From: an uncultured Desulfovibrio sp. | GTDB taxonomy: Bacteria; Desulfobacterota; Desulfovibrionia; Desulfovibrionales; Desulfovibrionaceae | DNA length: 32,853 bases | Reading direction: 5' to 3' | NCBI RefSeq assembly: GCF_944324525.1 | Contig: NZ_CALUWS010000033.1 | Coordinates: 1-32,853, forward strand | Part shown: positions 1 through 32,853 of the stretch, piece by piece | How positions within the stretch are numbered: position 1 is the first letter of the stretch | How the letters are laid out: each line of letters begins with the position of its first letter | Notes under the pieces: model-generated | The model's input: only the letters and a program-made list of their open reading frames with translations | What the model was told of the DNA's origin: nothing | Databases searched by the model: none | Made by a program: the position numbers and the translations under genes

Positions 1-147
1 AAAGCCCCCCATCCCCTCCCCAGCGCGCTTTTACCAGGGTAAGATGCAGGGACACGAGGCGACAACGCTCCCCAATGCAAGCGACGCGTGCATGGCTAAC
101 CTATGTTGTTTATTGAAATAATATGTAAAATTTGTGTTGGTAAGCCG
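1..147 (+). repeat. Right-hand part of the dispersed composite element (truncated by window edge)
   Basis: The stretch begins with the C-rich module seen elsewhere in the window (AGCCCCCCATCCC, then CCAGCGCGCTTTTACC) and runs into an AT-rich end, GTAAAATTTGTGTTGG. The same order of motifs ends the well preserved copy at 28228-28371 (CCAGCGCGCTTTTGCC, then TGTAAAATTAGTGTTAACA). The terminal inverted repeat is degraded here. The copy ends about 40 bases before the mcrB start, so its AT-rich end may contribute to the mcrB promoter region; I cannot identify a convincing -35/-10 pair. Confidence 0.7.
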
Positions 148-189
148 TAGTCCGGAATTCTTTAATCCTCTCCGACAAGGACACGAGAC

Positions 190-2097
190 ATGAAGAAAAA
201 TTGCATCCTCTACGGCCCACCCGGCACGGGGAAGACCTGGCATACGCATCTGTATGCCGTGGCCATCATCGAGGAGCGCCCGTTGGAAGAGCTGAAGGGA
301 GAGGATCCCGCCGCAGTGCGCGAACGTTTTGCGGCCTACCGGCAGCAGGGCCTCATCGAGTTCACGACCTTCCATCAGTCCTACAGTTACGAGGACTTCA
401 TCGAGGGCATACGCCCCGTCATCGAGGACGACGGAACCGAAACGGAAGGAAAGCTCGCCTACAGGGTGGAGGACGGCGTTTTCAAGCGCTTCTGCCAGCA
501 GGCGGAAACGGAGACCTTCGCGGAATCCCTGCGCGAGGATCTGTCCGTGTTCGCCGGCCTTACCGTGAATCCGTCGCCGGTCATCTGGAAAGTCTCCCTT
601 GCGGGGACCGGCGACAATCCCGTCCGGGCGGAATGTCTGGCCAACGGCCATATACGCATAGGCTGGGACGCCTACGGCGAGGACATCACGGAAGAGACTC
701 AATTTACGACTGGCGGCAAGGGCGTTCTGGAGGCCTTCATCCAGAAGATGCGGGTGGGGGACATCGTCGTGTCCTGCTACAGCGAATCCATGACGGACGC
801 CGTGGGCATCGTGACCGGCGAGTACGAATGGCATGACGAGTACCCGACCCACAAGCGCCTGCGCAAGGTGCACTGGCTGGTCAAGGATATCCGGCAGGAC
901 ATCCTGGAGCTCAATAACGGCATCAAGATGACGCTCAGTACCGTGTATCAGCTCAAGAACGTCAACTTGAACGATCTTGCCGCCATCATCAGGGCCCACC
1001 TTCCCGCCCAGTCTCCCGCCCCGTCCCCGGTGCGGCGGCAAAACCGCGTCTTCATCATCGATGAGATCAACCGCGGCAACATCGCGGGCATCTTCGGGGA
1101 ACTCATCACGCTTATCGAGCCGACCAAGCGGCTGGGCGCGGCGGAGGCCCTGAAGGTGCGCCTCCCCTATTCGCGGGCGGAATTCGGCGTGCCGGACAAT
1201 GTCTATATCCTCGGCACCATGAATACGGCCGACCGCTCGCTGACCGCGCTGGACATCGCCCTGCGTCGCCGTTTCGCCTTTGAGCGGGTCGCGCCGGAGC
1301 CCGGACTGCTGGCGTCCATGCTGTTGGGCGACTCCGGCTATACGGTGGCCGACCTGCTCAGGACGATGAACAGGCGTATCGCCGTCCTCATCGATCAGGA
1401 ACACTGCATCGGGCATGCCCCCTTTATGAACTTGCCCCAGGGGGAGGTTGCCGTGGATGCGCTTGCCGACATCTTCCGGCATGCCATCCTGCCGCTCCTT
1501 GAAGAATATTTCTTTGAGGACTGGCAGAAGATACGGCTGGTGCTCAATGACCAGCAAAAGCCGGATGCCGCGCATCAGTTCGTGGTGGCGAGCGATGCCG
1601 ATGAAGAGCTTTTCGGACCGGAGTTCGCGCCGTCGGAACCGGGCTGGAAGATGAATCCGGCCGCCCTTGCCCGCATGACCGCCTATGTGCGGATAGTGGA
1701 CGCTGCCGCCACCTGCACGGAAGCGGCCGAGGCGGATACCACCGCAAGCGAAACGGAAGGTGCGGAAGCGGACGGCGACGCCGCTCCCCACGAGCAAACC
1801 CCTTCCCGGACCTTTACGCCGCCGGAATCGCTGGAAGAGGCCATGCGGTGTGGTAAGATTTCACAAATAGAGGAATATGAAAACAATATTTTCGTTGAGT
1901 TTTTTATTAAAGGGAGATCGCCATACTATGCTGTCTATGAAAAAGCAACAGCAAGCAAAATTAAAAATCAAGTAAAGTTCTGCGAGAAACTTATAGCTTC
2001 CGATCCGCTGTTTCGCACGGTGACGCTGCCGGAAAGCTATAATACCTATAAATGCATCGGTGCGATCATGGCGATTCTCCACGACCGGCGGGCATGA
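190..2097 (+). CDS. mcrB: McrB-like AAA+ GTPase of a type IV restriction system, with inserted EVE/PUA-like domain
   Basis: This is the motor subunit of a McrBC-type modification-dependent restriction enzyme (635 residues). Visible motifs: Walker A GPPGTGKT at residues 9-16, the McrB-typical FHQSYSYEDF at 61-70, Walker B VFIIDEIN at 287-294, and the McrB nucleotide signature MNTADR at 344-349 followed by a RRRF sensor/arginine segment. In E. coli McrB the FHQSYSYEDF region leads to Walker B within about 75 residues; here roughly 180 extra residues intervene. The insert (about 131-253) contains VIWKVSLAG, IRIGWDAYG and MRVGDIVVS, which resemble EVE/PUA-like modified-base readers. Walker A lies at the very N-terminus, so the usual N-terminal DNA-binding domain is absent. 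An acidic, low-complexity linker (about 510-550) precedes a small C-terminal domain encoded by AT-rich DNA (about 1850-2060). An AAGGA ribosome site precedes the ATG, and the stop overlaps mcrC in ATGA. Confidence 0.93.
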   Translation: MKKNCILYGPPGTGKTWHTHLYAVAIIEERPLEELKGEDPAAVRERFAAYRQQGLIEFTTFHQSYSYEDFIEGIRPVIEDDGTETEGKLAYRVEDGVFKRFCQQAETETFAESLREDLSVFAGLTVNPSPVIWKVSLAGTGDNPVRAECLANGHIRIGWDAYGEDITEETQFTTGGKGVLEAFIQKMRVGDIVVSCYSESMTDAVGIVTGEYEWHDEYPTHKRLRKVHWLVKDIRQDILELNNGIKMTLSTVYQLKNVNLNDLAAIIRAHLPAQSPAPSPVRRQNRVFIIDEINRGNIAGIFGELITLIEPTKRLGAAEALKVRLPYSRAEFGVPDNVYILGTMNTADRSLTALDIALRRRFAFERVAPEPGLLASMLLGDSGYTVADLLRTMNRRIAVLIDQEHCIGHAPFMNLPQGEVAVDALADIFRHAILPLLEEYFFEDWQKIRLVLNDQQKPDAAHQFVVASDADEELFGPEFAPSEPGWKMNPAALARMTAYVRIVDAAATCTEAAEADTTASETEGAEADGDAAPHEQTPSRTFTPPESLEEAMRCGKISQIEEYENNIFVEFFIKGRSPYYAVYEKATASKIKNQVKFCEKLIASDPLFRTVTLPESYNTYKCIGAIMAILHDRRA

Positions 2098-3371
2098 AGA
2101 TCATCACGGTTACGGAATTTGCCCGCCTGACCACGGAGGCGGTGGACGCGTCCCGGCTGGACAGGGCCTCGTTGCCTGTGGAGGACTTTCAGGCGCTTTG
2201 TCGGCTCAATGAGGGGCGGCAGGCAGGGGAAGCGCCGCTCGTGCGGATGCAGAGCCGGACGACGCTCTGTCTGTGCAACTATGTGGGCCTGCTCCAGACC
2301 TCGCGGGGAACATGTATCGAGATCCTGCCCAAAACGGCCGATGGCGTGGAAAGCGTGGAGCAGCAGCGCGGCCTGCTCCTGAAGATGCTGCGGGCTGTGT
2401 ACCGCCTGCCTTGCCGCGAAAGCGGGCCCGCCGAGCTCCGCACGGCGCCCGGCCCGCTCCGGGAATGGCTGATCCGGCATTTTCTGGAAGAATTGCACGA
2501 TCTGCTCAGGAAAGGGCTCTGTTTCCACTACAACCGCACGGCGGAGGAGAGGCCCTTTCTGCGCGGCAGGCTGGATGTGGGCAAACACATCGTCCAGCCG
2601 CCCCAGCGGCGGCACCTGCTGCCCATCCGGCATCATGTCTTTTCCGTGGACAGTCCGGAGCACAGGCTTTTGCGCAGTGCGCTCGATCGTTGCGTATCTG
2701 TGACGCAAGATGTGGAAAACAGCCGCCGCGCCATGCCCCTGCGCGCCGCGTTTGCGGAAGTGCGGCCCAGCCGCTGCGTGCCGGATGACTTCCGCCAGTG
2801 GCGCACGTCTCGCCTGACGGCCCACTATCAGCGCATACGCCCCTGGTGCGAGCTCATCCTCGGAGAAGAGATGCCCCTTGCCCTGGCCGGACAACGGCAC
2901 GGCATAAGCATGCTCTTTCCCATGGAAACGCTTTTTGAACGCTATGTCGGGGCCTGCCTGCGCCGTCAGCTCGCCTCGGATGCACGGCTGTACGAGCAGG
3001 ACAGGGGGCACTGGCTCTGCACATGGGCGGAACGTCCCTTTTTTGCCCTGCGGCCCGACATTCGCCTCCAGCGCGGGGGGAAGGTCTGGCTGCTGGATGG
3101 CAAGTGGAAAAAACTTTCCGGCAACATGGGCACGCATTTCGGCATCAGCCGGCAGGATGTCTACCAGCTCTTCGCCTACGGGCAGGCATGCTTGCGGGGA
3201 AAGGGCGATCTGGCCCTTGTCTATCCGCAGCACGCCGCTTTCCCGGCGTTGCACGCGCCGTTCTGTTTTTCCGACACGCTCCGGCTCTGGATCCTCGCCT
3301 TTGACCTGCACAACGGCAAACTGCTGCTGCCGCCGGACTGTCCCCTTGGAGAAGCGTTCGGCGTACAATAG
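2094..3371 (+). CDS. mcrC: McrC-like PD-(D/E)XK nuclease subunit
   Basis: This is the nuclease partner of McrB (425 residues). The start was set at the ATG that overlaps the mcrB stop (ATGA), which implies translational coupling; an in-frame ATG 42 bases upstream has no clear ribosome site and lies inside mcrB. The catalytic core is near the C-terminus: RPD with Asp322, then LLDGKWK with Asp335 and Lys337, the PD-(D/E)XK pattern, followed by QDVYQLFAYG, the typical McrC Q-x-x-x-Y type helix. The N-terminal half matches the McrC pattern of a beta-rich McrB-binding part (CNYVGLLQT, IEILPK). In the family McrC is recruited to GTP-bound McrB hexamers and cuts DNA near modified sites. Both subunits look intact, so the system is probably functional; the recognised modification cannot be read from sequence. 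Confidence 0.92.
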   Translation: MKIITVTEFARLTTEAVDASRLDRASLPVEDFQALCRLNEGRQAGEAPLVRMQSRTTLCLCNYVGLLQTSRGTCIEILPKTADGVESVEQQRGLLLKMLRAVYRLPCRESGPAELRTAPGPLREWLIRHFLEELHDLLRKGLCFHYNRTAEERPFLRGRLDVGKHIVQPPQRRHLLPIRHHVFSVDSPEHRLLRSALDRCVSVTQDVENSRRAMPLRAAFAEVRPSRCVPDDFRQWRTSRLTAHYQRIRPWCELILGEEMPLALAGQRHGISMLFPMETLFERYVGACLRRQLASDARLYEQDRGHWLCTWAERPFFALRPDIRLQRGGKVWLLDGKWKKLSGNMGTHFGISRQDVYQLFAYGQACLRGKGDLALVYPQHAAFPALHAPFCFSDTLRLWILAFDLHNGKLLLPPDCPLGEAFGVQ

Positions 3372-3382
3372 AGCATTTTTAG

Positions 3383-3482
3383 TTTGAAACGCTTCGCGTT
3401 TCAAAGCATACGGCCTGGCGTTTCGCGGAAAAAGCGCGGCTTTTCCGCTCACGTTGGGCCGGGCGGCGCTGTGCGGCCGTCC
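3383..3482. repeat. Dispersed module F with hairpin, between convergent genes
   Basis: This spacer separates mcrC from the convergent HbpS-like gene. It holds a perfect 10-bp stem, TTTGAAACGC at 3383-3392 and GCGTTTCAAA at 3396-3405, around a TTC loop; no T-run follows, so it is not a classical terminator. The bases after it (CATACGGCCTGGCGTTTCGC, then TTTTCCGCTC and GCGCTGTGC) recur, inverted, at about 8110-8212. Shorter matches to its end lie near 12381-12432 and 28403-28450. Confidence 0.6.
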
Positions 3483-3487
3483 CGCGC

Positions 3488-3985
3488 TCAGGGCAGGGCT
3501 TTCAGTCCGGCTTCGGCGATGCGGGTATCCTCGGCGGAATGCGCGCCGCCCACGCCGATGCCGCCGGCGACCTGTCCGGCGATGATGATGGGGATGCCGC
3601 CTTCCATGAGGCTCAGGCGGGCGTCGAGGTAGCGGATGTCCTCGGGGATGCGTCCCTCACGCACGCCTTGGGCGATGTCGAGGGTCCGGCGTTTTTGCGA
3701 GGCGGCGGTGAAGGCTTTCTTGTAACTGGCCTCGATGGTGTGGACTCCGGCGTCATGATGGCGCAGCACGGCCAGCGTCTGCCCCGATCTGTCCACGATG
3801 GTGATGCAGACGGCATGACCGTTGCGCTGGGCTTCGGCCGAGGCGGCCAGAAGCATCTTCTGGGCCTGTTCCATGCTCAGTACAGGCCGTTGCGTCACCG
3901 ACGCCGCTTCTTCCGCCTGGATCTGCGTGCCGCCGCCGACGAGGACGGCCGTCGCCACGGCCAGACGGGCCAGCATCCGTTTCAT
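3488..3985 (-). CDS. Exported GlcG/HbpS-type (DUF336) protein
   Basis: The product is about 165 residues with an N-terminal signal peptide ([16 protein letters not shown], cleavage near QAEE) followed by a single GlcG/HbpS domain. Recognisable family features are the [10 protein letters not shown] helix, [17 protein letters not shown], the lysine/serine helix [10 protein letters not shown], and the glycine-rich end [16 protein letters not shown]. HbpS-type relatives bind haem or degraded haem and act in redox sensing; other members sit in glycolate or propanediol operons, so the ligand here is open. The start was placed at the ATG at 3985 because GAGGAGG lies just upstream; the longer GTG start would overlap that ribosome site. 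A small exported protein lies 31 bases upstream on the same strand, probably in the same transcript. Confidence 0.85.
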
Positions 3986-4016
3986 GCCCCCCACCTCCTC
4001 AAAAAATGTGTCATGG

Positions 4017-4484
4017 TCACCGCACTTGCGCGTTATCCATGCTGGCCTTGAGGATGCTGCCCAGATGCTTGCGGGCCAGCTCCAGTTCGGCCTTGCTCAC
4101 TTCCGGCATATCCTTGGGCCGGGCCATGCTGTTGCCGCCTTCTTCCACCATGACGAGGGCCGCGGCCATACGGCCCATGACGCAGAAAAAGCGGCGGGCA
4201 TCCCAGCCCTTTTCCTTGACCCATTGAGCGGCCTTGTCGGAATAAAGGAAATCAGCCTTGCCCTTGCGCAGGATGGGGTGGGCTTCCTCCTTTTCCGTGC
4301 GGGTCCACTGCCGGAACTGCGGCAGCAGTTCCAGGAACTGGAACAGTTCCTTTTCCGTGACGTCCGGCTGCTTGTCATAGACGGACGATGCGGCGGCGGC
4401 CTGCGCCGTCAGCGGAGCGGAAAACGGCGCGCAGACCAGCATGGCGCACAAAAGAAGCTTGCCGGGAAAAGAGAGGCTTTTCAT
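4017..4484 (-). CDS. Small exported protein of unknown function
   Basis: I do not recognise the family. The product is 155 residues: a signal peptide ([18 protein letters not shown], cleavage after AQA near residue 29), then a mature domain of about 125 residues that is mostly helical and charged. It contains [13 protein letters not shown], a [16 protein letters not shown] segment and a C-terminal [14 protein letters not shown] helix. It has no obvious metal-binding motif and a single Cys in the mature part. The start is the ATG preceded by AAGGAG; an upstream in-frame extension of 16 residues has no better ribosome site. It lies between glpX and the HbpS-like gene on the same strand, and its spacing to the latter (31 bases) suggests co-transcription. 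A periplasmic location is inferred. Confidence 0.75.
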
Positions 4485-4557
4485 GAAACTCCTTGCCCGT
4501 TGGCGGGCGGATGGGGTGGGAACGAGCGGCAAGGATGCCGTGGTGCGGAGGAGGGTT

Positions 4558-4624
4558 CACGTCAGGCATCGTCATGCCCGCCGCGCACCACAAAGAGGAA
4601 CAGGGGGCGCATAAGCCTGACGTG
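4558..4624 (-). other. 10-bp inverted repeat enclosing 47 bases, possible RNA structure
   Basis: CACGTCAGGC at 4558-4567 is the exact reverse complement of GCCTGACGTG at 4615-4624. The pair lies between the glpX stop and the exported-protein start, all on the minus strand, so it would form a closed 67-base structure in the glpX 3' region or the exported-protein leader. I see no T-run typical of a terminator and do not recognise a known riboswitch class. Confidence 0.4.
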
Positions 4625-4682
4625 CGGGACTTCAGCACGACCTTTGCCGTCTTGCCGAAGCCCCGCACGATGATGAGCGTCG

Positions 4683-5666
4683 TTAATACGGGACCGCGCT
4701 GATCTTGGTGAGGCGGTCGAGGTTGTGGTAGGATTCCACATAGCGCAGCGTACCGGTCTTGCCGCGCAGCACCAGCGAATGGGTCACGGCATGGCGGGCG
4801 CTGTAGCGCACGCCGCGCAAAAAGTCCCCGCCGGAGATGCCGGTGGCGGCAAAGAAGCAGTCGTCGCTTTTCACAAGGTCATTGACCGTCAGCACTTCCC
4901 GCAGGTCGATGCCGGCATTGGTGATGGCTTCCTTCTCCACATAGGATTGCGGGTCCAGACGGGCCAGCATCTGGCCGTCCATGCCCTTGATGGCGCAGGC
5001 CGCCAGCACGCCTTCCGGCGTACCGCCCGTGCCCATCATGATGTCCACCTCGTTGCGCGGGTCCACAGCCATCAGCGCCCCGGCCACGTCGCCGTCCGTA
5101 TGCAGCTGGATGCGGGCCCCCACGGCGCGGATGTCGGCAATGAGCTGCTTGTGCCGGGGCTTGTCCAGCACGAAGACCACAAGGTCCTGCACCTTCTTGT
5201 CCAGAGCCTTGGCCACGTTGGCCAGATTGACCGCCACCGGGGCGTCCAGATCCACCACGTTGCGGGCCTCGCCGGGAACTACCAGCTTCTGCATATAGAA
5301 GCTGGGGCCGGGATTGAACATGCTGCCGCGCGGAGCCACCGCCACCGTGGAAATGGCGTTGGGACGGCCAAAGGCCAGCAGGCTCGTGCCTTCCACCGGA
5401 TCGACGGCCACGTCCAGCTGCGGGCCGTCGCCGATCCCCACATGCTCGCCATTGTACAGCATGGGGGCATTGTCCTTTTCCCCCTCGCCGATAACCACTA
5501 TGCCGTCCACATGCAGGGTGGAGAAGCTGTTGCGCATGGCATCAACAGCCGCGCCGTCGCCATCTTCCTTGGCGCCCCGGCCCAGCCAGCGGGCGGAAGC
5601 CAGCGCGGCGGCCTCGGTGATGCGTACGATGTCCAGTGCAAGGTTTTTCTCCGGTGCTTCAGCCAT
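4683..5666 (-). CDS. glpX: Fructose-1,6-bisphosphatase class II
   Basis: The enzyme hydrolyses fructose 1,6-bisphosphate to fructose 6-phosphate in gluconeogenesis; it is cytosolic and metal-dependent. The 327-residue product has the family's signatures: VDGIVVIGEGEKDNAPML, the metal-binding loop DVAVDPVEGTSLLAFG, and MMGTGGTPEGVLAACAIK. The start was placed at the ATG at 5666, which has GGAGG nine bases upstream; an 11-residue upstream extension would cover that site. A TTGAAG-N17-TAGAAT promoter lies about 50-80 bases upstream. The length agrees with GlpX proteins (about 320-340 residues). No glycerol genes are adjacent, so the gene probably serves central gluconeogenesis rather than glycerol metabolism. 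Confidence 0.95.
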   Translation of the reverse strand: MAEAPEKNLALDIVRITEAAALASARWLGRGAKEDGDGAAVDAMRNSFSTLHVDGIVVIGEGEKDNAPMLYNGEHVGIGDGPQLDVAVDPVEGTSLLAFGRPNAISTVAVAPRGSMFNPGPSFYMQKLVVPGEARNVVDLDAPVAVNLANVAKALDKKVQDLVVFVLDKPRHKQLIADIRAVGARIQLHTDGDVAGALMAVDPRNEVDIMMGTGGTPEGVLAACAIKGMDGQMLARLDPQSYVEKEAITNAGIDLREVLTVNDLVKSDDCFFAATGISGGDFLRGVRYSARHAVTHSLVLRGKTGTLRYVESYHNLDRLTKISAVPY

Positions 5667-5714
5667 GACAACATCCTCCAGATATGAATAGGCCCGCACG
5701 TCACGGGCGGAACG

Positions 5715-5743
5715 ATTCTAGCGCAGGCCGCAGGGCGCTTCAA
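5715..5743 (-). promoter_or_regulatory. Sigma70-type promoter of glpX
   Basis: On the minus strand TTGAAG (5743-5738) and TAGAAT (5720-5715) are separated by exactly 17 bases, close to the consensus pair. The -10 box ends 48 bases before the glpX ATG. It is the best promoter match I found in the window. Confidence 0.7.
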
Positions 5744-5787
5744 GCGGAAAGAACGGGAACGCTGCCGGGCGTGCGGGCGTTTCGGGC

Positions 5788-6163
5788 GGGGGGAAGGAAG
5801 GGGGCTTTTTTGCAAAAAAGCCCCCTTCCTTCCCCCCCGCACCCCCCATCCATCCCGCAAAAAACTTTGTCAGGGAGGATGGCGGGGAGGGGGTTCCCGC
5901 CAGGGCGCACCCTGACCGATGGTCCCCCGGTGAGGCGGCGTCTTCTTTTTTTGTGGCGTGGATGGCGGTTGTTGTCCGGCGGGGGGAAGGGGCTTTTTGC
6001 AAAAAAGCCCCTTCCCCCCGCACTCCCCATTCATCCCGCAAAAAACTTTGTCAGGGAGGATGAAGGGGAGGGCGTTCCCGCCAGGGCGCACCCTGACCGA
6101 TGGTCCCCCGGTGAGGCGGAGTCTTCTTTTTTGGTAGCGCGGATGGCGGCTCATTTGTTTGTC
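5788..6163. repeat. Two tandem ~181-bp repeats, each headed by a long palindrome
   Basis: Two near-identical stretches (about 5841-5970 and 6021-6150) share CATCCCGCAAAAAACTTTG, TTCCCGCCAGGGCGCACC and CTGACCGATGGTCCCCCGGT at a period of about 181 bases. Each is preceded by a G/C-run inverted repeat centred on TTTTTGCAAAAA: 5788-5837 and 5981-6019, with arms such as GGAAGGGGGCTTTTTT and its complement. Open frames that cross this block have no recognisable protein features and are shadows. The block lies downstream of nadE and upstream of the glpX promoter, so one role could be transcription termination on either strand. Confidence 0.85.
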
Positions 6164-6256
6164 ATGCCGCCGGGGGACTGCCGGACGAGGGATGCCTTGG
6201 GTGGAGCGGCGTCCTGTCATCGTTCCCGGCAAGAGTTTTTGAAGGGGAAAGGGGGC

Positions 6257-6304
6257 GCGGGGGAAAGGGGGGACTTTTTGCAAAAAGTCCCCCCTTTCCC
6301 CCGC
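6257..6304. terminator. 48-bp perfect palindrome, probable nadE terminator
   Basis: The palindrome is exact and centred on GC at 6280/6281: the left arm reads GCGGGGGAAAGGGGGGACTT and continues TTT; the right arm is its complement. It sits 24 bases past the nadE stop on the minus strand. The A/T tract lies in the loop and stem rather than after the stem, so Rho-independent termination is plausible but not textbook. It is a third relative of the two palindromes at 5788-6019. Confidence 0.6.
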
Positions 6305-6327
6305 AAAAAAACGTCCAGCCCTGCTTG

Positions 6328-7998
6328 CTATCCGCCCTTGGGCATGCGGTAGCGGCCGGCCATGGGGACGGACCAGCCGGGGCCGAAGGGGACGCGGCTG
6401 ACGAAGAGGGCGGGCGGGGACTGGCGGCGTTTGAATTCGGATGTGAAGAGCCGCCGCCGGACCTCGCGGGAAAGTTCGCCGTCGCCGTCGGGATGGCCGT
6501 CTTTTTCCCCGAGGGCGGAGCTGGCGAGCAGGCCTTCCAGCACGGGGTCGAGCTGATCGTAGGGGGGGAGGCTGTCCTCGTCCTTCTGGCCGGGACGCAG
6601 CTCGGCGGAGGGGGCCTTGTCGAAAATGGCGGTGGGGATGATCTCCTGTCCGCGGGAGGCGTTGTACCAGCGGCCCACGGCGTAGACTTCGGTCTTGGTC
6701 AGGTCGGCGATGACGGCCAGCGCGCCCACGGCATCCCCGTAGAGGGTGCAGTAGCCCATGCCGCCTTCGCTCTTGTTGCCGGTATTGAGGATGAGCGCCC
6801 GCGCACGGTTGGCCAGGGCGGCGAGCAGGCTGCCGCGGATGCGGGCCTGTATGTTTTCAAAGGTGAGCTCCCCTTCATACGGGGGGAAGCACTCCAGCCC
6901 CGGGGCAAGGCTCTGGCGGTAGCAGTCCATGAGCGGCTCGATGGGCAGGGTGACGGTCTTGACGCCGAGGTTGGCGGCCAGGGCCAGACTGTCGTCCACG
7001 GAGCCCTTGCTGCTGTAGGGAGAGGGCATGAGCACGCCGAAGACGTTTTCGGGCCCGAGGGCTTCGGCGGCCACGCTGCAGACGAGCGCGGAGTCCATGC
7101 CGCCGGACAGGCCCACGATGACGCGTTCGCCGCCGCATTTGCGGACGAAATCGCGTACGCCGAGGGTCAGCGCCCGCCAGACGGCCTCCTCGATGCAGGA
7201 GGCCAGCGGCTGGATGTCGTTGTTTTCGGGAGCGGCGGTGTCCACCACCAGCACGTCTTCGGCAAAGGCCTTGCCGCGCGCGATGAGCTGCCCGGTGGGA
7301 TCGAAGGCCAGACTTTGGCCGCTGAAGATGCGGTTATCGTAGCCGCCGGTAAGGTTGACGGAAAAGAGATGGATATGGTGGCGGGCCGCCACATGGGAGA
7401 GCAGACGCTCGGCCATGCCTTGGGAGCCGATGCTGAAGGGGGCCGCCGAGAGATGGACGATGGCGTCCACGCCGCGCTGGATCAGCTCCATGAGCGGGCT
7501 GTGCCCGCTGGCGTACTGGATCTTCCAGAACGCGCCGTCTTCGGTGGAGGAGTCCTCGCAGAGGACGACGCCCACGCGCCAGCCGCCCACGGAGATGAGG
7601 CCGCAGGTCACGCCCCGGTCGAAATAGCGGGATTCCACATCCTGTCCGCTGCTCTGATAGACCTTGCGGGAAACGGGCTGCCACTGCCCTTTGTGCACCA
7701 GCACCCCGGCGTTGGAGAGCAGCTTTTCGTCGTAGGAGCTGGCCACGGGCGCGCCCACCAGCAGCGGCGGGCCGTCCCGCAGGGCCTCGGCCAGACGGTC
7801 GAGCCCGGCCCGGCAGCCCTGGGCGAAGTCGTCGGCGCGCAGGAAACTGCCCGGCCCGGCCCCGCACAGGGCCAGTTCCGGCGTTACGCAGAGGTCGGCG
7901 CCGCGGGCGGCGGCATCGCAGGCGGCGGCCACAATGCGCTCCACATTGCCGGCCACGTCGCCGGTAACCACATTACATTGCAGCATGGCGATCTTCAT
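6328..7998 (-). CDS. nadE: Glutamine-hydrolysing NAD+ synthetase
   Basis: The enzyme converts deamido-NAD+ to NAD+ using ATP and ammonia released from glutamine. The 556-residue product has the two expected domains. An N-terminal nitrilase-type glutaminase (about 1-270) carries the triad: Glu41 in TPELALCG, Lys in SRKVY near 112, and Cys147 in VVLCEDSS. A C-terminal synthetase (about 280-556) has the ATP pyrophosphatase loop LSGGMDSALV near 298-303 and NKSEGGMGYCTLYGD. The start ATG at 7998 has an AAGGA site upstream and the expected MKIAMLQCN opening strand. It stands alone: repeat-filled spacers lie on both sides. Confidence 0.96.
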   Translation of the reverse strand: MKIAMLQCNVVTGDVAGNVERIVAAACDAAARGADLCVTPELALCGAGPGSFLRADDFAQGCRAGLDRLAEALRDGPPLLVGAPVASSYDEKLLSNAGVLVHKGQWQPVSRKVYQSSGQDVESRYFDRGVTCGLISVGGWRVGVVLCEDSSTEDGAFWKIQYASGHSPLMELIQRGVDAIVHLSAAPFSIGSQGMAERLLSHVAARHHIHLFSVNLTGGYDNRIFSGQSLAFDPTGQLIARGKAFAEDVLVVDTAAPENNDIQPLASCIEEAVWRALTLGVRDFVRKCGGERVIVGLSGGMDSALVCSVAAEALGPENVFGVLMPSPYSSKGSVDDSLALAANLGVKTVTLPIEPLMDCYRQSLAPGLECFPPYEGELTFENIQARIRGSLLAALANRARALILNTGNKSEGGMGYCTLYGDAVGALAVIADLTKTEVYAVGRWYNASRGQEIIPTAIFDKAPSAELRPGQKDEDSLPPYDQLDPVLEGLLASSALGEKDGHPDGDGELSREVRRRLFTSEFKRRQSPPALFVSRVPFGPGWSVPMAGRYRMPKGG

Positions 7999-8231
7999 GG
8001 GAACTATCCTTGGTCATCCTTGTTGAGCAGGGGAACAGCCGGGCGTTGCGTCCTGCGGGCGTGTTCCGGTGGGAAAAGGGAGCTGCGTTTTTAGCGCGTT
8101 TTGCCAAGGAAAAAGGCAAAGCGCGAAGCGACGGCACAGCGACGCCAGCCCAAAGCGAGCGGAAAAACGCGTTTCTTCCGCGAAACGACAGGCCGTATGG
8201 TTTGAACCTGAAAAAGCTCCAAGTGGCTCAA
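7999..8231. repeat. Spacer upstream of nadE containing an inverted copy of module F
   Basis: No gene is visible. From about 8110 to 8212 the minus strand reads CATACGGCCTGTCGTTTCGC, then a TTTTCCGCTC block and GCTGTGCCG, matching the module at 3383-3482 with scattered differences. Near 8085-8115 a CTTTTTCCTTGGCAAAACGC stretch (minus strand) resembles the ends at 12405-12432 and 28430-28450. The nadE promoter must lie in or near this block; I could not pick one out. Confidence 0.6.
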
Positions 8232-8515
8232 TACCCATTTTACAAATAATTCCATAGGATAAAAATTGTCTGTACATGTTGTTTGCGTTTGAGTGCGGGG
8301 TTGCCTCGTCTCCTTGACTCTTTCCCCGGCAAAAGCGCGCTGGGGAAGGGATGGGGGGCTTGGGGGGAAGGGGAACCCCTCCCGCGCTGGCGGCGACCGA
8401 AAGGCGGCCCAAAGGGCCGTGTCCGTTAGGCGACAAAGGAGCCTTACGGACATCGACAGCAGAGCGAGGGGTTCCCCTTCCCCCCAAATAACCAGCGAAT
8501 AGCACAACAAATCTT
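8232..8515 (-). repeat. Composite MITE/REP-like element, inverted copy with one structured unit
   Basis: Read on the minus strand this copy has the same order as the element at 28007-28371: degraded end, TTGGGGGGAAGGGGAACC-type outer arm, one 73-base structured unit, GCGCGGGAGGGGTTCCCC, the C-rich module AGCCCCCCATCCCTTCCC, CCAGCGCGCTTTTGCC, and the AT-rich end with ATTTGTAAAAT. Hairpin 1 of its unit spans 8421-8451 (GTCCGT paired with ACGGAC); hairpin 2 is GGCCC-TTT-GGGCC. The terminal repeats are no longer perfect. It lies between nadE and ubiD. Confidence 0.75.
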
Positions 8516-8527
8516 TGGCGGCGCGCG

Positions 8528-10384
8528 TCAGCCCAGCAGGCCGTGCAGCGGGCCGCCCGGCCCGGCCAGCGCTTCCACCCGGCGGATGGTCTGCGGGTCC
8601 TCTTCCAGCGGCGGGGCGTGGAAGGGTTTGCGGCGGGCGTCCAGCACGAGCGGGGCCTCACAGCCCCAGTGACGGGCATGGGTGCGCCCGTGGACGCCGT
8701 AAACATCCGTTGCCGGGTCGGAGCGAGTAAAGGCCACCCACAGCCAGTTGGACGGCGAGGCCGCGCAAAAGGCCGCATCGTCGCAAACGGTCACGAGGGG
8801 GAAGGCCTCGCGCCGGGGCCAGCGGGCCAGGGCCTCGGTAAGCGCCTCCATGCGCGGGTCCGGTTCGTTGGGGCCGAGATCATGGTGCGGCCCGCGCAGG
8901 ACGAGCAGGCCGGGCCCGGCACAGCGTACGTCGTCGAAGCCTTCCGGCAGGTCGGGCAGATCGCCCAGATCGTCCGGGCCGTTGCCCAGACGCCGCACGG
9001 GTTCGCCCGCGGCGGCCCAGATGAGGCGCGAGCCTTCGTTGAGGCCGAGGCCCGTGTAGTCCAGGGTATCCGTGGTCGTGCGGGTGAGGAAATGCAGGTC
9101 CCGGTCAAAGTGCGTGCGTTCCAGCAGATGCCGCAGAAAGCCCATGACGTCCCGCGCCGAAAGGCCGGGCGCATCCTCGTGCGCGACCAGCAGGACGTAT
9201 TTTGCCAGCGCGGTCTGGGTGGTTCCCAGCAGATGCAGGGCCGCGGTGAGCAGTTCGCGCGGGCGGCGCTGCGCCTCATAGGGGGTGTAGCGTTCGCTGC
9301 CCACGGCCAGCAGCAGCGGATGCACCCCGGCCGCGTCCACGGCATGCACCTCGCGGATGCCCTCGAAGACCTGGGGCACCAGCGCGCCGGTGAGCTCGTG
9401 GATGAAGTCCCCGAACACGGTGTCTTCCTGCGGGGGGCGGCCCACCACCGTGAACGGCCAGATGGCGTCGGGCCGGTGATGTACGGCCGTCACCCTGAGT
9501 ACCGGGAAATCATGCCGCAGGCTGTAGTAGCCGACGTGATCCCCGAAGGGACCTTCGGGCTTGCAGTGCGGGAGGATGTAGCCGCTGAGGCAGAAATCCG
9601 CCTCGGCCAGCACGGGCAGCGGCAAACCGGGGACGCGGGCCATGTCCACGCGGCGGCCGCCCAGCAGCCCGGCGAAACGCAGTTCGGAAAGGCCCTCGGG
9701 GAGCGGCATGACCGCCGCCACGGTCAGCGCCGGGGGGCCGCCCACAAAGACATGCACCGGCAGGGGGCGGCCCTTTTCCAGCGCGGTCGCGTGATGGACG
9801 CCGATACCGCGATGGATCTGGTAGTGCAGGCCCACCTCGTCCTCGGCGTAGTCGTTGCCGCCGAGCTGGACGCGGTACATGCCGAGATTGGAAGCGTCAA
9901 GGCCGGGACGGGCCGGATCTTCCGAGTAGACCAGCGGTAAGGTGATGAAGGGGCCGCCGTCCTGCGGCCAGCTGACCAGGCGGGGCAGATCGGCCACCCG
10001 GCAGCTGTGGGACAGGACAGGGACCGGGCCGCCGCGGCGCAGGCGGGGCAGCATGTGCCGCAGGGCGGGGAGCAGTCCCAGCGAGCGCAGCGGATGCCGC
10101 AGGGCGTCGGCGGGATCGGCCTTGGCGGCGAGCACGCCCTCCACGGCGCGCAGGCTGTGCCGGAAGAGGAAGTGCAGACGCTCGCGAGTGCCGAAAAGAT
10201 TGCCCAACAAGGGGAAGCGCGACCCCTTGACCCGGGTGAAGAGCAGGGCGGGCGCTTTGGCGGCGAAGGCCCGGCGCTGGATGGCGGCCAGTTCCAGATG
10301 GGGGTCGATCTCCGCGTCGATGCGGACAAGGTGCCCCGCGCGTTCCAGATCGGCCACGCATTCCGCCAGACTGCGGTAGCTCAT
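8528..10384 (-). CDS. UbiD-family prenylated-FMN decarboxylase
   Basis: The product (618 residues) belongs to the long branch of the UbiD family, which removes carboxyl groups from aromatic or unsaturated acids using prenylated FMN. The key segments are present: NLGMYRVQLGGND with Asn166 and Arg171, and the active-site EGPFGDHVGYYS with Glu277. The C-terminus is extended by about 120 residues relative to E. coli UbiD (about 497). In bacteria that make menaquinone by the futalosine route, long UbiD-like proteins carry out a late decarboxylation, which would fit a Desulfovibrio, but the exact substrate is an inference and I give no symbol. The ATG at 10384 overlaps the stop of the nudix gene in ATGA, so the two are probably coupled. 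No UbiX-type prenyltransferase is in the window. Confidence 0.9.
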   Translation of the reverse strand: MSYRSLAECVADLERAGHLVRIDAEIDPHLELAAIQRRAFAAKAPALLFTRVKGSRFPLLGNLFGTRERLHFLFRHSLRAVEGVLAAKADPADALRHPLRSLGLLPALRHMLPRLRRGGPVPVLSHSCRVADLPRLVSWPQDGGPFITLPLVYSEDPARPGLDASNLGMYRVQLGGNDYAEDEVGLHYQIHRGIGVHHATALEKGRPLPVHVFVGGPPALTVAAVMPLPEGLSELRFAGLLGGRRVDMARVPGLPLPVLAEADFCLSGYILPHCKPEGPFGDHVGYYSLRHDFPVLRVTAVHHRPDAIWPFTVVGRPPQEDTVFGDFIHELTGALVPQVFEGIREVHAVDAAGVHPLLLAVGSERYTPYEAQRRPRELLTAALHLLGTTQTALAKYVLLVAHEDAPGLSARDVMGFLRHLLERTHFDRDLHFLTRTTTDTLDYTGLGLNEGSRLIWAAAGEPVRRLGNGPDDLGDLPDLPEGFDDVRCAGPGLLVLRGPHHDLGPNEPDPRMEALTEALARWPRREAFPLVTVCDDAAFCAASPSNWLWVAFTRSDPATDVYGVHGRTHARHWGCEAPLVLDARRKPFHAPPLEEDPQTIRRVEALAGPGGPLHGLLG

Positions 10385-10893
10385 GCCCTTTCTCCGCCGC
10401 CCGGCGTGCCGGGCGCATCCGGCTGGATGGGGGCAAGGGCGCGGCGTCCGGCCAGCACCTCACGGAAATGCTCGAGGATGATGCCGTGGTCGAAGCAGAG
10501 CGGCGCGGGCAGGGCGTCCAGGGGATACCAGGCGGCCCGGGCCGCGTCGTCCCCGGCGCACAGCTCTTCGGGATGGGCGGTGCGCCCGACGAAGACCGTG
10601 CTCATGGTGTGGCGGCGAGGATCACGCCAGGGCGCGGAATAGACGCCCAGCAGGCCGGTCAGCTCCACGTCGAGGCTGGTCTCTTCCTTCATTTCTCGGC
10701 GGGCGGCGGCTTCGGCCTGTTCGCCGTCGTCGATGAAGCCGCCCGGCAGGGCATAGCCCAGCGGTTCGTGGCCGCGTTCGATGATGACCACGCCGCGTTG
10801 CGGATCGTGGATGATCACGTCCACCGTGGGCGCGGGATTGGCATAGATCTCATAGGCCTGATGACACAGGGGGCAGGTGACCGTCTTTTTCAT
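10381..10893 (-). CDS. NUDIX hydrolase with N-terminal Cys pair
   Basis: The product (170 residues) has a complete Nudix box, GGFIDDGEQAEAAARREM followed by KEE, fitting G-x5-E-x7-REUxEE with a Ser where the late Gly is usual. An N-terminal CPLC pair (Cys7, Cys10) suggests half of a zinc ribbon, as in NADH-pyrophosphatase-like or ADP-ribose pyrophosphatase relatives. The substrate is probably a nucleoside diphosphate derivative; it cannot be assigned further. The start was set at the ATG at 10893 because GAGGT lies just upstream; a 16-residue upstream extension has no better site. It is the middle gene of an apparent yrdC-nudix-ubiD operon: 51 bases after yrdC, overlapping ubiD by four bases. 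Confidence 0.88.
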   Translation of the reverse strand: MKKTVTCPLCHQAYEIYANPAPTVDVIIHDPQRGVVIIERGHEPLGYALPGGFIDDGEQAEAAARREMKEETSLDVELTGLLGVYSAPWRDPRRHTMSTVFVGRTAHPEELCAGDDAARAAWYPLDALPAPLCFDHGIILEHFREVLAGRRALAPIQPDAPGTPGGGERA

Positions 10894-10944
10894 GCTGACC
10901 TCGTGACAGGGGCTGGTCCGCCAGGCCGCGACGGCCCGCAAGCG

Positions 10945-11640
10945 CTATCCCCGGCAGGCAAAGCCCGCCGCCCGCAGGGCCTGCGCGCTGACGGCTCCGG
11001 CCCGCAGCAGACGCAGCCCGCCGTCCGCCAGCGGTTCCACGATGCTGGAGGGTTGGCCGCCCTGCGGTTCCGGCCCGGCGTCCAGCACGCCGTCGTAGGG
11101 GCCGTCCAGCGGGGCCAGCAGTTCCGGCGGCAGTTCCCGCGCCAGCCGGGCGGCTGGCCGGCCGCTGAGATTGGCGCTGCTGCAGGTCAGGGGCGCGCCC
11201 GCTTCCCGCGAGAGCCGGGCCGTGAGCGGATGCGGCGTCAGCCGCACGGCCAGCTTGCCCGTGGGGCCGCGGACCTGATCCGGCAGGCGGGAGGCCGTCC
11301 CCGGCAGGGGAGAGAGCAGTACGGTGAGCGGGCCGGGCCAGAACTGTTCCAGCAGGCCGCGCGGGGCCTCATCCAGCCGGACGAGGGCCGCAAGCTGACC
11401 CATGCCGCCCGCCAGCACCGGCAGGGGACGCTGGACGGGACGCCGCTTGAGCTGATACACCCGCCGCACCGCGTCCGCAGCGAACAGCGAACAGCCGAGC
11501 CCGTAAAAGGTTTCCGTGGGGAAGGCCCAGACGCCGCCCGCCCGCAGGGCGGCCGCGGCCTCAAGCGGGTCGGCGCTGACGCGCGGGCCCCGGGACGGGA
11601 CTGGCTGTGGGGCGGGATCAGACGGAAAAGAGGGAGACAT
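10945..11640 (-). CDS. YrdC/Sua5-type threonylcarbamoyl-AMP synthase
   Basis: The family makes L-threonylcarbamoyl-adenylate from Thr, bicarbonate and ATP for the t6A modification of ANN-decoding tRNAs. Recognisable segments are FPTETFYGLGCSLF, the basic loop YQLKRRPVQRPLPV (K-R-R-P variant of the KxRP motif), FWPGPLTVLL, VRLTPHPLT and PLTCSSANLSG. It is about 231 residues if the ATG at 11640 is used. The start is uncertain: this ATG shares its bases with the rlmH start on the other strand, its ribosome site is weak, and a TTG 42 bases upstream or internal GTGs about 80-100 bases downstream are also possible. The N-terminal 25 residues are Pro/Ser-rich and not conserved-looking, so a downstream start is plausible. 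No Sua5-specific C-terminal domain is present. Confidence 0.88.
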   Translation of the reverse strand: MSPSFPSDPAPQPVPSRGPRVSADPLEAAAALRAGGVWAFPTETFYGLGCSLFAADAVRRVYQLKRRPVQRPLPVLAGGMGQLAALVRLDEAPRGLLEQFWPGPLTVLLSPLPGTASRLPDQVRGPTGKLAVRLTPHPLTARLSREAGAPLTCSSANLSGRPAARLARELPPELLAPLDGPYDGVLDAGPEPQGGQPSSIVEPLADGGLRLLRAGAVSAQALRAAGFACRG

Positions 11641-12115
11641 GGCAGGCAAACCCTTGCGTATCCTGTGTGTGGGAAAGATCAAGACCGCCTTCTGGAAGGC
11701 GGCCGCCGAACATTACGGCCAGCGTATCCGGCGCTGGCGGCCGCTGGACGTGACGGAAGTGCGCGACGGGGACGCTTCCCTGCCCGTGCCGCGCCGCAAC
11801 GAGCAGGAGGGCAAACGTCTGCTGGAAGCGCTGACCCCGCAGGACATCCCCCTCATCCTCGACGAGCGCGGCGCGAGCCTGACCTCGCCGCAGTTCGCGT
11901 CCCTGCTGCAGGACCTCGACCGCCAGGCCGCCGGGCGGCCCTGTTTCATCATCGGCGGGCCCTTCGGGCTGGATGAACGCATCCGCGCCGCGGGTCGCCG
12001 CACCCTCTGCCTCGGCCCCATGACCCTGCCGCACGAGCTGGCCCGCGTCCTGCTGCTGGAACAGCTCTACCGGGCGGAATGCATCGCCCGCAATATCCCC
12101 TATCATCACGAATGA
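11639..12115 (+). CDS. rlmH: 23S rRNA (pseudouridine1915-N3)-methyltransferase
   Basis: The enzyme methylates pseudouridine 1915 in helix 69 of 23S rRNA on assembled 70S ribosomes, using SAM bound in a SPOUT knot. The 158-residue product matches RlmH in length and in its signatures: ILCVGKIK at the N-terminus, IPLILDERG, FIIGGPFGLDERI, and the knot and C-terminus LGPMTLPHELARVLLLEQLY ending in IPYHHE. The ATG at 11639 has a GAGGGAG site five bases upstream. Its start overlaps head-to-head with the yrdC-type gene. Confidence 0.96.
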   Translation: MAGKPLRILCVGKIKTAFWKAAAEHYGQRIRRWRPLDVTEVRDGDASLPVPRRNEQEGKRLLEALTPQDIPLILDERGASLTSPQFASLLQDLDRQAAGRPCFIIGGPFGLDERIRAAGRRTLCLGPMTLPHELARVLLLEQLYRAECIARNIPYHHE

Positions 12116-12139
12116 GTCGGAAGGCCGGGGTGAGAATTT

Positions 12140-12570
12140 TGTTGGGGGGAAGGGGGGCCCCTCCGCTCTGCTGTCGATGCCTGTAAGGCCTTACGGCCTA
12201 ACAGGCACGGCCCTGCGGGCCGCCTTTCGGTCGCGCTCTGCTGTCGATGCCTGTAAGGCCTTACGGCCTAACAGGCACGGCCCTGCGGGCCGCCTTTCGG
12301 TCGCGCTCTGCTGTCGATGCCCGTAGCTTCCTGCGTCATAACGGGCCCGGTCCTACTGACCGCCCACTCCAACTTTTGTCCGGACGGTGCTGTCCCGTCG
12401 TCTTTTGTTTTGCCTTTTTCAACGTCAAAACGCTCCCTGACAAAAGCGCGCTGGGGAAGGGATGGGGGGCTTGGGGGGAAGGTTTTCGGAAACGCCTTTT
12501 CTCGCTTAGCTACGAAAAGGCTGGGCCCTCCCGCGCCGGCGGAGGGGTTCCCCTTCCCCCCAAAAAATAC
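12140..12570. repeat. Composite repeat with three tandem structured units and an inverted tail
   Basis: After an outer arm (TTGGGGGGAAGGGG) come three units at a 70-base period: 12165-12234 and 12235-12304 are identical, and 12305-12374 is diverged but keeps both hairpins. Hairpin 1 spans 12179-12206, 12249-12276 and 12319-12346. After the third unit lies a module-F-like piece (12381-12432), then the C-rich tail in the opposite orientation (AAAAGCGCGCTGGGGAAGGG from 12442) and a CCTTTTCTCG...CGAAAAGG hairpin module. The block ends with GGTTCCCCTTCCCCCC before the STT3 gene stop. It fills the 473-base spacer between convergent genes. Confidence 0.85.
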
Positions 12571-12588
12571 GCTACTGCGCCAAAGCTC

Positions 12589-14898
12589 CTACAGCACCTC
12601 GTAGATGCGGGCGAAAACGTTGTCGTACACCAGCTTGAAGTAGGGGGAGAAGCGGGTGTCCTGCGGCGAGGCCAGCAGGAGCTGCACCATAAGGGAATTG
12701 TAGATGCCGCTGTCGAGCACGAGCTTTTCGCCGGTGACCCGGTTGAAGAGGCAGTGCACGTTGCGGCGGCTGTTCAGAAAGACGCTCTGCTCTTCCGGGG
12801 TGGCCTGCGGGTGGGCGTCGGCCCATTCCTGTACGTAGTCGCGGGTGACGACGCCCGTTTCGTCAAAGACGCTGATGCTGGCCGTATGGATGGGAGCCGG
12901 GCTGCCTTCGAGCTGCACGGCGCCTTCCTTGAGATTGTAGGCCAGCGCCCGCGTGACGATGGACATGGCCCCGCCTTCGCCCTCCTTGGTGCGGAAGTTC
13001 CAGCTGCCGAAATTGCTGATCCAGAAGCCCAGCCGCAGCATCTCATAACTGACGACGAGGTACTGCTTGCCGCGCGCCTCCACCAGCGGGGTGTCCGGCG
13101 AGCGCAGCTTGTCCATGAGGGCCTGTGCGGCCTCGCCGTCCAGCCCGCGGAAGACGTCGTCCGCCTCGCCGCCCTTGAGGGCCGTGTAGCGGATGAGCTG
13201 GCGGGCAAAGCGGGCATTGTCCGTGGCGAAGACCGCGGCGGGCAGGTAGAGCCACGGGCCGTTGTGCAGCGCGCCGTCGGCGATGGTGGCGCGGCGGGCG
13301 AAGTGGTGGGCCGCGTAGCCCCAGTCCCACCAGAGCCAGAGGGTGCTGTCCTTGGGGGTCACGTCCCGCGCGCGGGTCAGGGCGTCGGCATGGCGGCGGT
13401 TGATCATGGGGCCCTGGGACATGTCCTGGATGATGCCGGCAAAGGGGGCTACCAGCAGGCCGATGAGCAGGGCCGAGGTCACGAGGCCCGCCACCGCGCC
13501 GCGCAGGCTGTCCCGCAGGATGCGCTGGAGGATCCAGTAGAGCGGCAGGGTCAGGCCCACGGCCACGATGGGCGCGCCGAACATGACCATGCGTCCGCCC
13601 ATCTTGGTGCTGAGCAGGCCCAGCGCGGCCAGCGGCAGCAGGAAGAGCGCCCCCGGACGGCGGATGAGCACCCAGACGAAGCCCACGAGCCCCAGCAGGG
13701 CGGCTTCCATCCAGGGATGGAAGTAGGAAAGAAGGGCCATGAGGCTCAGGTCCTGCACTTCGGTGATGGACTGGGCCACCGAGGGGTAGACGAGCACCGT
13801 GCCGGCGGCGGTGGCGGCGGCGTCGCCCGATCGTTTGGCATAGGCGCCGAAGTGGTAGATCAGCGTGCTCAGGATGCCGCCGCCCAGCATGAGCGCGGCC
13901 ACGCCCGCCCAGAGCAGGAGCAGGACGAGCGGACGGCTGAGCCAGGCGCGCAGCGTGCGGGCCCATTCCGTGCGGGCCATGCCCGCCACCAGGATGATGG
14001 CGCAGCCCGCAAGGCCGGGCAGACCGGCCAGCGCCGGCAGGGCATAGGCCAGCGAGCCGAGCAGGAGCAGGCCGCGCCGTCCCTGCGGGGCCATGACGAG
14101 GCTCATGAAGGCCAGCAGGCCCACATTGTAGCGGATGAGATAGGGGAAGACGGAATGCCACTCCTGCGACCACCAGGAGATGAGGCCGGAGAGGGTGAGC
14201 AGGATCACCCAGCGCTTGCGCAGCGGATAGCCGAGGCGGACCTCCGGCGGGGCCTGCGAGCTCAGTATCCGGCGGGCCATGCCCCGGCCGGAGGTATGGA
14301 TGAGCCGCTTCAGCAGGGTGTGCGGCAGGAGCATGTAGCGCATGGCCCAGCAGGCCGGGGCCAGCGTCATGAGCAGGGGGAAGAAGAGAGTGACGAGGTC
14401 GGTATCGTAATAGCCCAGCAGCGTCCGGGCCAGGAAGCCGGGCGCGATGGTGGTGATGAGCCCGGCCGCCATGCCGGCCTCCATGCTGCCCAGCGCCCAG
14501 ACCCAGACGAAGACGATGAGCGCCACCAGCGTGGAGAGGATCATGGGGAACCAGAAGGCCACGGCGGCGGGATAGGTCCCCAGCAGCGAGGCCATGCCCT
14601 GGAGCATCTCGGCCATGGGATGGCCCACGGCCAGCCCGATGCCCTCGGCCCCGGCCACCCAGTGATAGGCGTCGTTGGTGGCGAGCAGCCATTCGCTGCC
14701 CAGCCGGTATTCGGGGTTCTGCCAGCAGGGCCATTCCAGCAGGCGCAGGATGAAGGCCAGCCCCACGGTCACAAGCGCCCAGATGAGGCCGCGCAGCCAG
14801 AAGCGGGCCCGCTGCCGGCTGTTCAGCGCATCGCGTACGGCTTCCGAGGCGGCAAGGCCTTCGGACAGGGGATCGGGAGAGGTCTCGATCACGGTCAT
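12589..14898 (-). CDS. STT3/PglB-like oligosaccharyltransferase
   Basis: This is a single-subunit oligosaccharyltransferase: it transfers a lipid-linked glycan to Asn in D/E/N-x-S/T-type sequons of exported proteins, working in the inner membrane with a periplasmic active site. The 769-residue product has about a dozen hydrophobic segments through residue 480, then a periplasmic domain. Key motifs: Asp76 in NDAYHW, the DxD-like YYDTD with Asp165/Asp167, and WWDWGY near residue 523, the WWDYG-type sequon-binding motif with Trp for Tyr. Bacterial N-glycosylation by PglB is known in Campylobacter and in Desulfovibrio. No glycan-assembly genes are in the window. The ATG overlaps the rsmG stop (ATGA), so the gene is probably translated from the rsmG transcript. 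Confidence 0.93.
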   Translation of the reverse strand: MTVIETSPDPLSEGLAASEAVRDALNSRQRARFWLRGLIWALVTVGLAFILRLLEWPCWQNPEYRLGSEWLLATNDAYHWVAGAEGIGLAVGHPMAEMLQGMASLLGTYPAAVAFWFPMILSTLVALIVFVWVWALGSMEAGMAAGLITTIAPGFLARTLLGYYDTDLVTLFFPLLMTLAPACWAMRYMLLPHTLLKRLIHTSGRGMARRILSSQAPPEVRLGYPLRKRWVILLTLSGLISWWSQEWHSVFPYLIRYNVGLLAFMSLVMAPQGRRGLLLLGSLAYALPALAGLPGLAGCAIILVAGMARTEWARTLRAWLSRPLVLLLLWAGVAALMLGGGILSTLIYHFGAYAKRSGDAAATAAGTVLVYPSVAQSITEVQDLSLMALLSYFHPWMEAALLGLVGFVWVLIRRPGALFLLPLAALGLLSTKMGGRMVMFGAPIVAVGLTLPLYWILQRILRDSLRGAVAGLVTSALLIGLLVAPFAGIIQDMSQGPMINRRHADALTRARDVTPKDSTLWLWWDWGYAAHHFARRATIADGALHNGPWLYLPAAVFATDNARFARQLIRYTALKGGEADDVFRGLDGEAAQALMDKLRSPDTPLVEARGKQYLVVSYEMLRLGFWISNFGSWNFRTKEGEGGAMSIVTRALAYNLKEGAVQLEGSPAPIHTASISVFDETGVVTRDYVQEWADAHPQATPEEQSVFLNSRRNVHCLFNRVTGEKLVLDSGIYNSLMVQLLLASPQDTRFSPYFKLVYDNVFARIYEVL

Positions 14899-15761
14899 TC
14901 CTCGCGGGAAGAGGTATCGGGGGACGGCAGGGGGGCGGAGGCCGCGCGGGCCGCCGCGCAGTCAGGGCGGACCGCCAGGAAGCGGCGCGTCTCCCCGGCG
15001 GGAGAGGCGGCTTTCGCGGGACGGCGGACGTTGTAGTCCCGGTCCATGACGCGCTCCCAGCCCGGGGGCAGGGCGGCGGGCAGCCGGTTGCAGAGCAGGA
15101 TGACCAGACCGTCGGGCGTCAGGTGCGGCGCGAGCAGCGGCAGCAGGGTTTCCGGCGGCATGAAGGCCCGGCTGATGACGCAGTCCGCCCCGCGCGGCTG
15201 CGTGCCGAAAAACTGTTCCACGCGTCCCCGGTAAACATGCGTCCGGGGCAGGCGCAGGCTGCACAGCATGCGGGAGAGGAAGAGGGCGCGCTTTTCGCGC
15301 GCTTCCACCAGCCAGTAATCCCCCCGGTCCCAGACCATGCGCAGGGGGATGCCCGGCAGGCCCGCTCCGGAGCCGAGGTCCCAGTGCAAGGGGGCCTCGG
15401 GCAGGGGAAGATCCGCCAGAAAGGCGGCCAGATGGAAGCTGTCGCCCGCCAGATTGGCGAGCGCCTCGCGCCAGTCGCGGGCTCCCACAAGATTCATGAC
15501 GCTGTTCCAGCGGATGAGTTCCGTCAGATACAGCCCCAGCGGCTGGAGGGCCTGCTCCGGGACCGTCAGGCCCGCCTGACGGGCGCAGGCCGCCAGCGCC
15601 TCGGGCGCGGGAGGGACGGAAGGGGGGGCGGCCGCCGGCCGGGCCGAGCGGGCGGACGGGGCCGTCCGCGGCGTTGCGGACGCGGGGCCGCCGGTGCCGG
15701 ACGGGCCGGAAGACTGCCTGCCGGTACGGGTGCGGCTGCCGTGTGGAGAACGTTTCTGCAT
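14895..15761 (-). CDS. rsmG: 16S rRNA (guanine527-N7)-methyltransferase
   Basis: The enzyme methylates G527 of 16S rRNA with SAM. The product is 288 residues if started at the ATG at 15761, which has GAGGA upstream. RsmG segments are LIRWNSVMNLVGARDW, the SAM loop HWDLGSGAGLPGIPL, VEAREKRALFLSRM and the conserved ADCVISRAFMP. The first ~55 residues are a basic, Pro/Ala/Ser/Gly-rich stretch, longer than in the usual ~210-residue RsmG and probably disordered; the C-terminus also has a low-complexity tail. Some members of the family sit beside gidA/mnmG; here the partner is the glycosyltransferase gene, which overlaps its stop by four bases. Confidence 0.92.
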   Translation of the reverse strand: MQKRSPHGSRTRTGRQSSGPSGTGGPASATPRTAPSARSARPAAAPPSVPPAPEALAACARQAGLTVPEQALQPLGLYLTELIRWNSVMNLVGARDWREALANLAGDSFHLAAFLADLPLPEAPLHWDLGSGAGLPGIPLRMVWDRGDYWLVEAREKRALFLSRMLCSLRLPRTHVYRGRVEQFFGTQPRGADCVISRAFMPPETLLPLLAPHLTPDGLVILLCNRLPAALPPGWERVMDRDYNVRRPAKAASPAGETRRFLAVRPDCAAARAASAPLPSPDTSSREE

Positions 15762-15863
15762 GCCGTCCTCATATCCTTGAGCGGCGGGACTTGCAAGCCG
15801 GGGCCGGATAACGTAAAAAAACACCCTTCACATTTTTTTGCCGACAGGCATGGAGAAACAGCG

Positions 15864-16814
15864 ATGAAGAACGCCATTGCCCTGCTCTTCCCCGGACAGG
15901 GATCGCAGGAAGCCGGCATGGGGCGCGATCTGGCCGAGGCCGACAGCGCGGCCATGCAGCTCTGGAAGCGTGCGGAGGCCATCAGCGGCCTGCCCCTGCG
16001 GGAGATCTTCTGGGAAGGCGACGACGCCGCCATGAGCGATACCCGCGCCCTGCAGCCGGCGCTGACCGTGGTGAACCTCAACCTGTGGCGGGCGCTGGCC
16101 GGGCGCGTGCAGCCCGTGGCCGCCGCCGGGCACAGTCTGGGCGAATTCGCCGCGCTGGCGGCGGCGGGCGTGCTGGACGAGGAAAGCGTGCTGCAGATCG
16201 TGAGCCTGCGCGGCCGCCTCATGGCCGAGGCCGACCCCGACGGGCGCGGCGGCATGGCGGCCATCCTCAAGCTGAGCCTCGAACAGGTGGAAGGCGTGGT
16301 GCGCGAGGCCGCCGAGGAGAGCGACCGGCCGCTCATCATCGCCAATTACAATACCCCCGGGCAGTACGTCATCAGCGGCGACAAGGAAGCCGTGGCCCTT
16401 GCCTGCGGCAAGGTCCGTCCGCTCAAGGGGCGCGCCGTGGAGCTCAAGGTCAGCGGGGCGTTCCACAGCCCGCTGATGGAAAAGGCCAACCGCGAGCTGG
16501 AGCCGCTGCTGCGCAAGGCGGTGTGGCGGCGTCCGCGTTTCGCCGTCTACGCCAACCTGCACGGCAAAGGTCTCACGGACGGGGAAAGCCTCAAGGAAAG
16601 CCTGCTGCTGCAGATGGTGTCCTCCGTGCGCTGGATCGAGACCGTCCGCCAACAGTATGCCGACGGCGTGCGCTGCTGGCTGGAGCTCGGCCCCAAGGCC
16701 GTGCTCGGCAAGATGGTGGGCCAGTGCCTCGATCAGCTGGACGAGGCCGCGCGTGCCGAATTGCAGGTCATGCTCGTCAATTCCTGTGAATCCTTGGAAA
16801 ATTTCAACATCTAG
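15864..16814 (+). CDS. fabD: Malonyl-CoA:ACP transacylase
   Basis: The enzyme moves malonyl groups from CoA to acyl carrier protein to start and extend fatty acids. The 316-residue product has LLFPGQGSQ (11-15), the nucleophile elbow AAGHSLGEFAAL with Ser91, and the catalytic His201 in VSGAFHSPLM, spaced as in E. coli FabD. The ATG follows GGAG by nine bases, and the ORF extension upstream runs antisense to rsmG and is not coding. It is divergent from rsmG (102 bases) and is followed 22 bases later by argS, so the two are probably co-transcribed. No other fab genes are near. Confidence 0.95.
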   Translation: MKNAIALLFPGQGSQEAGMGRDLAEADSAAMQLWKRAEAISGLPLREIFWEGDDAAMSDTRALQPALTVVNLNLWRALAGRVQPVAAAGHSLGEFAALAAAGVLDEESVLQIVSLRGRLMAEADPDGRGGMAAILKLSLEQVEGVVREAAEESDRPLIIANYNTPGQYVISGDKEAVALACGKVRPLKGRAVELKVSGAFHSPLMEKANRELEPLLRKAVWRRPRFAVYANLHGKGLTDGESLKESLLLQMVSSVRWIETVRQQYADGVRCWLELGPKAVLGKMVGQCLDQLDEAARAELQVMLVNSCESLENFNI

Positions 16815-16836
16815 CCCTCGTGGCGGGAGTTTTTTC

Positions 16837-18492
16837 ATGCGTGCTGTCGAAGTGCTGCGTTCCGCTCTCATGAGCATGGTGGAAGAAATGGGGCTCTCCT
16901 GGCCTGTCAAGGCCGTCATCGAGCCGCCCCGCGACGCCCGTCACGGGGATCTGGCCGTCAACGTGGCCATGCTGCTGGCCAGGGAGGCCGGCAAGAATCC
17001 TCGCGAGCTGGCCCAGACGTTCGCCGCCGGGCTGCCGGAACGTTGCGCGGATATCCTCAAGGCCGAGGTGGCCGGGCCGGGCTTCATCAACGTGACCTTC
17101 AGCCCGGATTTCTGGCGGCAGACCGTGGCGGACATCGAGGCCGCCGGGACGGACTACGGGCGCAGCCAGGTGGGCGCGGGCCGCAGGACGCTGGTGGAAT
17201 ACGTTTCGGCCAACCCCACGGGCCCGCTGCATGTGGGGCACGGCCGGGGGGCCGCCGTGGGCGACAGTCTGGCCCGTCTGCTGCGGCGCGCGGGCTTTGC
17301 CGTGGATACGGAATACTACATCAACGACGCGGGCCTGCAGATGCGCCTGCTGGGTCTTTCCGTCTGGTTGCGGGTGCAGGAGCTCAAGGGCCGTCCCGTG
17401 GAGTGGCCGGAGTCCTACTACCGGGGCGAGTACATCATCGACATCGCCCGCGAGATGCTGGCCGAGGACGACGGTCTGGCCGACCTGCCGGAGGCCGAGG
17501 GCAAGGAACGCTGCTATGAGCGCGCCATGCGGGACATCCTCAACGGCATCAAGCAGGACCTTGCCGATTTCCGGGTGGAGCATCAGCACTGGTTCTCGGA
17601 AAAGACGCTGGTGGAGGGCGGCAAGGTGGCCGAAGCCTTTGCCGCGCTGGATGAGGCGGGCTATACCTACCACAAGGACGACGCCTACTGGTTCGCCACG
17701 GAGAAGCTGGGCGACGACAAGGACCGCGTGCTGCGCAAGTCCGACGGCACGCTGACGTATTTCGCCTCGGACATCGCCTACCATCACGACAAGTTCCGGC
17801 GCGGCTACCAGTGGCTCATCGACATCTGGGGCGCTGACCATCACGGCTACGTGCCGCGCATGCGCGCCGCCATCGCCGCCATGGGCCAGCCCCGCGAGAG
17901 CTTCGACGTGGTGCTCATCCAGCTCGTGAACCTGCTGCAGAACGGCCAGCCCGTCAGCATGTCCACCCGCGCGGGCACCTTCGAGACGCTGGCCGACGTC
18001 ATCAAGGAAGTGGGCACGGACGCCGCGCGCTTCATGTTCCTTTCCCGCAAGAGCGACAGCCCGCTGGATTTCGACCTGGAGCTGGCCAAGCAGCGCAGTC
18101 TGGACAATCCCGTGTACTATGTGCAGTACGCTCATGCCCGCATCTGCGCCGTGCTGCGCCGGGCGGAGGAGCGCGGCATGCGCCTGCCCGACCGTTGCGA
18201 TCCGGCCCTGCTGGCCGCGCTGGACACGCCGGAAGACATGGCCCTGCTGCGCAAGGCCGCGGGCATGGAAGACATGATCGCCAATGCGGCCCTGACGCTC
18301 TCCGTGCATCATGTGAGCCACTACCTCATGGATCTGGCGGGCATGCTGCACAGCTACTACGCCAAGCATCAGGTGCTGGACGCCGCGGACAGCGGACGCA
18401 GCCTGGCCCGGCTGGCCCTGCTGCGGGCCATCGGACAGGTGCTGCGCAACGGGCTGGACATCCTGGGCGTGAGCGCGCCCGAGACCATGTAG
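16837..18492 (+). CDS. argS: Arginyl-tRNA synthetase
   Basis: The enzyme charges tRNA-Arg with arginine. The 551-residue product is of normal length. It has the N-terminal Add1-type domain, the class I HIGH-like motif PTGPLHVGHGRG with His132 and His135, the YYINDAGLQM segment typical of ArgRS, and SMSTRAGTF at 374-382, the KMSKS-equivalent that is commonly degenerate in bacterial ArgRS. A DALR anticodon-binding domain with the closing LDILGVSAPETM ends the protein. The start ATG has GGGAG upstream; longer in-frame upstream sequence overlaps fabD and was discarded. It sits between fabD and the SPOR gene on one apparent transcript. Confidence 0.97.
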   Translation: MRAVEVLRSALMSMVEEMGLSWPVKAVIEPPRDARHGDLAVNVAMLLAREAGKNPRELAQTFAAGLPERCADILKAEVAGPGFINVTFSPDFWRQTVADIEAAGTDYGRSQVGAGRRTLVEYVSANPTGPLHVGHGRGAAVGDSLARLLRRAGFAVDTEYYINDAGLQMRLLGLSVWLRVQELKGRPVEWPESYYRGEYIIDIAREMLAEDDGLADLPEAEGKERCYERAMRDILNGIKQDLADFRVEHQHWFSEKTLVEGGKVAEAFAALDEAGYTYHKDDAYWFATEKLGDDKDRVLRKSDGTLTYFASDIAYHHDKFRRGYQWLIDIWGADHHGYVPRMRAAIAAMGQPRESFDVVLIQLVNLLQNGQPVSMSTRAGTFETLADVIKEVGTDAARFMFLSRKSDSPLDFDLELAKQRSLDNPVYYVQYAHARICAVLRRAEERGMRLPDRCDPALLAALDTPEDMALLRKAAGMEDMIANAALTLSVHHVSHYLMDLAGMLHSYYAKHQVLDAADSGRSLARLALLRAIGQVLRNGLDILGVSAPETM

Positions 18493-18526
18493 GCCGCCGG
18501 GATACCTCGCGGAGCGCCCTTCGCCC

Positions 18527-19432
18527 ATGCCCCAGCCCCTGCGAAAAGTTCGCCAGCGCATCCCCAAGACGGCGATCCGTCCTCCCCGGGTACTGCTGCA
18601 TCTGCCGTTCCTGGGCGTGGCGGCCCTGCTGGTCGTGTTTGCCGTGGCCGTGGGCTGGGCCTTCTTCATGGGGGTCATCATCGGTCAGGGGCAGAACCCC
18701 GCCGAGCGGGTCAGCGCCATGCTGCATGAACGGCCGCGGGAGACGCCGCCTTCCGAGACGATGACGGCCGGCGAGGCCGTGGCGGATCTGCTGGATCGTC
18801 CCCTGCCGTTGCGGAACGGCAGTCAGGGCGAGCGCGCGGAAGCGGCCGCCGGCCATGAGGGAGAAGATCCGGCCCGGGCGTCGGACGGGCAGCAGGCGGC
18901 CCCGCAGGCGCAGGAGGCCCAGCCGGCATCCGGCCAGACGGTTTCCGGCCAGGCGGCACAGGGGCGGCAGCCTCAGGAGCAACCTGTCCAGGCCGCGACG
19001 GAAGAGCCCAAAGCCTCAGCTTATCCCTTTGCGCGGCCGCAGGGCGAAAGTCTGGCGGCCTGGGGCATCCAGCCCGGCGGGGCGGGGCAGGCCGCGCAGC
19101 AGACGCCCGGAACGGCGTCCGCCGCCCGGGAGACGCCTGCCGCCGCGCGCCGCGCCGAACAGAAGGCCGAGCCCAAAAAAACGGAGAAGGCCGAACCCAA
19201 ATTCGACTACGTCTATCAGGCCGCGGCCTTCCGCGGCAAGGAGGACGGCGACGCCCTGCGGGCCCGGCTGGAAGAGAAGGGCCTGCGGACGCGCCTGCAG
19301 AAGAGCGGCAAGGTCTATCTGGTGCAGGTCCTCCTGCGGGGCAGCGAGCGGGAGGCGGAGAACGTCCGCGAGACGTTGCGCCGCATGGGCCTGGGCAAGC
19401 CCATCCGTCTTTCCAAAAAAGCGGTCAAATAG
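18527..19432 (+). CDS. Membrane-anchored SPOR-domain protein
   Basis: The product (301 residues) has a short basic N-terminus, one transmembrane helix (about 24-48, LLHLPFLGVAALLVVFAVAV then GWAFFMGVIIG), a long Gln/Ala/Pro-rich linker (about 60-225) and a C-terminal SPOR domain (about 228-295: YVYQAAAFRGKEDGDALRAR, LEEKGLRTRLQ, VYLVQVLLRG). SPOR domains bind denuded glycan strands of septal peptidoglycan, so a cell-division or envelope role in the periplasm is likely. The linker is low-complexity with GC-rich codons. It lies 34 bases after argS and 75 bases before mlaE. Related proteins are often labelled DedD/FtsN-like; nothing here singles out either. Confidence 0.88.
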   Translation: MPQPLRKVRQRIPKTAIRPPRVLLHLPFLGVAALLVVFAVAVGWAFFMGVIIGQGQNPAERVSAMLHERPRETPPSETMTAGEAVADLLDRPLPLRNGSQGERAEAAAGHEGEDPARASDGQQAAPQAQEAQPASGQTVSGQAAQGRQPQEQPVQAATEEPKASAYPFARPQGESLAAWGIQPGGAGQAAQQTPGTASAARETPAAARRAEQKAEPKKTEKAEPKFDYVYQAAAFRGKEDGDALRARLEEKGLRTRLQKSGKVYLVQVLLRGSEREAENVRETLRRMGLGKPIRLSKKAVK

Positions 19433-19507
19433 GCCGGACATCATACCGGGCGTCGGCGGATGGCGGCGGACGCGCCGAGGCATGCGCCGGACGCGCAAAG
19501 GAATGTC

Positions 19508-20266
19508 ATGAACATCTTGCTCCTCCCCGCCCGTCTGGGCGAAACGACGCTTTTCTTTCTGGAGGGCGTGCGCCACATCTTCACCTCGCGGCGCATCTTC
19601 ATCCGTACCTTGCAGCAGCTGTACGCCATAGGATATCAGTCGTTGTTCGTCATTGCGCTCATCGGCATTTTCTGCGGCATGGTGCTGGGCCTGCAGGGCT
19701 ACTATACCCTTGTGCAGTTCGGTTCCGTGGGCATGCTCGGTTCGGCCGTCTCCCTTTCGCTCATCCGCGAGCTGGGGCCGGTGCTCACGGCCATCATGCT
19801 GGCCGGGCGCGCCGGTTCGTCCATGGCCGCGGAGATCGGCGTCATGCGCATCTCGGATCAGATCGACGCGCTGGACGTCATGGACATCAACTCCATGGCC
19901 TATCTGGTGAGTCCGCGCCTGGTGGCCGCGCTCATCTCCTTTCCGCTGCTCACGGCCATCTTCGACACCATCGGCATCATCGGCGGGTATCTGACCGGCG
20001 TGACCATGCTGGGCATCAACGAAGGCGCGTATTTCTACCGCATCGCCCATGCGGTGACGCTGGACGACGTGACGGGGGGCTTTCTCAAGTCCGTGGTTTT
20101 CGGGCTGCTGGTGACCACGGTCTGCTGTCATCAGGGCTATACCACCCATCAGCGGCGGGACAGCGTGGGGCCGGAAGCCGTGGGCAACGCCACCACGTCG
20201 GCGGTGGTCATCTCCTGCGTGCTCATCCTTGTGGCGGACTATGTGCTGACCTCGTTCCTGCTGTGA
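19508..20266 (+). CDS. mlaE: MlaE-type ABC permease of phospholipid transport
   Basis: This is the inner-membrane permease of the Mla system, which moves phospholipids between the membranes to keep outer-membrane asymmetry. The 252-residue product has an amphipathic N-terminal helix and about five membrane segments. Family signatures are FVIALIGIFCGMVLGLQGYY, IRELGPVLTAIMLAGRAGSS, MAAEIGVMRISDQIDALDVM and the conserved C-terminal GPEAVGNATTSAVV. The ATG at 19508 follows AAGGA by six bases; a 16-residue extension upstream is non-conserved and was left out. It is the first gene of mlaEFDCA. No mlaB (STAS) gene is present. Confidence 0.95.
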   Translation: MNILLLPARLGETTLFFLEGVRHIFTSRRIFIRTLQQLYAIGYQSLFVIALIGIFCGMVLGLQGYYTLVQFGSVGMLGSAVSLSLIRELGPVLTAIMLAGRAGSSMAAEIGVMRISDQIDALDVMDINSMAYLVSPRLVAALISFPLLTAIFDTIGIIGGYLTGVTMLGINEGAYFYRIAHAVTLDDVTGGFLKSVVFGLLVTTVCCHQGYTTHQRRDSVGPEAVGNATTSAVVISCVLILVADYVLTSFLL

Positions 20267-20376
20267 TCCCGTGGAGAGGTCGTCCCCGTGCTTCCGGAGC
20301 GGCGGCATGCCGGACGGCGGCGGGAAGGGACGGCCGTCCCTGACGAAAGCGGGCCGCCCGCCCGCGAGAGGAAGAT

Positions 20377-21243
20377 ATGAGCGAATTCTCGTTACAAAAT
20401 CAGGCGGCGGAGAACGCGTCCGCCCCCCAGAAGTGGGACATAACCTTTCGCTCGCTGACCGCCGGTTACGGCGAGCATGTGGTGCTCAGGGACATCGACG
20501 CCACCCTGCCCGGCGGCAAGGTCTCCGTCATCCTGGGCGGCTCGGGCTGCGGCAAGTCCACGCTGCTGCGGCACATCATCGGTCTTTCCCGGCCGCTGGG
20601 CGGCAGCGTGCACATCGGCGGACAGGATATGTTCGCTCTGCCGGCCGCGCAGGCCCGGCGCATCCGCCGCCGTATGGGCGTCCTGTTTCAGGACGGGGCG
20701 CTGCTCGGCGCGCTGAGCCTCGTGCAGAACGTGGCCCTGCCCCTGACGGAACATGTCCGCCTGCCCAAGGCCGTCATCCGGGAAGCGGCGCTGCGGGTGC
20801 TGCGGCTGGTGGGGCTGGAGGACTTCGCCGACTACTATCCCAACCAGCTTTCCGGCGGCATGCGCAAACGGGCCGGGCTGGCGCGGGCCATCATCGCCGA
20901 GCCGCGCATCCTGCTCTGCGACGAGCCGACCTCCGGCCTCGATCCCATCACCGCCGCCCGTATGGACGCGCTCCTGCTCTCCCTGCACGAGCGTTTCCCG
21001 GACATGAGCATCGTGGTGGTCAGTCACGATCTGGACAGCCTGCGGACTATCGCCGACCATGTGCTGGTGCTGCGCGAGGGCAGCGCGCTCTTTTCCGGTT
21101 CGCTGGCGGAACTGGAAGCCTGCGACGATCCCTATCTGCGCCGGTTCCTGCGGCGTGAAGCCGATGCCGGAGACGTGGCGGCGCAGGATTCCGAAAGCGA
21201 TCCGCAGGTCCGCCAGGCCATCGCCGCCTGGCTGGATGCCTGA
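20377..21243 (+). CDS. mlaF: MlaF-type ABC ATPase
   Basis: This is the ATPase that powers MlaE. The 288-residue product has Walker A GGSGCGKST, the Q-loop FQDGALLGALS typical of MlaF (DGALF-like), the signature LSGGMRKRAGLARA, Walker B LLCDEPTSGLDP and the switch His in VVVSHDLDS. A ~16-residue N-terminal addition (MSEFSLQNQAAENASA) precedes the usual start of the fold, and the C-terminus extends past 260 with DAGDVAAQDSESD. The ATG has GAGAGGAAG upstream. There is a 110-base gap after mlaE without evident function. Confidence 0.95.
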   Translation: MSEFSLQNQAAENASAPQKWDITFRSLTAGYGEHVVLRDIDATLPGGKVSVILGGSGCGKSTLLRHIIGLSRPLGGSVHIGGQDMFALPAAQARRIRRRMGVLFQDGALLGALSLVQNVALPLTEHVRLPKAVIREAALRVLRLVGLEDFADYYPNQLSGGMRKRAGLARAIIAEPRILLCDEPTSGLDPITAARMDALLLSLHERFPDMSIVVVSHDLDSLRTIADHVLVLREGSALFSGSLAELEACDDPYLRRFLRREADAGDVAAQDSESDPQVRQAIAAWLDA

Positions 21244-21335
21244 AGCTTTTTTTGCGGCGCGGGCCGGCGGGCTTGAATCTTCCCGCCGTGCTGCGTATAA
21301 CCTCTTATCGATGCCGGAAGGAAAAAGGAGTCCGC

Positions 21336-21785
21336 ATGAACGGTTTTCGTCAGACTGCCGTGGGGATTTTCGTTCTGCTGGGCTTGGTGTGTGTGGCCTA
21401 TCTCACCATCAAGCTGGGCCGCATGGAGCTGTTCGAGACAAAGGGCTTTGAGCTGAATGCCCGCTTCAATTCCGTCAGCGGCCTGCGCGTGGGCGCGGAC
21501 GTGGAGATGGCCGGCGTGCCCGTGGGCCGTGTGGCCGCCATCACGCTGGATGACGATCCCGTACGCCGGCAGGCGCTGGTGCGCCTCGTGCTGGACAGGG
21601 ATCTGAAGCTTTCCACCGATACCATCGCCTCGATAAAGACCAGCGGTCTCATCGGGGACAAATACGTCAATCTGCAACCCGGTGGACTGGATGATGTTCT
21701 GGCTTCCGGCGATACGCTGGAAGAAACGGAGTCCGCCGTGGATCTGGAATCGCTTATCGGCAAATATGCCTTTGGAGGGGTCTAA
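21336..21785 (+). CDS. mlaD: MlaD-type MCE-domain substrate-binding protein
   Basis: MlaD forms a hexameric ring on the periplasmic side of MlaE and binds phospholipid. The product is 149 residues: one N-terminal transmembrane helix (TAVGIFVLLGLVCVAYLTI), then one MCE domain with FELNARFNSVSGLRVGADVE, VEMAGVPVGRV and SIKTSGLIGDKYVNL. It is near the short end of the family and stops soon after the MCE domain (ESAVDLESLIGKYAFG), like many non-enteric homologues. AAAAAGGAG stands five bases before the ATG. It ends three bases before mlaC, which points to tight co-translation. Confidence 0.95.
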   Translation: MNGFRQTAVGIFVLLGLVCVAYLTIKLGRMELFETKGFELNARFNSVSGLRVGADVEMAGVPVGRVAAITLDDDPVRRQALVRLVLDRDLKLSTDTIASIKTSGLIGDKYVNLQPGGLDDVLASGDTLEETESAVDLESLIGKYAFGGV

Positions 21786-21788
21786 CCT

Positions 21789-22439
21789 ATGTCGTATGCC
21801 CGTAACGGACGCCGTGCGTCCTCACTGTTGTTGTCTCTGGCGGCGCTGTTGTGCTGCCTTGCCGTATTTTCCGTCCGGCCCGCCGCGGCGAGCCCTGCCC
21901 GTGACACGCTGGAAAGATCCGTGACCGCCATCCTCGACTGCATCAAGGACCCGGCCTACGCCAATGCGGCCACGCGTCCCGCCCAGCGGGAAAAGATCGC
22001 CGGCCTCGTGCGGCAGATCTTCGATTTCCAGGAGTTCGCCATCCGCACGGCCGGGCCGCGCTGGAAGACCTTCACGCCCGATCAGCAGAAGCGTTTTACC
22101 GATGCCTTTGCCGATCTGCTGCTGACCACCTACATCAGCAAGGTCGACGGCTATAACGGCGAACAGGTCGCCTACACCGGCGAGGCGGCCAACAAGGAGC
22201 AGACCCGCGTCGAGGAACGCACCATCGTCACCCTGGGCGGCGGCAAGAAGGTGCCCGTGGCCTACCGCATGATGCTCAAGGACGGAGCCTGGCGCTGCTA
22301 TGACGTGCTCATCGAGAACGTGAGTCTGGTCAAGAACTACCGGACCCAGTTCCAGGATATCCTCGCCAATGCCGCGCCCGATGAACTTATCAGCCGCGTG
22401 CAGGCCAAGGCCAAGGAAGCCGCCGCCAATGCCAAGTAA
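21789..22439 (+). CDS. mlaC: MlaC-type periplasmic phospholipid carrier
   Basis: MlaC shuttles phospholipids across the periplasm between the MlaA and MlaFED complexes. The 216-residue product has a signal peptide (SSLLLSLAALLCCLAVF, cleavage near AAAS, residue 35) and the Tol-Tol-Ttg2 domain: FDFQEFAIRTAGPRWKTFTP, FADLLLTTYISKVDGY, VPVAYRMMLKDGAWRCYDV and ENVSLVKNYRTQF. The ATG follows GGAGGGG. Its last 11 bases overlap the start of mlaA. Confidence 0.95.
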   Translation: MSYARNGRRASSLLLSLAALLCCLAVFSVRPAAASPARDTLERSVTAILDCIKDPAYANAATRPAQREKIAGLVRQIFDFQEFAIRTAGPRWKTFTPDQQKRFTDAFADLLLTTYISKVDGYNGEQVAYTGEAANKEQTRVEERTIVTLGGGKKVPVAYRMMLKDGAWRCYDVLIENVSLVKNYRTQFQDILANAAPDELISRVQAKAKEAAANAK

Positions 22440-23307
22440 GCGTGTGATCTTTGCGGGGGCGGCCACGGCCGCCCTCCGCCGTATGCTGGCCTGCGCGGCC
22501 CTGCTGCTCCTCATGGCCGCCACGGGCGCGCAGGCCAAGCCCACCTATACGCGTCTTTCCCCGGAACCGGCCCGACAGCAGCCGTCCAGCCTCTACGATG
22601 CCGAAAGCCCGGCCCTGCCCGCCGGGGCCGTCAGCGTCACGCCGTCGGATGCGGAGCTCTCGGACAGCCTGGACGATTACGACGAAGCGCCGGCGGAGAG
22701 CATCGCCGACCCGCTGGAGCCGTGGAACCGTTTCTGGTTCGCCTTCAACGACGTGTTCTATCTCTATGTGGCGGATCCGGTCTATTCTTTTTACGAGACC
22801 ATCACGCCCGCGCAGTTCCGGCGCGGCATGTCCAATCTCTACAAGCATGCCCTTTTCCCGACGCGCTTTGTGAACAATATCCTCCAGTTCCGTTTCAAGG
22901 AAGCGGGGGTGGAGTTCGGGCGCTTCATCATCAATACCTTTGTGGGCTTCGGCGTGGTGGACGTGGCCAAGCACAAGAAGACCCTCGTACCGGTCGATCC
23001 CAGCGGCGAGGACTTCGGGCAGACGCTGGGTCGCTGGGGCCTCGGGCACGGCTGTTATCTGGTGCTTCCCTTCCTGGGGCCGAGCTCGCTGCGCGACGGC
23101 ATCGGCCGCATAGGCGACTGTTTCACCGATCCCATGTTCTATGTGTACCCCTGGGAGTTGGCCACGGCCTCGGAGCTCTGGTTGCGCTTCAATACGCTGG
23201 ATACGCTGCTGCCCACCTACAAAAGTCTGAAAGACGCCGCCGTGGACCCCTATATCGCCACGCGTGAGGCCTACACGGCCTATCGCAAACAGCAGGTCAT
23301 CCGCTGA
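22429..23307 (+). CDS. mlaA: MlaA/VacJ-type outer-membrane phospholipid-removal protein
   Basis: MlaA extracts mislocalised phospholipid from the outer leaflet and hands it to MlaC. The 292-residue product has the family core: DPLEPWNRFWFAFNDVFY, PAQFRRGMSNLYKHALFPTR, FINTFVGFGVVDVA, EDFGQTLGRWGLGHGCYLVL and PSSLRDGIG. An AAGGA site precedes the ATG at 22429, which overlaps the mlaC stop by 11 bases. The export signal ends in MAATGAQA before KPTYT and has no lipobox cysteine at that point, whereas E. coli MlaA is a lipoprotein; the only N-terminal Cys (in MLAC) lies before the hydrophobic core. An acidic, variable stretch (about 45-85) separates signal and domain. Confidence 0.94.
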   Translation: MPSKRVIFAGAATAALRRMLACAALLLLMAATGAQAKPTYTRLSPEPARQQPSSLYDAESPALPAGAVSVTPSDAELSDSLDDYDEAPAESIADPLEPWNRFWFAFNDVFYLYVADPVYSFYETITPAQFRRGMSNLYKHALFPTRFVNNILQFRFKEAGVEFGRFIINTFVGFGVVDVAKHKKTLVPVDPSGEDFGQTLGRWGLGHGCYLVLPFLGPSSLRDGIGRIGDCFTDPMFYVYPWELATASELWLRFNTLDTLLPTYKSLKDAAVDPYIATREAYTAYRKQQVIR

Positions 23308-23452
23308 CGCGGCCCGTTGCGGCAGGCCTTCCCCGGGCGGGCTTCAGCCCGCCCCGACCGGCCGTGAACGCGGCGCGCGGCCTGCGCTCCGATCCTTTCC
23401 GTCATGGCGGCTTTCCGCCGGCGGCAACCTGTCTGCTCCGGGAGGATGCATC

Positions 23453-24484
23453 ATGTCCCTTTCCACCACGCCCGGCGGTCGCTGCGCCGAGAGCGGCACT
23501 CCGGCGGACGCCCGCGGGGCCGGGCCCCTGCTGCGGCTGGAGGGGCTGAACGTCTCCTTTGCCGCCGAGGAAGGTCTGCTGCCCGCCGTGCAGGATCTGC
23601 GTCTTGACCTGACGGCCGCCGCCATCACCTGCCTTGTGGGCGAGTCCGGCTGCGGCAAGAGCCTGACGGCACGGGCCATCCTGCGGCTCATGCCGCCGCA
23701 GGCCCGTCTTGGGGGGCGTATCCTCTACCGGGGGGAGGATTTGCTCTCCCTTCCCGAAGAACGCATGCGGGCCCTGCGTGGACGGCATCTGGCCATGATC
23801 TTCCAGGAGCCCATGACGGCCCTCAATCCGGTGTTGCGGGTGGGCGATCAGGCAGCCGAAGCGCTGCGCCTGCATGCGGGCCTCACGGCCGCCCAGGCAC
23901 GGACCGAGGTCATCCGCCTGTTCGGGGAGGTGGGCATCCCGGCCGCGGCGGAACGCTATGCCGAATATCCACACCAGCTTTCCGGCGGCATGCGTCAACG
24001 CATCATGATCGCGGCGGCCCTGAGCTGCCGCCCGGACATCCTGCTGGCCGACGAACCGACCACGGCGCTGGACGCCACCCTGCAGGGGCAGATCCTGTAT
24101 CTGATCCGCGAGCAGGCGCAGGCGCGCGGCATGGCGGTGCTGCTCATCACCCATGACCTGGGCGTGGTGGCACGCGTGGCCGCGCAGGTGGGCATCATGT
24201 ACGCGGGCCATCTTGTGGAATTCGGTCCCACGGCGGAGGTCTTCGCCCGACCCCTGCATCCCTATACCCGGGGCCTTATGGAGTCGTCCCCGTCGCGGGC
24301 CCCGCTGGGCGCATCACGCCTGCCCGCCATCCCCGGCAGCGTGCCGCCGCTGGGGCAGCGGGGCGCGGGGTGCCCCTTTGCGCCACGCTGCGGCCAGGCC
24401 CTGCCGGTCTGCCGCCAGAGTCTGCCGGACGAACGGGCGGAAGGCGGCCACCGGGTGCGCTGCTGGCTGCATGCGGCCTCGTAG
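23453..24484 (+). CDS. Oligopeptide/nickel-type ABC transporter ATPase (OppD/DppD-like), solitary
   Basis: The 343-residue product is the first ATPase of a peptide-type importer: Walker [16 protein letters not shown]-loop [12 protein letters not shown], signature [16 protein letters not shown], Walker [13 protein letters not shown], switch ITHDLGVVA, and the C-terminal oligopeptide-type segment [13 protein letters not shown] followed by CPFAPRC and CR.. cysteines that bind an Fe-S cluster in some relatives. The ATG has GGGAGGATG upstream. No permease, binding protein or OppF partner is adjacent: mlaA lies upstream and a composite repeat begins right at its stop codon. It may serve permeases encoded elsewhere or be the remnant of a longer operon. 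Confidence 0.9.
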
Positions 24485-24765
24485 GGCAATACTCTCCGTT
24501 TGTTTGGGGGGAAGGGGAACCTGTCGATGCCTGTAAGGCCTTACGGCCTAACGGGCACAGCCTGCGGCCGCCTTTCGGTCGCGCTCTGCTGTCGATGCTC
24601 GTAGCTTCCTACGTCGCAACGAGCACGGCCCTGCGGGCCGCCTTTCGGTCGCCGCCGGCGCGGGAGGGCCCAGCCTTTTTCGTAGCGAAGCGCGAAAAGG
24701 CGTTCCCGTGACCTTCCCCCCAAGCCCCCCCAACGCTTCCCCAGCGCGCTTTTATCAGGGCCTGT
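24485..24765 (+). repeat. Composite repeat with two structured units
   Basis: An outer arm (TTTGGGGGGAAGGGGAACC) leads directly into a first unit that lacks its GCTCTG start (24521-24582; hairpin 1 at 24529-24556, GCCTGT with ACGGGC) and a full unit (24583-24652; hairpin 1 at 24597-24624, GCTCGT with ACGAGC). Then come the CGAAGCGCGAAAAGG hairpin module and the C-rich tail ending in CCAGCGCGCTTTTATC. The element starts at the stop of the ABC ATPase gene and ends about 55 bases before the MerR start. The AT-rich end seen at 28320-28371 is missing. Confidence 0.8.
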
Positions 24766-24819
24766 GGCTGGGGCTCTGGCGGTTCCTTTTGCCACCCCTT
24801 CAGCCGTTTGGACGCTGCC

Positions 24820-25692
24820 ATGAGCCGACGCTATACCAGCGGGCAGTTCGCCCGTCTCTGTCACACCACCAAGGAAACGCTGTTCCATTACGACAGGCTC
24901 GGCCTTTTGCGCCCCCAGCGCAAGGGGGAGAACGGCTACCGCTACTATGACGTCCGGCAGTTCCTGCAATTCGACATGATCACGCTGTTCAAGGATACGG
25001 GCACGCCTCTCAGGGAGATGCGCGCCTGTCTTGCCGCCGCGGCTGAAGGGGACATCCTGCCGCTGCTGGAAGAACAGGCCGGACGACTGGCCGAGGAGCG
25101 GCGCAGACTGGCGGAGCGGGAGCAGCTCGTGGCCAGTCTGCTGCATGTGGTGCGGGAGGCAAGAGCCACGGAGCCGGACCGTCTGCTGTTGCGGCATATG
25201 CCCGCATCCCGTTGGGAACGTCTGCCGCAGCCCATGCGGGGGCTGGATACGGAAGCGGGCATGATCCAGGCCTCGGCGTTCTTTATGGAGAGTTACCGGC
25301 GAGCCGGGCGCACGCCTGGTCTGCCGACGGGCCTTGTCTACGAAGTGGACGATTTTCTGGCAGGCAGGCTGGCAGAGTCCGCTCTTTTTGGCCCTGCCGG
25401 TGAGGAGACGCCGCCGGAACGGCTTTGGGAGGCTCCGTCCGGCCTGCATGCCGTCTACGCCCACCGCGGTTCATGGGAAGAACAGATTGCCTGCTGGCGG
25501 ACATTGCCTGACCTGCTGCGCTCACAAGGGCTGCAGCCTGCCGGTCCGGTACGTATGTTGGAAATGGGCAGTTATGCCCTGACCGGCAACAGCACGGAAT
25601 GCGTCATGCACTGCCACATTCCCGTTATATCGCCGAAGGCGGACGGGCAGGAAGTCGGACTGAGCGCGGAACAAGGGCAAGCGACGCTCTGA
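24820..25692 (+). CDS. MerR-family regulator with GyrI-like effector domain
   Basis: The 290-residue product has an N-terminal MerR winged helix (YTSGQFARLCHTTKETLFHY, then DRLGLLRP and NGYRYYD), a dimerisation coiled coil rich in Glu/Arg/Leu (about 75-120), and a C-terminal effector domain (about 150-275) that resembles the GyrI/BmrR multidrug-binding fold, with LPTGLVYEVDDFL and MLEMGSYALTGNSTECVMH. BmrR-type regulators bind cationic drugs and activate efflux genes by bending promoters with a 19-base spacer. The start is the ATG at 24820 before the conserved SRRYTSG; its ribosome site is weak. A MFS transporter gene with a 19-base-spacer promoter lies about 2 kb to the right, a possible target. 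Confidence 0.85.
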   Translation: MSRRYTSGQFARLCHTTKETLFHYDRLGLLRPQRKGENGYRYYDVRQFLQFDMITLFKDTGTPLREMRACLAAAAEGDILPLLEEQAGRLAEERRRLAEREQLVASLLHVVREARATEPDRLLLRHMPASRWERLPQPMRGLDTEAGMIQASAFFMESYRRAGRTPGLPTGLVYEVDDFLAGRLAESALFGPAGEETPPERLWEAPSGLHAVYAHRGSWEEQIACWRTLPDLLRSQGLQPAGPVRMLEMGSYALTGNSTECVMHCHIPVISPKADGQEVGLSAEQGQATL

Positions 25693-25771
25693 GGGCAGGC
25701 CCTTTCCCCGTGCGGCGTGCGACCAGCCCCGGGCTGTCCGAGGCCGGCCGCGTGGCGGATGTCCAGATCCC

Positions 25772-26425
25772 TTACTCCTGGATGTCCCGGTGGCAGAACC
25801 ACCAGTCGTACCCCTCATGCTCGTCAAGACGGCGGCGTGCGCTTTCCTGATCAGCGGCGGGCGGCACGATGACACGCCGCCCGATCAGCTCATTGGCGGG
25901 CCAGCCTGCGGGGACGGCGCAGGCCGCCGCATCCGAAGTCTGGAGAGCCTTGAGGACGCGCAGGATCTCATCCATGTTCCGCCCCACTTCCTGGGGATAA
26001 TAGAGCATGAGGCGCAGGATGCCCTTGGGATCAACCACAAAGACCGCCCGTACGGTATTGCTGCCCTTGCCGGGATGAAGCATGCCGAGCTGTTCGGCGA
26101 TCTTTCCCCTGTCATCGGCAATGACGGGAAATTCAATCTCCACATCCAGCTTTTCCTTGATCCATTCCAGCCATTTGATGTGGGAAAAGACCTGATCGAT
26201 GGACAGGCCCACCAGCATGGTATTCAGGGCGCGGAATTGTTCCATGCGTTTCTGGAAGGCCACGAATTCCGTAGTGCAGACCGGCGTGAAATCCGCCGGA
26301 TGACTGAAGAGCACCAGCCATTTGCCCGCGCAGTCACGCGGCAGGGTCAGGCTGCCCTGCGTGGTTTGTGCGGTGATTTCAGGAAAAGCCTGACCAAGCA
26401 GTGGGAGTGAGTTTGTCTGACTCAT
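25772..26425 (-). CDS. Prx6-type peroxiredoxin
   Basis: The enzyme reduces hydrogen peroxide and alkyl hydroperoxides. The 217-residue product has the active-site [12 protein letters not shown] with peroxidatic Cys50 and an extended C-terminal part with GRRVIVPPA and DWWFCHRD, where Cys211 is a candidate resolving cysteine as in archaeal-type Prx6 enzymes. Cys32 and a Cys in [11 protein letters not shown] are additional. The start is the ATG at 26425 with GAGG upstream; the longer frame runs across a Fur-like box and a terminator and was rejected. A Fur/PerR-like operator covers 26443-26461. In an anaerobe this fits oxidative-stress defence. Confidence 0.93.
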
Positions 26426-26442
26426 ATGATGAACCTCAGATT

Positions 26443-26461
26443 GAAATTGATTTTCATTTCC
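26443..26461 (-). promoter_or_regulatory. Fur/PerR-like box upstream of the peroxiredoxin gene
   Basis: GAAATTGATTTTCATTTCC matches the 19-base Fur consensus GATAATGATAATCATTATC at 14 positions by eye and is itself an inverted repeat (GAAAT/ATTTC). It lies 18 bases before the peroxiredoxin ATG. Fur and PerR boxes cannot be told apart from this one site. Confidence 0.5.
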
Positions 26462-26493
26462 AATAAAGAGGGCCACGAAAAATGTCAAGCAAG

Positions 26494-26519
26494 AAAAAAA
26501 GGCAGCGCACGGCGCTGCC
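26494..26519 (-). terminator. Rho-independent terminator of the MFS gene
   Basis: On the minus strand GGCAGCGC (26519-26512) pairs with GCGCTGCC (26508-26501) around a three-base loop, followed by TTTTTTT. It stands 26 bases after the MFS stop codon and upstream of the peroxiredoxin promoter region. Confidence 0.85.
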
Positions 26520-26545
26520 CTGATGAGGGGCGAAGTCATGACGCG

Positions 26546-27748
26546 TCAGCTTCTCCCAGAAACAGGGGCGTCCACCCCGTCCTGTGAAGCGGCGACCGAT
26601 CCCTTTGAGCTTTCACGGAAGAGCAGGCTGCTCGCCATGAGCAGCAGGCCCAGCAGCAGCGGCAGGAGCAGGGCCGTGGGCAGTCCGTACCATTGGGCAA
26701 GCCAGCCGATGCCCGGCGGGATGACGAGCAGGCCCGCATATCCCAGTGTGGCTATGGCGGTGGTGGCGCGCTGGGGGCTGATGTCGTCGCGGGAACCGGC
26801 ACGACTGAGCAGGACGGGCATGATGGGGGCCATGCCTGCGCCCGTCAAGGCGTAGCCCGCCAGACAGAGTACGGGCCACGGGGAAAGCAGCACGATGGCC
26901 AGCCCGCAGACGGCGGCTGTGGTGCTGCGCAGCAGCAGGGAAAAATCCCCCCAGCGCCGGCGCAGGCCGTCCCCCAGCAAACGGCTCAGGGCGATGGTCA
27001 CGGAGAAGGCCCCGAAGCCCAGGGCGGCGACGCTTTCCGGCGCTCCCTTGACCGTATGCAGCAAGAGCGCGCTCCATTCCGCGCAGGATCCTTCCACGGC
27101 ATAGGCCGACAGTGCCAGAAACCCGCAAAGATAGATGAACAGGGGGACGCCTCGTCCAGGCCGCTCTTTGACGGCGGTGGGGCTGTCCGCCTTGTCAGGC
27201 AGCAGGAATGACGAACACAGGAACCAGCCGCCGAGCAGACAGCCCGTCATCGTCACGAAAGTGACGAGCGGCGTGGCTCCAAGGGCCGCGAAGACGGCTC
27301 CCAGCAGGGAGCCGCCCAGCCCGCCGAAACTGTAGCAGGCATGCAGGCCGGACAGGCAGTTGTGGCGCAGGCGCTGTTCCAGCAGGATCCCTTGCGTGTT
27401 CATGGCCACGTCGGCAAGGGCGAAGCAGGCGCCCAGCAGGCCGCAGGCCGCACAGAAGAGAGTCCCGGTGGGCGCCAGACCGCATAGCGGCAGCGAGAGC
27501 AGCAGACAGGCGCTCCCCAGCCGAAGTATGGCCTGCGTGCTCCAGCGGCGTTGCAGGGCATGCATGGCCGCAAAACCGGCCAGACTTCCGCAGCCGAGAC
27601 ACAGCATGGCCATGCCGACGAGGGCTTCGCCCGCCTGGAGCTGTTCTCGCAGGGCGGGCAGTCTGGCCGTCAGCAGGCCGTATACGCTGCCGGTGCTGCA
27701 AAAAAAGAAGATTATGGCCCGACGAGCCTTGCGCAATTGACCTTTCAT
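26546..27748 (-). CDS. MFS transporter (12-helix, YbjJ/FucP-like)
   Basis: The 400-residue product has about 12 hydrophobic helices with a central charged loop (PDKADSPTAVKERPGRG, about 190-205). The N-terminal FFFCSTGSVYGLLTARLPAL and the LADVAMNTQGILLE stretch in helix 4-5 resemble the YbjJ/FucP-like major facilitator branch, whose substrates are sugars, drugs or unknown. The substrate cannot be assigned. The ATG at 27748 has GGAGAGG upstream. A candidate promoter with an unusual 19-base spacer lies at 27792-27822, which makes a MerR-type activator possible; the nearest one is at 24820-25692. Confidence 0.85.
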   Translation of the reverse strand: MKGQLRKARRAIIFFFCSTGSVYGLLTARLPALREQLQAGEALVGMAMLCLGCGSLAGFAAMHALQRRWSTQAILRLGSACLLLSLPLCGLAPTGTLFCAACGLLGACFALADVAMNTQGILLEQRLRHNCLSGLHACYSFGGLGGSLLGAVFAALGATPLVTFVTMTGCLLGGWFLCSSFLLPDKADSPTAVKERPGRGVPLFIYLCGFLALSAYAVEGSCAEWSALLLHTVKGAPESVAALGFGAFSVTIALSRLLGDGLRRRWGDFSLLLRSTTAAVCGLAIVLLSPWPVLCLAGYALTGAGMAPIMPVLLSRAGSRDDISPQRATTAIATLGYAGLLVIPPGIGWLAQWYGLPTALLLPLLLGLLLMASSLLFRESSKGSVAASQDGVDAPVSGRS

Positions 27749-27791
27749 GGGAAATGCCTCTCCTCATGGTTTGGGGTGCAGGGACAGGACC

Positions 27792-27822
27792 ATGCTAAAC
27801 TATGGGGTAAGACAAGGGTCAA
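27792..27822 (-). promoter_or_regulatory. Candidate MerR-type promoter (19-base spacer) of the MFS gene
   Basis: On the minus strand TTGACC (27822-27817) and TAGCAT (27797-27792) are separated by 19 bases, two more than optimal, as in promoters that MerR proteins activate. The spacer has a weak ACC...GGT dyad (ACCCTT near one end, ATGGT at the other). The ATG follows 43 bases later. Confidence 0.35.
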
Positions 27823-27961
27823 GAGGCGAAAGGACTTTTGACAGGGAAAATCTGTCGCCGGCCGGCTGACCGGATGAAGACGGCGGCCCACAGGACGTGC
27901 ACGTACGGCGGCGGACGAAAAAGGACTGCCGTCCCGGCGGCAGAAAGCGGAACGGCGCGAT

Positions 27962-27998
27962 AGAAAAAAACGCCCGTCGCGCATGCGCGACGGGCGTT
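27962..27998 (-). terminator. 30-bp perfect palindrome with T-run, terminator on the minus strand
   Basis: AACGCCCGTCGCGCA (27969-27983) is followed directly by its exact complement to 27998; reading the minus strand, a run of T follows. The transcript it ends must come from the right, that is, from the lipoprotein gene. It now lies about 400 bases beyond that gene's first terminator, because the element at 28007-28371 has inserted between the two. Confidence 0.7.
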
Positions 27999-28006
27999 GC
28001 TGACTA

Positions 28007-28371
28007 GGGCCTGTTAACACTATTTGCTGTCTGTTTGGGGGGAGGGGACCCCCTCGCTCTGCTGTCGATGCCTGTAAGGCCTTACGGCCTAACAGGCACG
28101 GCCCTGCGGCCGCCTTTCGGTCGCGCTCTGCTGTCGATGCCCGTAAGGCTCCTGCGTCGCCTAACGGGCACGGCCTACGGCCGCCTTTCGGTCGCCGCCG
28201 GCGCGGGAGAGGTTCCCCTTCCCCCCAAGCCCGCCATCCCTTCCCCAGCGCGCTTTTGCCAAAGGAAGATACGGGGAACGAGACGACCCCACCCCCAAAG
28301 GCAAGCGGAGTGTGTACGGTCTATTTGTTTTATCTGTTGAAATTATTTGTAAAATTAGTGTTAACAGGCCC
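28007..28371 (+). mobile_element. MITE-like element: 16-bp perfect terminal inverted repeats, TA duplication, two structured units
   Basis: GGGCCTGTTAACACTA at 28007-28022 is the exact reverse complement of TAGTGTTAACAGGCCC at 28356-28371, and TA flanks both ends (28005-28006, 28372-28373). The 365-base interior has no credible gene. In order it contains an outer G-run arm, two structured units (hairpin 1 at 28070-28097 and 28139-28169), GCCGGCGCGGGAGAGGTTCC, the C-rich module, CCAGCGCGCTTTTGCC and an AT-rich end. It is the most complete member of the family seen at 1-147, 8232-8515, 12140-12570 and 24485-24765. The TIR and TA duplication suggest mobilisation by an IS5- or IS630-type transposase encoded elsewhere. 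Confidence 0.8.
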
Positions 28372-28386
28372 TAAGGCGTTTTATCT

Positions 28387-28438
28387 TTGAAAAAATAAAA
28401 GGCGAGGCGGCGCTGTGCCGCCTCGCCTTTTGTTTTTT
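28387..28438. terminator. Bidirectional Rho-independent terminator after the lipoprotein gene
   Basis: AAAAGGCGAGGCGG (28397-28410) pairs with CCGCCTCGCCTTTT (28418-28431) around a 7-base loop, with A-run before and T-run after, so it can act on both strands. A second, overlapping stem, GCCTTTTG with CAAAAGGC, closes around the T-run up to 28452. Part of the sequence (GCTGTGCCG, TTTTTTCCAAGGCAAAA) is shared with module F at 8085-8130. Confidence 0.85.
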
Positions 28439-28453
28439 CCAAGGCAAAAGGCT

Positions 28454-29185
28454 CTAGAAGCCCTTGCTGTCGAAGAGGCCGCCGCTCTTGCCCTGGAAGG
28501 GCTTGAGCGAAGGATCGACCCAGTAGAGGATCTCGTGGCCCATATCCCAGGCCAGAGTACGCACGATGAAGCCCGCCGCGTCCACCGGGTTCCGTTCCTT
28601 GATGGAGAAGAGGTAGAAGTCGTGCACCTGACGGGCTTCCATCAGGCCGCCCTGCGCCATCGACCAGAGCAGCATGCCGGACTTGACGTCATAGATCTCC
28701 ACAGCAAGGGAAACGGAGCTCTCGCCGCCGGATGCGCCGTCCATGAAATGGTTGATGTACCCGCCGATGACGAGTTCCGCCCCTTCACGCCGGGCAAGGT
28801 AGAGGGCGCGATTCGGATCGTAGGGGCCGGCTTCGGGCTCGTACTGCAGGGTCTGGAAGGCATTGAGCGAGAGCCAGATCTGCCAGAACTGGCGGGTTAT
28901 CTGATCCGCCACAGTCAAGGCGCCCGCCGTCTGCTGCATCATGCGGAAGGGCACGAACAGCGCCTTGGGCCGGTGCCCGGCCGGGCGCAACGGCGAGACG
29001 TAGACAGCGGGGTACTGCCGGCGGACGTAATTATCTATCTGGAACTGGAACGGCGTGCTGAAGTCGCCGGTGGTGGTGAAGCTCTGGGGACTGTCGTCCG
29101 GAGCTTTGGTGCAGCCCGGCTGGGTGGAAAGGCAGAGCAGCAGGGCAAAGACGACAAAGACGGAAGAGCGGGCGCTGGGACGCAT
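28454..29185 (-). CDS. Predicted lipoprotein of unknown function
   Basis: The 243-residue product begins MRPSARSSVFVVFALLLC and reaches LSTQPGCTK, a lipobox-like cysteine at about residue 25 with a non-standard Pro at -2, so it is probably a lipoprotein; sorting (Thr-Lys at +2/+3) suggests the outer membrane by the E. coli rule. The mature part is a compact alpha/beta domain with KALFVPFRMMQQT, ALYLARREGAELVIGGYINH, VSLAVEIYDVKSGMLLWSMA and IVRTLAWDMGHEIL. The ELVIGGYI...VEIYDVKSGMLLWS pattern recalls CsgG/TolB-N-like or YajG-type periplasmic folds in which a lipoprotein computes a strand-rich nucleotide-like domain, but I cannot name a family. AGGAG lies six bases before the ATG. It is monocistronic with its own terminator. 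Confidence 0.8.
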   Translation of the reverse strand: MRPSARSSVFVVFALLLCLSTQPGCTKAPDDSPQSFTTTGDFSTPFQFQIDNYVRRQYPAVYVSPLRPAGHRPKALFVPFRMMQQTAGALTVADQITRQFWQIWLSLNAFQTLQYEPEAGPYDPNRALYLARREGAELVIGGYINHFMDGASGGESSVSLAVEIYDVKSGMLLWSMAQGGLMEARQVHDFYLFSIKERNPVDAAGFIVRTLAWDMGHEILYWVDPSLKPFQGKSGGLFDSKGF

Positions 29186-29822
29186 ACGGAACTCCTGCGA
29201 GGGCCGCCGTGCGTCTCCCGCGCACAGCGTCATGAAGGTCTGGGCCGCGATGCCGCCTGTCATAAGTTTGGCGGAGGCGGCAATGCCATGAAAGTGCTAG
29301 CTAAATTCATGCCATAACTCAAGAGATAATTTTATTGCAAATGGTTATGATGAGTTATGTGCAGGCAGCCGGCTGGGATCACCCGCCGGCGCGGGCGGAC
29401 CGACGCCGTTTCGTCGGTGGACCGCATGGCCGCACCGGACAACAAGATACTGTGACTGCAAACAAAGACATGTCTGGAGAAAATAGTAACAAAGTGTCTT
29501 TTTTTGTGGGCAATATTGTGCTATTGCCTGTCATAAGGCAAACGATAATGAAGTGAAAACGCGTCCGTGTGCAGGTGATAGACGGAGAAAAATAACGTTA
29601 AGCATGTATGTATAAATAAGATAAAAAGTGAAATATTCCTAAAAAGCCATTTAAATTCGGTAGATTGATTTTTGTATTTCGTCAAAGAGCTTCTATGTGG
29701 ATTCCTGTCGAAAACATCCTTTTTCGTCGGAAATGCGGGAAGGGGCAAAAAGAGGAAAGAGCTGGAATGAACTTTGATAGTGCTGGTGCCAAAATTCACT
29801 ATCATCGTCAAAGGAGATTCCC
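29186..29822. other. Long AT-rich spacer between divergent genes
   Basis: This 637-base region separates the lipoprotein gene (minus) from the MFS-amidase pair (plus). From about 29300 to 29760 the base composition is clearly lower in GC than the flanking genes. Short open frames in it lack ribosome sites and recognisable content. It should hold the promoters and regulatory sites for both sides; the one clear candidate is the dyad at 29775-29804. No known RNA gene is visible. Confidence 0.6.
29775..29804 (+). promoter_or_regulatory. Inverted repeat just upstream of the MFS start (candidate operator)
   Basis: TGATAGTG (29775-29782) and CACTATCA (29797-29804) are exact complements separated by 14 bases, and the centre lies about 34 bases before the MFS ATG, adjoining the AAAGGAG ribosome site. 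It could be a repressor operator or a leader hairpin. The 22-base centre-to-centre spacing equals about two helical turns, which favours a dimeric DNA-binding protein. Confidence 0.4.
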
Positions 29823-31232
29823 ATGAGCGAAGAACGACTACGCCTGGAAGCCAACCTCATTTCCCGTCTGGACAGGATGCCCATGAACCGGGAAGTCCGT
29901 TTACTTGTCGGACTGTTGTCGCTCTGCTGGGTCATGGAAGCTTTCGATATCGGCATGATCGGACAGGTCCTGCTGGTGCTGAAGCAACTCTGGGATCTGG
30001 ACCCGAGCATGATCGGTCTGCTCGGCTCCTGCTCCACGGTCGGCGTCGTCATCGGCACCGCTTCGGCGGGCTTTTTGACGGACCGCTACGGCCGCAAGCG
30101 CGTGCTGCTCTGGGGGGTGTTCATCTTCACCTTCTTCACGCTCATCGGCAGCCTGTTCGCGCATATCGGCTGGATCGTCGCCATGCGCTTCATCGCCGGC
30201 CTCGGGGCCGGGGCGGTGTTCCCCCTTCCTTATCTGATGATCTCCGAGATCGCGCCATCGCGGTCGCGCGGCAACCTTGTGTGCGTATGCAACGCCATCC
30301 TGACCGCTGCCTATTGCCTGCCGACGCTCTGCGGCTCCTGGGCCATCAGGACGTTTGAACTGGAGACCGCCTGGCGCATCCCCTTCATCGTGGGCGGGAT
30401 CCCCATTTTCTGTCTGTACCTCTTCCACCGCTGGCTGCCCGAATCGCCGCGCTGGCTCATGAAGAAGGGCCGTCACGAGGAAGTGCGGCAGCTCGTGGAG
30501 CGTCTGGAATGCAGCGCCGGCGTGCCGCATGACGATACCTATGTGGACGAGGCCGTGCTGCGCAACCTGCGTCAGGCCTCGATCAGCGTCAAGTCCACGT
30601 CCAGCCAGTGGACGCGCCTTTTCCGCTCGCCGTATCTGAGCCGTTCGCTCGTTTCCTGGTCCATGTTCTCCGCCGGCCTCATCACGTGGTACGTCGTGCT
30701 GGTCTATGTGCCGACCATCCTCACCAACTACGGTTTCGCGCCCTCCAATTCCGTCATCCTGGCCGGCGTCATGACCGTTCTCGGGGGCATCGGTTCCATC
30801 GTCATGGGGCCGCTGGCCGACAAGTACGGCCGCAAGCCCATCTGGAGCCTTTACGTCATCATCACCATCATCGCGCTTTTCATGTTGACCGCCACGGAAA
30901 GCATCACCGCTTTGCTGGTCATCGGCGCGCTGGTCGCCTTTTTCGGCACCGGCATCATGCCCATCTGCAAGGTATATGTGGCTGAACAGTATCCGACGGA
31001 GCTGCGCGGCGTAGGTACGGGCTTTGGCGAGGCCGTCTCCCGCATCGTGGGCGGCGTGCTGGCGACGTACTATCTGGCCTTCTTCCTTGATCTTGGCGGG
31101 ATGCAGGCGGTCTTTACCTTCATGGCCGTGGCCTTCGGCATCGCCATCGTCGCGCTCTGGATATGGGGACAGGAGACAGCCCGGCGCAGCGTGGAAGCTA
31201 CCGCCGCGGAATCCGAGGAGAAGAAGGCATGA
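29823..31232 (+). CDS. MFS transporter, sugar/acid symporter type
   Basis: The 469-residue product has 12 predicted helices and the signatures of the sugar-porter/AAHS-like MFS branch: the loop 2-3 motif FLTDRYGRKRV, RFIAGLGAGAVFPLPYLMIS, PESPRWLMKKGR after helix 6, a central cytosolic loop (about 210-265), and the repeat motif LADKYGRKPIW in the second half. WVMEAFDIGMIG in helix 1 carries the Asp often found in aromatic-acid/H+ symporters. The substrate is unknown, but the coupled amidase downstream suggests an amide or acylated amine. AAAGGAG precedes the ATG, and the stop overlaps the amidase start (ATGA). Confidence 0.9.
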   Translation: MSEERLRLEANLISRLDRMPMNREVRLLVGLLSLCWVMEAFDIGMIGQVLLVLKQLWDLDPSMIGLLGSCSTVGVVIGTASAGFLTDRYGRKRVLLWGVFIFTFFTLIGSLFAHIGWIVAMRFIAGLGAGAVFPLPYLMISEIAPSRSRGNLVCVCNAILTAAYCLPTLCGSWAIRTFELETAWRIPFIVGGIPIFCLYLFHRWLPESPRWLMKKGRHEEVRQLVERLECSAGVPHDDTYVDEAVLRNLRQASISVKSTSSQWTRLFRSPYLSRSLVSWSMFSAGLITWYVVLVYVPTILTNYGFAPSNSVILAGVMTVLGGIGSIVMGPLADKYGRKPIWSLYVIITIIALFMLTATESITALLVIGALVAFFGTGIMPICKVYVAEQYPTELRGVGTGFGEAVSRIVGGVLATYYLAFFLDLGGMQAVFTFMAVAFGIAIVALWIWGQETARRSVEATAAESEEKKA

Positions 31233-32611
31233 CGACCAGCCATACGACCACCATCGCCGCCGTGGCCGAACAGCTGCGGCAGGGCAGCCTGACCATCCCC
31301 GATCTGCTGTGGCGGTGTCGCCGCCGCATCGCCGACCTCAACGACCGGCTCAATGCCGTCGTCACGCTGGCCCCTGACGTCGAGGCTCAGGCGGAACAGC
31401 GGGAAGAAGAGCTGCGTACCGGCAAGGATCGCGGCCCCCTGCACGGCATCCCGCTGCTCGTCAAGGACAATATCGACGTGGCCGGCATGCCCAGCACCGT
31501 CGCGAGCCCCATATTCGCCTCCGCTCTTCCGGCCGCTACGGATGCCGCCGTCATCGCCGGCCTGCGCGAAGCGGGCGCCATCATCCTTGGCAAGACCAAT
31601 ATGGACGAGTTCGCGGCCCATGTCAGCGGTCGGACGTCCTGCTGGGGGCCGACGGTCAATCCCTGGCACATGTCGCGCAACTGCTCGCCCGGGGGCTCTT
31701 CCAGCGGCAGCGCCGCCGCGGCGGCGGCAGGCATGTGCCTCGCCGCGCTGGGGACGGATACGGGCGGATCGGTACGGCTGCCCGCCGCCTGGTGCGGTCT
31801 TTTCGGGCTGCGCCCGAGCTGGGGACTGCTCCCCATGCGGGGCATCTATCCGCGTGCGGCCAGCATGGACGTGCCCGGCGTCTTTACCCGCTCGCCCGGG
31901 GACATGATCCCGCTGCTGCGGGCCATGCTCGGGAGCGATCTGCCGCCGGCAGCCCGGACGGGAAAGCCCCGCGTGGGCATCATGTCGCGTCTCATCCGTC
32001 AGCTGGCCGGATCTCTGGACGGCGTGAACGAGTGTTATGAAGAAGCGGTAGAGCGCTGGACAGGCCTCGGCTGCACGCTTGTCGAGGTGGCCTTCCCGCT
32101 GTTGACGGACGCGGAGGTCGGCAGCGTGGTGGACCGGCTGCGCAGTTATGAGTTTTACCGCGACGTCAGCAAGGATGTGGAGACAAGCCCGGCCAGAAAA
32201 CGCATGAACGCCGTCCCGGCTGCGGACTACGCGGCCGGCCGGGACCTGCCGGACAGCCTGCTGCAGGCGGCGCAAAACCGGCGGCGGGAACTGGCGGAAG
32301 CCACGCAGAGCTTCTTTGCCGGGGAAGATTTGGACGCGCTCCTGCTGCCGGCGGCGCTCATGACGGCTCCGCGTCTGGACGCTCCGGCCGAAGTCTACGG
32401 CAAGGCCCGTCTGCTCATGAACCTGTTCAGCATCACCGGCAATCCCGTGCTGGTCTATCCGGGCGGAAGCATCGACGGCATGCCCTTCGGCATGCAGCTG
32501 GTCGGCCCCGTGCGGACGGAGGCCCGGCTCATCGAACTTGCCGGACTCTATGAGGGGCAATTCCATCCCTTTGCCGCGCCGCCGTCCTCGCCTGGACGCG
32601 GCGGGAAATAA
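31229..32611 (+). CDS. Amidase-signature hydrolase
   Basis: The 460-residue product belongs to the amidase signature family, which cleaves C-N amide bonds. The Ser-cisSer-Lys triad is complete: Lys79 in LLVKDNIDV, Ser157 in SPGGSSSGSAA, and the nucleophile Ser181 in GTDTGGSVRLPA, with the usual 24-residue spacing. The C-terminal end NLFSITGNPVLVYPGG then MPFGMQLVGP is typical. It resembles GatA in outline but no gatB/gatC lies beside it, and the context points to catabolism rather than tRNA amidation. The ATG overlaps the stop of the MFS gene, so import and hydrolysis are probably produced together. The true substrate is open. Confidence 0.92.
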   Translation: MTTSHTTTIAAVAEQLRQGSLTIPDLLWRCRRRIADLNDRLNAVVTLAPDVEAQAEQREEELRTGKDRGPLHGIPLLVKDNIDVAGMPSTVASPIFASALPAATDAAVIAGLREAGAIILGKTNMDEFAAHVSGRTSCWGPTVNPWHMSRNCSPGGSSSGSAAAAAAGMCLAALGTDTGGSVRLPAAWCGLFGLRPSWGLLPMRGIYPRAASMDVPGVFTRSPGDMIPLLRAMLGSDLPPAARTGKPRVGIMSRLIRQLAGSLDGVNECYEEAVERWTGLGCTLVEVAFPLLTDAEVGSVVDRLRSYEFYRDVSKDVETSPARKRMNAVPAADYAAGRDLPDSLLQAAQNRRRELAEATQSFFAGEDLDALLLPAALMTAPRLDAPAEVYGKARLLMNLFSITGNPVLVYPGGSIDGMPFGMQLVGPVRTEARLIELAGLYEGQFHPFAAPPSSPGRGGK

Positions 32612-32703
32612 GCCGCCCGGCTTCTCCCCGCCCCGCCTGAAAGGGGCATGCCCGGCCTGACATCCTTTGCACGCCGGGAGACGCCCCCTCAGCAACTCCC
32701 GTA

Positions 32704-32734
32704 AAAAAACCACCCGCATGGCGGGTGGTTTTTT
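32704..32734 (+). terminator. Rho-independent terminator of the MFS-amidase operon
   Basis: AAAAAACCACCCGC (32704-32717) pairs with GCGGGTGGTTTTTT (32721-32734) around ATG, with the T-run at the 3' side. It lies 93 bases after the amidase stop and can also act on the opposite strand because of the A-run. Confidence 0.9.
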
Positions 32735-32763
32735 CAGCTCGTCACGCATCCCGCCGGAGGATC

Positions 32764-32823
32764 ATGATGTTGCTGACTCTAGGGTCAGGACTCATTATTT
32801 CCATACGCTTCAAAAAAGAGTAG
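32764..32823 (+). pseudogene. Gene start interrupted after six codons
   Basis: A strong GGAGG site stands four bases before ATG ATG TTG CTG ACT CTA (MMLLTL), which looks like the start of a real gene, perhaps with a signal peptide. From 32782 the sequence changes to GGGTCAGGACTCATTA, which looks like an IS terminus, and the frame stops at 32821-32823 after 19 residues. The rest of the gene should lie beyond the window on the far side of the insertion. Confidence 0.5.
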
Positions 32824-32853
32824 GTATGGAGACGGAGGTTACCATGTCTACTC
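32782..32853 (+). mobile_element. Left end of a probable insertion sequence (truncated by window edge)
   Basis: GGGTCAGGACTCATTATTTC looks like an IS terminal repeat, adjoining CTA as a possible target site. About 60 bases in, a GGAGG site leads to ATG TCT ACT at 32844, a fitting position for a transposase start. The other end is outside the window, so family and completeness are unknown; an IS5-type element is my best guess. Confidence 0.5.
32844..32853 (+). CDS. Start of a gene cut by the window edge, probable transposase
   Basis: ATG TCT ACT C (MST...) follows GGAGG by five bases. Only three codons are visible, so the function rests on the IS-like context alone. Confidence 0.4.

Follow-up and report, generated by a model that had tools for sequence, protein, structure and literature searches.

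The repeat units of about 70 nt in the window (by which we mean the whole stretch of DNA that was analysed, 32,853 nucleotides) belong to a real and widespread family of structured DNA repeats of Desulfovibrio-type bacteria, from the gut and elsewhere, which in the genome that the window comes from (the own genome, G000; 2,905,649 bases in 93 contigs) is carried by MITEs of the IS5 type. On balance we favour the reading that the unit is a small non-coding selfish DNA module, conserved as a single-strand fold and putatively moved or excised by an enzyme that reads this fold. New here are a three-armed unit that covaries, the fact that it spans genera and its presence outside MITEs; our search of the open-licence literature found no description of the repeat.

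The initial annotation of the window had proposed eight units of ~70 bases, and all eight were recovered, with coordinates that proved correct to within a few bases. The head of the unit, GCTCTGCTGTCGATG, has seven exact copies, six on the plus strand (at 12165, 12235, 12305, 24583, 28056 and 28125) and one on the minus strand (8451-8465). With up to three mismatches there are nine matches in the window, a number that none of 100 shuffles got to. The eight units found by the covariance model are six full and two truncated ones:

8393..8465, minus strand: full unit, stem-1 allele GTCCGT/ACGGAC, TTT loop (head match and covariance model)
12165..12234, plus strand: full unit, allele GCCTGT/ACAGGC (head match and covariance model)
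12235..12304, plus strand: full unit in tandem, a copy identical to 12165-12234 (head match and covariance model)
12305..12363, plus strand: truncated third unit, GCCCGT/ACGGGC, hairpin 2 CGGTC/GACCG (covariance model)
24517..24582, plus strand: unit with truncated head, wobble form GCCTGT/ACGGGC (covariance model, 62 bits)
24583..24652, plus strand: full unit, allele GCTCGT/ACGAGC (head match and covariance model)
28056..28124, plus strand: full unit, allele GCCTGT/ACAGGC (head match and covariance model)
28125..28195, plus strand: full unit, allele GCCCGT/ACGGGC (head match and covariance model)

The four stem-1 variants and the wobble form described before, the A-A mismatch, and the CGGTC/GACCG form of hairpin 2 could all be read directly in these units. 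The covariance-model match to the third unit runs over 12305-12387 (44.6 bits), with the last third of the unit replaced by foreign sequence. Just past this truncated unit there is a terminator-like hairpin with a T-rich tail (12382-12403, plus strand; three overlapping sites as compared with 0.8 expected).

We folded four window units as single-stranded DNA, two of them on both strands, giving six folds. Five of the six consist of three hairpins on a CGA/TCG closing stem, with z from -2.7 to -5.0 (12165-12234, and 8393-8465 and 28125-28195 on both strands); no fold as good was found among 200 shuffles for four of these, and two out of 200 were as good for 28125-28195 on the minus strand. The two units folded on either strand (8393-8465 and 28125-28195) give alike folds. 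The GCTCGT-type unit at 24583 takes another fold that barely beats its shuffles (z -2.3; four out of 200 as good). Hairpin 1 is preceded by TGTCGA, the CGA of which pairs with the end of the unit.

Covariation was measured on an alignment of 97 matches (84 distinct) from 75 sources chosen by hand among loci L001-L348 plus the window, with a structure that we named ourselves; nearly all of these covariance-model matches are 60-86 nt long. 93.5% of the 1677 cells are paired and both-sided changes occur at 17 of the 22 pairs, whereas none of 500 shuffles attains any of five measures, and sliding the structure along the alignment gives 22-40% paired cells and 4-9 pairs with a both-sided change. 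The model that built the alignment included hairpin 1 but neither hairpin 2 (96.3% paired) nor the closing stem (96.4%), so these two figures owe nothing to fitting. Pairing is weak in the inner extension of hairpin 1 (58.5%). The stem-1 pair at columns 15/72 occurs as four pair types, for which several separate double changes are needed (kinship of the rows being uncorrected). In the own genome, 136 units were parsed from 196 candidate heads (up to three mismatches), of which 32 with at most two mismatches and 28 others were dropped as truncated, chimeric or chance matches; a perfect six-pair stem 1 is found in 113 of the 136 (at least two of which are chimeras), and the four common stem-1 alleles show single-pair differences. 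The A·A mismatch is kept in 320 out of 346 units, and five have A·T instead. The compensatory base changes noticed in both hairpins of the window units are real and reach across species and genera: covariation did not vanish in a larger alignment (17/22 pairs, 0/500 shuffles). The view of the unit as a structured element is supported.

Nor is the unit restricted to one strain, the other outcome that would have spoken against it. Exact heads number 152 in the own genome, 93 of them forward and 59 reverse, against none for the reversed pattern, and the exact head is present in four of 61 neighbourhood genomes, the own genome counted. A covariance model built from 44 units has matches in 20 of the 61 genomes of the genus; with completeness of at least 90% and contamination of at most 5% required, the count is 17 of 44. 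Searched through the order, the model finds the family in 22 of 199 genomes and three of 43 genera, all of the family Desulfovibrionaceae; these counts are lower bounds because of the strict filters. A gapped 25-base pattern, searched in assembled contigs, occurs in at least 112 stretches, and all 112 loci listed are titled Desulfovibrio (including D. piger ATCC 29098), but as the pattern is that of a single allele, it could miss other genera. The pattern is also present in one viral contig; a phage collection gave no match to a 201-base prophage stretch of G006, and a plasmid collection gave none to 140 bases of the window. Tandem copy number is one to four in the own genome and eight in G201, where the array (L324, G201:C1:745353-745934) has seven units with identical score at a 73-nt spacing. 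In another genus of the family (g21, L326-L348) the units are diverged and 66-71 nt long, some of them in inverted pairs (L336) or in tandem (L337, L340), and the covariance model probably misses many of the copies in this genus.

The initial annotation overlooked the larger elements of which the units form the inner part: in the copies that we read in the own genome, a G/C-rich hairpin carries them at its tip, and complete copies lie in an IS5-type MITE. In the window, the following parts of such elements are recognisable:

8230..8489, minus strand: element remains around the 8393 unit, with G/C-rich arms and right part recognisable (inverted repeats)
12138..12164, plus strand: G-rich left arm of the hairpin frame (inverted repeat)
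12435..12567, minus strand: second copy of the frame, inverted, without units (inverted repeats)
24490..24773, plus strand: frame enclosing the 24517 and 24583 units (repeats)
28005..28373, plus strand: complete MITE, 369 nt, with terminal repeats GGGCCTGTTAACAC (terminal repeats and TA duplication)
28005-28006 and 28372-28373: TA at the two ends of this MITE
28007-28020 and 28358-28371: its terminal repeats GGGCCTGTTAACAC

The complete MITE folds with z -5.4 (none of 100 shuffles is as good), and terminal repeats are not recognisable at the three other sites of the window, the remains at 8230-8489 and the frame at 24490-24773 among them. Complete elements start with TA-GGGCCTGTTAACAC and finish in its reverse plus TA; we found 22 of them in 825,279 bases of sequence (some of it overlapping), ranging from unit-free ones (C3:55967-56194 and C6:12241-12471) up to one with four units (C82:72-633), although the units were counted on one strand and so some elements counted as 0 do contain units. 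Both unit-free elements are nested at the TA of a unit's GCC-TA-AC: the insertion at C6:12241-12471 has a clean TA on either side, and the one at C3:55967-56194 has an altered left end. In some elements of the own genome (e.g. L017, L020 and L028) the TAG of the MITE left end seems to start at the stop codon of the preceding gene, so that the insertion keeps the stop.

An 827-bp element in a sister species (contig C1 of G079) has the same ends bar one base at each, and encodes DUF4096 and DDE_Tnp_1 frames, with the transposase in two overlapping frames. This transposase is nearest to the NCBIfam IS5 model NF033580, its halves scoring 105.4 and 101.9, just under the cut-off of 110. The MITE at 28005-28373 thus shares its terminal repeats with an autonomous IS and has a short target duplication (TA), both as in the IS5 family (NF033580), but the MITEs of the own genome differ from IS5-family IS elements in carrying G/C-rich arms and units in place of the gene. 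A possible group for them within this family is IS427. The own genome yielded no autonomous partner: it has two IS5-type genes, with 40% and 33% identity, both within other terminal repeats, and as the smallest contig examined was of 2,500 bases, collapsed IS copies may be missing. Two IS5-type elements of about 0.83 kb, L422 (contig C19) and L423 (contig C45), have the ends GGAGCTGTTTCTAAAAA and GGCTCAGGACTCATTA; each lies less than 1 kb from units, and L423 has an internal stop. IS630/Tc1-mariner was considered as the partner of a MITE that duplicates TA, but a DDE_3 search of the own genome gave zero matches and IS5-type elements were found instead. G079 also has a 149-bp MITE (L410) with the same terminal repeats and no unit inside, and many such end pairs.

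Units are found without the MITE as well. Counts of units and of terminal-repeat matches (at most two mismatches) are 33 and 0 in G006, 29 and 0 in G074, 29 and 1 in G081, 9 and 0 in G007, and 8 and 0 in G062; conversely, G028, G070 and G013 have 20, 13 and 7 terminal-repeat matches without any unit. A looser search (5% shuffle threshold, with a crude unit finder) detected left-end traces of the MITE beside units at three of 17 sites in G006, one of 35 in G081 and one of 13 in genus g21, and no terminal-repeat remnant at any of seven G074, six G062 and four low-copy sites. Some of the G006 copies are therefore decayed MITEs, while most sites are traceless. In these species the units lie in related or different hairpin frames. 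One copy has no frame at all and is found near tRNA-Ser, -Ala and -Pro genes in a region that, by reading of its surroundings, is a prophage. A prophage-like region with a single unit is common to two genomes of the D. piger group (L005/L131 in G006 and L132 in G081), and such a region is a possible vehicle for the unit between species. Units also occur in genes: in G036 the beginning of ligA (DNA ligase) includes a unit that is translated in frame, and in G025 a Mu gemA-like gene has one at its end. Units without MITE ends also occur in other genera. Finally, of 20 loci taken for a comparison between G006 and D. piger ATCC 29098, 13 could be aligned, and one of these (L352) shows a clear single-unit difference: without the unit the locus forms an almost perfect hairpin, and with it one arm is longer by 70 bases; the alignment shows no target duplication. 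This difference may be a gain or a loss of the unit. At L353 and L366 the orthologous difference exceeds the unit, and at L362 and L364 the unit is common to both genomes. With copies that lack MITE ends, copies in a prophage and in genes, and one single-unit difference, the unit appears to be a DNA module in its own right.

In the reading we favour, the conserved property of the unit would be the fold of a single DNA strand, i.e. the CGA/TCG closing stem with three hairpins, the first with the A·A mismatch. The unit would multiply as selfish DNA in Desulfovibrionaceae: because complete copies are MITEs with IS5-type ends, each move of the MITE by an IS5-type transposase copies the unit too, and the unit also expands in tandem. 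It may in addition be moved or excised on its own, now or formerly, by a putative enzyme that reads the folded strand; the A·A mismatch could then be a recognition feature, by analogy with E. coli REPs, and the need for recognition would be what keeps the pairing. In E. coli, cleavage by TnpA-REP needs a mismatch in the stem (PMC8266576, available text), and from this parallel we infer that a protein may read the fold of the unit. The source of the kept pairing could alternatively be mutation (template switching) rather than recognition. A bolder claim, that we are dealing with a novel type of miniature mobile DNA, three-armed as a single strand and ~70 nt long, whose enzyme is neither a RAYT nor an IS5 transposase and which uses MITEs as vehicles and invades MITEs, prophages and genes family-wide, appears somewhat doubtful to us.

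One may ask whether the unit is a plain passenger minisatellite instead, i.e. an internal tandem repeat of an IS5-type MITE that was copied along with it, was expanded by slippage and has no mobility or recognition of its own. The elements of the own genome do hold none to four tandem units, left-end traces of the MITE remain at three of the 17 G006 sites, and the BrickBuilt MITE of P. gingivalis, with IS5-like terminal repeats, is described as containing a tandem minisatellite (PMC4596501, available text). We nevertheless consider this explanation unlikely, as units are frequent where terminal repeats are lacking (29 in G074, nine in G007 and eight in G062) and terminal repeats occur without units (G028 and G070), no remnant was seen at seven G074, six G062 and four low-copy sites, units without MITE ends are present in other genera as well as in genes and a prophage, and one orthologous locus differs by a single unit; covariation, moreover, is left unexplained by a minisatellite alone. 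Covariation itself might be of mutational origin: template switching during replication, which copies one arm onto the other, would let the pairing persist without function. Such switching can create and repair perfect stems (PMC8794818, in the part available), and intermediates of both kinds (G·T and A·C) are seen among our units. Arm copying should repair the A·A mismatch too, however, yet A·A stands in 320 and A·T in only five of the 346 units; single pairs, not whole arms, distinguish the four common stem-1 alleles in the own genome, and the architecture persists across genera, so that we give maintenance by mutation only a small chance.

It is also hardly probable that the unit is a structured RNA, transcribed and acting as an attenuator, a stabiliser or a small RNA, with selection on the RNA keeping the stems, and we do not favour an RNA gene. 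Strong compensatory change would fit such an RNA, and so would the genomic location: none of 40 unit clusters overlaps a gene in the 60 stretches of the own genome (0.76 Mb) where genes were predicted with a simple codon model (coding fraction 0.81), and for 21 of the 40 no gene was predicted on one of the two sides, for instance where a stretch ends. But an RNA strand under selection is expected to tolerate G·U far better than A·C, whereas G·T and A·C are about equal here (44 and 40 across both stems): among the stem-1 cells of 346 distinct units, 2345 are Watson-Crick, 30 are G·T, 26 are A·C and 21 are others, and the corresponding numbers for hairpin 2 in 313 units are 1682, 14, 14 and six. 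The counted units were those with at least 10 of 14 in stem 1, which favours paired stems and not G·T over A·C. Decay of dead copies could make the two equal as well, so the counts argue for DNA and are no proof of it. Other observations against an RNA are the alike folds on both strands in the two window units tried and the mixed orientation of the 11 clusters between tandem genes (six in the orientation of the genes and five opposite). Rfam has no match in the window at gathering thresholds, and at 12130-12600 gives six matches only, all of them far under gathering and at chance level (E 0.49 to 3.7); ARAGORN found no tRNA or tmRNA genes in the window. The region 12100-12600 contains no promoter-like site, and its terminator-like site falls on no unit.

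The relation to REP units and RAYT transposases that had been suggested for the unit is not supported. The single Y1 transposase of the own genome is an IS200 one (151.6 bits with the IS200 NCBIfam model, cut-off 55; 33 bits with the RAYT model, cut-off 80), and the RAYT or IS200-like gene flanked by units that one might look for is not seen at this locus, whose 3.4 kb have one head-like match (three mismatches) with no unit behind it and no tail match. Among relatives that carry units, six (G020, G067, G072, G081, G062 and G007) lack a Y1 match; Y1 matches are present in others (G006, G079, G022, G074, G029 and G065). REPs have an unpaired GTAG/CGTC tag before a palindrome of 20-40 nt, and the unit has ~70 nt and three hairpins. 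We therefore see next to no prospect for a REP-type element of a RAYT since lost from these genomes, which the mismatch-bearing hairpins needed by E. coli TnpA-REP (PMC8266576, available text) and the high intergenic copy number would otherwise suggest: no RAYT is found in the own genome, six unit-bearing relatives have no Y1 match, and the unit is about twice as long as a REP, with three hairpins and no GTAG tag. Clustering of 520 ORFs near units (a crude analysis, with genomes partly labelled) gave no candidate gene for a mobilising enzyme, the top clusters seeming to be repeat-derived. Insertion into hairpin arms, which the frames and loci L138 and L142 had suggested, was dropped as a general rule: two of 36 isolated sites reached p<0.05, about chance, both with the site in the 5' arm, compared with none of 36 on the mirror side. 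GCCTAAC of the unit resembles the R'' box of integron attC sites, but is lost in units of the GCTTCC type.

Several known systems resemble this family in part. BrickBuilt of P. gingivalis has spacerless tandem repeats in an intergenic MITE with terminal repeats like those of the IS5 family, and as a tandem repeat carried by a MITE it is a precedent; its repeat, however, is 23 nt long, whereas the Desulfovibrio unit is ~70 nt, has a covarying three-armed fold, is also found outside the MITE and spans genera (PMC4596501, as far as its available text goes). REP/BIME units with their RAYT are high-copy intergenic palindromic DNA as well, occurring in arrays and, in E. coli, with a conserved stem mismatch (PMC8266576, PMC3733652 and PMC2817692, in the parts available); unlike them, the Desulfovibrio unit has no RAYT and no GTAG end, is ~70 nt with three hairpins, and forms head-to-tail arrays. 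CGTC-tagged REPs share with our units the absence of a dedicated transposase, but are 20-40 bp palindromic repeats with a CGTC tag, occurring mostly as head-to-head dimers and mostly in alpha-Proteobacteria; the main text of that survey has no occurrence of 'desulfo' (PMC3733652, available text).

For in-frame repeats inside genes the system to compare with is the Rickettsia palindromic elements (RPE): some of our units are likewise in frame within genes (ligA), but the placed clusters of the own genome are intergenic (0/40 in a gene). Strong base-pair covariation without sign of an RNA gene is a warning for RNA-discovery pipelines, and a covarying DNA repeat points to a protein that reads folded DNA. 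The family is also a case of nested parasitism, with a small repeat inside transposable elements and yet also found without them. D. piger, a culturable gut bacterium, is where the units can be tested. Several contigs of the own genome (C1, C6, C26, C37, C41 and C42) start or end in a unit, and the repeats seem to break assemblies. Elsewhere in the window, GGGGCTTTTTGCAAAAAAGCCCC-like palindromes occur several times at 5802-6304, along with a direct repeat of 141 nt whose two copies (5828-5968 and 6009-6149) are 92% identical.
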